Origin: a virus
Virus record (IMG/VR): IMGVR_UViG_3300046336_000166
Span: 1-47,580 of that record
Length of the DNA stretch: 47,580 bases
Strand: one strand, 5' to 3'
Positions within the stretch are counted from its first letter, which is position 1. Each line of letters opens with the position of its first letter. Below, in pieces: positions 1 to 47,580 of this stretch. Both the position numbers and the translations under genes were made by a program. The notes beneath the pieces are model-generated. The model was given only the letters and a program-made list of their open reading frames with translations. It had not been told where the DNA came from and made no database searches.

Positions 1-277
1 AACCAGTGATCCTGATGCGATAGATGGTAGTCCAATACTACCTGTGTCTTCAATATTTGTATTGATAATTAGATCAACCAGTGATCCTGATGCGATAGAT
101 GGTAGTCCAATACTACCTGTGTCTTCAATATTTGTATTGATAATTAGATCAACCAGTGATCCTGATGCGATAGATGGTAGTCCAATACTACCTGTGTCTT
201 CAATATTTGTATTGATAATTAGATCAACCAGTGATCCTGATGCGATAGATGGTAGTCCAATACTACCTGTGTCTTCA
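1..277. repeat. 75-bp in-frame tandem repeat (3 full copies plus 52 bp)
   Basis: The unit starting AACCAGTGATCCTGATGCG recurs at 1, 76, 151 and 226 with no visible base difference; the fourth copy stops matching at 277. The period is 75 bp, exactly 25 codons, so the minus-strand frame stays open across all copies and gives a 25-residue protein repeat starting DTGSIGLPSIASGSL. The array continues past the window edge. Perfect nucleotide identity implies recent expansion or homogenisation, or a collapsed or expanded assembly repeat. Confidence 0.95.
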
Positions 278-432
278 GCCAGCCCATAAGGTGGTAGACT
301 TCCAGATATCACTCCAGGTAGCCCTATAGACGCAGTATCACTAATCTCAAATCCATAGAGTGAACTGGTGAAGAATTCACTTACTGTGAGTTCTCGCCTA
401 TCGGCTAAGATTCCATGGAGAGAAGTCTTCAT
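1..432 (-). CDS. repeat-containing fibre-like protein (3' end outside window)
   Basis: The minus-strand frame opens at ATG 432-430, overlapping the TGA of the upstream gene (ATGA), and stays open to the window edge (144 codons seen). Residues 1-53 hold a degenerate first repeat (SIGLPGVISGSL). From residue 54 the protein is made of identical 25-residue units with SIGLPSIASGSLVDLIINTN. Regular short repeats next to a small virion-type gene behind a late promoter suggest a fibre or adhesin-like structural protein. No family is recognised. Repeat number may vary between isolates. The function is inference; the open frame and the repeats are directly visible. Confidence 0.7.
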   Translation of the reverse strand, partial: MKTSLHGILADRRELTVSEFFTSSLYGFEISDTASIGLPGVISGSLPPYGLAEDTGSIGLPSIASGSLVDLIINTNIEDTGSIGLPSIASGSLVDLIINTNIEDTGSIGLPSIASGSLVDLIINTNIEDTGSIGLPSIASGSLV

Positions 433-953
433 GGTGTAGCGAAGTCTCCAGCCGCATACCAAACATCAGGTGATCGCTTGATAAGTGTTACTACAGAGTA
501 CTGTCCCAACAGAGTAGTGGACAGACCATTTCCGACGTGTAGCGTAACACCACTAGCCGGTACCAGTGTCACTGTACCAACATCATCAGCAGCTACCAAC
601 ACAGATGATCCTACTGCAATTGGTACAGCAGAATTGAGAGGTATCGTGACTGTAGTGGCGCTGGAATTGCTCACAGCAATTCCATTTGCGACGTCCATAG
701 GGGCAACAATTGTACTATTCACGACTTCACGCCATGAGAACGTTGGCAGTGTAACAGACCCACCTCCGCCAGATAATGTCAATTGATCACCAACAATACT
801 CAATAATTGTGGAGTACCACCAACGAGCACCCAGGCACTACCGTCCCAGTGTTGTAGTGTCCCTGTCAAACCATCGACTGATAAAAATACAATCTGACCC
901 ACATCAGGAGAGGTAGGTAACGCTGTTGCTCGGGTATAACCATATAATTTCAT
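429..953 (-). CDS. virion-type fibre/tail protein, 174 aa
   Basis: The N-terminus (MKLYGYTRATALPTSPDVG, then WDGSAWVLVGG near residue 40) is the head-module style seen in many phage fibre and tail-associated proteins. The rest is rich in Ser, Thr, Val and Gly with short beta-like stretches (VTIPLNSAVPIAVGSSVLV), fitting a beta-structured virion protein. A late promoter TATAAATA lies 50 bp upstream of the ATG. The stop overlaps the start of the next repeat-containing gene, so the two are probably translated together. No catalytic motif is seen. The exact virion role is unknown. Confidence 0.7.
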   Translation of the reverse strand: MKLYGYTRATALPTSPDVGQIVFLSVDGLTGTLQHWDGSAWVLVGGTPQLLSIVGDQLTLSGGGGSVTLPTFSWREVVNSTIVAPMDVANGIAVSNSSATTVTIPLNSAVPIAVGSSVLVAADDVGTVTLVPASGVTLHVGNGLSTTLLGQYSVVTLIKRSPDVWYAAGDFATP

Positions 954-988
954 TTGGTGGTATCTTTCATACTAATTTTCATTTCAGT

Positions 989-1038
989 GCACATATGTGT
1001 ACTATTTATAATGGTGGTATTGTAATTATGATATGTGC
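989..1038 (-). promoter_or_regulatory. late promoter TATAAATA (1003-1010) inside an inverted repeat
   Basis: On the minus strand TATAAATA spans 1010-1003. With T4 late-promoter geometry the start site would fall near 997. Inverted arms GCACATAT (989-996) and ATATGTGC (1031-1038) flank the promoter, so RNA begun at this promoter lacks the first arm whereas read-through RNA carries both. It serves the gene at 429-953. Confidence 0.6.
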
Positions 1039-1097
1039 AATAGAATAGAGCAGGGTTAACCTTAGTGTAGTTCCCCGCTCAATAAACACTTTAGCTT

Positions 1098-2168
1098 TTA
1101 GCAGTAGCGCTCAACCAATCGAGCCCAATTTGGAACCCCCGAAGCCGCCAGGTTCATCCCGCGTACCAATTTTCTGATATTAACAGCACCTGTCTGTTTC
1201 TCTATCAAGTCGACTACTGCCATTCGCTCTTCGAGTGTGAGAGTACCCTCGATTGGAATGTTGGGAGCAATCTTACGCATGAATGCAAACACCTCAGCCT
1301 TTGTGGGGTCTAGTGTTATGATAAATCCTCGTGTGGCGAGTGCACCATCGGGATCGAGCACGTCAGGTGATAAGTTACTGATCAATATTACACGACCCTC
1401 GAAGTCGAAATATCGTGGAAACTTCTCAGGCTCCATTCCAGAATCAACAGCATCCAGTGCATCACCCATGAGGGCTTCGTCAGCTGGATCGAACAACCAC
1501 GACGCAGCCTTCGCCCAAACTAATTTACGCTTCTTCTTAGTATCCAGTGCAGCTTTCAGTAAGTTGCGACCTTCTTGGGTAGATACGATCGTGTCACAAT
1601 CATCAAGAACCACAATTCCAGTACGATTCATAAAGAGTGTCTTGTATAGACCAGCAGCAGATCCTGATGAAGTGTTCTTAAAATAACCATCGCCGTCTGA
1701 TAAGCCTAGATTTTGAAGAGTTTCCTCAACAGTGTGAGTATTGTGGTGAACAAAACCTGCGGCGTCGCTATACAACATCTTCTCAGATTGCACTTGGATA
1801 TCATAGACATCACTAACAACACCTGTGGAAATTTTAGAAACTACCACGGCGATGTCACCAGATGTCTTGGCTAATAGATCACCAACCTTCATTTCACTTG
1901 CGACGATGACATCATTCCGTGCATTAGTAGCAAACATGTGATGATCTGCACACACTACAGTCTCACCGGTAGAAAATTCAAATTCAATTAATTTGGCTTG
2001 CTTGCGAATCAGACCAATCACAGGAATTAGGCAATTCTCTTGATCGCGAATCAACCAATCGAATTCTCGAGTGTCATATAGTTTGTTTAATTCTAATTCA
2101 TCAATTGATAAATTTTGTTTTACGTGTTCCGCCAATTGAAGGAAGGAACGAATTTCGAGATTGTGCAT
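1098..2168 (-). CDS. split-intein C-fragment fused to C-terminal half of AAA+ ATPase
   Basis: Residues 1-143 are an intein C-fragment. TGETVVCADHHMF (about 67-79) resembles block B, with Cys in place of the usual Thr. MKVGDLL follows, then VYDIQV (about 121-126) as block F, and the end is FVHHN, with penultimate His and terminal Asn. The extein starts at Thr144 (THTVEETL) and carries Walker B GIVVLDDCD and a sensor-1-like VILISNLS. It lacks the beginning of the P-loop, which is encoded at the end of the 4827-5819 gene. Trans-splicing would join GAGGLGK to THTVEETL and restore GAGGLGKT, giving about 529 residues in total. It has its own late promoter. The molecular task of the ATPase is unknown. 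Confidence 0.88.
   Translation of the reverse strand: MHNLEIRSFLQLAEHVKQNLSIDELELNKLYDTREFDWLIRDQENCLIPVIGLIRKQAKLIEFEFSTGETVVCADHHMFATNARNDVIVASEMKVGDLLAKTSGDIAVVVSKISTGVVSDVYDIQVQSEKMLYSDAAGFVHHNTHTVEETLQNLGLSDGDGYFKNTSSGSAAGLYKTLFMNRTGIVVLDDCDTIVSTQEGRNLLKAALDTKKKRKLVWAKAASWLFDPADEALMGDALDAVDSGMEPEKFPRYFDFEGRVILISNLSPDVLDPDGALATRGFIITLDPTKAEVFAFMRKIAPNIPIEGTLTLEERMAVVDLIEKQTGAVNIRKLVRGMNLAASGVPNWARLVERYC
1740..2168 (-). other. intein C-fragment (IntC, 143 aa)
   Basis: This is the coding span of intein residues 1-143. MHNLEIRSFLQLAEHV corresponds to the region after block A in continuous inteins, so the split lies just after the first beta-hairpin, an atypical far-N-terminal site like that of AceL-TerL and VidaL. 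Together with the 14-residue N-fragment the intein is about 157 residues, a normal mini-intein size, with no endonuclease domain inside. Confidence 0.85.
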
Positions 2169-2176
2169 AAGTGTAC

Positions 2177-2207
2177 CTGCTGTAAATCACTATTTATACC
2201 ACAGCAG
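2177..2207 (-). promoter_or_regulatory. late promoter TATAAATA (2191-2198) nested in a 7-bp inverted repeat
   Basis: The minus-strand promoter TATAAATA lies between arms CTGCTGT (2177-2183) and ACAGCAG (2201-2207). The predicted start near 2185 is in the loop. The downstream arm abuts AGG, the only Shine-Dalgarno-like bases before the IntC-ATPase start at 2168, so only read-through RNA could hide them. Confidence 0.6.
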
Positions 2208-2213
2208 TGCTTA

Positions 2214-2220
2214 CTAAATA
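2214..2220 (+). promoter_or_regulatory. late-type promoter CTAAATA for the plus-strand gene pair
   Basis: TACTAAATA on the plus strand lies 25 bp before the ATG at 2245 and back to back with the minus-strand late promoter at 2191-2198. It matches the other CTAAATA elements of the window. Confidence 0.45.
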
Positions 2221-2244
2221 AGAAGCCATTAAAAATCCCTCCTC

Positions 2245-2793
2245 ATGAATTCAATTATTTCCATCGCCCGCCGTATTTGGTCTGCACTCTGGGTAGGTAA
2301 CCAACCACCAGAGCCTACCCACATCCCACAGTATACTAACCCCCACCAAGGAGTCGTCGAAGGTACGATATGTCCACCAAGTAGTGATGAGTACTATCTG
2401 TTATCGCTGAGGGACGCATACCTTGGTGAGCGCCTCTACGTTCCATCATTTCCAAAAATTAGCAACGTCACTGATAATACAGCAACAGGTCTCGCGGGGG
2501 AGCACGGAGGTGTATTCTTGATTGGTGAGTTCAGCTTCACAATCGACCACACTGGAGCAATTACATCTGGTTGGGTAAAAACACAACACACCACCCGCAA
2601 GGAAACCATAATCAGCGGCAAGGTTAATTATGACGGAACATTCCATCTGGCGTATGGATCGTATGGGTTATCGTGTGAGGGTATAATCAAGTATGGTAAA
2701 TTAACAGGTGTAGCCTGTGGAGCACACCAACTGATTGCAGGTAATATGACAGGTGAGCTCCGCCCTCCGTGTGACGAAGCCATCATTAACTAA
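2245..2793 (+). CDS. small beta-rich protein nested in the fractured-gene locus
   Basis: 182 residues with a short amphipathic or membrane-interacting start (MNSIISIARRIWSALW) and a body of alternating polar and hydrophobic strands. GGVFLIGEFSFTID..G.ITSGWVKT and later SCEGIIKYGKLTGVACG parallel the neighbour at 2806-3408 (GGIWLSGHYAFEIDANG, VSITGQIIGNTVVGKVC), so the two are diverged paralogues. Both contain a repeated SGH/GEF-type beta-hairpin. There is no Shine-Dalgarno sequence before the ATG; instead CCTCCTC precedes it. The gene lies opposite to the split ATPase gene and its endonuclease, between the two halves. No family is recognised; a surface or envelope role is inference. Confidence 0.6.
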   Translation: MNSIISIARRIWSALWVGNQPPEPTHIPQYTNPHQGVVEGTICPPSSDEYYLLSLRDAYLGERLYVPSFPKISNVTDNTATGLAGEHGGVFLIGEFSFTIDHTGAITSGWVKTQHTTRKETIISGKVNYDGTFHLAYGSYGLSCEGIIKYGKLTGVACGAHQLIAGNMTGELRPPCDEAIIN

Positions 2794-2805
2794 AGGAATT
2801 TTAAT

Positions 2806-3408
2806 ATGTTTTTCGCATTCTTATTCATCGTATTAGGGTACTTGGGATATCGTGGGTACAAATTAGGCTACTTCAGCCCTAAAGTTCAAACCCCCGCCGC
2901 TCCCGAGCCCGTTAAATATTATCCAGGAACACTTGTGGGGTCATTCACGATGCCTTCACACGAAGCTCGCATTGCTGCACGCAACACAAGTCTCGTTAAT
3001 CACGGGCACACTGTGACAGGAGACGACTCAATTGATAATGCTGTGCTTGGCGGAGGTTCACCTGACGGCGGAATTTGGTTGAGTGGACACTATGCATTTG
3101 AAATCGATGCAAATGGGCAGAAGACAGATAAATCTTGGATCACAGTGTTTAGTGATGAACACTTTCCGGTTACGGGTGGCGTGATGCCTGACGGTAAAAT
3201 CGGAATGGCATCACCCGCAGGTGTATCAATCACTGGCCAGATTATCGGTAACACTGTCGTGGGTAAGGTTTGTGAAGCTGGAATGATTGCCAAGGTTGGC
3301 TCCATACCAGGTCTGGAAGGGAATCCTGTAACGAGAGATGGTGAACAGTATCTGGAATATGTTCACGGTGCGATGACGGGGACATTTACACCAAACGGTA
3401 AGCTCTGA
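2806..3408 (+). CDS. membrane-anchored beta-rich protein, paralogue of the preceding gene
   Basis: 200 residues. Residues 1-19 (MFFAFLFIVLGYLGYRGYK) form a membrane anchor, followed by a Pro-rich linker (VQTPAAPEPVKYYPG) and a beta-rich domain with GGIWLSGHYAFEID and VSITGQIIGNTVVGKV, shared in pattern with 2245-2793. A good ribosome site AAAGGA sits 11 bases before the ATG, and a strong two-way terminator follows. The anchor suggests the domain is exposed outside the cytoplasm or at the membrane. Function is unknown; a superinfection or lysis-related role is only a guess. Confidence 0.65.
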   Translation: MFFAFLFIVLGYLGYRGYKLGYFSPKVQTPAAPEPVKYYPGTLVGSFTMPSHEARIAARNTSLVNHGHTVTGDDSIDNAVLGGGSPDGGIWLSGHYAFEIDANGQKTDKSWITVFSDEHFPVTGGVMPDGKIGMASPAGVSITGQIIGNTVVGKVCEAGMIAKVGSIPGLEGNPVTRDGEQYLEYVHGAMTGTFTPNGKL

Positions 3409-3432
3409 TTTAAATAAATCACAGAGTGTTAT

Positions 3433-3461
3433 AAAAAAAGCGCCTGAGGCGCTTTTTTTTT
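3433..3461. terminator. bidirectional intrinsic terminator
   Basis: AGCGCC-tga-GGCGCT forms a perfect 6-bp GC-rich stem with seven A on the left and nine T on the right, so it works in both directions. It separates the convergent gene at 2806-3408 from the endonuclease gene ending at 3464. Confidence 0.92.
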
Positions 3462-3463
3462 GT

Positions 3464-4723
3464 TCACTGGAACTGAGTACTAAAAGCTTTGTGACGGGTT
3501 TGAATTGTATCAACAACACGCTTAATAACCGCCATCGCATCCGCATTAAACTCCGTCTCTGTAATATGACTGATTAACATGTTAGGATACATTTCTAATA
3601 TTTTGTCATCCCTACGCTTTTTATCAGCTGTGTAATATGTGTAATCGTCAGTCCGATGGTAATATTGCCCATCAAACTCAATGATTAATTCCAAATCTGG
3701 AATATAGAAATCAGGCTTACAAAATGTTTCTTGGAGTTCTAGAGTAAATTCGTTATTCTTGATATCTGTATCGTTACCAATTACCCTGGTTGCATAATAT
3801 ATCGGTAATTCCTTGATCGTATCAGGCAGCATTTGGCAAACCCCATCAAACAGCACCTGTGATATCTTACTATAATTTTGTTTCTTAAAGTTTTTGTGCC
3901 ATAGTGCTTGACGTTCCTTGAACCTAATCAACCCGTCGACTTCCCCATACTTTTCGATGCAGATGTCCAGTGAAAAGGTTCGTTGTCTATTAGACAATAA
4001 AACTTCCGCTTGTTCAACATTGCCATTGCACTTGTTGACCCAATATTGTAAGTTTGTGTTGCGTGTACTTTTATCAATCAGTCCTGCCTTCCAAGCCGCT
4101 TTGGCGCCGTCTGCTGCATGTTGTTGAACTTTTTGAACCTCCTTCGTGGCCTGCTCTCGAGAGCAACCTTGCTGTTCCCAATATCCAATAGTTTTAGGAG
4201 AATGTGCTCCCTGATGTGCCGTGACTTGTTCAACTGCCTCTTCGTATGAGTATCCTCGCTTTACCCAATACTCTGGGCGCCTTGCTGTAAATCCATACCG
4301 CTTATCATCAACCAACACACGCGCTTCTTCTATAGAATGTCCTAATCCAATCCAGTGATCTAAATTTAGTTCCAGTTGCTTAATAGCATTGCGAGATTTT
4401 TGTTGCTCAGATATGTAGTGCTTTGCATCATCTTCGCTCCATCCTCGGCGAATCCAGTGTTCTACATTGTTGGGTTTTGCTGTTTTGTTGGGGTTAATTA
4501 CCCCAAACCTCAATGCAAGATCCCCCTTAGTTTGGGATATTGTTGGAGTTGTATCCAAGAACACTTGCACGTTGTGTAGAGTTTCAGGAAACCAGCCCCT
4601 CCATTCGTGTCGATACAAAAGTTCTCGAATGAAACAATATTCTAGTACTTCGTCGGGAGTGGAAAGTTCGATAATAGTGTTGGGTGTGTTTGCTACACGG
4701 GTTACTTTGGTTATTGTTGTCAT
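3464..4723 (-). CDS. free-standing Vsr/DUF559-like homing endonuclease candidate, 419 aa
   Basis: The N-terminal half holds about five modules of the type HW/YW-x-RG-x-S-xEEA (HWIRRGWSEDDA, HWIGLGHSIEEA, YWVKRGYSYEEA, YWEQQGCSREQA, YWVNKCNG), spaced roughly 35-45 residues apart, probably DNA-recognition repeats. The C-terminal domain has FCKPDFYIPDLELIIEFDG followed by QYYHR and KKRRDD, the E-D-x-H-D pattern of Vsr-like (EDxHD) endonucleases. The gene lies between the two halves of the split-intein ATPase, the position of endonucleases in fractured genes, where they are thought to spread the locus. The start at 4723 is chosen because the ATG at 4771 lies upstream of the late promoter; a hairpin ends 3 bases before the chosen ATG. 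Confidence 0.82.
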   Translation of the reverse strand: MTTITKVTRVANTPNTIIELSTPDEVLEYCFIRELLYRHEWRGWFPETLHNVQVFLDTTPTISQTKGDLALRFGVINPNKTAKPNNVEHWIRRGWSEDDAKHYISEQQKSRNAIKQLELNLDHWIGLGHSIEEARVLVDDKRYGFTARRPEYWVKRGYSYEEAVEQVTAHQGAHSPKTIGYWEQQGCSREQATKEVQKVQQHAADGAKAAWKAGLIDKSTRNTNLQYWVNKCNGNVEQAEVLLSNRQRTFSLDICIEKYGEVDGLIRFKERQALWHKNFKKQNYSKISQVLFDGVCQMLPDTIKELPIYYATRVIGNDTDIKNNEFTLELQETFCKPDFYIPDLELIIEFDGQYYHRTDDYTYYTADKKRRDDKILEMYPNMLISHITETEFNADAMAVIKRVVDTIQTRHKAFSTQFQ

Positions 4724-4726
4724 ATA

Positions 4727-4757
4727 AAATATAGGGTTGATTGCTAACCCTATATTT
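4727..4757 (-). promoter_or_regulatory. 12-bp perfect hairpin over the endonuclease start region
   Basis: AAATATAGGGTT (4727-4738) and AACCCTATATTT (4746-4757) are perfect complements with a 7-base loop. In minus-strand RNA the stem ends 3 bases before the endonuclease AUG, inside the ribosome footprint. This matches the logic of T4 I-TevI and lysozyme mRNAs, where the hairpin blocks translation of read-through RNA. Confidence 0.7.
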
Positions 4758-4760
4758 ATA
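4753..4760 (-). promoter_or_regulatory. late promoter TATAAATA for the endonuclease gene
   Basis: A perfect T4-type late promoter on the minus strand overlaps the first arm of the hairpin at 4727-4757. The predicted start near 4747 leaves almost the whole first arm out of the late transcript, so late RNA cannot form the hairpin. Confidence 0.7.
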
Positions 4761-4826
4761 CAACATTCCATAGTTGTGTGCTACTCGGACCTGGTGGATC
4801 AGGAAGGGGTAGTGATATTTGAGGAG

Positions 4827-5819
4827 TTACTCGCCAAATACCCCAGCCAATTCCGAATTAGGGTCCAAACATTTTCCCAACCCCCCAGCGCCCAATACAA
4901 TCGCGAAGTTACTTGCGCCCTTTGCTACCGCCGTGATGATGGTTTTCATATCATCTAATTGCTCTTCATAAGGAATACGACTCTGTGTGGCCTCAGGGTA
5001 AGCACGTGCTGCACGATCTTCTGAATCAGTACTCGTTGATTCATCACCACCACTCCGAACCTCCAAAGCTGCTCTTCCTTTCTTGGGTGCCGAATCTAGA
5101 ACACTTTGTACAATTTCATCGCGATCAAAGTCGGCACTAGAGCCGATTAGTGTAAATCTCTGCCTACCAGCACCATCTGTCTTAATATCAAACGCATCTT
5201 TGTACTTCTGAGTAATCTCACCGAAAATTCGTTCTTGGTTGCGGCCCATCTTGGAAATGTTGAACTTAGACACAGGACCAGCACTCAGTGCATCAATAAC
5301 GTCACTATACGCATCCTCAGTTAATATTACAGGGGACTTCGATAGTGTATTCACATAGTAAACACTTTCTGATTCGCGGAGTACTTTTACATCTAGTGCG
5401 ATTTGAGCACGCGACTCTTCAGTCGACAATTCAACCACACCAACTCTTGGTGATACGATCACAGCACTGAGTGTAGGGAGAATGGTTGCCAGTGATAGTG
5501 TCCCGAGTGGTGCTCCATCAATAGCTGTGATCTGAAAGTTGGGGTGCTTGGTAGAGCCATCCCAAACAGATATGGATTCGAGTACAGACGCTGAGTCACT
5601 GCGAGTCCAGTTGAACCGAACACTCTTACCTGATTCGGTAAAATATCTCAAGCCAATTCCGGTGCCGGCGGCGCCTTTGTAGTGCTCCATCTCAGGGAGT
5701 GCATATAGGGTGCCTGTTGATTTTTCAAGATATTGCTTGATAAGTTGAATAGAACGCGCAAAATCTGCAGTTCGGATGCCTTCAGATAAGTATTTCAGGA
5801 AGTTCATAAATGTTCTCAT
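4827..5819 (-). CDS. N-terminal half of AAA+ ATPase fused to a split-intein N-fragment
   Basis: 330 residues. Residues 1-13 (MRTFMNFLKYLSE, then G) resemble a T4 capsid-targeting sequence cleaved after L-x-E. The middle is mixed alpha/beta and of unknown family, followed by a Ser/Asp/Glu-rich linker near 255-280. The end reads FAIVLGAGGLGK, an interrupted Walker A, then the 14-residue intein start CLDPNSELAGVFGE and a stop. The missing Thr and the remaining ATPase domain follow the intein end in the gene at 1098-2168. The late promoter CATAAATA and a small hairpin overlap the start codon. The spliced product would be about 529 residues. If the tag works, the ATPase or its N-part would enter the head. 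Confidence 0.88.
   Translation of the reverse strand: MRTFMNFLKYLSEGIRTADFARSIQLIKQYLEKSTGTLYALPEMEHYKGAAGTGIGLRYFTESGKSVRFNWTRSDSASVLESISVWDGSTKHPNFQITAIDGAPLGTLSLATILPTLSAVIVSPRVGVVELSTEESRAQIALDVKVLRESESVYYVNTLSKSPVILTEDAYSDVIDALSAGPVSKFNISKMGRNQERIFGEITQKYKDAFDIKTDGAGRQRFTLIGSSADFDRDEIVQSVLDSAPKKGRAALEVRSGGDESTSTDSEDRAARAYPEATQSRIPYEEQLDDMKTIITAVAKGASNFAIVLGAGGLGKCLDPNSELAGVFGE
4830..4871 (-). other. intein N-fragment (IntN, only 14 aa)
   Basis: It encodes CLDPNSELAGVFGE: catalytic Cys1 and a block A-like CLDPNSEL, directly after the P-loop Lys. The stop TAA follows at 4827-4829. At 14 residues it is shorter than the roughly 16- and 25-residue natural N-fragments of VidaL and AceL-TerL as far as I recall them. 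Confidence 0.85.
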
Positions 5820-5840
5820 AGTGTAGATGCACTATTTATG
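5818..5840 (-). promoter_or_regulatory. late promoter CATAAATA (5833-5840) with start-codon hairpin
   Basis: CATAAATA on the minus strand serves the ATPase N-half. Arms ATAGTG (5818-5823) and CACTAT (5830-5835) can pair. The downstream arm includes the first two bases of the AUG and the upstream arm overlaps the promoter, so only read-through RNA could fold. Confidence 0.5.
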
Positions 5841-5858
5841 TGGTGTATGTGTGATGTG

Positions 5859-5887
5859 TTGACCTTTCGTGTTTATTTGAGTACAAT
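5859..5887 (+). promoter_or_regulatory. sigma70-type promoter
   Basis: TTGACC (5859-5864), 17-bp spacer, TACAAT (5882-5887). It starts the plus-strand cluster at 5924 and diverges from the late promoter of the ATPase N-half. Confidence 0.75.
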
Positions 5888-5923
5888 TGGATCTATACCA
5901 CAACTTATTTGAGAACCTACAAA

Positions 5924-6205
5924 ATGCTATCTCTGACTCGTTATGTGACAGATTACGTAAACTCCATCCGAACAAAGGCTGAGGTTGCAGATATTTTGAT
6001 CTCATATGACGCCTATAGGGAACATCCACACGCTGATGCTGAGTTGGTGTTATATCATGCATCCAAACTTGTGAACCTCGCTAATTTAAATATTAACCAT
6101 GCAGATATTCATCCTGGTAGCGACATGGCTATCCTAATCGACGCTCTTGGGTATGCGTGCGCGCGGAACTTAGCCGGCCGATTCATTGATTATTGTATGG
6201 ACTAA
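5924..6205 (+). CDS. hypothetical protein, 93 aa
   Basis: Mostly helical by composition (ADAELVLYHASKLVNLANLN in the middle), no recognisable family or membrane segment. ATG 5924 is preferred over the in-frame TTG at 5909 because GAGA lies about 10 bases upstream of it. First gene after the sigma70-type promoter at 5859, so probably early. The small genes that follow are closely spaced and likely on the same transcript. Confidence 0.6.
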   Translation: MLSLTRYVTDYVNSIRTKAEVADILISYDAYREHPHADAELVLYHASKLVNLANLNINHADIHPGSDMAILIDALGYACARNLAGRFIDYCMD

Positions 6206-6213
6206 ACGCACAC

Positions 6214-6378
6214 ATGACAGAACAAGACCCACAGAATTCACTTTTGGAACCTCGCCTCATGACGGCAGTTCAAAAACTTAGTGATCGAATCTCTACACTC
6301 GAATCCCAGCGTAGAATGCTCGAAGAGCTAATGAAGTCCGTTTCATCACCCTCTAAAACCACACCGGAGACCCCTTAA
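6214..6378 (+). CDS. small coiled-coil protein, 54 aa
   Basis: Residues 15-42 (TAVQKLSDRISTLESQRRML and on) have heptad-like spacing, suggesting a short dimeric coiled coil; the tail is Ser/Thr/Pro-rich. It starts at ATG 6214, eight bases after the preceding stop, and ends one base before the next ATG. No family is recognised. It may be a partner of the adjoining membrane proteins, which is inference from position only. Confidence 0.55.
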   Translation: MTEQDPQNSLLEPRLMTAVQKLSDRISTLESQRRMLEELMKSVSSPSKTTPETP

Positions 6379-6379
6379 T

Positions 6380-6652
6380 ATGGAAACTCAGTTATATCTC
6401 ACGTCTATTGCAATTTGCTTCGTTGTGATGGTAATTGCGATCAAATTGCACTTCAGAGCTGTCACAATCGGGACACTATTAGTCACAATTGTCACCTCGC
6501 TCATTCCCGGGGTCAACATGATAATTCCTGTGATGATTGTATTTGGTACCAGTGTGTGGGTTATCCTCGTCTCCATCGATAATATATTCAATCGATCATC
6601 GAGAGACCGTGATTCCCACAAGAGAAATTTCTTGGACACTAAATTATTTTAA
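6380..6652 (+). CDS. membrane protein with LIPGVN motif, 90 aa
   Basis: Two to three hydrophobic segments: about residues 4-22, 30-42 and 45-66 (IIPVMIVFGTSVWVILVSI), followed by a charged tail (RSSRDRDSHKR). The motif SLIPGVNMIIPV recurs as MLIPGVNSVLAV in the next gene, so the pair are likely paralogues with a shared membrane hairpin. The function is not known; phage membrane proteins of this size include superinfection-exclusion factors and lysis regulators. Confidence 0.6.
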   Translation: METQLYLTSIAICFVVMVIAIKLHFRAVTIGTLLVTIVTSLIPGVNMIIPVMIVFGTSVWVILVSIDNIFNRSSRDRDSHKRNFLDTKLF

Positions 6653-6664
6653 CTGGAGAATTAT

Positions 6665-6967
6665 ATGGCAAGTGGTTTATTGTATGTAGTCAGCATGTTA
6701 CTCTGTGGGGCTCTCGGATTCATTATGTTCGAAGCCTACAATAAAGAACGATTACTGAGTGCGAGAGTCGATCGGTTTGGTAACCGACTCCAAAGTACTC
6801 AAGTTGATGGAGTGGAAGTTCTCGTGGAAGAAGAAAATGTTCCGATGTTTGGTAATTGGCTCGACTGGCACCTACCCACTCTCATAATCTTGATGTTGAT
6901 TCCAGGTGTGAACTCGGTATTGGCGGTAATTGCAGTCGGGTTGCTTGGACTTTCTGTAGTACTCTGA
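6665..6967 (+). CDS. membrane protein with LIPGVN motif, 100 aa
   Basis: An N-terminal membrane segment (GLLYVVSMLLCGALGFIMF) is followed by a charged 45-residue loop and a C-terminal hydrophobic hairpin (LIILMLIPGVN, then VLAVIAVGLLGLSVVL). It shares LIPGVN with the preceding gene. Ribosome site TGGAGA lies 9 bases before the ATG. Probably inserted in the inner membrane with the charged loop on one side. Function unknown. Confidence 0.6.
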   Translation: MASGLLYVVSMLLCGALGFIMFEAYNKERLLSARVDRFGNRLQSTQVDGVEVLVEEENVPMFGNWLDWHLPTLIILMLIPGVNSVLAVIAVGLLGLSVVL

Positions 6968-6989
6968 ATAATTTTATCCAGAACCTCTG

Positions 6990-7017
6990 TTGCCTTAATC
7001 TGGAATTAGGGTATAAT
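6990..7017 (+). promoter_or_regulatory. sigma70-type promoter for RNA ligase 1
   Basis: TTGCCT (6990-6995), 16-bp spacer ending TTAGGG, TATAAT (7012-7017). The TTAGGGTATAATA core is the same as in the early promoter family at 20953-40617, but the downstream ACCCTAAGAG half is absent. Confidence 0.75.
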
Positions 7018-7059
7018 AAACTCATCTGAACAATCCCCGAATCAAGGAAATATTTAAAC

Positions 7060-8202
7060 ATGTCAACTAAGTTCAATGCTAATACATTGTATACAGACCT
7101 TATGGCTCTATGCAGTGAAGGTGATACTTTTTACTTCAAAGATTTTGAATATCTGGGGAGAGTCCTTCGAATTTTCAACTACCGCCTCGCGTCGTGGACA
7201 GAATTCCAGAAGCCAGGTGCACTTGACTGTCGTGGCACGACATATGACATCACAGGCAACCCTCAGTTGATTTCTCTCCCACCTCAAAAATTCTTTAATT
7301 TTGCCGAAGGTGGGGTGGACCACGATGAGTGTGTTATTTCGAGTGCAATGGAAAAACTAGATGGATCACTAATTAGCACAATGTTGGTCAACGGCAATCT
7401 ACATGTTAAGTCTAAGGGTTCGGTGTATTCTGATCAGTCAGGCGACGCAGCATATTACATCTCATACCACGAAGAACTGCGGATCGCGCTAAAAATGCTG
7501 GAGTTATCTGGTTACACAGTCAGTCTGGAGTACACCGCACCACACAATCGAATCGTTGTGGGATATCAAATCCCACAATTGCGAATTTTGGGCATCCGGA
7601 GTTTGGCAACAGGGGAGTATATTCTCCCAGCACAAATAGCACAAGTTACTGGTGTTACTGTCCCGAGTGAGTACCTAGTCTCTCACGGGTTTCCAGAAAT
7701 GATCCCATCAGAATTCAATGAGTATTGCAAGCAATTGCAAGAAGGTGAAGGTTGTGTAGTCGAGATGCACAACCCTACGACAGGGGTACGGTACCTAGTG
7801 AAGTGTAAGGCTGACAAATACGTTCTGTTGCATAAGCAGAAGGATAATGTCAACAGCCCCCGCGCACTATTTGAACTAGCCGCGGTCCAGGGGACGGACG
7901 ATATTCGCAGTATCTTCGGTGATGACAAGTACGTCCAAGATCGAATCACAGCAATGGAGAATCACGTGTTCCCAATTCTTAATTCGATTGAGTCTCAAGT
8001 CAGTAAATTTTATGCTGAAAACAAGCTACTAGAGCGCAAGGACTATGCAATCAAGGCACAGTGCGAACATCCTGACCTGATGCAATTGATGATGAATACC
8101 TACTTGGGACGGATTGTGGACTATCCACAATTTTTAATCAAGCGGTATTCTGAATATAAACCAGCATGGGCAACTGAGACTATTGAGGATTCAGTCGAAT
8201 AA
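7060..8202 (+). CDS. rnlA: T4-type RNA ligase 1
   Basis: 380 residues, close to T4 Rnl1 (374). Motif I MEKLDGS places the adenylated lysine at residue 99, the same number as in T4. Upstream are LDCRGTTYD and KFFNFAE; downstream SLEYTAPHNRIVV (motif IIIa region), GEGCVVE (motif IV) and VKCKADKY (motif V). The enzyme seals 5'-phosphate and 3'-OH RNA ends with ATP; in T4 it repairs tRNA cut by host anticodon nuclease together with a polynucleotide kinase, which I do not see here. A sigma70-type promoter lies 42 bp upstream and a strong inverted repeat follows the gene. Confidence 0.95.
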   Translation: MSTKFNANTLYTDLMALCSEGDTFYFKDFEYLGRVLRIFNYRLASWTEFQKPGALDCRGTTYDITGNPQLISLPPQKFFNFAEGGVDHDECVISSAMEKLDGSLISTMLVNGNLHVKSKGSVYSDQSGDAAYYISYHEELRIALKMLELSGYTVSLEYTAPHNRIVVGYQIPQLRILGIRSLATGEYILPAQIAQVTGVTVPSEYLVSHGFPEMIPSEFNEYCKQLQEGEGCVVEMHNPTTGVRYLVKCKADKYVLLHKQKDNVNSPRALFELAAVQGTDDIRSIFGDDKYVQDRITAMENHVFPILNSIESQVSKFYAENKLLERKDYAIKAQCEHPDLMQLMMNTYLGRIVDYPQFLIKRYSEYKPAWATETIEDSVE

Positions 8203-8207
8203 TAAGT

Positions 8208-8250
8208 TATTGGGGGTAGTGAGGCTAAATACTGCACACTACCCCCAATA
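8208..8250 (+). promoter_or_regulatory. 14-bp inverted repeat enclosing late promoter CTAAATA
   Basis: TATTGGGGGTAGTG (8208-8221) and CACTACCCCCAATA (8237-8250) pair perfectly. The 15-base loop holds CTAAATA (8225-8231). With late-promoter spacing the start falls at about 8237, the first base of the second arm. Read-through RNA from the ligase gene would fold into a strong hairpin (possible terminator without a T-run); late RNA for the 8268 gene would not. Confidence 0.7.
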
Positions 8251-8267
8251 CTCGACGCACACCTACG

Positions 8268-8750
8268 ATGATTGAATTATCCACAGATCAGTGTAGATAT
8301 ATCAGAAATAATTGCAAGCAAGCGCTGGATCGGTTAACAACCGTCGGTCTAAAGAGCGGTAACTCCACCAGCTTGTTTAGTATCTGCAAAGTTCGACACT
8401 CCTCATTTGACTTGGGGAGACACCACCTTATTCAGGACCAACTCAGCAATTATCCGAAAGCATCTGTCAGGTGTCTGACGACAAATGTCGACTCGACCTG
8501 CTATGCGTTCCCAGTAGGAGAATTTAGCTGGCGCCCAGTCGTATTCAAGCAGGATTCTGATGTTGATATACTATCACTCGAGCTGTTGGAATATACGCTC
8601 CGAGACAGATACAGTTCGACAGGAGAGTTGACTGATGCGATTATGGAAGGCACAGAACTCGAAATATACGGAATGCGCAAGGTGGTCCTGGTATCTCAAT
8701 CAGTTGCCCCCTCTTATAGGGAACTACTTCAATTGATTTACACAACATGA
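8268..8750 (+). CDS. hypothetical late protein, 160 aa
   Basis: No recognised domain. There are Cys residues at about 9, 16, 41 and 69 without a clear metal-site spacing, and a region LLEYTLRDRYSSTGELTDAI that looks helical. It is expressed from the late promoter in the 8208-8250 repeat and overlaps the next gene by ATGA, so it is likely co-translated with that virion-type protein. A structural or assembly role is inferred from position. Confidence 0.6.
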   Translation: MIELSTDQCRYIRNNCKQALDRLTTVGLKSGNSTSLFSICKVRHSSFDLGRHHLIQDQLSNYPKASVRCLTTNVDSTCYAFPVGEFSWRPVVFKQDSDVDILSLELLEYTLRDRYSSTGELTDAIMEGTELEIYGMRKVVLVSQSVAPSYRELLQLIYTT

Positions 8751-9685
8751 TACCATTAGAAAATATCACAACGAAGCGAGTAGTGAACAAAATGCTCGTT
8801 TGCTTGACTTGCAAAAAAGCTGCATACAAGCGCATTACTGGCGGTACTATTTCCTTTTTGGATAATTGCACTCTGACTGAAAATTGTAGCGGCAGGATGG
8901 TACGGGACGCCAACCAACAACAATCGCCGCGATCAGAATTGACTTGGCGTGAAAAAACGCGAGTGTTCAAACACTCTTTCGTCGATAAACAAATTGTCGA
9001 AATTCCTCACCAGTTCGGGCACCTTGGTTCTGTAATAATTGAACCATTTGTTTCTGTGTCGAACGGCACATCTGTCACTACAATCAAGCAGATGGCATTC
9101 ACAATTGTAGCGCAGACAGCATATAGTATCACAATCGATTTGGGTTACACACGGACTGGTACAATTGTGGTTACTGATAATCAATACAGAACACCAGTCA
9201 AACACTTGCCTCCGACTGTAGTAACTTCACCACCGCTTCTGTTTAACAACAGGCTCACCATCGCGGTTGATAGGAATTTGCCTACTATTGAAATACCAAT
9301 TCGTGTCAAGTTGTTGAGTAGCACTAACTATACCACTACTACACTAGTGTTTGAAGGCCACGCACACAGTACCAATAGAGTTATCTCTCAGTCTCCGTGG
9401 AATCAATATAGTTACATTGCATTAGAGAAGCCATATTTTTTATACTCAGCAACGTTACCACAATCGCTACTTGCTCGTGGATCGACGCTGCAACTCATGG
9501 TAGATGGGGATTGGTTAATTCCACTGACTACTGCTCCCAGTATCACCGCGGCGGATATTGTAAAAAATGTTTATTGGAAAGGTACAGATTCGGAGTTCGG
9601 TAGTCTTGTCGCAGAATCATATCAACTTATCCTATCTAACCCAGCGTCCATGACAACAATCCCGAAGCAATACATTCTTGTGTAG
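8747..9685 (+). CDS. virion-type protein with N-terminal Cys motif, 312 aa
   Basis: Residues 18-48 hold CLTC...C...C (CLTCKKAAYKRITGG, then CTLTENCSG), which could bind zinc. The remainder is long, beta-rich and rich in Thr, Ser, Val and Ile (IEIPIRVKLLSSTNYTTTTL), typical of tail or baseplate proteins. It follows 8268-8750 with an ATGA overlap under a late promoter. No family match is claimed. It could be a fibre, baseplate wedge accessory or decoration protein. Confidence 0.65.
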   Translation: MIPLENITTKRVVNKMLVCLTCKKAAYKRITGGTISFLDNCTLTENCSGRMVRDANQQQSPRSELTWREKTRVFKHSFVDKQIVEIPHQFGHLGSVIIEPFVSVSNGTSVTTIKQMAFTIVAQTAYSITIDLGYTRTGTIVVTDNQYRTPVKHLPPTVVTSPPLLFNNRLTIAVDRNLPTIEIPIRVKLLSSTNYTTTTLVFEGHAHSTNRVISQSPWNQYSYIALEKPYFLYSATLPQSLLARGSTLQLMVDGDWLIPLTTAPSITAADIVKNVYWKGTDSEFGSLVAESYQLILSNPASMTTIPKQYILV

Positions 9686-9691
9686 TAAATA
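9684..9691 (+). promoter_or_regulatory. late-type promoter AGTAAATA
   Basis: AGTAAATA overlaps the stop of the preceding gene and sits 25 bp before the ATG at 9716, the same spacing as at 2214. Weaker match than TATAAATA. Confidence 0.4.
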
Positions 9692-9715
9692 TACTTAAAC
9701 CTATCACATATACAT

Positions 9716-9949
9716 ATGGCCACTACTCTAAAAACCTTCAACACAGCTTCACGTAGATTTGAGACTGTGGTAATTCCAGACGCATCAGCTCCACTAGCAC
9801 CCGGCGTTGCACCTACTGTAACTGTTGATGACAGTTCAGTTACATCAACTTTTTATGGCGGAAACACGTCAGCACTGGGAACTCCAACCGGTTGGGCTGA
9901 GACGACTGTAAATGGTGCGACAGTCTTGGTTCCATACTACACTCCTTAA
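9716..9949 (+). CDS. small virion-like protein, 77 aa
   Basis: A Thr/Ala/Val/Pro-rich sequence with low charge (ASAPLAPGVAPTVTVDDSSV, TTVNGATVLVPYYTP), of the kind seen in fibre tips and decoration proteins. It has its own late-type promoter and is followed by hairpins and a terminator. No known family. A virion location is inference from composition and promoter class. Confidence 0.55.
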   Translation: MATTLKTFNTASRRFETVVIPDASAPLAPGVAPTVTVDDSSVTSTFYGGNTSALGTPTGWAETTVNGATVLVPYYTP

Positions 9950-9964
9950 ACCTGACTCAGATAC

Positions 9965-9985
9965 ATCTGTTGGTAACCAACAGAT
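9965..9985. other. 9-bp perfect hairpin without T-run
   Basis: ATCTGTTGG-taa-CCAACAGAT lies between the 9716-9949 stop and the terminator. A partial third copy (TCTGTTGG) follows at 9988-9995. It could stabilise the 3' end of the late transcript. Confidence 0.5.
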
Positions 9986-10005
9986 AGTCTGTTGGCAACT
10001 TTATG

Positions 10006-10050
10006 AAAAAGCACTATGCTCGTGACACGCGAGCTTTATTGGTGCTTTTT
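10006..10050 (+). terminator. intrinsic terminator upstream of helicase gene
   Basis: AAAAAGCAC (10006-10014) pairs with GTGCTTTTT (10042-10050), enclosing an inner GCTCG/CGAGC hairpin. The T-run follows the outer stem. It separates the late gene 9716-9949 from the helicase gene; the symmetry also allows function on the other strand. Confidence 0.7.
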
Positions 10051-10073
10051 ACCATTACCACTACGAACAACTA

Positions 10074-11369
10074 ATGTTAAACTCTGAACAACAGCTACAA
10101 CTAATATCCCATTGGATTTCAGACCCTAATCTATTTGCACGAACATCCACAATCGTAAAGCCACAATACTTCAATCCAGAATATCGCAAAGTAATTTCCT
10201 TCATTCAAGAGTATTACGTATCTTACAATGGTATACCCTCTTCTACAATGATCCGTACAGAGACTACCGTTGATGTCCCTACTGTAGAGCTATCTAGAGA
10301 TCAAATTAAATTTAGTACCGAGCGGCTGGAGCTGTTCTGTAAACAATCAGCACTCAGGTTAATCATTGTAGATAAATCACCTGAACTGATTATCAATAAT
10401 AAACTGGGTGAGTTAGAATCACTAATCCGCACCGCCATCTCTATTCGTGTTGATAAGGATACCGGCATATCGTTTTTTGATAAAATTGAAGAACGTGCAG
10501 GGCAAGACGCTCAGGTGACTCGTTTTTCTACAGGGTATGCTGATCTCGATCAGAAGATGGATGGTGGTATCGCAAGAACGGAGATGATGTTGGTATTGGC
10601 AATATCTGGCGGTGGCAAGAGTGTGTCGATTTTAAATTTTGGTTTAAATTTGATCAAGCAGAAAGAGAATGGCAAGTATTTGAATTGTTTGTGTGTCTCG
10701 TTGGAGCTATCTGAGAAGATGTTCGATAAACGAACCCAAATGATTATCTCCGACAAAAGCTCAATAGATGTCAATAAAAATGTAGAGGATGTGCAAGCAA
10801 TTGTGAATGCACAATCAGAATTTCATGGAGATTTAGTAATCAAGAAGATGAGGTTGGGTACAACTGCCAATGATATTCGAGCGCTAATCAAAGAGATTGA
10901 AATCGAACGTGGGTGGGTACCAGATGTTATTGTGTTAGACTACCTCGACAAGTGTTACCCAATTCAGGCGGTATCAACTGAGAACATCGGCACTCGTGAT
11001 AAGTTTATCACTGAAGAATTTATTGATCTGCTTGTGGAGTATGACATGATTGGCTTGACAGCTTCTCAGCTTACGAAAGGTGCAGCGAACGTTGAGGTAT
11101 ATGATCAGAGTCATCAGGCTGGTGGAGCGGAAAAGATCCGCAGTTCAGATTGGTGTCTAGCTATCCACTTGACAGACGCAATGCGGGCGGCTGGCCAGAT
11201 CGGTTTTCAGTTTCTGAAAACACGTAGTTCTGATGGTGTCGGGAGTATTGTCAATCTAGGGTGGAAACCCAAATCATTGAAGATTTTCAATCCCCGAGAA
11301 AAACAGTACGGTGAAAAATCACCACTTCCAAAGCGCAAGTCTATAACAGGCATATTTGACTTGACATAA
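10074..11369 (+). CDS. DnaB-family replicative helicase (T4 gp41-like)
   Basis: 431 residues. The N-terminal domain of about 145 residues resembles the DnaB/gp41 interaction domain. The RecA-like core has Walker A ISGGGKS (177-183), a catalytic-Glu region CVSLELSEKM, Walker B DVIVLDYLDK, and the H3 motif TASQLTKG. The C-terminal basic stretch is an arginine-finger-bearing region (FLKTRSSDGVGSIVNL). The protein forms a hexamer that unwinds DNA 5'-3' at the replication fork with ATP. It follows a terminator and has no obvious early promoter immediately upstream. No intein is present here, unlike in some related phage helicases. Confidence 0.93.
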   Translation: MLNSEQQLQLISHWISDPNLFARTSTIVKPQYFNPEYRKVISFIQEYYVSYNGIPSSTMIRTETTVDVPTVELSRDQIKFSTERLELFCKQSALRLIIVDKSPELIINNKLGELESLIRTAISIRVDKDTGISFFDKIEERAGQDAQVTRFSTGYADLDQKMDGGIARTEMMLVLAISGGGKSVSILNFGLNLIKQKENGKYLNCLCVSLELSEKMFDKRTQMIISDKSSIDVNKNVEDVQAIVNAQSEFHGDLVIKKMRLGTTANDIRALIKEIEIERGWVPDVIVLDYLDKCYPIQAVSTENIGTRDKFITEEFIDLLVEYDMIGLTASQLTKGAANVEVYDQSHQAGGAEKIRSSDWCLAIHLTDAMRAAGQIGFQFLKTRSSDGVGSIVNLGWKPKSLKIFNPREKQYGEKSPLPKRKSITGIFDLT

Positions 11370-11379
11370 TTTGTAAAAT

Positions 11380-11387
11380 AATAAATA
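11380..11387 (+). promoter_or_regulatory. late-type promoter AATAAATA
   Basis: ATAATAAATAACC lies between the helicase stop and the ATG at 11415, 27 bp upstream of it. It fits late expression of the two head-tagged proteins that follow. Confidence 0.5.
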
Positions 11388-11414
11388 ACCCACTAACACT
11401 CAGGCTAGAATTTA

Positions 11415-12818
11415 ATGCGATCTTTCAAGCAATATCTTTCAGAAGGAATCACTCACATAGAAGATCTCGATTTAGATTCTTTTATTGGTGTCATCACCAG
11501 ATTATCCAAATTTATAGCTACTGAAAAGCTAGATGGTGCTGCACTCACATTTGGAATTGATGATGGTGGGGAGCTTTTCTGTTCTCGGCAACAGAAAGGG
11601 TCAGCGACGAGGCGATATGACCCCGAAGAGTGGGGAGACTCCGCAGCAATGACTGGGTTTAAGTCTGCACACCAAGCCCTGCGCCAAATCGCTCCACTAC
11701 TGAAGCCTGTATTACCAGCAAATACCTTAGTTGAAGTTGAAGTACTGTTTGGCGCACAACCAAATGCAATTATATATGGATCGTCGTGTATCGCATTTTT
11801 GCGGGCATTATCACCTGACTCTGACTCCATCATTGCCTCTCTCAAAGGAATTAAGTTTCCGACAGTGACAATTGATACTAAATTATACACTTCGACAGAC
11901 GGAGAGACAGTAATTAACTCAAATGAGCCAGTTACCTGGAGGTTCGTCACTCCTCAACAATTAGATACTCAACAATTATCTGCAGTAGACTTTAGTGAGC
12001 AAATCTCTCAACTGAATCAATACCTCGACGGTACGGTTGATTTAGCATCAGGGAGTTCACCAACAATCAGAGAATTGATAGCTCTACAATCGAGGGCACC
12101 TGAAATTGTTGCATTGAAGAAGCAGATAGGTGATGTAATCCTACACAACTTCAAGCTCCCAATCAAACAAGAACTATTGATTAAATTTGTCAGAACCCTC
12201 ACTCCATCCCTGAGAGATGTTGGTGGTGTTGATAAAAGCATCGATCCGGGTGTCGAGGGGGTAGTATTGTTTGACCCTGCAACTAATACACAAGTTAAAA
12301 TTGTTGATAAGGATGTGTTTACAGCATTCAATAATTTCAACTTTGCAATTCGTGGGCAACTAAAGAGCTCAATGCCAAAGCAGGTGGCGGATGAACTCCG
12401 ATTGATCGATACGAGAACAGGATCAGTTTATACTGACTTGTTGAAAACTCTATCGGAGATATTTGAGTATGATCAACTTGCTCGGCCAACAATGATTAGA
12501 AAATTTCTGGCAACTACACCTGACTTCTCATCCCTCGACGTAAGTTCAGTCCGCAGTGATGTTGTGTCCGCCCTCGAGCACGCTCTACGATCAGCAAAGG
12601 TACTGAACACTAACTTCAAGCAGCACGTAGCAACTCTTAGATTGCAACTCGCGGATTCACGAGAATTCAAATATTCACCTGAAATTATTAATCGGACACT
12701 AACGATGTCGGCTGAAATAATAACAGATATTCAATCAATGATCGCTAAAGTTAGCAGCCAACAAACCACTTCGGGTGTGATCGGCATCATATACAAATCA
12801 TATTTGACCAATAAGTAA
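11415..12818 (+). CDS. ligase-fold nucleotidyltransferase with capsid-targeting-like N-terminus
   Basis: 467 residues. Residues 1-11 (MRSFKQYLSEG) resemble T4 internal-head-protein tags, with a cleavage-like site L-S-E|G. Motif I is ATEKLDGAAL (Lys38), then FCSRQQKGS (motif Ia-like Arg), LVEVEVLFGAQPNAI (motif III/IIIa region), GVEGVVLFD (motif IV) and QVKIVDKD (motif V), the order of covalent nucleotidyltransferases (DNA/RNA ligases, capping enzymes). About 200 helical residues follow, longer than a bare ligase core. The substrate is not deducible. It has a late-type promoter and is followed by the acidic head-core-like gene, so a packaged enzyme injected with the DNA is a reasonable inference. 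Confidence 0.78.
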   Translation: MRSFKQYLSEGITHIEDLDLDSFIGVITRLSKFIATEKLDGAALTFGIDDGGELFCSRQQKGSATRRYDPEEWGDSAAMTGFKSAHQALRQIAPLLKPVLPANTLVEVEVLFGAQPNAIIYGSSCIAFLRALSPDSDSIIASLKGIKFPTVTIDTKLYTSTDGETVINSNEPVTWRFVTPQQLDTQQLSAVDFSEQISQLNQYLDGTVDLASGSSPTIRELIALQSRAPEIVALKKQIGDVILHNFKLPIKQELLIKFVRTLTPSLRDVGGVDKSIDPGVEGVVLFDPATNTQVKIVDKDVFTAFNNFNFAIRGQLKSSMPKQVADELRLIDTRTGSVYTDLLKTLSEIFEYDQLARPTMIRKFLATTPDFSSLDVSSVRSDVVSALEHALRSAKVLNTNFKQHVATLRLQLADSREFKYSPEIINRTLTMSAEIITDIQSMIAKVSSQQTTSGVIGIIYKSYLTNK

Positions 12819-12850
12819 TCCAATACCACATACGAAAAGTCCTGTACTAT

Positions 12851-13822
12851 ATGAAACTCACTCAAATCCTAGAAGCGGTAGATGCTGCAAGTTGCACATC
12901 TTCTACCTCAATTGCAACAACCCCAGCGCTGGTACCAAAAGCCAAGCGCCGCAAAATGATCCGGCGCCCAATCACAATGGGTGAATCTACCCTAGTTCAG
13001 TTTGATTTATCGACTGCACTGATGTTTGATGCTACACCTAAAAGCAACCTGTTAATTGAGGCGGAGGAAGATGATATTAGTGCTGAGGCTACTGAGCGTG
13101 TTAAACGCACGGTGGATGATACCAATTCCCGTGTTGATAGTGCTGTCCGACAGTCCGAAACATCATCCCCCACCGCTGTATCTGTGTTTGGCCTTCAAGA
13201 TGCAGACGGACACATAATCAAGGTTACTGTACCAAGAGAAGATGCGGCGGAGTTTGAAACTCAGTTAGCAGATTTGCTTGAAGATAACGCTTCTGGCAAA
13301 GAAGTTGCTGAAATTATCCATATTTTACGTCAAGATTTTGAAATCTTAGATGTAGAGTGGAATGAGGATATTGAGGGTGATGAAGAGCTCACAGAGGCTG
13401 ATGAAGACGAGCCTGCTGACACTGAACCCACAGAAGATCCAGAATTGACTGACACTCCACCACTAGATTTGGCGGATGATGCAGCGGCTCCAGAACTCGA
13501 AGAACCAGCAGCTGATGCGCTAAGTGAACCAAGTGTTGAGGATACTGCTTCGACAGTCGATTTACTGCAATCAGTAATCAACCTACTGAAACAAGAGACA
13601 GAAGCTCGAGCAGCAGCTGTTGAGGTAGACAAAGCTAAAACAGCCGCCACACTAGCTTCTGTCGAACACGACAAGCTCAACCAAGAAATCAGCCAACACC
13701 AAGAAATCGCTGCCATGGAGCAAGAGGAAGACGAAGCCCGTGAAGAACAAAAAAACGCACGCCTCGTTGCCCGATTAGCAAAATTTAGAGCAGCAAACAA
13801 TCAGGATGAGATTCCTCAGTGA
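12851..13822 (+). CDS. acidic head-core-like protein with capsid-targeting-like N-terminus
   Basis: 323 residues. MKLTQILE|A at the start matches the T4 gp21 protease consensus (L/I-x-E before A/G/S), and further sites LLIE|A (about 71) and ELTE|A occur. There is a Glu/Asp/Ala/Pro-rich low-complexity stretch (about 175-235), then a long charged coiled-coil (about 240-310, e.g. KAKTAATLASVEHDKLNQEI). This architecture fits a prohead scaffold or internal core protein. It overlaps the next gene (TGA within GTGA). The Ser-rich reverse frame over it is an artefact of the acidic codons. The assignment is inference; no sequence family is claimed. Confidence 0.65.
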   Translation: MKLTQILEAVDAASCTSSTSIATTPALVPKAKRRKMIRRPITMGESTLVQFDLSTALMFDATPKSNLLIEAEEDDISAEATERVKRTVDDTNSRVDSAVRQSETSSPTAVSVFGLQDADGHIIKVTVPREDAAEFETQLADLLEDNASGKEVAEIIHILRQDFEILDVEWNEDIEGDEELTEADEDEPADTEPTEDPELTDTPPLDLADDAAAPELEEPAADALSEPSVEDTASTVDLLQSVINLLKQETEARAAAVEVDKAKTAATLASVEHDKLNQEISQHQEIAAMEQEEDEAREEQKNARLVARLAKFRAANNQDEIPQ

Positions 13823-14523
13823 TTCCAATCAATACTCCACTCAATCTAGAACAGTACAACTTTTCCAGCAAGACCTCCCCCAATGGAAAGCGGGTGTATG
13901 AGGTTTCGCCGGGGGTGCTGTATCCAAGTGTAACAACCGTCCTCGGCACTGCAAATGTCGAAAAGCAAGCAGGGTTGGAGAGGTGGAGAGCTGCAGTTGG
14001 TAAAAAGCACGCAGCTCAAGTAACGGAGGCAGCGTGTGATAGAGGTACGGCGGTTCATGACACTCTTGATGTGTGGTTGGATAATACCGACATTGAGATT
14101 GAGTTGGGAGACCAACCAAAAGAGATTGCTGTCCCAGTTCGTCAGATTCGGGCACTACTCAAAGCACACCTATCAGAAATTATCCTCAAAGAGAACTGCT
14201 TGGTTTCCCATACTCTGAAAACTGCGGGTCGGACCGACTTACTTGGCATCTGGAAAAACAAACCAGCATTCATCGACTTCAAGACAGCCAATAAGGTTAA
14301 GAGTGAAGATGATATTAGAGACTACTTCCTCCAGGCAACGGTGTATGCACTGTGCTGGTATGAAATGACTGGTATATTAGTCGAAGATATTGTTATTATT
14401 ATAGGTAACCAAAACTCGTTTAAACCACAAGTATTTGAGCGTAAGATTCATCCATATATAAAAATAGTGCAAAACATTTTTACACTATTTCACGAATCTA
14501 AAGCTCAACATGTCAACAACTAA
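13819..14523 (+). CDS. PD-(D/E)XK exonuclease (Cas4/RecB/MGME1-like)
   Basis: 234 residues from a GTG start that overlaps the previous stop (GTGA). LYPSVTTVLG (about 31-40) and a GTAVHDTLD helix precede the catalytic part GRTDLLGIW...AFIDFKTA, giving Asp and D-x-K of the PD-(D/E)XK core, followed by YFLQATVYALCWYE (Q-x3-Y motif). This is the layout of single-strand exonucleases of the MGME1/RecB type found in many aquatic myophages. Likely role: DNA end processing in recombination or replication. It overlaps the following gene by 14 bases. Confidence 0.82.
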   Translation: MIPINTPLNLEQYNFSSKTSPNGKRVYEVSPGVLYPSVTTVLGTANVEKQAGLERWRAAVGKKHAAQVTEAACDRGTAVHDTLDVWLDNTDIEIELGDQPKEIAVPVRQIRALLKAHLSEIILKENCLVSHTLKTAGRTDLLGIWKNKPAFIDFKTANKVKSEDDIRDYFLQATVYALCWYEMTGILVEDIVIIIGNQNSFKPQVFERKIHPYIKIVQNIFTLFHESKAQHVNN

Positions 14524-15142
14524 ACAAACTCGATCACCATTTCTGATATTCGAAGAAGCTCTCTCACCCATGCAGTGTGAGGAGATTATACAAAATGCAA
14601 ACTTTTTGTTTCCAGATGTTGATAAACACAATGTGCCAGTAGTATCTGTAAAACACACAGAACTAGCTCACACACTGATCACACAATTCTTGGATTCTAA
14701 AGCGGCTGAAATTGAAGCTCACTATCAAAATGAGATAGTTGATTATGAACCAACCAGGGTACTGTGGTCTGACTCTAGTGTTGCCCCAAATCCAGTTTGT
14801 GATAATTCTTCGAGAATCAAGGGAAAGTGGTTACGAATCCACAATAGGGATATCACAGCCGTAGTGTTTTTATCAGACTACAACGAAACTCCACCATTCG
14901 ATGGTGATTTTGAAGTATACGGCGGTAAGATGGAATTCCCGACTTGGGGGTTTGGCTTTAACCCCCAACGAGGTACAATGGTTGTGTACCCTAGCGACCC
15001 TCACTTCACTCATGTATTCTCACAAGTTGAAGTTGGAGACCTATACGCCACCAAAACATTCGTATCGTTCAAATCTGGTCTATTGTTTCAACCATCGGAT
15101 TTCCCAGGAACGTACGTAGACTGGCTCAAGACAAATTTTTAA
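14510..15142 (+). CDS. 2OG-Fe(II) oxygenase-like protein, 210 aa
   Basis: The sequence WLRIHNRDITAVVFLSDYNE (about 104-123), then EVYGGKMEF, PQRGTMVVYPSDPHFTHVFSQ and VGDLYATKTFVSF, follows the double-stranded beta-helix order of prolyl-hydroxylase-like oxygenases: N-terminal metal His/Asp, GG, a distal His (HV), and a 2OG-binding basic residue near the end. The first metal pair is HNRD rather than the usual H-x-D, so activity is uncertain. Such genes are common in cyano- and other aquatic phages. The substrate is unknown. Confidence 0.6.
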   Translation: MSTTKQTRSPFLIFEEALSPMQCEEIIQNANFLFPDVDKHNVPVVSVKHTELAHTLITQFLDSKAAEIEAHYQNEIVDYEPTRVLWSDSSVAPNPVCDNSSRIKGKWLRIHNRDITAVVFLSDYNETPPFDGDFEVYGGKMEFPTWGFGFNPQRGTMVVYPSDPHFTHVFSQVEVGDLYATKTFVSFKSGLLFQPSDFPGTYVDWLKTNF

Positions 15143-15159
15143 AAAAAGGTATTTCCATC

Positions 15160-15438
15160 ATGGCAACAGAAGGTTTCGATTTTATTATCCCGACAAGTGA
15201 CGCAGAACGCAAACAATTATCGATTATGATCGATGAAGCGTGTGCGTGTATGATGCGGGCAGACGGTGAACGAACTCACAAAAAAGAAGTGTTGACAGCG
15301 ATTAAAGAACAATTTAAAATCGACACAGGTATTCTCAATCAAGTAATCTCGATGCGACACAAGCAGACATTCACAAAGGTCGAGACAAAGCAAGAAGCAA
15401 CGAGAGAGTTGTATACGACTCTGTTCGGTGAACACTGA
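15160..15438 (+). CDS. dsbA: DsbA-like double-stranded DNA-binding protein
   Basis: 92 residues, near T4 DsbA (89). The pattern LSIMIDEACACMMRADGERT, KEVLTAIKEQFKIDTGILNQ and the C-terminal TKQEATRELYTTLF parallels T4 DsbA (helical, ending EEVVELYDTVF). In T4, DsbA binds DNA and aids late transcription. Here it lies downstream of the oxygenase gene, with AAAAAAGG upstream as ribosome site. The identification rests on length, pattern and the T4-like context, and is good but not certain. Confidence 0.78.
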   Translation: MATEGFDFIIPTSDAERKQLSIMIDEACACMMRADGERTHKKEVLTAIKEQFKIDTGILNQVISMRHKQTFTKVETKQEATRELYTTLFGEH

Positions 15439-15454
15439 GAGGCTTATGTAATAT

Positions 15455-15715
15455 ATGAATGTATTCAAAGTCAAGGGTGGTGATGTTACCTCCATCAATG
15501 CTCAACTAATCCGCCTGGCTGGTGGATGTGACACGCTAGTAATCGAGAGTGAATTGGTTACGGAGGAACTGGAGTTTGCTCGCCATGTAGCAACACTGAT
15601 CGCCGAATCAACAAATTGCCAGGTGCGGGAAATTTCAGCATTTGGTTATGAGCTAGGGCTCGCTGCTAAACAGCGAAATCTAAAATATCGGATATTTTGT
15701 CTCGATAATAATTAA
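15455..15715 (+). CDS. hypothetical protein, 86 aa
   Basis: Alternating strands and helices (GGDVTSINAQLIRLAGGCDT, then ELEFARHVATLIAESTNCQV) suggest a small alpha/beta fold. No motif is recognised. It lies 16 bases after dsbA and 14 before the next start, so it is likely in the same operon. Function unknown. Confidence 0.6.
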   Translation: MNVFKVKGGDVTSINAQLIRLAGGCDTLVIESELVTEELEFARHVATLIAESTNCQVREISAFGYELGLAAKQRNLKYRIFCLDNN

Positions 15716-15729
15716 CATACAGGTAAACT

Positions 15730-15966
15730 ATGAATCCAATTCTCATGCAACAATATACGTCAATGCTGGGCTCACTTCAAGCTAGTAATGTAGCCTCGGC
15801 GGCAGGTGACAGCGCTACTGCACAAGCAGCAAATCAGGAAGCACAAGCAACACTGAGCACCATCACATCAACTAAAATTGCCGACAAACTGCGAGACCAC
15901 AATGCGGTAGTCGCAACTCAAAACCAACAACTATTCACACAGGGATCAAATGGACAACCAACATAA
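15730..15966 (+). CDS. hypothetical helical protein, 78 aa
   Basis: Rich in Ala, Gln, Ser and Thr (SNVASAAGDSATAQAANQEA), probably helical, with no Cys and few aromatics. It overlaps the Acb2-like gene by 17 bases. No family is recognised. Confidence 0.6.
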   Translation: MNPILMQQYTSMLGSLQASNVASAAGDSATAQAANQEAQATLSTITSTKIADKLRDHNAVVATQNQQLFTQGSNGQPT

Positions 15967-16174
15967 AATCATCAAAGGCTATCGGGACCTCTCTCAGGTA
16001 GAAATTGATCTTATGAATGAGATCAAACAACAGGGTGTTGTGTTGGAGGCTCTGTGTTTACGCCTTCGAGGAAATCCTGACATCGATCAGCGTTGGGTAA
16101 GTATTGGTACTACTGATCTCCAGACAGGTCTTATGGCACTGGTTCGTAGTGTAGCACAACCAACTACATTCTGA
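15950..16174 (+). CDS. Acb2/Tad1-hairpin-like protein, candidate anti-CBASS sponge
   Basis: 74 residues. The arrangement IKGYRDLSQVEIDLMNEIK at the start, a central helix, and RWVSIGTTDLQTGLMALVRS followed by VAQPTTF at the end is the hallmark of the phage Acb2 family (helical hairpin, RW...T.LQ.G.MAL.R.V..P). Acb2 proteins form hexamers that bind cyclic di- and trinucleotides and block CBASS defence. The match is made from memory of the motif, without alignment. It overlaps the upstream gene and is followed 1 base later by the next start. Confidence 0.72.
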   Translation: MDNQHKIIKGYRDLSQVEIDLMNEIKQQGVVLEALCLRLRGNPDIDQRWVSIGTTDLQTGLMALVRSVAQPTTF

Positions 16175-16175
16175 T

Positions 16176-16385
16176 ATGCCGATAGAGCCACAAACAATGT
16201 TTGTGTTGTCGACATATGACAAGGAGAAGTTTGATACTTGGGTAAAAGACCACACAGCATCGCGAGATGCGCTCGGTACCCAGTACACATTCTCCTTCAC
16301 CCCAACAGGACTCGGTCTAATAACAACAGTAACAAATCTGGTAACCAATGAGGTCCTAGATCTCACTGAGTACGATAATTGGTAA
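16176..16385 (+). CDS. hypothetical protein, 69 aa
   Basis: A small protein with an YTFSFTPTGLGLITTVTNLV beta-rich half. It starts one base after the Acb2-like stop and overlaps the in-frame TTG region before the kinase gene. It might act with its neighbour because of the tight coupling; no family is known to me. Confidence 0.55.
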   Translation: MPIEPQTMFVLSTYDKEKFDTWVKDHTASRDALGTQYTFSFTPTGLGLITTVTNLVTNEVLDLTEYDNW

Positions 16386-16393
16386 ACCTCCAC

Positions 16394-16996
16394 ATGTCAA
16401 CACCATCAATCATCGCAATAACCGCAGCTCAATCAGCTGGTAAGACTACCCTAATTACTCGACTAAGTGAGTGCCATGGGCACTATGTGGTCGCAAGAAA
16501 ATCATCACGATCGATACAAACGGATTGGGGCGTCACTCTGGATCAGATTAATTCCGATCCAGAACTGACAATAAAATTCCAGAATGAGATCCTCACCAGA
16601 AAACTCGCTGACGATACATCCACATATCTTGAAGTTCAACGTAGACACACACCACTACAACATCCAATCATATTCACGGAACGTAGTCCAGTGGATTTAT
16701 TTGTATACGCGCTGATGGCTCTTGGTGGAGTTCAGAGCCGCTCTGACTGGTTGGATAATTACTATCACCAGTGTGTATCCGCACTAGCAGGATATAACAA
16801 GGTCGTGTTCATCGAAGGTGGGCACTTTGCACCTCAAGTCGAGGCGCAACGAGCATCTGTAAACAAACACTACACAAGCCTTGTTGATGACACAATGCGC
16901 AAATACTTTGATGTGATGGTTCCTACCTCTCGACAGATCATCGTTAATTGCCTCGATATCAATGACCGGTGTGACCAAGTTCTGTCTCAACTATAA
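16394..16996 (+). CDS. P-loop kinase/ATPase (AAA_28/NadR-like), 200 aa
   Basis: Walker A-like AAQSAGKTTL at about residues 11-20 (first Gly replaced by Ala). ERSPVDLFVYAL (about 96-107) resembles the DR..D lid region of nucleoside and nicotinamide-riboside kinases, and KVVFIEGGHF is a following strand. ATG 16394 is chosen over the upstream TTG because MSTPSIIAITAAQ begins directly with the P-loop strand. Likely substrate: a nucleoside or nucleotide, by family analogy only. The tmRNA gene follows. Confidence 0.7.
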   Translation: MSTPSIIAITAAQSAGKTTLITRLSECHGHYVVARKSSRSIQTDWGVTLDQINSDPELTIKFQNEILTRKLADDTSTYLEVQRRHTPLQHPIIFTERSPVDLFVYALMALGGVQSRSDWLDNYYHQCVSALAGYNKVVFIEGGHFAPQVEAQRASVNKHYTSLVDDTMRKYFDVMVPTSRQIIVNCLDINDRCDQVLSQL

Positions 16997-17011
16997 TAAG
17001 TAAAAGAAATG

Positions 17012-17335
17012 ATTGTGATGAGCTTCCGAAGGGTGCGGTACTCTAATCCGCCTCGGGCTAGAAACTCTGGAAACCTAAATTGGTAAAACTGGCAACAATC
17101 GGGTGCAAATCCCGACGCCTCCACCAAAAACATTATGTCCAGTGCGAGTATAGTGTTTTTGATGGGGGCGATCTAGAATCGACTGACAGAGAATAGAATT
17201 TAATTACAATCCGACACGCACGAACGTCGTTAAATCTGGCAAACAAATAATAACTCACAACGATGAATTATTTGCGTTAGTCGCCTAAACACCGACAACA
17301 CGCTGAGGCTGGTTACCTTATCACCCAACAACTAG
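17012..17335 (+). ncRNA. ssrA: circularly permuted two-piece tmRNA
   Basis: The acceptor piece comes first. The T-arm TCGGG-TGCAAAT-CCCGA (17099-17115), the 3' acceptor strand CGCCTCC (17116-17122), discriminator A and encoded CCA (17124-17126) are clear. After a 37-nt spacer the coding piece begins GGGGGCG (17164-17170), which pairs with CGCCTCC over 7 bp with one G-U, then carries AGAATCGAC like other tmRNAs. A reading frame from about 17238 gives GKQIITHNDELFALVA and TAA at 17286, ending like ssrA degrons; the resume codon is uncertain. A terminator follows. Both outer ends are approximate. Permuted ssrA is known in alphaproteobacteria, some cyanobacteria and some betaproteobacteria. Confidence 0.88.
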
Positions 17336-17364
17336 AAAGAGGCCTCACAAGGGCCTCTTTTTTT
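17336..17364 (+). terminator. intrinsic terminator of the tmRNA gene
   Basis: AAAGAGGCC-tcacaag-GGCCTCTTT with a run of seven T (17358-17364). Perfect 9-bp stem directly after the coding piece of the tmRNA. Confidence 0.93.
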
Positions 17365-17406
17365 GCCTATACATCTTAGAGTCAAAATACCCCAGTTTTT
17401 TGCATA

Positions 17407-17413
17407 CTAAATA
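17407..17413 (+). promoter_or_regulatory. late promoter CTAAATA
   Basis: TACTAAATAGTG shares the AAATAGTG extension with the minus-strand late promoters at 2191 and 5833. It lies 65 bp before the 17479 start. Confidence 0.55.
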
Positions 17414-17478
17414 GTGACGTTACCAGCGCTCTTCTGCATAATACCAGGGAGTTTTTACTAGAAAGTTACTATAAAATC

Positions 17479-17871
17479 ATGTTTCAATACAAAAATCAAA
17501 CCCCTATCGAGATTCGTCCAAGCAAATATCCACACATCGGATGGATTGACCCTACCGGAACTGGTGTATGGGAAGAGGTCGCAATCTTGAATGTCGATGC
17601 AAATGGAAATGTTCACTTTGTTCCGTTGAGCAGCTTGGATTCGATCGACAAACGCCGCCTTGTTGATATCATCTCTGGCCGCCAAGCAACATTGTTTCCA
17701 TTGTACGAGTTGATGGCTCAGAAGACACTGGGCAATGGTGTGAATTCATTGGAGTACTACCACCAGCTTGCAAAAATCTTGACTCCTAATGGGCAGATTT
17801 TACAACCTCGCCTCGGACAGATTGGCGGCACTGCTGCCCAATTGCAAAGCTACTCACCACCAGCGCGATAA
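17479..17871 (+). CDS. hypothetical late protein, 130 aa
   Basis: Basic-neutral protein with Pro/Gly motifs (YPHIGWIDPTGTGVWEEV) and a Gln-rich end (QIGGTAAQLQSYSPPAR). A late promoter upstream and a perfect terminator downstream mark it as a single late gene, so a virion component is likely. The family is not recognised. Confidence 0.6.
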   Translation: MFQYKNQTPIEIRPSKYPHIGWIDPTGTGVWEEVAILNVDANGNVHFVPLSSLDSIDKRRLVDIISGRQATLFPLYELMAQKTLGNGVNSLEYYHQLAKILTPNGQILQPRLGQIGGTAAQLQSYSPPAR

Positions 17872-17895
17872 GAATTTGCAATTCTAATACAAGAT

Positions 17896-17925
17896 AAAAT
17901 AGGGCACCTAATCTGCCCTATTTTT
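17896..17925 (+). terminator. intrinsic terminator
   Basis: AAAATAGGGC-acctaatct-GCCCTATTTTT: a 9-10 bp stem with a T-run, 25 bp after the stop at 17871. Confidence 0.92.
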
Positions 17926-18002
17926 ATTGCAATGGTACTTGTGAGTTGACTACAGTCTCGCAAATGAATTAATGTATGTGGTATGATATAAGGAAATAAA
18001 GT

Positions 18003-18098
18003 ATGTTTAATGTTTATGGTATTATTATGTTGTTAGTTATTGTAGCAGTCATAGCTGGCATTGCAAGTATTGTGACCAGTTTTGATAAAACGGACTAG
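18003..18098 (+). CDS. 31-aa single-span membrane peptide
   Basis: MFNVYGIIMLLVIVAVIAGI and a few more residues form one membrane segment, ending with SFDKTD. An AAGGAAATAAAGT ribosome site precedes the ATG by a normal distance. No neighbour overlaps it. Small single-span phage peptides often modulate host membrane enzymes, but nothing here specifies the target. Confidence 0.6.
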   Translation: MFNVYGIIMLLVIVAVIAGIASIVTSFDKTD

Positions 18099-18147
18099 TA
18101 CGATACGAAAAATATCCACTAGATCTGTCCATCAGTTGAGTACTATT

Positions 18148-18179
18148 CAATACCGTGATACTATCAAGAAACGGTATTG
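18148..18179. repeat. 9-bp inverted repeat in intergenic region
   Basis: CAATACCGT (18148-18156) and ACGGTATTG (18171-18179) with a 14-base loop and no T-run. It lies in the 189-bp gap between the membrane peptide and the late gene at 18288; it could be an operator or an RNA stem. Nothing else is seen in that gap apart from the late promoter. Confidence 0.4.
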
Positions 18180-18250
18180 CTTGAGTTACGCACAAACCCT
18201 AATACCACTGTGTTCATATTAGACGGCACATCTACCATCCTCGCGGATCT

Positions 18251-18258
18251 GATAAATA
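18251..18258 (+). promoter_or_regulatory. late promoter GATAAATA
   Basis: GATAAATAATCC lies 29 bp before the ATG at 18288 and matches the late motif in seven of eight bases. Confidence 0.55.
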
Positions 18259-18287
18259 ATCCACTGAAATAGACGAAACTCCCACAA

Positions 18288-19412
18288 ATGACCCACGAAA
18301 TTATACAAAAAGATCCGACAATTGATGTCAAATTAGGCATGATTGGTGAAGTTGCCATCACGGACGACCTCGGAAACACAATTCTCGAGAAAACGAATGC
18401 TATTCATCCACAAAATATGAGTAGAATTATTGCTCGAGCACTTGCAAATGAACCTAATGCTGGAATTTACAGAATTGGATTTGGTAGTGGTGGAACATTC
18501 GTCGACGCAACTGGTACAGTATCATTCCGAACTGTAAATGATGGCGCACTGCCCGATCCCTCTAACTGGGAATCCAGACTCCACTACGAAGTGTATTCTG
18601 AAGTCGTCGAGGAATCAAATCCTTTACTAGGAACTGGTCCAGGAGCAGTACCAGGTGGTGACGCTGCAATTGCACCAACGGGAGTCCACAGCATTGAATT
18701 GCCAACGCTGAAATCTCAAGTCATAGTGACCTGCGTACTCAATAGGTTTGAGCCTGTCGGACAAGTTCAGAGTTCACTATCCCCAACCTCCGATCGTACA
18801 GATTTTGTATTTGATGAAATTGGTTTGTTCTCTGCTGGTTTGCCTAGAATTGCAACACAGGGGTACCAAGACGTTTTGGTTGGGACAAAGGCATTTGATT
18901 CGCTGACTGGATTGGTGCCTAATACAGTGTACATATTTGACATCACTGTCGATGGAATAACAAAGAATATCTCTCTCACAACCCCAACCGCTGGTTCAGG
19001 AGTTGGTGGGGCAATTACATATGAGGATCTGAACACGCTTTTGAATTCAGCACTGGCTACTGCGACTGCTGGCTGCAATTCTCAAGTAAGTGAACCAGGT
19101 GTAGTGACTTACGGTGCACTGCGGTTCGTATCAATCACCGCCGGAAGCACTTCAACAGTCTCTATTGTTATCCCACCTCTACCATACCCAACAAACTGGT
19201 TATTCTCGAATCTGACAGGATTTACCAATATTGCTAACGCGTTGCCAGGACAGGCTCAAGGTATTGCCAATAGCCCATCTAACCCGAGTAGTGAACGTGA
19301 GCGGTTATTGTCTCACATCATTTTTCACCCACTGCTAAAGAGTATGGATCGAGTGTGGACAATCACATACAAGATTACAGTCACTGTCGGGCGGACAAAC
19401 ACTGTTCCTTAA
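18288..19412 (+). CDS. virion structural protein, 374 aa
   Basis: The body is beta-rich with many Gly, Thr, Ser, Val and Pro residues. IYRIGFGSGGTFVDATGTVS and the ending LKSMDRVWTITYKITVTVGR are the style of aquatic-myophage structural proteins. MSRIIARALAN near residue 43-53 precedes a repeated strand pattern. A late promoter lies upstream and a 32-bp palindrome downstream. Probably a tail or baseplate component; the exact part cannot be named. Confidence 0.72.
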   Translation: MTHEIIQKDPTIDVKLGMIGEVAITDDLGNTILEKTNAIHPQNMSRIIARALANEPNAGIYRIGFGSGGTFVDATGTVSFRTVNDGALPDPSNWESRLHYEVYSEVVEESNPLLGTGPGAVPGGDAAIAPTGVHSIELPTLKSQVIVTCVLNRFEPVGQVQSSLSPTSDRTDFVFDEIGLFSAGLPRIATQGYQDVLVGTKAFDSLTGLVPNTVYIFDITVDGITKNISLTTPTAGSGVGGAITYEDLNTLLNSALATATAGCNSQVSEPGVVTYGALRFVSITAGSTSTVSIVIPPLPYPTNWLFSNLTGFTNIANALPGQAQGIANSPSNPSSERERLLSHIIFHPLLKSMDRVWTITYKITVTVGRTNTVP

Positions 19413-19490
19413 CAGTATCTCACACAGTAATATTGTTACAATTCGCAACGCCGTGTAGTTCATTAGCGCCATGGTGTAAACCCAATGGTT

Positions 19491-19522
19491 ACAGTGAAGA
19501 GCACTCGAGTGCTCTTCACTGT
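19491..19522. repeat. 32-bp perfect palindrome
   Basis: ACAGTGAAGAGCACTC followed directly by its reverse complement, with CTCGAG at the centre and no loop bases. No T-run follows, so it is not a standard terminator, though it may stop or stabilise the transcript from 18288. It lies 33 bp before the radical SAM start codon. Confidence 0.85.
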
Positions 19523-19555
19523 CTCTTAACCATCACCAGTTATATCCGTATACAC

Positions 19556-20908
19556 ATGAACTTTAAAATTATTCCAATCAAACAAATTCGCGACGAATTG
19601 AGTGAAGTCAGTCCGACAATGTGCCTGGCGAAATGGACACAGGGAACGATTCACTTGAATACTGGACATACCCACTCGTGTCATCACCCGGCTACTCACA
19701 AAATACCACTGAGTGAATTAGAAACAAACTTGTCTGCCTTGCATAATACTACACACAAGCAAAAAGCTCGGCAAGATATGCTTAATGGAATTCAGACTCC
19801 TGAGTGTGAATATTGCTGGAAAATTGAAAATTTGACGACGGGTGATCACGACAGTGATCGAACATTTAAAAGTAGGACATCGTGGTCATACCCACGTTTT
19901 GAAGAAGTGATTCAATCGGGCCAAGGTTCGGAGTTCTTCCCATCATACATTGAGGTGAATTTTGATAATACTTGTAACTTTCGGTGTCTGTATTGTTCTC
20001 CTGATGTGAGTTCCAGGTGGATGGAAGATTCCCAGCGTCATGGACCATACAAATTACCACACACAACATTCAATGATATTGAATATCTCAAGTCTACAGA
20101 TAAAATGCCGTACCAATCCAAAGAAGTGAACCCATATGTCGATGCATTTTGGAATTGGTGGCCAGAACTTAAACAAAAGCTGACTCACTTTAGAATCACA
20201 GGAGGCGAACCTCTACTCAGTAAAAATACATGGAAGTTGATCGAGGATCTGATTACATCGCCCCAACCAACGTTAGATTTTGCGATTAATACAAACTTAT
20301 GTGTACCAGATGAATTGATCACACGGTTAATATCCAAACTTAATAGCCTCGACAACAAAGTCGCTCGGATCACTATTTTTACCTCAATTGAGGGTGATGG
20401 TCCAGAACAAGAATTCGTCAGAGATGGTATGGACGTCGATCGTTTTTGGCGGAATGTTGAATTACTACTTGACCAGTGCCCCAATATCCGACTAGCATAC
20501 ATGACAACCGTCAATGTGTTTAGTCTTAAAACACTCCATCACCTTGCTACTAGGGTAGTTGAGCAGCGTGCAGCCTATGTGAGTGATGATATTCATAAAA
20601 TAAATCTTAGCTTTAATTACCTCAGGTATCCAGCATTCTTAGCACTCCCAACAATGTCTAAAGCTGCACTAGAACAGTGCTTCGTACATTGGAGACGCGC
20701 GCTGGAGTCTCTGAGTAACAAATCATTGTATGGTCACGCTGCACTAACTAGCCAAGAGAGTGAAGCTTGGGAGCGCATGATGACATGGGCACTCGAGGTT
20801 CCACGTGATACAGCTGGTAAAGAAGACCAAGTAGAATTTATTAAGCAGTTGTGCGTACGTCGCCCTGAATTAGATGCAAATATTCCAAGATGGGTATTGG
20901 ATAACTAA
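19556..20908 (+). CDS. radical SAM protein with twitch/SPASM-like features, 450 aa
   Basis: CNFRCLYC at residues 140-147 is the CX3CX2C cluster motif that binds a 4Fe-4S cluster and SAM. FRITGGEPLLSK about 60 residues later is the GGEP motif. N-terminal Cys/His-rich segments (MCLAKW, THSCHHP, PECEYCW at 81-88) resemble auxiliary-cluster or twitch elements. ATG 19556 is chosen because the longer frame from 19355 runs through the end of the structural gene. Phage enzymes of this type are often annotated as twitch-domain radical SAM proteins; substrate unknown, perhaps a peptide or virion protein given the late-gene neighbour. Confidence 0.88.
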   Translation: MNFKIIPIKQIRDELSEVSPTMCLAKWTQGTIHLNTGHTHSCHHPATHKIPLSELETNLSALHNTTHKQKARQDMLNGIQTPECEYCWKIENLTTGDHDSDRTFKSRTSWSYPRFEEVIQSGQGSEFFPSYIEVNFDNTCNFRCLYCSPDVSSRWMEDSQRHGPYKLPHTTFNDIEYLKSTDKMPYQSKEVNPYVDAFWNWWPELKQKLTHFRITGGEPLLSKNTWKLIEDLITSPQPTLDFAINTNLCVPDELITRLISKLNSLDNKVARITIFTSIEGDGPEQEFVRDGMDVDRFWRNVELLLDQCPNIRLAYMTTVNVFSLKTLHHLATRVVEQRAAYVSDDIHKINLSFNYLRYPAFLALPTMSKAALEQCFVHWRRALESLSNKSLYGHAALTSQESEAWERMMTWALEVPRDTAGKEDQVEFIKQLCVRRPELDANIPRWVLDN

Positions 20909-20952
20909 CAATTTGGTAAGGTATCGAAAGGTATTCGCTGAATACGCGCCTG

Positions 20953-20996
20953 TTGACTTTGTTCATTTTTGGGGGATAATAGACCACTAAGAGTAA
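20953..20996 (+). promoter_or_regulatory. early promoter module 1
   Basis: TTGACT (20953-20958), 16-bp spacer ending GGGG, GATAAT (20975-20980), then AGACCACTAAGAGTAA. It is a variant of the shared early module, with one base changed in the ACCCTAA arm. Ribosome site AAAGGAAATTCC precedes the ATG at 21012. Confidence 0.85.
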
Positions 20997-21011
20997 CAAA
21001 GGAAATTCCAA

Positions 21012-21260
21012 ATGACTACCGAATCACAAAAGGTTTTTGAGGCTGCATACCCTCAATATGACCACCGGCTAGGCGTAGATGGTAAGTACCACTCTCGGGT
21101 GAGCCAAGATGCATATACCTACTTTACTAAGGGGGTAGCCTACGGACGCAAGCAAGCGATTGAAGATGTCGCCAATGGTTTTATTAAACAAAAAAGCTGG
21201 ACGCAGGATATGGCACACGCTGTTGTCCAACATGCAGCGGCCGAAGGAGCTTTGAAATGA
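21012..21260 (+). CDS. early hypothetical protein, 82 aa
   Basis: First gene of the early array after promoter module 1. Helical, with KGVAYGRKQAIEDVANGFIK and AHAVVQHAAAEGALK. It overlaps the next gene by ATGA. No family is recognised; the composition is typical of small host-takeover phage proteins. Confidence 0.65.
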   Translation: MTTESQKVFEAAYPQYDHRLGVDGKYHSRVSQDAYTYFTKGVAYGRKQAIEDVANGFIKQKSWTQDMAHAVVQHAAAEGALK

Positions 21261-21754
21261 TACACAAATATGTAAGAACAAAACTAGGCTTCATCATTTG
21301 GCCTATGACTGATGATGTTTACCACTCACACATCGGACAAGTATTTGACCACTCAGGTGACGTAATTTCAGCTGGTTTTGCTGAAGTCAGTGAAGGCGGT
21401 TGCTGGTGCTACGGCGAGTCTGAATCTTTGCGGATCAAGTCTGCGAAAGAAGACACGGATTTGCTGGCGAAACAGCTTGGGTTAGACGCATACACTGAAC
21501 AATCTGCCGAGATAGCAGAGCTAAAAGCAAAGCTGGCAGAATCCCGCGAAGACTATAGAAAGATGGTCGCAAACTATCAAACCTTGATTATTGATTTAGC
21601 ACCATATCTAGCTCCGGACCAAATCCATATGGTAGGAAGTCGAACAGGGAATTGGTTTTTTGCAATGGGAGATGGCAAATACCTAGTTCGTTATGACCCT
21701 AGAGATAGCACTGCTGGTCTATGGGAAAACACTAAACCACCATTACCAAACTAA
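21257..21754 (+). CDS. early hypothetical protein, 165 aa
   Basis: An N-terminal globular half with GGCWCYGESESLR is followed by a predicted coiled coil (AEIAELKAKLAESREDYRKM, about residues 93-112) and a C-terminal half with Trp-rich TGNWFFAMGDGKY. Translationally coupled to the previous gene. No known family. Confidence 0.6.
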   Translation: MIHKYVRTKLGFIIWPMTDDVYHSHIGQVFDHSGDVISAGFAEVSEGGCWCYGESESLRIKSAKEDTDLLAKQLGLDAYTEQSAEIAELKAKLAESREDYRKMVANYQTLIIDLAPYLAPDQIHMVGSRTGNWFFAMGDGKYLVRYDPRDSTAGLWENTKPPLPN

Positions 21755-21764
21755 AGGAAACCAA

Positions 21765-21911
21765 ATGAAACCCCAAATAAAAGTCTGTAAAGTTTGGCGC
21801 GTAGTAATGCCCTACGGCACACTGCGACTATTCTCGTTAGTTGAAAAATACAAACACATGAATCTGAAAAAAGTTTGCACAATGAAAATGAACTTGGAGG
21901 TGAGGAAATGA
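21765..21911 (+). CDS. early basic peptide, 48 aa
   Basis: Highly basic and Met-rich (KPQIKVCKVWRVVMPYG, KYKHMNLKKVCTMKMNLEVR). Ribosome site AAAGGAAACC sits just before ATG 21765, and its stop overlaps the start of the next gene, both arguing that it is real although short. Function unknown; nucleic-acid binding is possible from charge. Confidence 0.55.
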   Translation: MKPQIKVCKVWRVVMPYGTLRLFSLVEKYKHMNLKKVCTMKMNLEVRK

Positions 21912-22297
21912 ACCCATCACCAGAACAAATATCCGCATGGCGCGAAGAGTTTGAGGCTTCGTTCGATGCGTATCTGCCAATTGATAGTTTTGGTAACTAC
22001 CTCCACTACGGCCACGACCTGCAATTTAGAGGCTATCTACGTGCTCGTACCGAGACAGCAGCACTCAACTCGCAGGGTGCAAATACTCAGATGCACGTGA
22101 ATAGTCTAGTTCCACTGGCGTGGTTTGGTGCGATGGTGGCCAAGTCACACTCTGATGGCGATTTTATAGACGCAGAGGACTTAACACACGCTCTAATTGA
22201 CAGCGGGTGCGCTGTAGATACTGACGGGCAAGTCAGCTACACACCAAGTATAGAAGCCACCATCGACCAACTATTGAAGGATGAAAATGAGTATTAA
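21908..22297 (+). CDS. early hypothetical protein, 129 aa (ISAWREEFE family member)
   Basis: The opening ISAWREEFEASFDAY and later FRGYLRARTETAAL resemble the protein at 31436-31843 (IAEWRKEFEKTELA, WQGYLRRCTEQL), so they are paralogues within this genome. GAGGAAATG gives a good ribosome site for ATG 21908. Similar short proteins occur in many proteobacterial phages; their role is unknown to me. Confidence 0.65.
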   Translation: MNPSPEQISAWREEFEASFDAYLPIDSFGNYLHYGHDLQFRGYLRARTETAALNSQGANTQMHVNSLVPLAWFGAMVAKSHSDGDFIDAEDLTHALIDSGCAVDTDGQVSYTPSIEATIDQLLKDENEY

Positions 22298-22697
22298 ATT
22301 ACCAGCAAATACACCAGTTATCTACATGGACTCACCCTCTTTTGTAGATGATTTCAAAGCTGCAATTGGATTGCAAGATGATCAAGCCTTAGAAGTTGCA
22401 ACACCGCAATTTGAGCGCATTGATACTATTAAAGTAGATGCTGTTGACCCACAGATTGATTATGCAAATCTTAGCCTAAAAGATGATGCTGAATTAATAG
22501 CGTTGGGTTGTGGTGTTTGGGGTAGTGACGACAACGGAACTATCTGGCTTTTTCCAAAAGAATGGTATGCATTCATACCTGATGGTTTGCCAGTGGTTGA
22601 CATCAACGGTGAAACCGAGCCGTTCAAAGCTGGCGTGACTGACGACGATTATCGTTTCGGGTGCTTGTCGTTTGGTTTTCGCAAGGCAAAAGACTAA
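22287..22697 (+). CDS. early hypothetical protein, 136 aa
   Basis: Starts within the end of the previous gene; ATG 22287 has GAAGGA at the correct distance, better than ATG 22281. It has IYMDSPSFVDDFKAAIG near the start and a Trp/Phe-rich middle (GTIWLFPKEWYAFIPDG). No known domain. Confidence 0.6.
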   Translation: MSIKLPANTPVIYMDSPSFVDDFKAAIGLQDDQALEVATPQFERIDTIKVDAVDPQIDYANLSLKDDAELIALGCGVWGSDDNGTIWLFPKEWYAFIPDGLPVVDINGETEPFKAGVTDDDYRFGCLSFGFRKAKD

Positions 22698-22698
22698 C

Positions 22699-23250
22699 AT
22701 GAACTACACAATATCAAAGGCTCAGATTGAGCAAGTTATTGACGTTATCTCTGTAATGTCTTCGAGCTACGCATTGCAGGTAACTGACATGCTAGAAGGG
22801 CTACTAGCACAGTCTGATCAACAGGAGCCAGTAGAAGAATTTAAATTTTTTAACCAAATGTGGCAATGGAAAGCATTGAAAGACGGCGAAATTATTTACC
22901 AGTACGGTGAACACGTTCCTGCATTGTTTCAAAAGAGTGCCAAGTTATTGCCTACGTCACCAGCCGTTATCGCACCAATTGCAGAGGATGACGGCTCAGA
23001 CTGGTTTTACAAGCTCCAGTTCATTTGCCGTGTTTTAGGAGGTGCAAGACCTGATAAAACAGATATGCAGACTGCGCTTAGTATGGCTCAGTTATTGAAA
23101 CGTGAGCGGTGGATGGTTGAGAAAGCACTGCAACCTATTACAACCGCCGACATCACCGATGAGATGGTAGCCGCGTATCACACCACAACGTCCAGCAGCA
23201 AGGAAGCTGTTCTGAGAATTGTCAACGCTTACCTGAAAGCAAAGACATGA
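22699..23250 (+). CDS. early hypothetical protein, 183 aa
   Basis: MNYTISKAQIEQVIDVISVM, then FNQMWQWKALKDGEIIYQYG, and a C-terminal helical part ending AYHTTTSSSKEAVLRIVNAY. The start MNYT is shared with the next gene (MNYTTGQIELAQ). ATG 22699 follows the previous stop by one base. It overlaps the next gene by ATGA. Function unknown. Confidence 0.6.
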   Translation: MNYTISKAQIEQVIDVISVMSSSYALQVTDMLEGLLAQSDQQEPVEEFKFFNQMWQWKALKDGEIIYQYGEHVPALFQKSAKLLPTSPAVIAPIAEDDGSDWFYKLQFICRVLGGARPDKTDMQTALSMAQLLKRERWMVEKALQPITTADITDEMVAAYHTTTSSSKEAVLRIVNAYLKAKT

Positions 23251-23609
23251 ACTACACAACAGGACAAATTGAATTAGCTCAAACACTGCTAGCTACCCCA
23301 AGAGTAACGCTACTTGAAATTATTTTAAAGCTGCAAGCCGAAGTAGAAGCGCTTAAGACTGAATTGTATCACTCTAGCATTGCTGCAACAGCAGAGGCGC
23401 GTGAAGTTGACCGCATCATCAACGAGGAATTAAAAGCGCTGCGTATGGATGCAGGGCGGTATCGGTGGCTGCGTGGTGATTGGTTTGAGATTGGCATGCA
23501 CAACATCAACACTGCAATTGGTGCAGCGCATCACAGAATCAGTAAGGTCGGTGACGTTGAAACCCTTGACGCTGCTATCGACGCAGCCATAGCAGGAGAA
23601 GTGCCATGA
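23247..23609 (+). CDS. early coiled-coil protein with AGRYRWLR motif, 120 aa
   Basis: A helical region LKLQAEVEALKTELYHSSIA is followed by LRMDAGRYRWLRGDWFEIG, a motif common in small phage proteins (DAxRYRWLR). The end is ETLDAAIDAAIAGEVP. It is linked by ATGA overlaps to both neighbours. No biochemical role is known to me. Confidence 0.65.
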   Translation: MNYTTGQIELAQTLLATPRVTLLEIILKLQAEVEALKTELYHSSIAATAEAREVDRIINEELKALRMDAGRYRWLRGDWFEIGMHNINTAIGAAHHRISKVGDVETLDAAIDAAIAGEVP

Positions 23610-23869
23610 ATGTTAGTGGTTTCGAATTGACAGTGAAATCAGCAGTATATGAGTATATGGACACAGCGAGTGATCAAGTCTACACGTTCATAGTTACCCC
23701 CACAGACGTTACGGTGCTTCGGACCGATCCAACACCAGATGGTCAACCACTGCTATTGCAGGGGTATGACATCGCCACCAGCACGTTTATTCACATCACC
23801 GAGTTGACAAGTTATCATCACTTTGCTGATCTAGAATCAGCTGTAGCTGTTATACCAAACGCAAATTAA
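23606..23869 (+). CDS. early hypothetical protein, 87 aa
   Basis: Beta-rich small protein (ELTVKSAVYEYMDTASDQVY, YTFIVTPTDVTVLRTDPTPD). Last gene of the operon from promoter module 1; promoter module 2 starts four bases after its stop. No family is recognised. Confidence 0.6.
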   Translation: MNVSGFELTVKSAVYEYMDTASDQVYTFIVTPTDVTVLRTDPTPDGQPLLLQGYDIATSTFIHITELTSYHHFADLESAVAVIPNAN

Positions 23870-23873
23870 CCTG

Positions 23874-23917
23874 TTGACTTTGCTTAAGTTTAGGGGATAA
23901 TAGACCCTAAGAGTAAG
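23874..23917 (+). promoter_or_regulatory. early promoter module 2
   Basis: TTGACT (23874-23879), 16-bp spacer ending TTTAGGG, GATAAT (23896-23901), then AGACCCTAAGAGTAAG. The G-run and ACCCTAA form the dyad around the -10 box. Confidence 0.88.
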
Positions 23918-23941
23918 CAATTAACGAAATGGAAATTCAAA

Positions 23942-24376
23942 ATGACCACTAAACCAATTTCAAAAGCTAAACAAACTAAGATCGAAGAAATTATTCGCCT
24001 TGAGCAAGAGCAGATTATTAAAGAAAACCTGTTCATTTCAACATACACTGAGAAGTTGTTCAAACTTGCGTTTGACTTTGAAATAAATGTCGTACCAACA
24101 CACGGAGTAAATTCTGTGAAAATTTTACCAGATGGGTTTGTATTTGATACAGATGCGAATGTGTTCACTAACTACTCTAAAATCACGCTTCCTCATTCCG
24201 TTATTGGTCATAATTTACGAAATTTAGAGGATGATTTTTCTACACTTCAAAATCAAATTGATGACCTTGTGGAAAGGCGCACCAGGGAACAAGAGCGACT
24301 AGCTAGGATTTCTGCTGCAAAGGATAAGGCTCGTTCGCTCATGACACCAGAAGAATTAAAGTTGTTGGGTTTGTAA
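23942..24376 (+). CDS. early helical protein, 144 aa
   Basis: A Lys/Glu-rich N-terminal helix (KAKQTKIEEIIRLEQEQIIK), a central beta section with VVPTHGVNSVKILPDGFVFD, and a C-terminal coiled coil (LQNQIDDLVERRTREQERLA). It is alone between promoter modules 2 and 3. Unknown function. Confidence 0.62.
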   Translation: MTTKPISKAKQTKIEEIIRLEQEQIIKENLFISTYTEKLFKLAFDFEINVVPTHGVNSVKILPDGFVFDTDANVFTNYSKITLPHSVIGHNLRNLEDDFSTLQNQIDDLVERRTREQERLARISAAKDKARSLMTPEELKLLGL

Positions 24377-24384
24377 AATAAGTG

Positions 24385-24425
24385 TTGACTCTACTCAAAA
24401 TTAGGGTATAATAGACCCTAAGAGC
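24385..24425 (+). promoter_or_regulatory. early promoter module 3
   Basis: TTGACT (24385-24390), 16-bp spacer, TATAAT (24407-24412). The dyad is perfect here: TTAGGGT, seven bases, ACCCTAA. GAGC follows. Confidence 0.9.
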
Positions 24426-24448
24426 GAAACAACATAAGGAATTTAAAA

Positions 24449-24766
24449 ATGAAGAAAATTATCAAAGTTGAAGTCGGAACACTAGATTACGATTACAATT
24501 CAGCTGAATCGGTAATCGATCAACTGAATCATTTTATTGAAATTCACGGTAAAGGTAATGTAACACTCAGCAAAGAGACTCACATGTACTCAGATGATTC
24601 TTATGTTGCAATTTTTGCCAAACGTGAAGAAACTGATGAAGAATATCATATGCGAACAGTTGGGGAAGAAACTCGGGATGCCCGTCGCTTAGAACAAGAG
24701 CGAGAAACATTTGAATCACTGAAGAAGAAATTTGGAGATAATCCAGATGGCTACGGCCAACTTTAA
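24449..24766 (+). CDS. early hypothetical protein, 105 aa
   Basis: An acidic protein with an N-terminal VEVGTLDYDYNSAESVIDQL and a charged helical tail (TRDARRLEQERETFESLKKK). AAGGAATTTAAAA precedes the ATG. First gene behind promoter module 3. No family recognised. Confidence 0.62.
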   Translation: MKKIIKVEVGTLDYDYNSAESVIDQLNHFIEIHGKGNVTLSKETHMYSDDSYVAIFAKREETDEEYHMRTVGEETRDARRLEQERETFESLKKKFGDNPDGYGQL

Positions 24767-24788
24767 AATCGGGTGAAGGAAATTTATC

Positions 24789-24965
24789 ATGAAGTTCACA
24801 GAAGCATTGGATGAATATTTAAGAACAAAGCGTATTGTTGATGAATGTAGGGAGGGTTTCGATGGGTACTACTTTTCTGACTATTATCATCGTGAATGTA
24901 ATGCTCTACAAAAAGCAGAGGATGTGTTGAACAGTTTCTTCACACCAAAAGAACCACAAGAATGA
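24789..24965 (+). CDS. early hypothetical protein, 58 aa
   Basis: MKFTEALDEYLRTKRIVDEC, then YYFSDYYHRECNALQKAEDV: a small, probably helical protein. GAAGGAAATTTATC gives a ribosome site, and its stop overlaps the next start (ATGA). The coupling supports a real gene despite the length. Confidence 0.6.
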   Translation: MKFTEALDEYLRTKRIVDECREGFDGYYFSDYYHRECNALQKAEDVLNSFFTPKEPQE

Positions 24966-25255
24966 ACCAAATCCAATTAACGCAGGCATTCAGTGACCTG
25001 AGAGCACTGGTCAAACAACCGACCAATTATGTGCCACGAGATTACCAGACAATTGGTGGAATGTGGACAGTCGAGAAGTACCAATTGGGTGACGTTGTAC
25101 TGGCGATAATGGATGAGGGTTATACCACACAAATTTCAATTGGTAATGTGATAGCCATATCCGATTATTCGGGGCACATTAGGGTAATTTCAGGAACACT
25201 CGACGAGTTTGTAACTGCAGCAGAGCAGAATTTGGAGAATACTGATGGTACTTGA
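24962..25255 (+). CDS. early hypothetical protein, 97 aa
   Basis: N-terminal helix QLTQAFSDLRALVKQP, then beta-like YQLGDVVLAIMDEGYTTQIS and HIRVISGTLDEFVTAAEQN. ATGA-coupled to the 58-residue gene, and it overlaps the next gene by 11 bases. Unknown function. Confidence 0.6.
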   Translation: MNQIQLTQAFSDLRALVKQPTNYVPRDYQTIGGMWTVEKYQLGDVVLAIMDEGYTTQISIGNVIAISDYSGHIRVISGTLDEFVTAAEQNLENTDGT

Positions 25256-25478
25256 AACTAAACTAGTAAACTTTGTTATTGTCAAATACAAACACGCACA
25301 CCTACCATACCCAACTTTCTACAATGTGTATCCGACGGGTTCTGTTAATCAACAGATTACTGAAGGTGTTGCAAGTATCTACGATACAGACAGTAATAAA
25401 AAATTGCTCAGCGAGCTTCGTACTGCAGCAAATACAACATTTGCGGCTCAAACCATTCGAACAATTGAAGAAATTTGA
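25245..25478 (+). CDS. early hypothetical protein, 77 aa
   Basis: MVLETKLVNFVIVKYKHAHL and YNVYPTGSVNQQITEGVASI suggest a beta-rich start and a helical end (LLSELRTAANTTFAAQTIRT). Ends nine bases before promoter module 4. No family known. Confidence 0.58.
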   Translation: MVLETKLVNFVIVKYKHAHLPYPTFYNVYPTGSVNQQITEGVASIYDTDSNKKLLSELRTAANTTFAAQTIRTIEEI

Positions 25479-25487
25479 AATAAAGTG

Positions 25488-25528
25488 TTGACTTGATGTG
25501 AAATTAGGGTATAATAGACCCTAAGAGC
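25488..25528 (+). promoter_or_regulatory. early promoter module 4
   Basis: TTGACT (25488-25493), 16-bp spacer, TATAAT (25510-25515), with the perfect dyad TTAGGGT/ACCCTAA around the -10 box and GAGCAAG after it. Confidence 0.9.
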
Positions 25529-25552
25529 AAGTTAAACAAAGGAAATACATGA

Positions 25553-25681
25553 ATGAAGTCATTTAACGCAGAAGATGAAGCCATTACCCACATCGAAGAA
25601 AATGGATGTGGTGACTTCAACGGTATGAATTGTGGTGGGTTGCTTGTGGTGAAGTTTATTAAGGAATTATTATGTTTTTAA
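25553..25681 (+). CDS. early 42-aa protein
   Basis: MKSFNAEDEAITHIEENGCG, then DFNGMNCGGLLVVKFIKELL. Preceded by AAAGGAAATAC; a competing ATG at 25549 gives only five codons. It overlaps the next gene by ten bases. Two Cys and the amphipathic end are the only notable traits. Confidence 0.5.
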   Translation: MKSFNAEDEAITHIEENGCGDFNGMNCGGLLVVKFIKELLCF

Positions 25682-26016
25682 CTGCTAAACAAGCGCGAGA
25701 GATAACCGAACAATCTGATGCAACTCATGATGCAGTCTTGGTTAGCATCTCGGATGAAGTACGCCGCATTGCTGAGACTGGTAAGAAAGCAATTGAATTG
25801 TACTCAGGTTCTCGTGCATATCTTGCCAATGAGTTCTTCAAGGTAGAAAAAGTCCCATTCCGTTCACCAGAATTTACACTGAAGCAATACGCTGTTGTGA
25901 AGAAATTAAAAGAACTTGGATATCAGGTTAAAATTATTGACCTTGATATATTCGTTTTTGATTCAGAAGATAACAAAGTTCCTTCTACTACCCCAGTTGT
26001 GCACATATCTTGGTGA
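25672..26016 (+). CDS. early hypothetical protein, 114 aa
   Basis: MFLTAKQAREITEQSDATHD, then a helix-rich middle and VVKKLKELGYQVKIIDLDIF near the end, giving an alpha/beta arrangement like that of small tail-assembly or nucleotide-fold phage proteins. Ribosome site AAGGAATT. No assignment possible. Confidence 0.6.
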   Translation: MFLTAKQAREITEQSDATHDAVLVSISDEVRRIAETGKKAIELYSGSRAYLANEFFKVEKVPFRSPEFTLKQYAVVKKLKELGYQVKIIDLDIFVFDSEDNKVPSTTPVVHISW

Positions 26017-26026
26017 TTGGAATTAT

Positions 26027-26392
26027 ATGAAAATATCAAATAAAAATATTTCTGATTATTTTAAATCAGCTAAATCCAGACTGTGTGATGGGTCTACTTC
26101 ATATAGTCGATCAACAACACAAATGCATATTTGTAATGCTATTGTTGATGTTATGGCTTTTTCTTATTGTGATTATCAACGTGACGTTAATGCTATTTGT
26201 AGAAGCATCATTATGTCACGATTCCCCAAGCGACCAGATAAAGCATTTCCACATTCTGTAGAAACTTATCTACGTGAAGTTGTTAAAGTGCCTCGCTCCC
26301 AGCTTACATATAAAAATGTACAACAATTTCGACATCGTTGGTTAGATTCACTGATTGAAGAATTTGATATTGAAGGTTATTATAAAGGATAG
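26027..26392 (+). CDS. early hypothetical protein, 121 aa
   Basis: Basic, Ser/Arg/Tyr-rich (FKSAKSRLCDGSTSYSRSTT; RSIIMSRFPKRPDKAFPHSV) with four Cys in the first 65 residues. Could bind nucleic acid by charge. Starts 11 bases after the previous stop and ends one base before the next start. Confidence 0.58.
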   Translation: MKISNKNISDYFKSAKSRLCDGSTSYSRSTTQMHICNAIVDVMAFSYCDYQRDVNAICRSIIMSRFPKRPDKAFPHSVETYLREVVKVPRSQLTYKNVQQFRHRWLDSLIEEFDIEGYYKG

Positions 26393-26393
26393 T

Positions 26394-26660
26394 ATGAAAC
26401 TATATAAATTTTTATTTTTGCTAATTTTGGTAACACTAATTGCCGCAATTAGTGTTACGGTAACACTAATTGCGCGTACACCTGCTGTTGAAGAGACGAA
26501 ACCACAAGATGCTCAAAGTTTGGTTGACGGCATAACTTATGCCAAAGCCGAAAATGGTTTGTGCTTTGGTGTTGTCACAGTAAGTCGGATTGATTCTAAC
26601 TTGCATACTGCAATCAACCAAATGATTACCAATGTCCCATGTAATGGTGTTGGGTTGTAA
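26394..26660 (+). CDS. small exported or membrane-anchored protein, 88 aa
   Basis: Residues 5-27 (KFLFLLILVTLIAAISVTVT and on) form a signal anchor, followed by an 60-residue outside domain with one Cys pair (C58, C84 approximately). The anchor codons contain a 14-base sequence, its inverted copy and a third direct copy (26430-26473), so part of the anchor (VTLIA...VTLIA) is a duplication. Confidence 0.6.
   Translation: MKLYKFLFLLILVTLIAAISVTVTLIARTPAVEETKPQDAQSLVDGITYAKAENGLCFGVVTVSRIDSNLHTAINQMITNVPCNGVGL
26430..26473. repeat. A-A'-A repeat (direct, inverted, direct) inside a CDS
   Basis: GTAACACTAATTGC at 26430-26443, its perfect inverse GCAATTAGTGTTAC at 26445-26458, and the direct form again at 26460-26473, each separated by one base. 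The direct copies are 30 bases apart, so the frame is kept. Confidence 0.92.
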
Positions 26661-26675
26661 TATGAGTGCGCTATA

Positions 26676-26861
26676 ATGAACATCACACTAGAACTTCTCA
26701 TTGAACTAATTGAATATTCAAAGGTTAAGATTGAATTTCAAACTGGAGAGACCGAGCAATATTCGTTTGATGGCCCAAAAAGATATGTTACAGAATATAT
26801 CACTGTTATTGATGCAGCTAAGTTACTTAAACAACTCTATATCTTGAAAGAGGGTACTTGA
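26676..26861 (+). CDS. early hypothetical protein, 61 aa
   Basis: MNITLELLIELIEYSKVKIE, FQTGETEQYSFDG and a helical end IDAAKLLKQLYILKEGT. One base separates its stop from the next ATG. Probably a small alpha/beta protein; no family known. Confidence 0.55.
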   Translation: MNITLELLIELIEYSKVKIEFQTGETEQYSFDGPKRYVTEYITVIDAAKLLKQLYILKEGT

Positions 26862-26862
26862 T

Positions 26863-27144
26863 ATGGCTTGCTCAACACACTGCTATCAAGGTGAATACAA
26901 ATACGGTTGCAAATATGGCGATGGTGACAAGTGTGGTATGTTTCCAGGTGTAGAGCGACTCATTGAAATGATGACACTGGATTTAATGAATATTTTTGAG
27001 AAAAATATTGATTCAAAATACCTAAACTTTACTAGAAATAAAACTGAATATTCAGAATTGGTGACTCAGTTATGCTTTATTTCATGGAGAACCGGGTACG
27101 AGAATTCCGACAAAATTTATGATGAACTTTACGGAGATTATTAA
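26863..27144 (+). CDS. early Cys-containing protein, 93 aa
   Basis: The N-terminus has five Cys in 23 residues (CSTHCYQGEYKYGCKYGDGD, then KCGMF), a possible zinc or iron-sulfur site, followed by a helical domain MMTLDLMNIFEKNI. Its stop shares a base with the next start. Function unknown. Confidence 0.6.
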   Translation: MACSTHCYQGEYKYGCKYGDGDKCGMFPGVERLIEMMTLDLMNIFEKNIDSKYLNFTRNKTEYSELVTQLCFISWRTGYENSDKIYDELYGDY

Positions 27145-27326
27145 TGAACTATCTGACTGTGAAAGATCTCAAGGAATTCATTAAAGATTTGCCTGATGCT
27201 GCGATTGTTCAAATGCCAGGTACGAACAAATATATCCAAACATTTGAACCCGTCGAAAAGCGTGAAATCAAGATGGATGATAGTTTTGTCGATCACACAT
27301 ACGTTACACTAAACATAGGAATTTAA
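27144..27326 (+). CDS. early hypothetical protein, 60 aa
   Basis: MNYLTVKDLKEFIKDLPDAA, then VQMPGTNKYIQTFEPVEKRE and VDHTYVTLNIGI. The opening (LTVxxLKxxIxxLPDdA) is a pattern common in small phage proteins that fold as alpha/beta units. Tight spacing on both sides. Role unknown. Confidence 0.62.
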   Translation: MNYLTVKDLKEFIKDLPDAAIVQMPGTNKYIQTFEPVEKREIKMDDSFVDHTYVTLNIGI

Positions 27327-27329
27327 ATT

Positions 27330-27671
27330 ATGATTATCACTAGAGCAGAAGCAATGAAAGCCGTCATCGATGGTGTACCAATTCAAAACAGTACCGATCA
27401 GATTAATTGGATAAATTCTTTCGCAGGAAGACCATACATTTTAATTGTAAAACTCAAAGCAATTTATTACGCACACTGTGATGTTGTGTTTAGGTTGAAA
27501 CCAGAAGTACGTACTATTTCGTATCGTTGCTTTTTGTATACCAACTTAGCCGGTACATTCGATGTTTCTGTATGTAGTTCTGCAAGTATTGCTCTTCAGA
27601 AAGAATGTGAAGAATACCCAGATTTTGTTAAGTGGATTGGTGAAACTGTGACTGTGGAAATTGGAGAATAA
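27330..27671 (+). CDS. early hypothetical protein, 113 aa
   Basis: MIITRAEAMKAVIDGVPIQN, then WINSFAGRPYILIVKLKAIY and a beta-rich half. The next gene's residues 60-110 (LLAGKPKQLEYRASVLDFWI) have the similar role-like arrangement of helix, WxR/FRLKPE strand (VVFRLKPEVRTI here, FEYRIKPEP there), so this may be a diverged relative. No function known. Confidence 0.58.
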   Translation: MIITRAEAMKAVIDGVPIQNSTDQINWINSFAGRPYILIVKLKAIYYAHCDVVFRLKPEVRTISYRCFLYTNLAGTFDVSVCSSASIALQKECEEYPDFVKWIGETVTVEIGE

Positions 27672-27672
27672 A

Positions 27673-28185
27673 ATGAGAAATGTTGATGGATATATTAAAA
27701 CCGCAAAAGTTGGTAGTTGTGTTGGGTGTGCATTTATCAACGGATGCAATACGGAATGTGAAGGTGGAGATTATATCTTCATACGCAAACCAAAACAAGA
27801 AACTATGAAAACTCCTGAAATTTACGAATCAACCCACCCGCATCATGCTGTATGGCGCGAATACACTGAGTCGCTATTAGCCGGCAAGCCAAAACAATTA
27901 GAATATCGAGCTTCAGTTCTTGATTTTTGGATTAATGCTAGCGCCAATACTTCTTGGAATGTTGATTTCGAGTATCGCATCAAACCAGAACCGAAAAAGT
28001 TCTGGTACATGAATGGCCAGAAAATTGCTGAGTTTGTGGAGCCAGATGTAATTCAGGAACAGTGTATTGTTAGAATTCATCTTAATGGTGTGGTGATTTG
28101 TTATCAAACATTCGCTACACGTAAAGAAGCAGAGGCAGTCACTAACAAACTCACTAACACTTTCATCACACTCAAGGTAAAATAA
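27673..28185 (+). CDS. early protein with Cys-rich head and FxYRIKP module, 170 aa
   Basis: Residues 14-30 (VGSCVGCAFINGCNTEC) form a CX2CX5CX3C cluster, likely metal-binding. The same head style occurs in 32716-33273 (WCGGCAFTGSC). A second module has LEYRASVLDFWINASANTSW and FEYRIKPEPKKFWY, as in many small proteobacterial-phage proteins. Possibly a fusion of two modules found separately elsewhere. Unknown role. Confidence 0.62.
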   Translation: MRNVDGYIKTAKVGSCVGCAFINGCNTECEGGDYIFIRKPKQETMKTPEIYESTHPHHAVWREYTESLLAGKPKQLEYRASVLDFWINASANTSWNVDFEYRIKPEPKKFWYMNGQKIAEFVEPDVIQEQCIVRIHLNGVVICYQTFATRKEAEAVTNKLTNTFITLKVK

Positions 28186-28187
28186 TT

Positions 28188-28748
28188 ATGTTTTCACAAG
28201 CGAAATATAAGAGAGTATATTATAAGAGTCCAGCGGAACAACCAATGTATACTGAGTCAACTCCTGTTGAACAAGAACCAACAAAGTTTTCTGTCAAAGA
28301 AGTTTTGGACGCATATGCGAGCGTTAATGGCTTGAATTCCACACATCATTCTGAAATTGATAAAGTTACACATTATCTCCTCGATACGGAAGATGAATAT
28401 TCTACATATATTCGCCTGAAAGAAAAGTTTGAAGGTGCAACAGAACATCAATCACCACCGGAGTCAGAATATGATGAGCGTGAACTGACTGGATATCATT
28501 ATTCAGACGGAACAGGAATCTGTTTTGGGGATGAAATTGAATATGAACTGCCTAGAAAATTTCTTCGTGCACCGTACTCATTACCACCCACAAGACTGTG
28601 TGGTAAAGTGGTTAAAGTATTCGCGGATTGTGGGGTTGGGTATGATCTTCACGTGAATGCTGCAGAGGTACGCGGACGATGCTGGGCCGATGCCCCAACG
28701 TTAAAATCAATTGTAGAAACTGCAAGCCACATCAAGAAAGTTAATTAA
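28188..28748 (+). CDS. early hypothetical protein, 186 aa
   Basis: A linker-like start (SPAEQPMYTESTPVEQEPTK) is followed by FSVKEVLDAYASVNGLNSTH, which resembles the short protein at 37281 (YTVEEVISAILNKG). The second half has a beta-rich section with RLCGKVVKVFADCGVGYDLH. Lies two bases after the previous stop. No family known. Confidence 0.58.
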   Translation: MFSQAKYKRVYYKSPAEQPMYTESTPVEQEPTKFSVKEVLDAYASVNGLNSTHHSEIDKVTHYLLDTEDEYSTYIRLKEKFEGATEHQSPPESEYDERELTGYHYSDGTGICFGDEIEYELPRKFLRAPYSLPPTRLCGKVVKVFADCGVGYDLHVNAAEVRGRCWADAPTLKSIVETASHIKKVN

Positions 28749-28749
28749 A

Positions 28750-28947
28750 ATGAACCACGTAGACCTAACAACACTCGCAGACTCAACACTGCATGATGCA
28801 GTGGCAATGTACACAACAGAACGCGATGAAGCACTACAAACCATCGCAGACGCAAGTGCAGTTCTGGACGAAATTGATGCTGAATTTGTACGCCGTAATT
28901 CACAGAGAGCAGTTGGTGTCTTTGCAAACAAATTTGCAATGCAGTAA
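28750..28947 (+). CDS. early helical protein, 65 aa
   Basis: MNHVDLTTLADSTLHDAVAM, then TIADASAVLDEIDAEFVRRN: two helices with coiled-coil potential. One base after the preceding stop and 12 before the dCMP deaminase start. Function unknown. Confidence 0.6.
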   Translation: MNHVDLTTLADSTLHDAVAMYTTERDEALQTIADASAVLDEIDAEFVRRNSQRAVGVFANKFAMQ

Positions 28948-28959
28948 GATATCAATCGA

Positions 28960-29409
28960 ATGTCGAACGAAATTGATTTCCTGATGGGTGTGGCTGAGCT
29001 TGCAGCAACCCGTTCCTCTGCAAGAAGGTTGCAAGTTGGTGCAGTAGTAACTGATTCCAGTTTAAACATTGTGGCGAGTGGTTATAACGGTACTGTGCGT
29101 GGATTTCATACGAATGACTGTGAGTTTGAGCAATATTCAGATCATGCGATTGGCCCAATTCTGGTCACCAATGAAGCAATCACTATCCATGCAGAACAAA
29201 ATTTGATTGCCCATGCCGCTCGTAGAGGAATTTCAATTGATGGTGGTACGGTCGTTCTGACACACTCACCATGCACAAAATGTACATCACTGTTAATTCA
29301 ATGTGGTATCAAAGAAATAGTTTATAATTCAAAACATCGCTCATTCGACGAAACAAATTCTCTGTACGGGAATTATATCAAACTCACACAATACGCAGGA
29401 AATTCATGA
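28960..29409 (+). CDS. dCMP/cytidine deaminase family protein, 149 aa
   Basis: HAEQNLI (about residues 78-84) and HSPCTKCTSLLI supply the zinc-binding H-A-E and P-C-x-x-C motifs of the dCMP deaminase/ComE family; LQVGAVV and SGYNG complete the family pattern. The enzyme converts dCMP to dUMP for dTMP synthesis during phage DNA replication. An insert between residues 48 and 72 carries DCEFEQYSDH, near where T4 dCMP deaminase has its regulatory part. It is the last gene before the TnpB insertion. Confidence 0.9.
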   Translation: MSNEIDFLMGVAELAATRSSARRLQVGAVVTDSSLNIVASGYNGTVRGFHTNDCEFEQYSDHAIGPILVTNEAITIHAEQNLIAHAARRGISIDGGTVVLTHSPCTKCTSLLIQCGIKEIVYNSKHRSFDETNSLYGNYIKLTQYAGNS

Positions 29410-29467
29410 TCAAATATGTTCACCAACTAACAATAACTAGATGTATAGGCCAGTAAACTTTTAAAAA

Positions 29468-30694
29468 ATGCAACTAAAATCGTATAAGTACAGAATTTAT
29501 CCAACTAAGACTCAAGAAAAGTATCTTTCTGAAGTCTTCGGTTCTGTGCGTTTTGTGTGGAACCAGTTAGTTGCAAACTTCAACTCATTCTCAAAAGAAG
29601 GGCCTAACCGACCCATGAGTGAGAAAACCTTAAAAGATACACCTGAGTTTAGTTGGTTAAACGATTCGATTTCATACGCACTCCAACAAAAACGTATGGA
29701 TTTTGAAGAAACTAAAAGTCAATTCTTTTCCAAAACTCGTAAGTCTAAACTGGGCAGAATGAAGTTTAAGAAACGTGGAGTTTCTATAGACTCTTTTCGT
29801 ATTCCGGGTCAGAAATTTTCAAATTCTCAAGTAAATTTTGAGACTTCAAGGATTAAAATTCCTAAGATGACGCCAATCAAAATGTCTATAGATAGGAAGT
29901 TTTCCGGCGCTGTAAAGAATGTAACAATTTCTAAAAATAAAGCAAACCAATATTTTGCTTCAATTCTAGTTGAAGAAACTATAGAGTTGAAACAAAATAC
30001 CGGTCGCTCAATCGGTATTGACTTGGGCCTTACACATCTTTGCATCATGAGTAATGGTATGAAGATTGAAAATCCAAGATGGTTTAGAGAAAACCAATCT
30101 AAACTAAAACGAGAACAGCAGCATTTAAGTCGAAAGGTGAATGGCAGTTCTAGGTATGAGAAGCAACGATTAAAAGTTGCAAGGTCTTATCTTAAATTAT
30201 CTAATCAAAGAAACTGGGTTTATCAAAACTTATCCACGTGGTTAGTTAATAATTATGACACCATATGCATGGAAGATTTGAATATCAAAGGGATGGTTAA
30301 GAATCGAAAATTAGCGAAGTCAATTTCTGACGCTTCTTGGTCGACTCTAGTTTCTATGATTGCATATAAGTCGAACTGGTATGGTAGGTCCTTTCAGAAA
30401 ATTGATCGTTGGTATCCATCTTCAAAGACGTGTTCTAATTGCGGTCATAAAGAAACTGATATGGGTTTACACATAAGAGATTGGGTTTGTAGTTCTTGTG
30501 GAACAAATCATGATAGAGACTTAAACGCTGCGGTTAATATTTTAAATAAAGGTCTTGACGATCTTTATGGGTTTTCATCGGAAGAATTGACCGATTACAA
30601 ACGTCGAGAGGAATTAAGACCTTCGGTAGAAATACCAAAGGCATCTTCGTTGAAGCGTTTAGTTAGTTTTATAGATTTTTATAAAACAACATGA
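29468..30694 (+). CDS. tnpB: TnpB (IS200/IS605-type RNA-guided nuclease), 408 aa, no TnpA
   Basis: N-terminal YKYRIYPTKTQEKYL and FVWNQLVANF are the usual OrfB start. RuvC-like catalytic residues are GIDLGL (Asp185), MEDLNI (Glu269) and HDRDLNAA (Asp349/351), with the zinc ribbon C322-x2-C325 and C341-x2-C344. All key residues are present, so the nuclease is probably active. No tnpA gene lies beside it. A short hairpin downstream (30728-30745) may belong to the reRNA/right end. AT-rich, Lys-rich codon use differs from the late genes. Confidence 0.93.
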   Translation: MQLKSYKYRIYPTKTQEKYLSEVFGSVRFVWNQLVANFNSFSKEGPNRPMSEKTLKDTPEFSWLNDSISYALQQKRMDFEETKSQFFSKTRKSKLGRMKFKKRGVSIDSFRIPGQKFSNSQVNFETSRIKIPKMTPIKMSIDRKFSGAVKNVTISKNKANQYFASILVEETIELKQNTGRSIGIDLGLTHLCIMSNGMKIENPRWFRENQSKLKREQQHLSRKVNGSSRYEKQRLKVARSYLKLSNQRNWVYQNLSTWLVNNYDTICMEDLNIKGMVKNRKLAKSISDASWSTLVSMIAYKSNWYGRSFQKIDRWYPSSKTCSNCGHKETDMGLHIRDWVCSSCGTNHDRDLNAAVNILNKGLDDLYGFSSEELTDYKRREELRPSVEIPKASSLKRLVSFIDFYKTT

Positions 30695-30748
30695 TTATTA
30701 AATTGAAGGCAATTATCCCAACTATCTGTAAGGTTATCGCCTTACACA
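30695..30748 (+). ncRNA. candidate right end / omega-RNA tail of the TnpB element
   Basis: After the tnpB stop, GTAAGG (30728-30733) and CCTTAC (30740-30745) form a 6-bp hairpin, and AAGGC/GCCTT offers a competing longer fold. TnpB guide RNAs normally cover the 3' end of tnpB and the element's right end. The boundary and guide cannot be fixed from one copy. Confidence 0.35.
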
Positions 30749-30835
30749 ATGACGAAATTTATGGAACAATTTAAAGTTTTAGATGACAGGAGCCATGTAC
30801 TGCTTGGTAAAATAGAAAATGAAAAACCTTATTGA
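30749..30835 (+). CDS. 28-aa peptide ORF (doubtful)
   Basis: MTKFMEQFKVLDDRSHVLLG followed by KIENEKPY. It overlaps the next gene by 17 bases and has no clear ribosome site except AATGACG context. It may be the remnant of a gene cut by the TnpB insertion. Low certainty. Confidence 0.25.
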   Translation: MTKFMEQFKVLDDRSHVLLGKIENEKPY

Positions 30836-31028
30836 AATTTTATTATTGATAGCGATTGTTGTTGGCTCGACAATCCTACTCTGGTTTTTTATGTTCTACA
30901 TATTGATCACCATCGGGGTACTGTTTATGTTATTCGCGATTGGTGTTATTCCAGTTGAAGTGACACATAGAGACGGTACAGTACAAAAATATAAAATCCT
31001 AGATCTAATTAAGAAAGTCAGAAAATGA
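30819..31028 (+). CDS. small membrane protein, 69 aa
   Basis: Two hydrophobic spans (IEILLLIAIVVGSTILLWFF, then YILITIGVLFMLFAIGVIPV) and a basic cytoplasmic-type tail (QKYKILDLIKKVRK). First gene after the TnpB element. Function unknown. Confidence 0.6.
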   Translation: MKNLIEILLLIAIVVGSTILLWFFMFYILITIGVLFMLFAIGVIPVEVTHRDGTVQKYKILDLIKKVRK

Positions 31029-31100
31029 ATATCCATTCTTGGGTTGATGTTGTATGATTCAAACGTCGCGCCAAGTGCTCACTATACGCAGAAGGTAATC

Positions 31101-31328
31101 ATGATTACTGGATTTGATGTTATTGTCACACCTGATTTGCCGAAGATGAAGCTGGCTCAAGGCGACTATGTTACACCAGCCTTTCGTCAAGAAATTGATG
31201 AATGGCTGCTTTCGTTTTTCGGAACGACGAATTTCATCACCGACGGAAATACCATAGTGAGCGAGGTGAGCAACAAAATTTGGATGAACCCACGAACGTA
31301 CGTTAATTTGAGAAGGGTGGCGGCCTGA
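31101..31328 (+). CDS. early hypothetical protein, 75 aa
   Basis: MITGFDVIVTPDLPKMKLAQ, then FRQEIDEWLLSFFGTTNFIT and IWMNPRTYVNLRRV. ATG 31101 follows AGAAGG at a proper distance; upstream in-frame TTG/ATG codons at 31044-31047 lack a ribosome site. Short phage proteins with a NPRTY/VNL ending are frequent; role unknown. Confidence 0.6.
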   Translation: MITGFDVIVTPDLPKMKLAQGDYVTPAFRQEIDEWLLSFFGTTNFITDGNTIVSEVSNKIWMNPRTYVNLRRVAA

Positions 31329-31368
31329 AGCATACCAGTTTGTTAGTTGATATTCCTGAAAATAAGGG

Positions 31369-31411
31369 TTGACCTAATGCAAAAGTTGGTGGATAATAGA
31401 CCCTAAGAGCA
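31369..31411 (+). promoter_or_regulatory. early promoter module 5
   Basis: TTGACC (31369-31374), 17-bp spacer, GATAAT (31392-31397), then AGACCCTAAGAGCAAAT. The left dyad arm is degenerate (GTTGGTG). Confidence 0.85.
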
Positions 31412-31435
31412 AATAACAATCCAGGAACCACGAGA

Positions 31436-31843
31436 ATGATACAGACAAACGCACAGATAGCAGAGTGGCGCAAGGAGTTTGAAAAAACTGAACTTGCAAC
31501 TGCGGAATTAAAAAGAGATCCAACAGGGTACTACTCAAACAATTACATTGAATGTGTTTGGCAAGGCTACCTACGTCGGTGCACCGAACAACTGCAAGGT
31601 TTGTATCCGGTAGGGGAGAAGGTAGCACCTACCGCCGAAGATGAACCTATTGTTGTTGGATTTAATTACATCCTCACTGCAATTCGTAACTACGTCGCCG
31701 TACAATTTTACACCACCACATTCGATTGCTGGACTGATTTGAGTGGCACGAGTGCAGAAATTCGAGAGCGTGACTACCACTCACTCACCCGCCACTTCGA
31801 AAATTTAGATTGGCGCATCAAGCCATCGCCAACTACCGCATAG
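31436..31843 (+). CDS. early protein, 135 aa, paralogue of 21908-22297
   Basis: IAEWRKEFEKTELATAELKR and YIECVWQGYLRRCTEQLQGL match the opening of the 21908 gene. The C-terminal half (FNYILTAIRNYVAVQFYTTT) is not shared. First gene behind promoter module 5. Unknown function. Confidence 0.65.
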   Translation: MIQTNAQIAEWRKEFEKTELATAELKRDPTGYYSNNYIECVWQGYLRRCTEQLQGLYPVGEKVAPTAEDEPIVVGFNYILTAIRNYVAVQFYTTTFDCWTDLSGTSAEIRERDYHSLTRHFENLDWRIKPSPTTA

Positions 31844-31878
31844 ACCCTATAAGCACAAAACCTCAAATTGGAGCAAAA

Positions 31879-32494
31879 ATGGTAGATAGATTTTCTAAAC
31901 TCTACATCGCACTCAAATTTCGCCTTCATGGTATGGGATTTTTTTAAGGCTCTGATTGCCTTGGAAAAAGGCCGTGATATCCATAGCGGCTTTCGAAAAG
32001 ACGGTAAAACCCCAGAGTATCAACACCAACTTGAGATTGCACTGTTCATTCTGACATTGAAAGATGTCCAAGACTTGGAGGGTGCCATTATATGTGCTCT
32101 TTTACATGACACACTTGAAGATTACCCCTCAGCAGTGAGTGAAGCTTGGATCCTCAAACAATTTGGTCAAGACGTATTGCAATCTTTACACTACCTCGAT
32201 AAAAATCGTTGGGAAAATTATGATGTGTATTTTGCTAACCTTACCACAGATGTGAATGGCTCCTTAGTTAAATTATGTGACCGCATCAATAATTTTCAAA
32301 GTATGAACCGTGGCAAATTTACTATCGAAAAGCAGAAAAAATATGCTGATGAAGTTAAAAAGTATTTTTTGGTTATGGCTAAAAGGGCACGCAAATTGTT
32401 CCCACGACAGATGGATGCATACTACAATGCTGAAACCATGCTCAAAAATCAATATGAGTTGATTCAACTGTTTGTTGACGCCTCTGAAAAATAA
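31879..32494 (+). CDS. HD-domain (p)ppGpp-hydrolase-like protein, frame broken at a T7 run
   Basis: Reading from ATG 31879 gives MVDRFSKLYIALKFRLHGMG, then FF and a stop just after a run of seven T (31939-31945). The other frame, open from ATG 31928, continues FFKALIALEKGRDIHSGFRK and on. Joining them by skipping one T gives a smooth family-like sequence. The domain has HQLEIALFI, ALLHDTLEDY (HD pair) and VKLCDRINNF, as in MESH1/SpoT-like hydrolases. Possible causes: sequencing error, phase-variable tract, programmed or transcriptional slippage, or use of the internal ATG 31928 (188 residues, lacking a clear ribosome site). Confidence 0.75.
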
Positions 32495-32515
32495 AGTAAC
32501 AGTGTAGGAAACATT

Positions 32516-32683
32516 ATGATAAAGAAAAAAATTCAAAATAAAGAAGAACAATATCAGTCCATTATTGATGAGATGGAAACAACCATAGCTGATCTAAAAT
32601 CAGAGTTATCATCAACAAATTTTGCTTTTTGGTGTATATTTGCATCATTTATGATTAATATCTTATTTGATTTATTGCGTTAA
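32516..32683 (+). CDS. coiled-coil membrane peptide, 55 aa
   Basis: A charged helix (KKKIQNKEEQYQSIIDEMET and on) leads into one hydrophobic segment at the end (FAFWCIFASFMINILFDLLR), so probably tail-anchored in the membrane. TAGGAAAC gives the ribosome site. Unlisted in longer-ORF scans because of length. Function unknown. Confidence 0.6.
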   Translation: MIKKKIQNKEEQYQSIIDEMETTIADLKSELSSTNFAFWCIFASFMINILFDLLR

Positions 32684-32715
32684 TTTTGATTATCAAAACT
32701 TTTAAGGAAATTAAA

Positions 32716-33273
32716 ATGACAGATTTTGCCATTATCGGTGATAAAAAATATATTAAAATTGCTAGTCCAGATGGCTGGTGTGGTGGTTGTGCCTTTACCG
32801 GTTCATGTTGTACATTTCCAACTGATGATAAAGGCTATTCAGACAGCCAATGTTCGAATCCAAGTGTGATATATAGAGAATACAAGGAACCTGAGCAATC
32901 ATCACTAACAAAAGCTGAAGTAATTGCTGCAATCTATTCAGAAACTCCGATTGAGTGTTCATCGACGTCGAATCCAGTCAATAAACAATCATACTTCACA
33001 CCAGATTTCTTATCAGATCAGTCACTTGGCTTAGATCAAAAAGTTATCACATATCTCCAACACTTCAACCGCGGGCTCATGTGGCGATATAAGAAAGTAC
33101 TGAAAGTTCTTTCAGTAACAACACGTAAATTCCTACAGCGTGACTCAGATGATGCAGTATTAATCAATATCTGGTCGTCACACTGGGAAACTCCACAGGA
33201 AGAAATTCCCATTATAATCAAATCATTTATTCGTTGGTTAGAAGAACCTCAAACAACAACACACGAGATTTAA
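32716..33273 (+). CDS. early protein with Cys-rich head, 185 aa
   Basis: Residues 20-51 hold WCGGCAFTGSC-C and a later C, like the head of 27673-28185, probably a small metal site. LTKAEVIAAIYSETPIECSS then starts a helical domain, and the C-terminal part has IIIKSFIRWLEEPQT. AAGGAAATTAAAATG fixes the start. Two bases separate its stop from the Thg1-like start. No function known. Confidence 0.6.
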   Translation: MTDFAIIGDKKYIKIASPDGWCGGCAFTGSCCTFPTDDKGYSDSQCSNPSVIYREYKEPEQSSLTKAEVIAAIYSETPIECSSTSNPVNKQSYFTPDFLSDQSLGLDQKVITYLQHFNRGLMWRYKKVLKVLSVTTRKFLQRDSDDAVLINIWSSHWETPQEEIPIIIKSFIRWLEEPQTTTHEI

Positions 33274-33275
33274 GT

Positions 33276-34076
33276 ATGTGTTCAAAAGATAATCTTGGCG
33301 ACAAGCTCAAGGACCTAGAGCAAGCAGAAACCTCAAGAAAAGCCATGAAAGGTCTGCCACTAATGGCTAGGCTTGATGGTCGAGGTTTCTCTAAGTTCAC
33401 AAAGGGATTAAAGAGGCCGTACGATGAACGTATGTCTCAACTGATGATCGATACTACAAAGTATCTTGTCGAGAATACTCAGGCATGCGTTGGGTACACA
33501 CAATCTGACGAAATCACACTGTGTTGGTATCACGATTATGAATCTTCTTCGGAGTATATGTTTGATGGCAAGTATCAGAAGCTGGTATCAACACTAGCTG
33601 CAATGGCGACTGCATATTTCAATCATTCATTGAATACATATATTCCTGAGAAATCTAATTTACTGCCTACATTCGACTGCCGAATGTGGCAAGTGCCAAC
33701 ACTGCGGAATGTATATCTGAATTTTTTGTGGCGTGAACAAGACGCCACAAAAAATTCAATCTCAATGGCAGCGCATGAATACTTTTCACAAGCAGAGCTA
33801 CATAAGAAGAATTCTTCTGAGAAACTCGAAATGCTGGAGAGCAAGAGCATCCAATGGGCTGATTACCCAATTTTCTTTAAGCGAGGTACATATGTTCAAC
33901 GCAAAGTTTTTGAAGTTGAACTAGATGAAGTTACTCTGAGTAAAATTCCAGCAGACAAGCGACCATCTAGCCCAGTTTTTAGATCAAAAGTTGTTGAACT
34001 AGATCTACCGATTTTGGTGACATTAGTAAATCCAGAACATGTACTAATTTATGGAGATATACCGGTAACATTATGA
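33276..34076 (+). CDS. Thg1-like 3'-5' RNA polymerase / tRNA(His) guanylyltransferase family
   Basis: 266 residues. MARLDGRGFSKFTKGLKRPY (Asp34 region) and YTQSDEITL (Asp78-Glu79) are the metal-binding catalytic motifs of the Thg1 palm, and FLWREQDATKNSISMAA fits the family's WR..DA..N segment. The family adds nucleotides to RNA 5' ends; eukaryotic members add G-1 to tRNA-His, bacterial/phage-type members (TLPs) repair 5'-truncated tRNAs. No tRNA-His gene is seen here. It overlaps the next gene by ATGA. A perfect 16-bp inverted repeat lies in its coding sequence. Confidence 0.88.
   Translation: MCSKDNLGDKLKDLEQAETSRKAMKGLPLMARLDGRGFSKFTKGLKRPYDERMSQLMIDTTKYLVENTQACVGYTQSDEITLCWYHDYESSSEYMFDGKYQKLVSTLAAMATAYFNHSLNTYIPEKSNLLPTFDCRMWQVPTLRNVYLNFLWREQDATKNSISMAAHEYFSQAELHKKNSSEKLEMLESKSIQWADYPIFFKRGTYVQRKVFEVELDEVTLSKIPADKRPSSPVFRSKVVELDLPILVTLVNPEHVLIYGDIPVTL
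33719..33757. repeat. 16-bp perfect inverted repeat inside the Thg1-like gene
   Basis: GAATTTTTTGTGGCGT (33719-33734), a 7-base loop, and ACGCCACAAAAAATTC (33742-33757). It encodes the conserved segment NFLWREQDATKNS, so it has not disturbed the protein. In mRNA it forms a strong hairpin within the gene. Confidence 0.92.
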
Positions 34077-34414
34077 AAGTAAAAATCGAACACATTTTAC
34101 CTTGGCTTCGTTTTCGCGCAAAACAATATGAAAAGCGGATGATCGATGAAGCTGAGGCTGAACGCAAAGATAAACTGGAATATGAATCCAAATTTATATC
34201 TCGTTTATTTGGGTTAAAATATTCTGGAACTTACCAATATGTTTGGGCGCAATCACCCGAGCAGGCAAAGAAGGGTATAAAGATTGATATTGCTACGCTA
34301 GAATATTATGTGCAATATTTGGGTATAGATGTTGTGGATCTTCGCGATTATCATGGCGGTTCATATCGTATGGCGAGAGAATATATTTTACGAACATATA
34401 CCGAATGTGTGTAA
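34073..34414 (+). CDS. early hypothetical protein, 113 aa
   Basis: Charged helix KQYEKRMIDEAEAERKDKLE, then SRLFGLKYSGTYQYVWAQSP and a helical end. ATGA-coupled to the Thg1-like gene, so expression is linked; a functional link is only suggested. Unknown family. Confidence 0.6.
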   Translation: MKVKIEHILPWLRFRAKQYEKRMIDEAEAERKDKLEYESKFISRLFGLKYSGTYQYVWAQSPEQAKKGIKIDIATLEYYVQYLGIDVVDLRDYHGGSYRMAREYILRTYTECV

Positions 34415-34441
34415 CAATGTAAAATTTGCTTGATTTTGTAG

Positions 34442-34447
34442 TATAAT
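34442..34447 (+). promoter_or_regulatory. weak promoter (-10 TATAAT, no good -35)
   Basis: TATAATTACTCTATC resembles the -10 region of module 34747-34774 (TATAATTACCTTATC) but lacks a TTGAC box at 16-17 bp. It lies 33 bp before ATG 34480. The similarity of the downstream bases argues for a degenerate copy. Confidence 0.4.
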
Positions 34448-34479
34448 TACTCTATCAAAACTTTTAAATGAAATTTAAA

Positions 34480-34743
34480 ATGACCAGCACCAGAATTAAA
34501 CTAATTCAAGCAAATCACCTCAAACGGCATATGAACCGCTCCGTGAATGGTCAATGGATTTCACACAAACCAGGTATGTCATTCGAGTATAGAGAAAATT
34601 ACAAATTTTCTAAGAGTTGGTTGCTGCTTCACACAACACAGTGTTGTGTGAAGCAGCTGCTGCTTCACACAACACAGACCAAACGCAATAACCGTAAATC
34701 TTACGGCAAAGGGTTCTGCACTCATGTTAAACTTGCAAAATAG
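34480..34743 (+). CDS. early basic protein, 87 aa, with internal A-A'-A repeat
   Basis: MTSTRIKLIQANHLKRHMNR and TKRNNRKSYGKGFCTHVKLA are basic. The middle (about residues 48-66) is encoded by a 17-base repeat in A-A'-A order and reads LLLHTTQCCVKQLLLHTTQ. ATG 34480 is chosen over 34468 because TGAAATTTAAAATG matches the leader of the other early genes. Probably nucleic-acid binding by charge; the middle insert looks foreign to the fold. Confidence 0.55.
   Translation: MTSTRIKLIQANHLKRHMNRSVNGQWISHKPGMSFEYRENYKFSKSWLLLHTTQCCVKQLLLHTTQTKRNNRKSYGKGFCTHVKLAK
34623..34675. repeat. A-A'-A repeat of 17 bases inside a CDS
   Basis: GCTGCTTCACACAACAC (34623-34639), its perfect inverse (34641-34657) and the direct form again (34659-34675), separated by single bases. 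Direct copies are 36 bases apart, in frame. Same architecture as 26430-26473 with unrelated sequence. Confidence 0.93.
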
Positions 34744-34746
34744 CTG

Positions 34747-34774
34747 TTGACCTTGATCAGATTTGGGGTATAAT
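34747..34774 (+). promoter_or_regulatory. sigma70-type early promoter
   Basis: TTGACC (34747-34752), 16-bp spacer ending TTTGGGG, TATAAT (34769-34774). The downstream bases are TACCTTATCG rather than AGACCCTAAGAG, so it lacks the right dyad arm. Leader AGGAAATTCAAAATG at 34806. Confidence 0.85.
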
Positions 34775-34805
34775 TACCTTATCGCCACTGTTTAGGAAAT
34801 TCAAA

Positions 34806-35237
34806 ATGCATTTTACATACAAAGAATCTTGTGCGGCTGTTTGTGAAGCGGTCGGGTACAATAAAACACTCAACTTGGCTGACACACCAAACCTTGAGTA
34901 TAAGCTAGTTGCTTATCTTGAAGGTAATGTCATCGAGTGTGAGGATGAGAAAACTTGGAACAAGTTCAAACTCAGAGAGAAAATTGTGACTCCAGAATCA
35001 AAACTTGCTCGTGATAGTTATCGGACACGTCTTGTTGAACTTGAGGCTGCAGCGAATGATCACTTTGAAACTAAGCTCGTAGATTATTTCTCTGAACTAT
35101 CTCCCGCACAATATAAGGTATGTTACAATAAAGCATATGAAGACGCTCATTCTGCTGGATATGATGCAGTTGCAAATAAAATGGAAGACTATGTGCAACT
35201 CTGTCAAGAGTTTGTACTGGCTGAAGGCAAAGAATAA
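34806..35237 (+). CDS. early hypothetical protein, 143 aa
   Basis: Helical throughout, with CAAVCEAVGYNKTLNLADTP near the start and AYEDAHSAGYDAVANKMEDY near the end; the latter resembles helical motifs of other small early phage proteins. Single strong promoter and ribosome site. Unknown function. Confidence 0.62.
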   Translation: MHFTYKESCAAVCEAVGYNKTLNLADTPNLEYKLVAYLEGNVIECEDEKTWNKFKLREKIVTPESKLARDSYRTRLVELEAAANDHFETKLVDYFSELSPAQYKVCYNKAYEDAHSAGYDAVANKMEDYVQLCQEFVLAEGKE

Positions 35238-35239
35238 TT

Positions 35240-35452
35240 ATGAGCGATGAAATTGGATTCGGTGATTTGGTCCGCATTGGTGTGTACGTATGTGGAGAGT
35301 ATAGGGCAATGGGTACAGCAACAGTTGTGAGAGATGTCGACTCTCAACTTTGCTATGTTGACCGGATGTCCCTCCGCGGCGGTGCGCCATGGGTAACTCT
35401 TGAGCAAAAATCACACCTCCGGAAAATAGATGCCCGTTGTGTTCGTTGCTAG
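35240..35452 (+). CDS. early SH3-like small protein, 70 aa
   Basis: FGDLVRIGVYVCGEYRAMGT, ATVVRDVDSQLCYVDRM and APWVTLEQKSHLRKIDAR suggest a small beta-barrel (SH3/KOW-like pattern). Starts two bases after the preceding stop. Suggestion from strand pattern only. Confidence 0.58.
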   Translation: MSDEIGFGDLVRIGVYVCGEYRAMGTATVVRDVDSQLCYVDRMSLRGGAPWVTLEQKSHLRKIDARCVRC

Positions 35453-35492
35453 AACATTGTTAAAATCACGTACCTAAATGTAAAGAATAATT

Positions 35493-35978
35493 ATGCCAAG
35501 TAAAATTGCAGCACAAAAAGCTCGCCTGAGAGCCGTCACAGCCGAGCTTGAACAAATCAATCGCGAGTTAAATGCGCTGCGGGGCAACCAAACCATCAAG
35601 TGCATTTGCGGTAAGTCTCACAAAATTGCAGAGATGGATTTAATTATTCCTCAAAAGTGGCAGAGTAATCGGGGATATGAAGACGGATATAGTTATGATG
35701 GTGACTTACATGTACTATGTCCACATGAAGCCACACTAGCCAATCGATTATTCTTCAAAACTCGATACGACATCACTTACTCACTCAGAAGTGATCCTAG
35801 ATTCAACGCAGGCGCGCAATTTAAACAGTTATACACAAATTTATTCCGGTCAGTCTCTCGCCCCGATGAATGTGATGTGACATTCACCCAGTGGGGCAAC
35901 AACACATACGTTGACGATCACCATAAAAAATTCGAAATCGATGTTAACTTGTTGACCTTACTCCGATTTGGGGTATAA
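35493..35978 (+). CDS. early protein with coiled coil and Cys-His knuckle, 161 aa
   Basis: N-terminal coiled coil (KARLRAVTAELEQINRELNA), then CICGKSHKIAEMDL, a possible half zinc site with a later LCPHEA. The last 10 codons overlap promoter module 6, so that promoter is inside the gene. No family recognised. Confidence 0.6.
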   Translation: MPSKIAAQKARLRAVTAELEQINRELNALRGNQTIKCICGKSHKIAEMDLIIPQKWQSNRGYEDGYSYDGDLHVLCPHEATLANRLFFKTRYDITYSLRSDPRFNAGAQFKQLYTNLFRSVSRPDECDVTFTQWGNNTYVDDHHKKFEIDVNLLTLLRFGV

Positions 35979-35994
35979 TAGACCCTAAGAGCAA
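35952..35994 (+). promoter_or_regulatory. early promoter module 6, inside the end of a gene
   Basis: TTGACC (35952-35957), 16-bp spacer ending TTTGGGG, TATAAT (35974-35979), then AGACCCTAAGAGCAAG. The dyad is GGGGT/ACCCT. The gene stop at 35978 falls in the -10 box. Confidence 0.88.
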
Positions 35995-36017
35995 GTGTAA
36001 ACTACAGGAAATTCAAA

Positions 36018-36068
36018 ATGTTAAAACGTCTAGCAGAACTCAAGACTAAAGAATTTGGTGGTAAATGA
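36018..36068 (+). CDS. 16-aa leader peptide ORF
   Basis: MLKRLAELKTKEFGGK, preceded by ACAGGAAATTCAAAATG, the standard leader of this early gene family, so it is probably translated. Its stop overlaps the next start (ATGATG). May be a leader peptide or the stump of a longer gene. Confidence 0.4.
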   Translation: MLKRLAELKTKEFGGK

Positions 36069-36190
36069 TGACTCCAAGCTCAATTACATTGGAACAATTC
36101 CAAGATGATTTTGGTAACATTGTTCTACCATACAAACTAGACTATAATTCATATATGTCTAGATATTATTTCTACAAAGAGTCAATTTAA
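36068..36190 (+). CDS. early 40-aa protein
   Basis: MTPSSITLEQFQDDFGNIVL, then Tyr-rich LDYNSYMSRYYFYKESI. Coupled to the 16-residue ORF through ATGA. No family known. Confidence 0.45.
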   Translation: MTPSSITLEQFQDDFGNIVLPYKLDYNSYMSRYYFYKESI

Positions 36191-36201
36191 GGAGAATACA
36201 C

Positions 36202-36450
36202 ATGAGATTAGTTCAAATTGGTGATAAATTCGCGATTGTACGTGGCATATTCTTTAAAGAGTATATGGATATGACAGATGATTGGTATTGTCATAGTCGC
36301 AATGACTGTTATTGGTGGCCAACAACGCACCGCCGCTATGCAGAAGCGCCGGCCAAGGAATATGCGTTAGATAGGCTTGCTGAGTACAGAGCCGCAAGAC
36401 TCAAACACAAACTCGAAAATACAATAAAAACTATTAAATGGTGGGTGTGA
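36202..36450 (+). CDS. early hypothetical protein, 82 aa
   Basis: LVQIGDKFAIVRGIFFKEYM begins a strand-rich half; DDWYCHSRNDCYWWPTTHRR is Trp/Cys/His-rich; the end is a basic helix. AAGGAGAATACAC is a strong ribosome site. Similar small proteins with a YWW motif are common in phages; role unknown. Confidence 0.62.
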   Translation: MRLVQIGDKFAIVRGIFFKEYMDMTDDWYCHSRNDCYWWPTTHRRYAEAPAKEYALDRLAEYRAARLKHKLENTIKTIKWWV

Positions 36451-36452
36451 AA

Positions 36453-36635
36453 ATGAACGATTTATACAAAAGCTTGAATTACCGAGCAACAGATATTTGT
36501 ATTGAACAAGGTTCTAATGCAGCATGGAAATGGGAAAGAGAATACGCTAGAGTTATTATTCAAGAGTGTCTCTCACAAATGACTGACCATTTAGATAAGC
36601 AACGGATTATCAAACATTTTGGATTAGAGGAGTGA
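36453..36635 (+). CDS. early hypothetical protein, 60 aa
   Basis: MNDLYKSLNYRATDICIEQG, then AAWKWEREYARVIIQECLSQ: helical. ATG 36453 preferred over 36438 because GGTGTGAAA spacing fits. Ends one base before the next start. Confidence 0.58.
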   Translation: MNDLYKSLNYRATDICIEQGSNAAWKWEREYARVIIQECLSQMTDHLDKQRIIKHFGLEE

Positions 36636-36636
36636 T

Positions 36637-36894
36637 ATGCTGAAAAAATATAAACTTTGGTGGTTGATTTCCGTTGGGTTGGCCAGTTTCATTTCATTCA
36701 ACTGGGTGTTGTTTGGGTTGACGGGATTAACACTAATTCGACCCAATAGCGAACTACAGGGTATAACTCAAGCTCTTGTTTGGATTCTCTCAGTAATGTG
36801 CTCATTTGAATTTGCGGATGAGGGTAAACACAAAGAACTACAAATTAAACCCAAAAACCTACCTACTTCCAATTCCAAAATCGGAATTAACTAA
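36637..36894 (+). CDS. small membrane protein, 85 aa
   Basis: Two hydrophobic spans (LWWLISVGLASFISFNWVLF and ITQALVWILSVMCSFEF) and a Lys-rich tail (KHKELQIKPKN). AGAGGAG ribosome site. Probably an inner-membrane hairpin. Unknown function. Confidence 0.62.
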   Translation: MLKKYKLWWLISVGLASFISFNWVLFGLTGLTLIRPNSELQGITQALVWILSVMCSFEFADEGKHKELQIKPKNLPTSNSKIGIN

Positions 36895-36975
36895 TGAATA
36901 ACTTACACAGACCATTGGTGTGCGATCTCACCACGCCTATATTTTGATTTCCAAAATTGCCAAGGTGCCGCCGTG
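36895..36975 (+). other. gap with possible decayed ORF
   Basis: ATG 36894 gives MNNLHRPLVCDLTTPIF and a stop; the shifted frame continues ILISKIAKVPP to a TGATG junction with the next broken gene. This is weak evidence for a second frameshifted gene. No promoter or RNA gene is seen in the 386-bp stretch 36895-37280 apart from this and the pseudogene. Confidence 0.25.
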
Positions 36976-37159
36976 ATGAATCTAATTTCTAAAAATTGCA
37001 ATTTCTACCCTGATTGGTACATTGATTGGTTTGGTATGGAGTGCGATCACTGCTTATCAGTTTGAATCAAAGTGTAGAAAGCAAGGTGGTATTGCTATTA
37101 ACGGTGGCTGTATGAACATTGCACCGCCGACCGTCCTCAAGACCATCAAATCAACTTAA
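36976..37159 (+). pseudogene. frameshifted small membrane protein gene
   Basis: ATG 36976 reads MNLISK, then five A (36991-36995). Removing one A gives IAISTLIGTLIGLVWSAITA, YQFESKCRKQGG and a Cys-containing tail to the stop at 37157: a signal-anchor protein of about 60 residues, like 26394-26660 in layout. As it stands the frame ends after 28 residues. One-base expansion of the A-tract, either a mutation or a sequence error. Confidence 0.6.
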
Positions 37160-37280
37160 TTGCCTGTTGATCTCATGGACAGCTTTGGTATATGATTAGT
37201 AGTCCAAAGATAACACACGCACATAAGACAACAACTATTGTCTCTAGTATAATTGTAACTATCGCACCACGTACAACAAT

Positions 37281-37478
37281 ATGAAAAATGAACTAACATT
37301 GCCGGTCAAACAACCGAAATACACTGTAGAAGAAGTGATTTCAGCGATTTTGAATAAGGGTAGTGATCCCACCACCGCCAATGAGATTAAGTCTCACTTG
37401 AAGGCTAAGTCTTCCCCTGGATATGCTGAATTTTTGAGGCTCAAGGCCGCAGAAGATTCGGCGTTTGGGGCTGACTAG
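37281..37478 (+). CDS. early hypothetical protein, 65 aa
   Basis: KYTVEEVISAILNKGSDPTT, then NEIKSHLKAKSSPGYAEFLR. The pattern resembles residues 34-75 of the 28188 gene, so a shared small helical module is likely. No ribosome site of the GGAAATT type; ATG follows ACAACAAT. Function unknown. Confidence 0.5.
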   Translation: MKNELTLPVKQPKYTVEEVISAILNKGSDPTTANEIKSHLKAKSSPGYAEFLRLKAAEDSAFGAD

Positions 37479-37525
37479 AATACCAATCTTAATCGACGAC
37501 AACAATGAACAGAGGGCAAACTCAA

Positions 37526-37720
37526 ATGAGTAATACAATTCGACGCGACAAAAGTACTGGACAAAAGTTGCGCGACGGGCAGAACCAATCGCACATCAAA
37601 GCATCGAGTTGTGAACACAATAACTCTTGCGTTTGGTGTACATCAAATCGCACAATCGACATGAAACGATTGTTAGCCGCATCACGCGTGCCTGGCGATT
37701 TAGCTGGATACGCGAGATGA
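37526..37720 (+). CDS. early Cys/basic protein, 64 aa
   Basis: MSNTIRRDKSTGQKLRDGQN, then SSCEHNNSCVWCTSNRTIDM: a C-x5-C-x2-C arrangement with His that may bind zinc. AGAGGGC lies 9 bases before ATG 37526, favouring it over ATG 37505. Stop overlaps the next start. Confidence 0.58.
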   Translation: MSNTIRRDKSTGQKLRDGQNQSHIKASSCEHNNSCVWCTSNRTIDMKRLLAASRVPGDLAGYAR

Positions 37721-38010
37721 CGGCTCGAGGTAGCGATAAGCTTGCTGTTTTTGTAGTATGTGAAACAGGTCGCCTACTTGTGTGGGCTGCCGTGGCTGTG
37801 CAGTTGTGGGAGTGGTTCGTGATTCCAGTTTTCACACCCCTTCCGACTGTCCCACTAATACACGCTTGTGGAATAATGTTGTTGATTCAATTACTGACAT
37901 TTCGTGATCACTATCGCCCGATACGTACCGTGCGTGATACAGCACTGATTTACTTCGGTCTACCGATTGTTGCACTCGCCACCGGCTTTTGTTTAACTCT
38001 TTGGATATAA
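37717..38010 (+). CDS. membrane protein, 97 aa
   Basis: Three hydrophobic stretches (LLVWAAVAVQLWEWFVIPVF; VPLIHACGIMLLIQLLTF; LIYFGLPIVALATGFCLTLW) with short charged loops. ATGA overlap with the preceding gene and one base to the phosphatase-like gene. Function unknown. Confidence 0.62.
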   Translation: MTARGSDKLAVFVVCETGRLLVWAAVAVQLWEWFVIPVFTPLPTVPLIHACGIMLLIQLLTFRDHYRPIRTVRDTALIYFGLPIVALATGFCLTLWI

Positions 38011-38011
38011 T

Positions 38012-38431
38012 ATGAAACCGTGGATAGTCAACATTTCCCATACAGCTGTGCGTGATGGATTTCATTTCTTGGTTCCTGGTAAGACTACACTCATTCGGAT
38101 AGTAGATAGAGAAGAAGACTTACGAACATACCCAGCCCTATTGGAACACTTTAACGAAGTACATGAAGTTATATTCGCTGATGTTGATGGGAGTACCGAA
38201 CCTAGTAGGATTTCGAGCGATCAAGCAGAAGCACTCGTCGACATTTTAATTAGTGCTCTGAATACTGATACCAATCTCGTTGTTCAGTGCACTGCTGGAA
38301 TCAGCCGCTCAGGTGCTGTCGTCGAGTCAGGTGTCAGAATGGGTTTTAGGGATACACTTGCGTTCAGGTTACCCAATTTATTAGTGTTGAGTGAACTCAC
38401 CTCTCACGCATGTCGAAAATTAGATGAATAG
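38012..38431 (+). CDS. dual-specificity/tyrosine phosphatase-like protein, 139 aa
   Basis: VVQCTAGISRSGAV gives the C-x5-R loop (Cys93, Arg99) followed by Ser. IFADVDGSTEPSRIS supplies a candidate general-acid Asp (57 or 59). The size fits a minimal DSP domain. It could remove phosphate from Tyr/Ser/Thr or from RNA 5' ends (baculovirus-type phosphatases share this fold), which is worth noting beside several RNA ligases and Thg1. The substrate is not determined. Confidence 0.8.
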   Translation: MKPWIVNISHTAVRDGFHFLVPGKTTLIRIVDREEDLRTYPALLEHFNEVHEVIFADVDGSTEPSRISSDQAEALVDILISALNTDTNLVVQCTAGISRSGAVVESGVRMGFRDTLAFRLPNLLVLSELTSHACRKLDE

Positions 38432-39031
38432 ATGAAGGTAGAATCACTAGCGTATGATTATAACTCAACTAAAACTCAACTAACGCAGTGCGTGATCAAG
38501 TGGGTTTTATTCGGCCGTACGCTATACCCACGTCGGTTCAATCGAGCAATCCCCACTATAGAATTTACACTAAAGGGCACGGTGGCAGGTACTGCTTGCC
38601 ACACCACCAATACACTGAATTTTAATATTCAACTTGCGGCAGAAAATCTAGACACGTTCCTCAATCAAATCGTCCCCCATGAAGTTGCTCATTTAATCGC
38701 TGATGGTCTAGGTAGTAGAGGGCACGATAGAATCTGGAAGGCGATCATGCGCAAATTCGGCGTAGAACCAACAGTCTGCCACATAATGAATACAGACTCT
38801 GTTAAACGACAGCGCGATGTGACTGAAATCACTTGGACCCACGATATAACACTGCAGGAATTTACATTTAAGACTCGTCGACAACTCATCCAACAACTAT
38901 ACACAATCTGCATCTGCGAAGGGTACGACACTCGATGGATATATGAACAAGCCTTGCAAGCCGGGGTAAAGAAGTCCACGGTAACTACATATATTAGATC
39001 GTTGGTTGAGCACAACTCAGAACAACGGTAA
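38432..39031 (+). CDS. SprT-like zinc metalloprotease, 199 aa
   Basis: VPHEVAHLIADGLGSRGHDR carries H83-E84-x2-H87 and a third His98 of the SprT/Spartan family, followed by WKAIMRKFG as usual. The C-terminal zinc ribbon typical of SprT is absent; instead a helical part with HTH-like GVKKSTVTTYIRSLVEH ends the protein. Family members cut DNA-bound proteins, including DNA-protein crosslinks. It follows the phosphatase-like gene directly and is followed by a weak terminator. Confidence 0.85.
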   Translation: MKVESLAYDYNSTKTQLTQCVIKWVLFGRTLYPRRFNRAIPTIEFTLKGTVAGTACHTTNTLNFNIQLAAENLDTFLNQIVPHEVAHLIADGLGSRGHDRIWKAIMRKFGVEPTVCHIMNTDSVKRQRDVTEITWTHDITLQEFTFKTRRQLIQQLYTICICEGYDTRWIYEQALQAGVKKSTVTTYIRSLVEHNSEQR

Positions 39032-39042
39032 TATAGACGAAG

Positions 39043-39067
39043 TCTCTGAAAGTTCAGAGATTACTTT
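39043..39067 (+). terminator. weak intrinsic terminator
   Basis: TCTCTGAA-ag-TTCAGAGA followed by TTAC and TTTTT. The stem is 8 bp, AT-biased, and the loop tight, so efficiency is uncertain. Confidence 0.55.
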
Positions 39068-39103
39068 TTCACTAAACTCACTATCTATAAGGATACCACA
39101 CTA

Positions 39104-39454
39104 ATGACAAAATCTAAATCAACAGCAATCACTTCAGCAATCCAGCGCTCGTCTATTCTTGGTAATCGTGATGTTACACTAAATGCCATCAAAGCAGTGT
39201 ACTCACTTACTGGTTCCCGCCGCAAGACCAGTGAGTTGTTGGGTGTTGATGGTTCTTCTGTCACTGCACTGTTGGCTCGAACTGGCAATGCAGTAAACAC
39301 AGTAGGCCGTCAACCGACAGCCCTCACCCCTTCTAAACTCGTGACCGCATATTGGGCACAAGGAAAGAGCTTGCGTGAAATTGGTGCTGAGTTGTGCTTG
39401 CCACACACAATGGTGCACGCTGCCATGGTCAAGTACGGCATCCCTCGCCGATAA
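39104..39454 (+). CDS. helix-turn-helix DNA-binding protein, 116 aa
   Basis: Two HTH-like segments: TLNAIKAVYSLTGSRRKTSE with LLGVDGSSVTALLARTG, and ALTPSKLVTAYWAQGKSLRE with IGAELCLPHTMVHAAMVKYG, the second being clearly of the Mor/transposase-like HTH type. Possibly a transcription regulator. AAGGATACC is the ribosome site. Basic tail GIPRR. Confidence 0.7.
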   Translation: MTKSKSTAITSAIQRSSILGNRDVTLNAIKAVYSLTGSRRKTSELLGVDGSSVTALLARTGNAVNTVGRQPTALTPSKLVTAYWAQGKSLREIGAELCLPHTMVHAAMVKYGIPRR

Positions 39455-39474
39455 TTTACCCAAGTAATTGAATA

Positions 39475-39783
39475 GTGAAATATTCAAATACCCTCAAGCG
39501 GTTATACTCGGATGTCTGTAGAGATTACGTATCTGAGTACAACGCTGTCGACTCTACCAACAAGCCTGTCGATGCCTGGCACCCAGATGCGGTAGCCTGG
39601 AGTACAATCGGTTTGTTGGAGAGGGAGTACTATACTCCTGATACGGGGAAGTACGACAAACAATACTGTCCAATCGTCGAACTCCTTCAAGGTACTCAGT
39701 GCCACAACTATCCAGATGCAGAACTGGCAGAACACGGCCGATGGTGGGGTGCAATTTTGACCGCCCTCGCAGATGAATCATAA
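39475..39783 (+). CDS. hypothetical protein, 102 aa (GTG start)
   Basis: KYSNTLKRLYSDVCRDYVSE, then AWHPDAVAWSTIGLLEREYY and ALADES. GTG 39475 is the only start that keeps the N-terminal helix, with poor ribosome site. Lies between the HTH gene and the nucleotidyltransferase. No known family. Confidence 0.55.
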   Translation: MKYSNTLKRLYSDVCRDYVSEYNAVDSTNKPVDAWHPDAVAWSTIGLLEREYYTPDTGKYDKQYCPIVELLQGTQCHNYPDAELAEHGRWWGAILTALADES

Positions 39784-39801
39784 ACCCACATACACATTGA
39801 C

Positions 39802-40575
39802 ATGTCATTTAATCACAACGTCGTATTACCGTCATCTGACTTTCTAGCATTATTGAGCTCAGCAGACTCAATGTCCTCTACTGCTTCTCCTACTCCTGCG
39901 GCCCCGGTTGATACACCTGTGTTGGCGATGTCTGATCTGATTCATTTTGATCCTCAGCACTACATCGAACGCCTCCACAATAAGGGCGACCAGGCTGATA
40001 CAACATTTTATCAAAGGTATCTCACAAATTTAGGAAAATTGCCTGATATCAATTTGGATCACACTGCAGGCCCGTGGCTGGCTGGAGGATTTTGCACTCG
40101 ACTACTAGATGGTAGAGACACGTCTAAGTCTGATTTTGATATATTTTTTAAATCAGAGCAGCAATTTACTACGGTATTGGGGCTATTAATCACAAATGGA
40201 TTTGCTGTCACAAAAACCCAACCCAATAGTCTGATGTTGACAAGGGGCACAACCGAGGTGAACCTAGTTACACTAGAGTACTTCACTGATATCGCCTCAG
40301 TATTTAATTTCTTCGACTTGACGATTTCACAAGTCGCCATCACTAAAATAGATGGAACAAAGGTTACCCTAGTAACAACCCCTCTTGCACTGCACGATAT
40401 TAGCTCCAAAAAATTAGTAATTAATAATATTCACCACCCAGTAGCAACACTGAAGCGAATTGTCAAATACTCAAAACAGGACTACGACCTCTGCACTGGA
40501 GGAGCAATCCAATTTTTGCTTTGTGTTGCAGCAAACCCAGGAATGATAACTGAATCCGCTGGGTACATCGATTAA
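39802..40575 (+). CDS. pol-beta-fold nucleotidyltransferase-like protein, 257 aa
   Basis: WLAGGFCTRLLDGRDTSKSD continues with FDIFFKS: the GG...D-x-D pattern (GGF, then SDFDIFF) of the pol-beta nucleotidyltransferase fold, as in tRNA CCA-adding and poly(A) polymerase heads. The N-terminal 35 residues are Ser/Pro/Ala-rich and probably flexible. EVNLVTLEYF may supply the third carboxylate. Substrate unknown; tRNA or protein are both possible. Confidence 0.72.
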   Translation: MSFNHNVVLPSSDFLALLSSADSMSSTASPTPAAPVDTPVLAMSDLIHFDPQHYIERLHNKGDQADTTFYQRYLTNLGKLPDINLDHTAGPWLAGGFCTRLLDGRDTSKSDFDIFFKSEQQFTTVLGLLITNGFAVTKTQPNSLMLTRGTTEVNLVTLEYFTDIASVFNFFDLTISQVAITKIDGTKVTLVTTPLALHDISSKKLVINNIHHPVATLKRIVKYSKQDYDLCTGGAIQFLLCVAANPGMITESAGYID

Positions 40576-40588
40576 TTTCATGCAACTG

Positions 40589-40630
40589 TTGACTCTATTC
40601 TAGTTTGGGGTTATAATAGACCCTAAGAGT
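40589..40630 (+). promoter_or_regulatory. early promoter module 7
   Basis: TTGACT (40589-40594), 17-bp spacer ending TTTGGGGT, TATAAT (40612-40617), then AGACCCTAAGAGTAAG. Confidence 0.88.
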
Positions 40631-40656
40631 AAGTTAAGCAACGAATGGATTCAGAA

Positions 40657-40881
40657 ATGACTACTGTAGCACAATTGATTGAAAAATTGTTGACATACCC
40701 TCAGACAGCTGAAGTTGAGGTAGCCGGGCTATATGAGGAGCACTATTCATCTCATGTTGAGTTTGTCCCAGTTGACCTTGAAGGAATCGTGGTCTATGAT
40801 TTCACATCAGCGAAGGATCGTCGAACAAGCCCAAAATTTGCTGGCCGAGTAATTCTTGAACTGAATGGAATTTCCGAATGA
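40657..40881 (+). CDS. early hypothetical protein, 74 aa
   Basis: MTTVAQLIEKLLTYPQTAEV then EVAGLYEEHYSSHVEFVPVD: the opening (T-V-x-x-L-I-x-x-L-x-x-x-P-x-x-A-x-V) is the same small-phage-protein pattern as at 27144. ATG 40657 is preferred because GGATTCAGAAATG matches the early leader. It overlaps the next gene by ATGA. Confidence 0.62.
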   Translation: MTTVAQLIEKLLTYPQTAEVEVAGLYEEHYSSHVEFVPVDLEGIVVYDFTSAKDRRTSPKFAGRVILELNGISE

Positions 40882-41243
40882 CCGAGCAAACTACGCTCTA
40901 CAAATTGGTGGTGAATCATAATCAATCAGACAATATCTTGAACAAATATTCCACGTTTGATTCCGCAAATTTATGTTTTGCAAAATATCTGGACCATGTT
41001 AGAACCCTAGATAAATCGTACCAGAACCACTTGGTAATATCAGAAAATTTATCACGAGTTCATCAAGCATTGCGTCTAGTGTACGAACAGGGCGAAGAGC
41101 TAGTCCCTTTAGATATCATCGATATAACTCAAACAGTTTGTGCAATGACCGAAGAGGGTATAATTGATATACTATATGTTGACCTAAACCCAAACACCGT
41201 GAAGTATGTTAAGAATTTGGTATATGGTCAAATCTCAAAATAA
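40878..41243 (+). CDS. early hypothetical protein, 121 aa
   Basis: TLYKLVVNHNQSDNILNKYS and a helical C-terminal half (PLDIIDITQTVCAMTEEGII). ATGA-coupled with the previous gene; next start directly follows. No family recognised. Confidence 0.58.
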   Translation: MTEQTTLYKLVVNHNQSDNILNKYSTFDSANLCFAKYLDHVRTLDKSYQNHLVISENLSRVHQALRLVYEQGEELVPLDIIDITQTVCAMTEEGIIDILYVDLNPNTVKYVKNLVYGQISK

Positions 41244-41309
41244 CATGACTATATCAAAATGGGATCAGTCGGATATTGATATTCAAATCCTAAAGGATGA
41301 GTATGCATG
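41244..41309 (+). CDS. 21-aa peptide ORF
   Basis: MTISKWDQSDIDIQILKDEY and A, starting at the base after the previous stop and overlapping the next gene by 13 bases. Could be a translation-coupling peptide. The bases ATGAGTATGC at 41297 and 41307 form a short direct repeat. Doubtful as an independent gene. Confidence 0.3.
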
Positions 41310-41563
41310 AGTATGCAAAATTGCCCCAACCCAAGAAGGGTGAGATTGACCCACACATTGATACTCGGCGCTCTCTTGGAGAACGTGCTGTAAGCCTCTG
41401 TTATCATAGGTACTCACTCGTCAAAGAGATGAACAATACTGCCGATCGACAAATTCCAGAAATCACTGCGACGCTGCGCAGGATTATGGAATCAATATAC
41501 AACAATCCTGCATTCACATTAGATGGTGCATATAAAGCATTCGGGGGAATAAAGAAAACATGA
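41297..41563 (+). CDS. early hypothetical protein, 88 aa
   Basis: HEYAKLPQPKKGEIDPHIDT, then ERAVSLCYHRYSLVKEMNNT and a helical end. AAAGGATG precedes the start. ATGA overlap with the metallophosphoesterase suggests linked expression. Unknown role. Confidence 0.6.
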   Translation: MSMHEYAKLPQPKKGEIDPHIDTRRSLGERAVSLCYHRYSLVKEMNNTADRQIPEITATLRRIMESIYNNPAFTLDGAYKAFGGIKKT

Positions 41564-42168
41564 CACAATTTATTGCAAGTGATATTCACTTCAACCATCT
41601 AGCAATCCAGAAGTATTGCCCAAATCGTGCGGTATCAGAGTCAGCCAAGATCGAACCTACGTGGGATGATGTTGCTCACATGAATGAGAATATCATCACA
41701 AACTGGAATTCTGTTGTATCACCAACAGATCACACATTTATTCTTGGTGATGTGGCAATGGGTAAGATCGAAGGTGCTCCTGCGCTGATTCGCCGCCTGA
41801 ATGGAACCAAGACACTAATCGCTGGTAACCACGACGTATCACTGAAAAGGTTGATCAAGAATGATCCAACTCTGAGCGATCTTTTTGTGTCCATCCACGA
41901 CTACTATGAGCACACATTCACTCGTGAAAATGAGAAACGCTCAAAGATCAAATTGATCATGTCGCACTATCCGATGATGCACTGGAATGGGCAAGGGCAC
42001 GGTACACTGATGCTTCACGGACACTTACACGGGTCACACTGTGCAGTACGAGGACGAATCAAGGATGTTGGGCTAGACACCAACAATTTGTTCCCGTATA
42101 CTCTCGCTAGTGTCGTCGAAGAATTGTATAAAATTGAAGTGACGTACGACCACCACGGGGAGGTATAA
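41560..42168 (+). CDS. calcineurin-like metallophosphoesterase, 202 aa
   Basis: SDIHFNH (7-13), GDVAMG, GNHD, MSHYPMMHWNG and HGHLHG are the five metal-binding blocks of the family in order. Single-domain enzymes of this type hydrolyse phosphomono- or diesters, including cyclic nucleotides or RNA 2',3'-phosphates. In this context RNA-end healing or degradation of defence second messengers are both plausible but unproven. Confidence 0.88.
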   Translation: MTQFIASDIHFNHLAIQKYCPNRAVSESAKIEPTWDDVAHMNENIITNWNSVVSPTDHTFILGDVAMGKIEGAPALIRRLNGTKTLIAGNHDVSLKRLIKNDPTLSDLFVSIHDYYEHTFTRENEKRSKIKLIMSHYPMMHWNGQGHGTLMLHGHLHGSHCAVRGRIKDVGLDTNNLFPYTLASVVEELYKIEVTYDHHGEV

Positions 42169-42170
42169 AC

Positions 42171-42443
42171 ATGATACCATTCGACACACTCACACAAATT
42201 ATTCCATGGATCTACTTGGCGAGTATTATCGGCAACTGGGTCGTGTTCTATGGACTGTTGGGGTACAAATATGGAGTAACACGTGGCGATGCTTTTTGGA
42301 TGGTTGTGCTGAGCCTGGTTCCAATTTTTGGAACTATATGTTTTTTAGTTCAGTTGGAAGAATTAATGATCAATTCTGCATTTTTTAGTACCCCACTTTG
42401 CCACCCAAAAAGACCAAGTGAACATACACGCAACCCCAGGTAA
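42171..42443 (+). CDS. small membrane protein, 90 aa
   Basis: Hydrophobic spans at about 9-32 and 42-60 (FWMVVLSLVPIFGTICFLV) with a polar tail. SLVPIFG echoes LIPGVN of the membrane proteins at 6380 and 6665. Two bases after the phosphoesterase stop. Unknown function. Confidence 0.6.
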   Translation: MIPFDTLTQIIPWIYLASIIGNWVVFYGLLGYKYGVTRGDAFWMVVLSLVPIFGTICFLVQLEELMINSAFFSTPLCHPKRPSEHTRNPR

Positions 42444-42464
42444 TATTTGAACTAGGAGAACAAT

Positions 42465-42761
42465 ATGAGCATTGATACTGGATGTGGAATTATACTCGGG
42501 TTACCATATAATGAAATGTGTACACTCGTTGGGAAGGGAATTGTTGATGAGATGATCGATAATGATACTCTACAAGTTGGGTCAATTTTCTATGACTCGG
42601 TTCGCGATTGGAATGTTGTCGGTATCTGGATTGAGTACACTGACGGCGGCTGTGAGAAAATTGATAATTTCTCACAGTCGTACCTCGAAGCTGTACAGAA
42701 ATTGCCCAAAGAACTACAGGGTCTAGAACTTGGTACATATCTTACGTGTCATATAACATAA
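42465..42761 (+). CDS. early hypothetical protein, 98 aa
   Basis: MSIDTGCGIILGLPYNEMCT, then SIFYDSVRDWNVVGIWIEYT. Its codons at 42650-42677 contain a near-perfect inverted repeat (CTGTGAGAAA...TTTCTCACAG). TAGGAGAACAAT is a strong ribosome site. No family known. Confidence 0.6.
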   Translation: MSIDTGCGIILGLPYNEMCTLVGKGIVDEMIDNDTLQVGSIFYDSVRDWNVVGIWIEYTDGGCEKIDNFSQSYLEAVQKLPKELQGLELGTYLTCHIT

Positions 42762-42784
42762 ATGAAAATACTAATTAATTTAAC

Positions 42785-42812
42785 AACAGATAATCAATAA
42801 CAGATAATCAAT
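42785..42812. repeat. 14-bp tandem repeat
   Basis: AACAGATAATCAAT occurs twice head to tail, then AACAC. It lies just before the tRNA-like gene, and may be part of its leader or a slippage product. Confidence 0.8.
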
Positions 42813-42824
42813 AACACAACAATC

Positions 42825-42926
42825 GTTCCATTCTTCTAATAGGATAAGATGCTGCCCTCGAGTAGTCGGAAAAAGGTGTCGCCGGCTCGGCAGTGAATGA
42901 GGGTTCGAGTCCCTCACGGAACACCA
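42825..42926 (+). tRNA. tRNA-like gene with enlarged anticodon loop and encoded CCA
   Basis: Acceptor GTTCCAT (42825-42831) pairs with ACGGAAC (42916-42922) in 6 of 7 positions; discriminator A and CCA end at 42926. The T-arm is GAGGG-TTCGAGT-CCCTC. A D-arm TCTT-loop with GG-AAGA follows the acceptor. The anticodon stem CTGCC/GGCAG is followed by a 5-base variable loop, but its loop is 32 bases rather than 7, with an internal AGTCGG/CCGGCT stem. So a 25-base insert sits in the anticodon loop. If CTCGAGT at its start is the true loop, the anticodon would be CGA (Ser), which is a guess. Confidence 0.6.
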
Positions 42927-42948
42927 AATTTACCTTACCATAAAAACT

Positions 42949-44028
42949 ATGACACACTTTATTAAAACTGGCGATACAATTAAGCTTGCTCCAACTGGAT
43001 CAATCGAGGTATCAACCTCACTCCCCGCTGGCACATACGCTGTAAAGCAGAATCCACAGACCCTTGAGTACTACCTACAGACTACGGCGGTGATGGGACT
43101 TCCTCCAAAATTGTACGGCAATTCTCCCCAGAAGCGCGTAGACCGAATCATCAAATCATTCAATGACCGATCTCGTTCTACAGGCGTCCTGTTGTCGGGC
43201 GAAAAGGGATCAGGAAAAACACTACTCACCAAGATGTTGGCTAACAAGCTGATAACTACCGGAACCCCGGTGATTTTGATTAGTGAAGCGCACTGTGGGG
43301 CAGACTTCAACAAATTGATCACAGATATCACCACACCGTGCGTCATTGTATTTGATGAATTTGAGAAGGTGTATGATCGTGATGATCAGGAAGTGCTGCT
43401 GACACTTTTGGATGGTACAGCAACGTGCAAGCACTTGTATGTCCTCACTACTAACTCAGTGATGGTAAGTAATTACCTACTCAATCGCCCAGGTCGTGTG
43501 TACTACGCATTTGAGTATGGGTCACTCGAGCCTGAAGTTGTTGTGGAATATGCTACACAAAATTTAAGTGATCAAACTCAACTGCAAGGCTTACTGGATG
43601 TAGTCAATTTGTTCACAAAATTCAATTTCGACATGTTGCAGGCACTAGTCGAGGAAATGAATCGCTTTGGCGAAAGTGCGGCTGAATCTGTATCTGTGCT
43701 TAACGTATCACCTCGCCACGAAAATGTGGAATACGCTATCGATATCACTGTCGATGGAGCACCACTCCCCAAGATTGTGAATTACTACCCAAAATCACTT
43801 GATTTATCCCCACTGGCTCTAGAAGGTGGGTATTCAATGCAAATTCGAGACAGTAAGGCACTGAAATTGCCAGATGACGGTGATGAAAGCTTTGAGTTGT
43901 CACCCGCTACACTGATGACAATCCAAAACGGTGGTGAGCAAGTATACAAATTTACTCGCGGCAAGAAGGAAGTGCTCATCACACTCAAAAAACAAGTTGG
44001 ATTCAAGTATGCTGGGATGGCGTTTTAA
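42949..44028 (+). CDS. AAA+ ATPase, 359 aa
   Basis: GVLLSGEKGSGKTLLTKMLA (Walker A at about 84-91), CVIVFDEFEKVYD (Walker B), YVLTTNSVM (sensor 1) and NRPGRVYYAFEYG (arginine finger region) form a complete AAA+ core. The N-terminal 75 residues and the C-terminal 120 are specific and beta-rich. Single-domain AAA+ proteins of this type are frequent in T4-like aquatic phages; partner unknown. It lies between the tRNA-like gene and the helicase and may be a protein-remodelling factor. Confidence 0.85.
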   Translation: MTHFIKTGDTIKLAPTGSIEVSTSLPAGTYAVKQNPQTLEYYLQTTAVMGLPPKLYGNSPQKRVDRIIKSFNDRSRSTGVLLSGEKGSGKTLLTKMLANKLITTGTPVILISEAHCGADFNKLITDITTPCVIVFDEFEKVYDRDDQEVLLTLLDGTATCKHLYVLTTNSVMVSNYLLNRPGRVYYAFEYGSLEPEVVVEYATQNLSDQTQLQGLLDVVNLFTKFNFDMLQALVEEMNRFGESAAESVSVLNVSPRHENVEYAIDITVDGAPLPKIVNYYPKSLDLSPLALEGGYSMQIRDSKALKLPDDGDESFELSPATLMTIQNGGEQVYKFTRGKKEVLITLKKQVGFKYAGMAF

Positions 44029-44041
44029 CGTAAAATAAGTG

Positions 44042-44069
44042 TTGACTAATCCAAAATAGTCTGTATAAT
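44042..44069 (+). promoter_or_regulatory. sigma70-type promoter for the UvsW-like helicase
   Basis: TTGACT (44042-44047), 16-bp spacer ending TCTG, TATAAT (44064-44069) with TG two bases upstream (extended -10). AGGGTCC follows; the dyad found in the early modules is absent. Confidence 0.85.
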
Positions 44070-44122
44070 AGGGTCCATGGGTACAGTAAATTACCCGAAA
44101 CGCTACAACAAGGAGTACTATT

Positions 44123-45166
44123 TTGGATCAAGACTCAGTAATCGAAATGTTTGGTAATCGCGAAGCCCGCCATTACCAAATTGCCGCAAAAAACCAAGTC
44201 ATTCAAGCGCTCAAGGAGGGGTTCACGCGCATATGCGTTGTGTTACCGACTGGTGCTGGCAAGTCACTAGCCTCAGGTCTAGTATTTGCGTGCCCTGAAA
44301 TGCGGGAGTTTCTCAAAATTCCAGCCGCTCGACCGATTCGGATTCTGTTTATTGCACATCGCAAACGATTGTTGTCCCAGGCAGAAGAATTGTACGCCCA
44401 AGAAAGTGGTATTATGATTCTTCCTCAATCCAGCGCCAGCCCGATTCCAGATGATCTAGAATTTGATATCGTGTGTATGGATGAGTGTCATCACGAAAGT
44501 ACCCTATCAATCCAACTAAAGTTGGACAAAATCTCTCGTGTACCGTTCATCGGTCTGACGGCAACTCAACTCCGCAATGATTCTACACTTATCAAATTTG
44601 ATAAGTTTGTGGAGCCACTGTCTCGTGAAGATGCTGTCAAGCAAGGTTTCTTGGCTAATAGCAAATTGTTCTCCTTTATTGATAATCCATCCCGAGCGCA
44701 CAGTGAAATGGTACTCGACATCATTAAGTTGAAAGAGAACATTGTTGGTCAAGCGATGGTATTCGTACGAACGAGAGCAGAGGCTGTAAGTCTGACCACG
44801 GCGATCAACAAGCTCGGTAAGACAGCGCGAGCGCTTGTTGATATTAGTGAGAAAGAGCTTAACACTCAGCTGAAAAGTTTCGAGGATAGGGAGTACCAGT
44901 TTGCTGTGTCCTGTAACAAGCTTGGTGAAGGTGTCGATGTTAAGGGCTGCGAATCAGTCATCATCGGCCGCACGCTACAGAGTTATCCACTTTTGAGTCA
45001 AATAATTGGGCGCAGTTCACGGCCAGATTGTGACAGCAATGTATTTGAAATTATTAACCCACTGAGCAACTCCAATCTCGATGCTACAGCACTGATCTCA
45101 CCTGAAGTGCATGAAGTGTGGTACAAGGTACGTGGAGAGTGGCGCAGTAACATTGCTCGAGCATAA
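44123..45166 (+). CDS. uvsW: UvsW-like SF2 DNA helicase (TTG start)
   Basis: Motif I LPTGAGKSL (41-49), motif II MDECHH (119-124), motif III GLTAT (144-148) and motif VI QIIGRSSR are those of SF2 DExH helicases. RHYQIAAKNQVIQAL is the Q-like N-terminal motif. 347 residues, shorter than T4 UvsW (about 500), lacking an extra N-terminal domain. TTG 44123 is chosen because AAGGAG lies 8 bases upstream; the next ATG would cut the N-terminus. Role: branch migration and fork regression in recombination-linked replication. Confidence 0.85.
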   Translation: MDQDSVIEMFGNREARHYQIAAKNQVIQALKEGFTRICVVLPTGAGKSLASGLVFACPEMREFLKIPAARPIRILFIAHRKRLLSQAEELYAQESGIMILPQSSASPIPDDLEFDIVCMDECHHESTLSIQLKLDKISRVPFIGLTATQLRNDSTLIKFDKFVEPLSREDAVKQGFLANSKLFSFIDNPSRAHSEMVLDIIKLKENIVGQAMVFVRTRAEAVSLTTAINKLGKTARALVDISEKELNTQLKSFEDREYQFAVSCNKLGEGVDVKGCESVIIGRTLQSYPLLSQIIGRSSRPDCDSNVFEIINPLSNSNLDATALISPEVHEVWYKVRGEWRSNIARA

Positions 45167-45189
45167 CATAAATTAATAGGAATTATAAA

Positions 45190-46272
45190 ATGTCAGAACG
45201 AAAATTAGTAACAATCCGAGTGATCGATGAGATTACACCAATCCCAGACGCAGATGCAATTGTAGCTGCCCGCATTGGCGGTTGGGAGGTTGTCGTCAAA
45301 AAAGATGAGTTCAAAGTAGGTGATCTGATCGTCTACTTTGAGGTGGATTCCTGGATCCCCACTAAACTTGCGCCATTCTTGTCTAAGGGTAAAGAGCCTC
45401 GACAATACATGGGTATTAAGGGGGAGAAGCTGCGAACAGTGAGGTTGAGAAAACAACTATCACAGGGCTTGATTCTCCCATTAGATTGCTTGTTCTCGGA
45501 AGGTAATACGCTGACCAACAAATTTGCACGTAGTGTATTCACGCTCGCAACACGATTTGATTTCTTCAGGGAATATGTGTTGGGGATGGAATTCAGCAAA
45601 CGCCTGAATGTTAATAAGTGGGAGCTCCAATTGCCAGCGGCGCTGGGCGGAATCGCAAAGGGGAATTTTCCATCATTCTTGCACCGTAGCGATCAAGAGC
45701 GCTGCCAAAACTTGAGTAGAGCAATTACTGACAACGCAGGTCAGGAGTTCGAGGTATCGATTAAACTTGATGGCTCCTCACTGACAGTATTTGTAAAAGA
45801 TGGAGTGCCTGGGGTGTGCTCTCGTAATTTGGAGTTACTCGAGACTGCAGACAATGCATTCTGGAAGTGCGCTCGTCAGAATCAATTGATTGAGGCAATT
45901 CAGTCGACTGGCCGCAATTTAGCACTACAATCTGAGATGATTGGTATGGGCATTCAAGGTAACCAGGAAAAGATCACAGGAATTGATTCTTATGTATTTG
46001 ATATCTTTGATATTGATACTGGGAAGTACTTACCACCTGCAGAGCGCACTGCAATCATCAATCAGATAACCGCCTTGGGGTTCAATGGGGTGAAACAGGT
46101 TCCTATTCTCGGAACATTCACTCTGAACCACTCGATTCCAGATTTGCTTGAGATGGCTGATGGACCTTCACTGACTGCTAAGCAACGCGAAGGTTTGGTG
46201 TGGAAGCGTCTCGATGGCCAATTCTCATTCAAAGCGATCTCTAACAAATGGTTGCTGAAAAATGACGTATAA
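45190..46272 (+). CDS. RNA ligase of the DRB0094/TIGR02306 type
   Basis: 360 residues. An N-terminal OB-like domain (ITPIPDADAIVAARIGGWEV, KVGDLIVYFEVDSWIP) precedes the ligase core with motif I SIKLDGSSLT (Lys192), GVCSRNLEL, LALQSEMIG (motif III region), VFDIFD, EGLVWKR (motif IV) and FSFKAIS (motif V). This layout fits the Deinococcus-type RNA ligases, which seal nicks in RNA or RNA/DNA duplexes. It is the second clear RNA ligase in the window, beside RNA ligase 1. AGGAATTATAAA precedes the ATG. Confidence 0.9.
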   Translation: MSERKLVTIRVIDEITPIPDADAIVAARIGGWEVVVKKDEFKVGDLIVYFEVDSWIPTKLAPFLSKGKEPRQYMGIKGEKLRTVRLRKQLSQGLILPLDCLFSEGNTLTNKFARSVFTLATRFDFFREYVLGMEFSKRLNVNKWELQLPAALGGIAKGNFPSFLHRSDQERCQNLSRAITDNAGQEFEVSIKLDGSSLTVFVKDGVPGVCSRNLELLETADNAFWKCARQNQLIEAIQSTGRNLALQSEMIGMGIQGNQEKITGIDSYVFDIFDIDTGKYLPPAERTAIINQITALGFNGVKQVPILGTFTLNHSIPDLLEMADGPSLTAKQREGLVWKRLDGQFSFKAISNKWLLKNDV

Positions 46273-46492
46273 ATCCACAATCACTTCCGTTGCAGTATCG
46301 TACCAAGACGAATCGCCGATTTTTGGTGAGAACACAATCAAATTGGCGCTTGATGATGAAGCAGGAGGTGTGTTCCTCGTGCTTAGCGATCTAAACGACA
46401 ACACAATCAAAATTGATCACCAACAGTGGATCGAGTTGGAGGTGGCGGCCAAAATATTGATGACGGCTAGTAATATACAAAGCTTTACATAA
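46262..46492 (+). CDS. hypothetical protein, 76 aa
   Basis: KSTITSVAVSYQDESPIFGE, then GVFLVLSDLNDNTIKIDHQQ and a helix. Overlaps the ligase gene end by 11 bases. Beta-sandwich-like pattern; no family known. Confidence 0.58.
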   Translation: MTYKSTITSVAVSYQDESPIFGENTIKLALDDEAGGVFLVLSDLNDNTIKIDHQQWIELEVAAKILMTASNIQSFT

Positions 46493-46539
46493 ACCGTTCC
46501 TGCTGATCCATTTCCCTTTTCAGGATCGGTAGTGCCATT

Positions 46540-46577
46540 GGGGACTTACTCACTCCCGCGAATGGCACCCCACTAGT
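46540..46577 (+). other. hairpin in the 149-bp gap before 46642
   Basis: GTGCCATT and AATGGCAC form an 8-bp stem over a 21-base loop. No T-run follows, so it is a doubtful terminator. It lies upstream of the late promoter at 46608. Nothing else is recognised in this gap. Confidence 0.4.
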
Positions 46578-46607
46578 TAATTTGAAACCACTTTGCGCAG
46601 CCTCAGG

Positions 46608-46614
46608 CTAAATA
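46608..46614 (+). promoter_or_regulatory. late promoter CTAAATA
   Basis: GGCTAAATATACTG resembles the element GGCTAAATACTG at 8223. It lies 27 bp before ATG 46642. Confidence 0.55.
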
Positions 46615-46641
46615 TACTGAACACAATTAAAACACTCGCAC

Positions 46642-47202
46642 ATGTACACAATTAAAACAGCCCAAGCACTCCTTAATGATGTTGCTGATAAAAACTCCAT
46701 CACACTTGCACAGTCTCCTGACTTCGGCGTGGTGGTTCCAAAAGAAGAAGCTGAAGCAGCCCGTCTCGATAAATTTTTGAGTGATCTAGTGGCCCAAGGC
46801 TTTGTGAAAAAACAGCCAAATGAGTCTCGGCCGTTGGTCACGTACACAAAGGATAACCTGGTTGTGTTGGTTCGCGAACCAACAGGTGCAAAATACCGCT
46901 GCATCACTGGCGTCGATATCACAGTCGATGGCAAGTATACAGCGATGGCTGAAGGTACAGGCTTTATGGCTTCAATTATCCGGTCACTGAATGAGTCGCC
47001 AAAGGTTTGGAACCCAGCTCAAATTGAAAATCATTTAGATAAAATTGAGACCTTACTGTTTAACCGAGATCTGATGGATTGGTGTAGCGATAACCTGTAT
47101 GGCGATTCGACGAAGCTAGACAAGGTGCGAACTGTGTTTGGTGAGTTGCGGACGGCCGTCGAAGTGGCCATTGATCCCACTAGAGCCTCAGAGTTGAAAT
47201 AA
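46642..47202 (+). CDS. late hypothetical protein, 186 aa
   Basis: MYTIKTAQALLNDVADKNSI, then VVPKEEAEAARLDKFLSDLV and a beta-rich core (LVTYTKDNLVVLVREPTGAK). Late-promoter control suggests a virion or assembly role. No family recognised. Confidence 0.62.
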   Translation: MYTIKTAQALLNDVADKNSITLAQSPDFGVVVPKEEAEAARLDKFLSDLVAQGFVKKQPNESRPLVTYTKDNLVVLVREPTGAKYRCITGVDITVDGKYTAMAEGTGFMASIIRSLNESPKVWNPAQIENHLDKIETLLFNRDLMDWCSDNLYGDSTKLDKVRTVFGELRTAVEVAIDPTRASELK

Positions 47203-47216
47203 TCCACTTCTCCCTG

Positions 47217-47276
47217 TTGACTTACCCTAATTAATAGGGTACAATAACCCCATCTGTTAACGCAAATGGGGTTTTT
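47217..47276 (+). promoter_or_regulatory. sigma70-type promoter followed by hairpin and T-run
   Basis: TTGACT (47217-47222), 17-bp spacer ending AATAGGG, TACAAT (47240-47245). At the start of the transcript AACCCCAT (47246-47253) pairs with ATGGGGTT (47266-47273), followed by TTT. GGGG inside the second arm is the only ribosome-site-like sequence before ATG 47279. So the leader may act as an attenuator or occlude the start. Confidence 0.7.
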
Positions 47277-47278
47277 AC

Positions 47279-47557
47279 ATGAAAGTATTCAAATTTGATC
47301 CAACTACTGGCCTGCAGGGTGAACAAGTAGATGAAATCCGTATTCCTCGATTCCTGGCCAACCCTAACATGGCGAGTTGCATCATGCCTGCACGTAACTC
47401 GTTCGATGATGAGTGGTCGGTATCTACGATTGCACGTGATGCAGATAATAACTTGGTGTTGTACCCTTTCCCAGTGTGCTTTTGTCTCGGGCAGATGAAA
47501 GCAGGTGAGGGTGATTGGTTCTGGGATTGGAAGATCCTGTTGACTTCTGAGAAATAA
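47279..47557 (+). CDS. early hypothetical protein, 92 aa
   Basis: MKVFKFDPTTGLQGEQVDEI, then WSVSTIARDADNNLVLYPFP and a Trp-rich end GEGDWFWDWKILLT. Strong upstream promoter with a hairpin leader. A further promoter for the next gene overlaps its 3' end. No family known. Confidence 0.65.
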   Translation: MKVFKFDPTTGLQGEQVDEIRIPRFLANPNMASCIMPARNSFDDEWSVSTIARDADNNLVLYPFPVCFCLGQMKAGEGDWFWDWKILLTSEK

Positions 47558-47568
47558 TAGGGTACAAT
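47540..47568 (+). promoter_or_regulatory. sigma70-type promoter for a gene beyond the window
   Basis: TTGACT (47540-47545), 17-bp spacer ending AATAGGG, TACAAT (47563-47568). ATG at 47576 starts the next gene, with only five bases in the window. The element is nearly a copy of the 47217 promoter. Confidence 0.8.
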
Positions 47569-47580
47569 AAACACTATGCA

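What the first reader, a model, noticed from the sequence alone, without database searches (positions are those of the whole stretch)
3464..4723. Vsr/EDxHD-type free-standing homing endonuclease with about five YWxxRGxSxEEA modules
Located between the split-intein halves on the same strand. The tandem modules with spacing near 40 residues look like a DNA-reading array, and the C-terminal domain has PDFYIPDLELIIEFDG...YYH. A modular reader plus nuclease could target the uninterrupted ATPase P-loop site and move the whole split locus.
Basis: partly seen in the sequence, partly recalled or inferred. Interest (0 to 1): 0.65.

Follow-up and report, generated by a model that had tools for sequence, protein, structure and literature searches.

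The report
Swappable nuclease inside a split gene
A phage gene for an ATPase is broken in two by a protein-splicing element, and the DNA-cutting enzyme gene in the gap is a known type of selfish gene; comparison with almost identical phages shows that this enzyme, together with a tiny piece of the splicing element, has been replaced as a unit while everything around it stayed the same.

Summary
Window 4723..3464 (-) encodes a 419-aa protein with five YW..RG.S.EEA modules (starts at aa 85, 119, 148, 177, 223) and a C-terminal domain predicted to fold like the I-Bth0305I (EDxHD), AbaSI and Vsr nucleases. It lies between two split-intein halves of a phage ATPase broken exactly at Walker-A K|T, and intein-less alleles exist in the same clade. 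This is a 'fractured gene' with a free-standing Vsr-like homing endonuclease, a known kind (Dassa 2009; Aeromonas phage Aes123 polB).

What is new lies in the comparison. A phage otherwise 99.3-99.6% identical over 18 kb carries a different nuclease (43% aa) and a different N-intein (13 against 14 aa) here, while the 143-aa C-intein is 100% and two cargo genes 99.5-100% identical. SNPs pile up on both sides of the exchanged block, and all 24 in the N-half gene are synonymous. A third relative has another nuclease in the opposite orientation. Cleavage, DNA reading by the modules and trans-splicing are untested.

The parts
4827..5819 (-). N-terminal half of a phage AAA-type ATPase, ending GAGGLGK followed by the N-intein
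   Evidence: spliced extein 65% identical over 529 aa to uninterrupted L072 ATPase
4830..4871 (-). N-intein, 14 aa (CLDPNSELAGVFGE), inserted after Walker-A Lys
   Evidence: replaced by CQIGTTELLGKFE in L004
4718..4765 (-). RNA hairpin that base-pairs the nuclease start codon
   Evidence: -19.6 kcal/mol, z -6.5, 0 of 200 shuffles as stable
4753..4760 (-). TATAAATA late-promoter-like element inside the 5' arm of the hairpin
   Evidence: one of three exact matches in the window, all on the - strand 20-60 nt before - strand starts (the count alone is not above chance)
3464..4723 (-). nuclease gene, 419 aa
4400..4471 (-). module 1 (aa 85-108, NNVEHWIRRGWSEDDAKHYISEQQ)
4298..4369 (-). module 2 (aa 119-142, LNLDHWIGLGHSIEEARVLVDDKR)
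4211..4282 (-). module 3 (aa 148-171, RRPEYWVKRGYSYEEAVEQVTAHQ)
4124..4195 (-). module 4 (aa 177-200, KTIGYWEQQGCSREQATKEVQKVQ)
3986..4057 (-). module 5, divergent (aa 223-246, TNLQYWVNKCNGNVEQAEVLLSNR)
3488..3877 (-). Vsr-like / PD-(D/E)XK catalytic domain (aa 283-412)
3495..4870 (.). segment exchanged between window and L004 (N-intein + nuclease); SNP-rich flanks 3282-3454 and 4875-8370
3433..3460 (.). intrinsic terminator-like hairpin between nuclease and cargo (A-run, gcgcctcaggcgc, T-run on either strand)
   Evidence: read directly
2806..3408 (+). cargo gene P0005, 200 aa, N-terminal hydrophobic stretch, no known family
   Evidence: 69% homologue in L030
2245..2793 (+). cargo gene P0004, 182 aa, weak paralogue of P0005, no known family
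1098..2168 (-). C-intein (143 aa, 1740-2168, ending FVHHN) + C-terminal half of the ATPase starting THTVEE (from 1739)
   Evidence: PF14890 sub-threshold E 9e-4; phrog_1250 E 4e-20

Best explanation
This is a fractured gene. A T4-like phage ATPase is encoded in two pieces that an atypically split intein (14-aa N part, 143-aa C part) would rejoin by trans-splicing, restoring the Walker-A P-loop GAGGLGK-T. The gene in the gap is a free-standing homing endonuclease made of a five-module helical array and a Vsr-like nuclease domain. Inferred mechanism: the array binds conserved DNA at or near the P-loop coding sequence, the nuclease domain cuts alleles that lack this version, and recombination copies the nuclease with its linked N-intein and flanking exon DNA into the cut genome. 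The split intein hides the damage to the ATPase. Expression is predicted to be held back in read-through mRNA by a hairpin over the start codon and released by a late promoter inside the hairpin, as for I-TevI of T4. Shown here: anatomy, module repeat, predicted fold, intein-less alleles in the same clade, and exchange of nuclease plus N-intein with SNP clusters on both sides. Inferred: DNA reading, cutting, homing direction, trans-splicing, and hairpin control.
For: Insertion exactly between K and T of Walker A, and spliced exteins collinear with uninterrupted homologues. In one clade L006 carries the element and L073 (85% aa) does not, with collinear flanks. Catalytic domain matches I-Bth0305I 3r3p Z 9.6 (97/97), AbaSI 9.3, Vsr 7.3, and aligns by profile with canonical EDxHD-like phage nucleases (hhalign 97.5%). 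Exchange: window and L004 contigs are 99.26% and 99.65% identical left and right, broken only by the N-intein + nuclease block. Twelve of 13 right-hand SNPs lie within 213 nt; on the left 76 SNPs lie in the first 3.5 kb and 1 in the next 8.5 kb; 24 synonymous and 0 nonsynonymous in the N-half gene. Nuclease identities are 38-43% for every pair although the host N-exteins are 59-100% identical. Hairpin z -6.5 pairing the start codon, with TATAAATA in its 5' arm, is the arrangement described for I-TevI, SegB and MobE (PMC2988022). The same reader modules occur in nucleases between split-intein halves of gp46-like and UvsX genes.
Against: No cleavage or splicing data. The full-length model is weak (mean pLDDT 67, pTM 0.34) and Foldseek alone gave no hit below E 0.2. 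No sequence family passes a curated cut-off for the window protein. The catalytic motif deviates: the first E is Q, and the motif is GQYYH where the three relatives have EK(H/Y)HW. The observed exchange left the C-intein and cargo untouched, so it was not homing into an empty site. The window allele is seen in this one record only.
Confidence: 0.72

Rival explanations
1. The nuclease gene is a passenger that no longer cuts; the exchange between window and L004 was ordinary homologous recombination between co-infecting T4-like phages, and the gap merely tolerates foreign genes.
For: Catalytic motif is atypical; other SNP patches exist away from any recognised nuclease (16.9-18.3 kb); cargo without known role sits in the same gap.
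Against: Four different nucleases at one site all keep open reading frames, the D..E.D..H landmarks and the module array; the densest SNPs abut the block on both sides; the window allele carries a dedicated expression hairpin.
Confidence: 0.15
2. The window nuclease allele is an assembly chimera of co-occurring strains rather than one genome.
For: The window junction was found in no other viral contig; L004-type is identical in L004 and L005 and matches in L003, from separate assemblies; the right junction lies next to 34 identical bases.
Against: ORFs stay in frame across both junctions; SNPs cluster outside the junctions and fade with distance, which a simple chimera does not produce; the N-intein still fits the intein pattern C....[ST].L.G; other relatives (L006, L030) also carry unrelated nucleases at the same site.
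Confidence: 0.08
3. The module array binds something other than DNA (protein partner or RNA), with targeting coming from the nuclease domain.
For: Foldseek and VIA-align found no DNA-reading fold for the array; best hits were short RuvA fragments with Z 3 or less. Aes123's split-polB nuclease has no such modules.
Against: Same array is fused to unrelated nuclease folds (Vsr-like and GIY-YIG-like), all in gene-breaking loci, and is better conserved than the catalytic domain among nucleases at the same target (45-50% against 26-34% to the window).
Confidence: 0.15

Closest known systems
Fractured genes with split inteins and Vsr-like (EDxHD) homing endonucleases (Dassa et al. 2009, doi 10.1093/nar/gkp095; paper not held, content from recall and from citations)
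   Same: conserved enzyme gene broken by a split intein with a free-standing Vsr-like endonuclease gene in between, in phages
   Different: host gene here is the phrog_1250 / T4 36.7-kDa nrdC-region ATPase; N-intein 13-14 aa; two cargo genes; module array; direct evidence of nuclease + N-intein exchange
Aeromonas phage Aes123 split polB with putative VSR endonuclease (JN377899)
   Same: annotated as gp43B1 (N-intein) - VSR endonuclease - gp43B2 (C-intein); its intein is the subject of a trans-splicing study (PMC11923092, abstract)
   Different: target gene, no YW modules in the nuclease, canonical IIEYNGDFYH motif
I-Bth0305I, prototype of the EDxHD homing endonuclease family (PDB 3r3p; PMC3943268)
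   Same: Vsr-like catalytic domain at the C-terminus of an elongated multidomain protein; predicted fold match Z 9.6
   Different: intron-borne; the first E of the motif is Q here
I-TevI / MobE / SegB late-promoter + hairpin control (PMC2988022)
   Same: late promoter inside a hairpin that sequesters the translation start of the nuclease
   Different: no clear Shine-Dalgarno in the stem here; the start codon itself is paired; late-start position inferred
SegH and Hef replacing mobC and mobE in T4-related phages (Sandegren 2005, cited)
   Same: one homing endonuclease gene replacing another at the same genomic site
   Different: here the replacement also swaps half of a split intein
HEG-islands (PMC10448857)
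   Same: homing nuclease with linked cargo genes
   Different: single nuclease, cargo of unknown function inside a fractured gene

Membership tests
Fractured gene (split intein + free-standing endonuclease) | host gene split into two ORFs by intein halves at a conserved site | tested here: met
   GAGGLGK|C...FVHHN|THTVEE; uninterrupted homologues collinear
Fractured gene (split intein + free-standing endonuclease) | free-standing endonuclease ORF between the halves | tested here: met
   also in L004, L006, L030
Fractured gene (split intein + free-standing endonuclease) | halves trans-splice to an active protein | not testable with these tools
   intein nucleophile C1, block B-like GETVVCADHH and terminal HHN|T present by reading; no assay
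EDxHD (Vsr-like) homing endonuclease | Vsr-like catalytic fold | tested here: met
   3r3p Z 9.6 rmsd 3.0 97/97; 1cw0 Z 7.3; predicted model only, supported by profile match to EDxHD-like phage nucleases
EDxHD (Vsr-like) homing endonuclease | E, D, H, D catalytic residues | tested here: inconclusive
   D338, H in GQYYH and D in DKKRRDDKI have counterparts; the helix Glu of canonical members aligns with Gln (SQ) in all four; alignment in this stretch is weak
EDxHD (Vsr-like) homing endonuclease | site-specific double-strand cleavage of the uninterrupted allele | not testable with these tools
   needs protein and DNA
Vsr mismatch endonuclease (TIGR00632) | curated model score | tested here: not met
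   16.4 bits against cut-off 97.85; it resembles the fold, it is not a Vsr repair enzyme
DUF559 / MTES_1575 / PvuRts1I-like N (Pfam) | curated gathering score | tested here: not met
   only sub-threshold hits (E 0.06 for the window domain, down to 3e-4 for homologues)
NUMOD DNA-binding modules | match to Pfam models (which include NUMODs) | tested here: inconclusive
   no hit at E 1; a BFVD neighbour is annotated 'Nuclease associated modular domain 3', but the fold comparison is dominated by the nuclease domain

The most novel reading that the evidence does not exclude
Nucleases compete for one fractured gene. An incoming nuclease can attack an allele that already has an intein and a resident nuclease, because its target lies in P-loop exon DNA that the insertion does not destroy. 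Winning replaces only the nuclease, the 13-14-aa N-intein and a synonymously recoded stretch of exon (6 of 24 bases next to the site), which makes the new allele immune, while the C-intein accepts the foreign N-intein and the cargo stays. Split inteins whose N part is a disposable peptide would then be an adaptation to nuclease turnover.
Probability: 0.25. Interest if true: 0.72.

Novelty: new variant of a known kind. Interest (0 to 1): 0.5.

Why it matters
It gives a natural experiment on how fractured genes evolve: near-identical phages that differ in the nuclease and N-intein of one locus, with the tract edges readable. It makes testable whether one C-intein accepts different short N-inteins. 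The predicted 13- and 14-aa N-inteins would be below the 15-aa natural record quoted in PMC13014065. It also points to a module family, absent from Pfam, that is shared by two unrelated nuclease folds in gene-breaking loci.

Tried and rejected
Upstream start at 4771 rejected: homologues start at 4723 and the promoter-like element lies inside the extension. I-TevI-style operator (copy of the homing site upstream of the nuclease): local similarity no better than shuffles (50 of 500 and 112 of 500). Same hairpin in L004, L006 or L030: not found, so it belongs to the window allele. TATAAATA count in the window: 3 against 2.35 expected, not enriched; only the positions are suggestive. Polarity of the exchange from outgroup bases: equivocal over the N-half, leaning to L004 as the older state near the site (13 against 3 site matches in the last 27 nt, summed over four relatives). 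Known fold for the module array: best Z 3.0, no conclusion. Cargo families: none in Pfam, PHROGs or NCBIfam and no match in phage records. Bacterial genome relatives of the nuclease: none confirmed. Dassa 2009 and Taylor 2011 are not held, so their details are recalled. PDB sequence hits to PrsA and MARK3 were judged chance or composition.

Full report
OBSERVATION. The ORF at 3464-4771 (-) is open, and the start at 4723 is preferred. The repeat is real: using module 3 as probe, four further modules rank above every one of 2000 shuffles at their ranks, at aa 85, 119, 148, 177 and 223. AF2 on the array alone (six sequences, pLDDT 82, pTM 0.49) shows each module as a short helix, a turn and a longer helix. 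The best structural neighbours were short fragments at Z 3 or less, so the fold of the array is unassigned.

NUCLEASE DOMAIN. Sequence models score below cut-off for the window protein. Profile searches lean to AbaSI/PvuRts1I. The predicted domain (aa 283-412) aligns with 3hrl (Z 9.8), the I-Bth0305I catalytic domain 3r3p (Z 9.6, 97 of 97 residues), AbaSI (9.3), PvuRts1I (9.1) and Vsr (7.3). Profile against profile it matches a set of phage nucleases with the canonical IIE[YF]NGDF[WY]H motif (97.5%). The window domain differs from its three close homologues in the motif (EFDGQYYH against EFDEK[HY]HW) and is the least conserved part (26-34% against 45-50% in the array).

CONTEXT. The N-half ends GAGGLGK-CLDPNSELAGVFGE-stop and the C-half begins with a 143-aa C-intein ending FVHHN-THTVEE. 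Trans-splicing would restore the Walker-A motif. Twenty-two loci carry this ATPase uninterrupted at the same K|T; two of them, L072 and L073, are in the same clade (65% aa to the window, 85% aa between L073 and intein-bearing L006). The ATPase belongs to phrog_1250 and to the T4 'uncharacterized 36.7 kDa protein in nrdC-mobD intergenic region' group. Two cargo genes of unknown family lie in the gap on the other strand; they are weak paralogues. One of them has a 69% homologue in L030; L006 has none.

EXCHANGE. L003, L004 and L005 come from other assemblies and are nearly identical phages. Between the window and the L004 contig 18 kb align at 99.26% and 99.65%, broken only by 3495-4870, where the N-intein (13 instead of 14 aa) and the nuclease (43% aa) differ. 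The C-intein is 100% identical and the cargo 99.5-100%. SNPs cluster at both edges: 12 of 13 right-hand SNPs lie within 213 nt, and on the left 76 lie in 3.5 kb followed by 1 in 8.5 kb. The last 24 nt of exon differ at 6 positions (P 4e-6 against the flank rate), and all 24 differences in the N-half gene are synonymous. This is the pattern expected of transfer with co-conversion of flanking exon, as described for T4 introns and free-standing endonucleases (PMC2988022). In L030 the N-half is 82% identical and the cargo 69%, but the nuclease is another one (38%) and points the other way. All nuclease pairs are 38-43% identical whatever the relatedness of the phages. The nuclease therefore turns over at a fixed site.

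CONSEQUENCE FOR MECHANISM. Because the C-intein and cargo stayed, this event was not insertion into an empty site. Either the incoming nuclease cuts an intein-bearing allele (target in exon DNA), or recombination between two intein-bearing phages did it without a cut. The sequence cannot decide. L004's N-intein resembles L030's (CQIGTTELLGKFE, CQLGTTNLIGSWGICGV), and its P-loop codons agree better with relatives, so the window allele is more likely the newcomer (moderate).

EXPRESSION. The nuclease start codon lies in a strong hairpin (z -6.5) whose 5' arm contains TATAAATA. A transcript starting from that promoter would lack most of the 5' arm. The same layout is documented for I-TevI, SegB and Aeh1 MobE (PMC2988022). 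It was brought in with the window allele, since L004, L006 and L030 lack it. The late start site is inferred.

FAMILY VIEW. Distant relatives with the same modules occur between split-intein halves of gp46-like genes (L033, L034; Vsr/EDxHD-like domain) and of UvsX (L032, L035, L036, L038, L039, L040), where the C-terminal domain is GIY-YIG-like (MUG113, E 0.007-0.025, sub-threshold). Profile comparison links the arrays (98.2%). Module number varies: five in the four phrog_1250 loci, about three in gp46 and UvsX loci, one in free-standing Cr30, none in Aes123.

VERDICT. It works like, and most probably is, a Vsr-like free-standing homing endonuclease of the fractured-gene kind. Fold membership is met on a prediction, the catalytic signature is inconclusive, and activity is untested. 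The nuclease plus N-intein exchange and the shared module array are what a specialist would want to follow.

Noticed in passing
L030 806-2110 (+) and 2136-3128 (-): Relative in which the gap nuclease is inverted and converges on the N-half gene; contig ends before the C-half.
   Followed up: partly
L040 5661-9182: UvsX appears to be in three pieces joined by two split inteins: the P-loop one with a broken module/GIY-YIG-like nuclease (two ORFs), and a second one with an HNH-like gene on the opposite strand between its halves.
   Followed up: no
L033 1-3285 and L034 5670-8972: gp46-like (SbcC-type) ATPase split at its P-loop by an intein with a module + EDxHD-like nuclease between the halves.
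   Followed up: partly
window 23864-23930, 24375-24441, 25478-25544, 35942-36008 (+): Four copies of a 67-nt repeat, GTTGAC..TTAGGGTATAATAGACCCTAAGAG, looking like strong sigma70-type promoters with the -10 inside an inverted repeat.
   Followed up: no
window 16870-18370: Second SNP cluster (23 SNPs in 1.5 kb) against the otherwise identical L004 contig; no nuclease looked for there.
   Followed up: no
window 1-300: 75-bp tandem repeats encoding repeated VSSIFVLIIRSTSDPDAIDGSPILP on one strand; the reverse-strand frame encodes a repeat in a probable virion protein.
   Followed up: no
IMGVR_UViG_3300046096_000628 116273-116612 (G002): A second, apparently frame-broken intein-like match in the phage of L006.
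   Followed up: no
L075 2590-3612 (Caulobacter phage Cr30): Free-standing relative with one module and a canonical IIEFNGDFWH nuclease domain between terminase small and large subunit genes, annotated hypothetical.
   Followed up: partly

What the first reader, a model, noticed from the sequence alone, without database searches (positions are those of the whole stretch)
42825..42926. tRNA with a 25-base insert in the anticodon loop
Acceptor, D-arm, anticodon stem, variable loop, T-arm and CCA are all placeable, but the anticodon loop is 32 bases and holds its own 6-bp stem. Options: a very short intron, a decoy for anticodon nucleases, a broken tRNA, or a tRNA-like element with another role. 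A phage with two RNA ligases could remove or repair such an insert.
Basis: partly seen in the sequence, partly recalled or inferred. Interest (0 to 1): 0.55.

Follow-up and report, generated by a model that had tools for sequence, protein, structure and literature searches.

The report
Phage tRNA that lost its anticodon
A bacterial virus carries what looks like a glutamate tRNA gene whose message-reading triplet has been replaced by about 29 unrelated letters, so it probably can no longer take part in normal protein synthesis; it may be a broken leftover or an RNA with some other job.

Summary
42825-42926 is a genuine class I tRNA body: acceptor, D arm, 5-bp anticodon stem, 5-nt variable loop, T arm and encoded CCA, with a 32-nt anticodon loop. 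A tRNA-Glu covariance model matches it end to end (50.1 bits, E 1e-12). By sequence it is a tRNA-Glu whose anticodon and base 37 were replaced by ~29 nt. The insert's own 6-bp stem is real but not above chance (4335 of 5000 composition-matched shuffles fold as well). No excision leaving a 7-nt loop restores a Glu anticodon, so the intron idea is weak; an anticodon-nuclease decoy is unlikely because the anticodon is gone. In the closest phage found, three ORFs occupy this spot. No second copy of the insert turned up. Best reading: a recently acquired, non-decoding tRNA-Glu relic; a functional non-decoding RNA is not excluded. On the way I found a separate, covarying family of 113-131 nt phage tRNAs with a conserved anticodon-loop insert, including KVP40 'tRNA-Pseudo-3/4/5'; the window element fails that family's test.

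The parts
42825..42926 (+). tRNA-Glu-derived tRNA-like gene with enlarged anticodon loop
   Evidence: ARAGORN with introns; tRNA-Glu covariance model R3 50.1 bits, model positions 1-75
42825..42831 (+). acceptor stem, 5' strand GTTCCAT
   Evidence: sequence; 6 of 7 pairs with 42916-42922
42834..42850 (+). D arm, A14/A15/G18/G19/A21 present, U10.U25 mismatch
   Evidence: sequence; mismatch count
42852..42856 (+). anticodon stem 5' strand CTGCC
   Evidence: sequence; pairs with 42889-42893
42857..42888 (+). 32-nt anticodon loop; C32 U33 kept at the start and a C at the end
   Evidence: sequence; ARAGORN insert of 25
42859..42887 (+). 29 nt standing where tRNA-Glu has anticodon UUC and base 37 (net +25)
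   Evidence: comparison with 35 aligned phage tRNA-Glu; inference
42864..42887 (+). hairpin AGUCGG-12 nt-CCGGCU inside the insert; not above chance
   Evidence: fold; shuffles
42889..42893 (+). anticodon stem 3' strand GGCAG
   Evidence: sequence
42894..42898 (+). variable loop TGAAT
   Evidence: sequence
42899..42915 (+). T arm GAGGG-TTCGAGT-CCCTC
   Evidence: sequence; Rfam tRNA aligns this part
42916..42926 (+). acceptor 3' strand, discriminator A and encoded CCA
   Evidence: sequence
42783..42933 (+). 151-nt stretch that stands in place of 1,096 nt in the closest phage found (L002 1081-2176)
   Evidence: alignment of both flanks
42786..42813 (+). two tandem copies of ACAGATAATCAATA; promoter-like TTAACA-17-GATAAT at 42780-42808, not above chance
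42949..44028 (+). AAA ATPase gene, starts 22 nt after the CCA
   Evidence: Pfam AAA 4.6e-10

Best explanation
It is a phage tRNA-Glu gene that has lost its anticodon. The acceptor, D, anticodon-stem and T parts of a tRNA-Glu are kept and still fold, but anticodon 34-36 and base 37 were replaced by about 29 nt (net +25). If transcribed, it should fold like a tRNA and could be trimmed by host RNase P and end in its encoded CCA (inferred), but it should neither decode nor be a normal substrate for glutamyl-tRNA synthetase, which reads the anticodon (recalled). The likeliest fate is a young, non-decoding relic: the gene came into this phage lineage by a swap that removed about 1.1 kb beside the ATPase gene, and it has not yet decayed. 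Shown: anatomy, Glu resemblance, lack of a Glu anticodon, the swap relative to L002. Inferred: order of events, transcription, processing, lack of function.
For: Real tRNA body. Glu origin: leave-out classifier on the two halves ranks Glu first (22.0; next Thr 19.2); on 250 test tRNAs it was right for 206, and 14 of 15 Glu calls were right. In a first ranking 10 of the best 12 neighbours among 955 were tRNA-Glu. 2 of 2 bacterial hits to GTTCCATTCNTCTA plus a T arm are ordinary tRNA-Glu(UUC). No Glu anticodon results from any single excision leaving 7 nt: the choices with U33 give CGA, CGC or GGC (read by hand). CGA as Ser is implausible: 60 of 60 phage tRNA-Ser are 84-95 nt long, and A36 is followed by G37 in only 15 of 227. 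Insert unique: no match in 50 relative records, 80 loci or pattern scans. Insert structure at chance. Replacement relative to L002.
Against: The body is not visibly decayed: 2 stem mismatches, and 162 of 848 phage tRNAs have 2 or more. The anticodon stem is a perfect 5 bp, so a newly shaped functional RNA fits as well. The 3' half alone looks no more Glu than Thr, Leu, Pro or Asp, and the single closest tRNA in the first ranking is an Asp. The 5-nt variable loop and U13-A22 depart from the usual tRNA-Glu. With filters off on a 701-base stretch, R3 gave a shorter match (27.2 bits, model 4-68). A related anatomy is conserved in other giant phages, so inserts in anticodon loops are not always junk.
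Confidence: 0.55

Rival explanations
1. A functional non-decoding tRNA-like RNA: the tRNA-Glu body is kept as bait or mimic for something that recognises the body or the CCA end (a tail-cutting or acceptor-modifying defence enzyme, a synthetase, a ribosome-rescue factor), and loss of the anticodon keeps it out of translation.
For: Body intact; anticodon stem perfect; sits alone in its own intergenic slot; RNA genes (permuted tmRNA) sit in the same slot in 6 of 42 relatives (by hand); the phage has an RNA-repair kit (Rnl1-like, RNA ligase, Thg1). A coding-region-less tmRNA of phage DS6A is reported to inhibit host tmRNA (passage in PMC11915505).
Against: One copy only; insert not conserved, not more structured than chance; no expression data; promoter-like site is at chance level.
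Confidence: 0.3
2. A tRNA gene with a 25-nt intron at about 37/38 that is cut out and sealed by the phage ligases.
For: ARAGORN places a 25-nt intron at or next to the canonical position; two RNA ligases; C32, U33 and a purine at 37 remain.
Against: Spliced product would read CGA with G37 and no long variable arm, not a Ser tRNA and not Glu; too short for group I; no bulge-helix-bulge: the alternative fold has both bulges on one strand; no splicing endonuclease in 40 ORFs scanned.
Confidence: 0.04
3. A decoy for host anticodon nucleases.
For: Such nucleases exist; overexpressed RloC prefers tRNA-Glu in E. coli (passage in PMC2610378); phage tRNAs with altered anticodon loops are argued to escape nucleases (passages in PMC10264068).
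Against: The anticodon and its 7-nt loop, the part such enzymes read, are missing.
Confidence: 0.05
4. An assembly or chimera artefact in a metagenome contig, or a chance tRNA look-alike.
For: One record only; reads were not available.
Against: Chance is excluded in practice (0 in 100 randomised windows; E 1.1e-12). The insert has no second copy in the window or loci that could have been joined in by error.
Confidence: 0.05

Closest known systems
Phage tRNA-Glu(UUC) genes (e.g. L179 8740-8814, L128, L133, KVP40 tRNA-Glu-1)
   Same: Acceptor start GTTCCATTC (identical to L179), U11-A24, GCTGCCCT before the anticodon, encoded CCA
   Different: Window element has no UUC or CUC anticodon, 25 nt extra in the loop, a U10.U25 mismatch and a 5-nt variable loop
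KVP40 tRNA-Pseudo-3, -4, -5 and the 113-131 nt phage tRNA family with a conserved anticodon-loop insert (model R2)
   Same: Intact tRNA body, anticodon stem kept, 45-49 nt insert in the anticodon loop (Pseudo-5, Pseudo-4) with its own hairpin
   Different: Family insert has the conserved core CCTGACAAGG plus C[A/T]GCA; window element lacks it and scores 31.9 bits with the insert skipped against 86 or more for members
Coding-region-less tmRNA of mycobacteriophage DS6A (read only as a passage)
   Same: A non-decoding phage tRNA-like RNA
   Different: tmRNA-derived and able to block host tmRNA; the window element is tRNA-Glu-derived, function untested
Archaeal and eukaryotic tRNA introns at 37/38; bacterial group I tRNA introns (passages)
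   Same: Extra sequence in the anticodon loop near 37/38; introns of 12-25 nt are described in the archaeal section
   Different: No bulge-helix-bulge, no group I core, splicing would not restore Glu decoding

Membership tests
Phage-encoded tRNA (class I body) | Acceptor, D, anticodon and T stems with conserved tertiary bases and CCA | tested here: met
Phage-encoded tRNA (decoding) | 7-nt anticodon loop with a readable anticodon | tested here: not met
   32-nt loop; no other 5-bp arm with a 7-nt loop and all 5 pairs
tRNA-Glu | Isotype-specific body | tested here: met
   (Glu first; 14 of 15 Glu calls right in tests); the 3' half alone does not decide
tRNA-Glu | Anticodon UUC or CUC | tested here: not met
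   By hand: not in place, and not produced by any excision leaving a 7-nt loop
Protein-spliced tRNA intron | Bulge-helix-bulge at the exon borders | tested here: not met
   best folds have one-sided bulges
Protein-spliced tRNA intron | Splicing endonuclease available | tested here: inconclusive
   None in 40 window ORFs; record is a fragment
Group I intron | Catalytic core of 200 nt or more (recalled) | tested here: not met
   Insert is 25 nt net; no Rfam intron hit
Conserved anticodon-loop-insert tRNA family (R2; KVP40 Pseudo-3/4/5) | Core hairpin CCTGACAAGG and C[A/T]GCA; R2 score of members | tested here: not met
   31.9 bits with insert skipped; members score 86.5-121.1 and other listed matches 55.1 or less
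Permuted tmRNA remnant | T arm and CCA before the 5' acceptor strand | tested here: not met
   Order is that of an ordinary tRNA; the window's permuted tmRNA is elsewhere, 17068-17288
Functional non-decoding RNA | Expression, stability, phenotype | not testable with these tools
   Needs RNA and a cultured phage

The most novel reading that the evidence does not exclude
The element is a working, non-decoding tRNA-Glu mimic: a phage took a tRNA-Glu, removed the anticodon so that it cannot enter translation, and keeps the folded CCA-ended body as a sponge for a host factor that recognises tRNA bodies or tails. It would then be a second, independent example of what the conserved anticodon-loop-insert tRNAs of KVP40-like and other giant phages appear to be.
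Probability: 0.2. Interest if true: 0.75.

Novelty: new variant of a known kind. Interest (0 to 1): 0.4.

Why it matters
Alone, a single tRNA with its anticodon replaced is most likely a relic, and shows how a standard tRNA finder can miss such genes. It matters more as a pointer: looking for relatives exposed a family of phage tRNAs with a conserved, covarying insert in the anticodon loop, some of which are filed as tRNA pseudogenes in the KVP40 record. If giant phages keep tRNA bodies that cannot decode, the old question of why phages carry tRNAs gains a class with a different answer, testable in KVP40 or its relatives.

Tried and rejected
Type II (long variable arm) reading: GCCG-GCT-CGGC could be a variable-arm hairpin, but no 5-bp arm with a 7-nt loop pairs fully in the rest. 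Ser(CGA) by splicing: rejected. Origin from the permuted tmRNA that sits in the same slot in some relatives: wrong order of parts. Membership in the R2 family: rejected by score. Antisense or Shine-Dalgarno role of the 12-nt apical loop: considered by eye only, dropped. Rfam at loose thresholds gave only chance hits at the element apart from the tRNA T arm. BLAST of the element in phages and of its surroundings in plasmids found only T-arm/acceptor matches or unrelated short matches. Literature searches showed no report of this element or of the R2 family; the library lacks most subscription journals and I did not open the KVP40 genome paper. Papers of which I saw passages: PMC4090602, PMC2610378, PMC10264068, PMC5852040, PMC9004378, PMC11915505, PMC1524935; all others only as search listings.

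Full report
What is there. The window is a 47,580-base virus record. At 42825-42926 lies a tRNA body with a 32-nt anticodon loop. The default tRNA finder reports none in the window. With introns allowed it reports one gene, exactly these coordinates, with a 25-nt insert. The same setting gave 0 hits in 100 Markov-shuffled windows, 4.76 Mb. Rfam's general tRNA model recognises only the T arm, 13.3 bits. A tRNA-Glu model (R3) built from 35 phage tRNA-Glu matches the element over all 75 positions with 50.1 bits, E 1.1e-12, in a search of 15 sources. On a 701-base stretch with filters off it gave a shorter match, 27.2 bits, model positions 4-68.

Condition of the body. Two of 21 stem pairs are not standard (A6.C67, U10.U25). 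Of 848 phage tRNAs with CCA, 321 have none, 365 one, 90 two and 72 more. So the body is ordinary for a phage tRNA. The tertiary-contact bases U8-A14, A15-U48, G18-U55, G19-C56 and U54-A58 are all present (read; the contacts are recalled knowledge).

Which tRNA it was. Scores of the two halves, without anticodon, put Glu first (22.0, then Thr 19.2, Asp 18.4); the 5' half alone is clearer (Glu 12.0, next 7.6), while the 3' half alone puts Thr first and Glu fifth. In tests on 250 of 944 tRNAs the method was right for 206, and 14 of its 15 Glu calls were right. In an earlier ranking of 955 tRNAs, 10 of the best 12 were Glu, although the very best was an Asp. A scan of the genome collection (84,980 species) for GTTCCATTCNTCTA plus a T arm gave two places, both ordinary tRNA-Glu(UUC).

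What replaced the anticodon. tRNA-Glu loops here mostly read C32 U33 UUC A37 then A or C. In the element C32 and U33 remain, then come 29 nt, then a C, then the 3' stem. No UUC or CUC stands where an anticodon should. Cutting out any contiguous stretch so that 7 nt remain, with U33 kept, gives CGA, CGC or GGC (by hand). ARAGORN's CGA would be serine, but 60 of 60 phage tRNA-Ser here are 84-95 nt long, and after A36 base 37 is A in 211 of 227 tRNAs, G in 15. The stem inside the insert (AGUCGG/CCGGCU) is real but expected from composition: 2815 of 5000 shuffled loops fold as well alone and 4335 of 5000 with the anticodon stem fixed. Random 32-mers of the window reach it in 633 of 5000, fewer because the loop is GC-rich.

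Relatives. A one-sequence model (R1) finds no second element with the insert: in 50 of the 80 relative records, none of the listed matches is longer than 92 nt; in 80 relative loci plus the window, the best match other than the element itself is an ordinary 77-nt tRNA at 42.4 bits. Pattern scans of viral contigs (42, 43, 12, 6 and 11 places) and of genomes gave no copy; hits were printed, while those were screened only by a filter. These patterns need exact matches and would miss diverged copies, and the tools state that records very near the window's own may be left out. BLAST against 50,697 phage records found only short matches, the listed ones covering at most 31% of the element, mostly at the T arm and acceptor.

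How it got there. The closest relative found is L002 (ATPase 90% identical; the same contig carries the 98-aa neighbour). Window 42462-42782 aligns with L002 764-1080 and window 42934-46940 with L002 2177-6179 (76.9% and 78.0%). Between them the window has 151 nt with the element, and L002 has 1,096 nt with three ORFs (67, 103 and 241 aa frames). The window keeps the first bases of the 67-aa gene just before the element. So one lineage swapped this stretch; the leftover gene start suggests it was the window's. Of 42 relative records tested for permuted tmRNA, 6 (L027, L028, L040, L044, L045, L061) carry one directly upstream of the same ATPase gene (positions computed by hand); in the window the permuted tmRNA is far away, at 17068-17288.

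Context. The window encodes a T4 Rnl1-like ligase (7060-8202), a second RNA ligase (45190-46272) and a Thg1-like protein (33234-34076), so RNA repair is plausible for this phage. Nothing ties these enzymes to the element. RloC, an anticodon nuclease, preferred tRNA-Glu when overexpressed in E. coli (passage, PMC2610378), but the element lacks the part such enzymes cut.

A second, conserved kind of insert. Looking for relatives I met 113-131 nt phage tRNAs with a different insert: a hairpin around CCTGACAAGG followed by C[A/T]GCA. Twenty distinct members were aligned. Of 26 pairs, 20 show changes on both sides; 118 cells change on both sides against 38.9 in shuffles; 88.0% of cells pair against 63.9% in shuffles. 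The anticodon stem is the weakest helix (64.9% paired). KVP40 supplies four of the twenty: tRNA-Pseudo-3, -4, -5 and one place without annotation. Rfam's tRNA model fits Pseudo-4 and Pseudo-5 over all 71 positions with 49 and 45 nt skipped in the anticodon loop, 55.5 and 51.9 bits. Pseudo-4 has matches in 87 phage records (49 cover at least 80% of it) and Pseudo-5 in 38 (24 cover at least 80%). In 49 records, many chosen because they had already matched, R2 members score 86.5-121.1 in 15 records and all other listed matches 55.1 or less. The window element gets 31.9 bits with its insert skipped: same general anatomy, not a member.

Verdict. The element is a tRNA-Glu body without an anticodon. 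I judge a young relic most likely (0.55), a functional non-decoding RNA next (0.3), and intron, anticodon-nuclease decoy and artefact unlikely.

Noticed in passing
L258:1495-1620, 1736-1851, 1859-1982 and L259:19302-19417 (KVP40); also L020, L029, L034, L128, L129, L131, L134, L139, L140, L149, L151, L152, L155, L157, L158, L159: Covarying family of 113-131 nt phage tRNAs with a conserved anticodon-loop insert (CCTGACAAGG hairpin, C[A/T]GCA); three KVP40 members are annotated as tRNA pseudogenes, one not at all.
   Followed up: partly
window 17045-17363: Permuted tmRNA (Rfam RF04321 73.3 bits) missed by ARAGORN; 24 of 43 records of this phage group, window included, have one over the cut-off.
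   Followed up: partly
L014:661-752, L020:10796-10887, L040:11303-11397, L029:8471-8569, L102:2412-2506: Long tRNA-Ile(UAU)-like genes, 92-99 nt, several with a long variable arm, recurring in different phages.
   Followed up: no
L003:4452-4525, L004:5263-5336, L029:4320-4393, L042:4144-4217: CTA-anticodon (amber suppressor, called tRNA-Pyl) tRNAs directly after the same ATPase gene in relatives; stop-codon recoding was not checked.
   Followed up: no
window 47213-47580: 368 bp are 99.2% identical to L002 6412-6779 while the neighbouring 4 kb are 78% identical; a weak sar-like antisense RNA match starts at 47212 (29.4 bits, gathering 43). Looks like a recent exchange.
   Followed up: no
window 33234-34076: Thg1-like protein (tRNAHis guanylyltransferase family, Pfam 9.9e-31) in a phage that also has two RNA ligases.
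   Followed up: no
window 29468-30694: TnpB/IS605 OrfB-like protein with a Cas12f1-like domain (Pfam 2.5e-25).
   Followed up: no
window 13-276: Low-threshold tRNA calls repeat every 75 bp at the left end, hinting at a tandem repeat.
   Followed up: no
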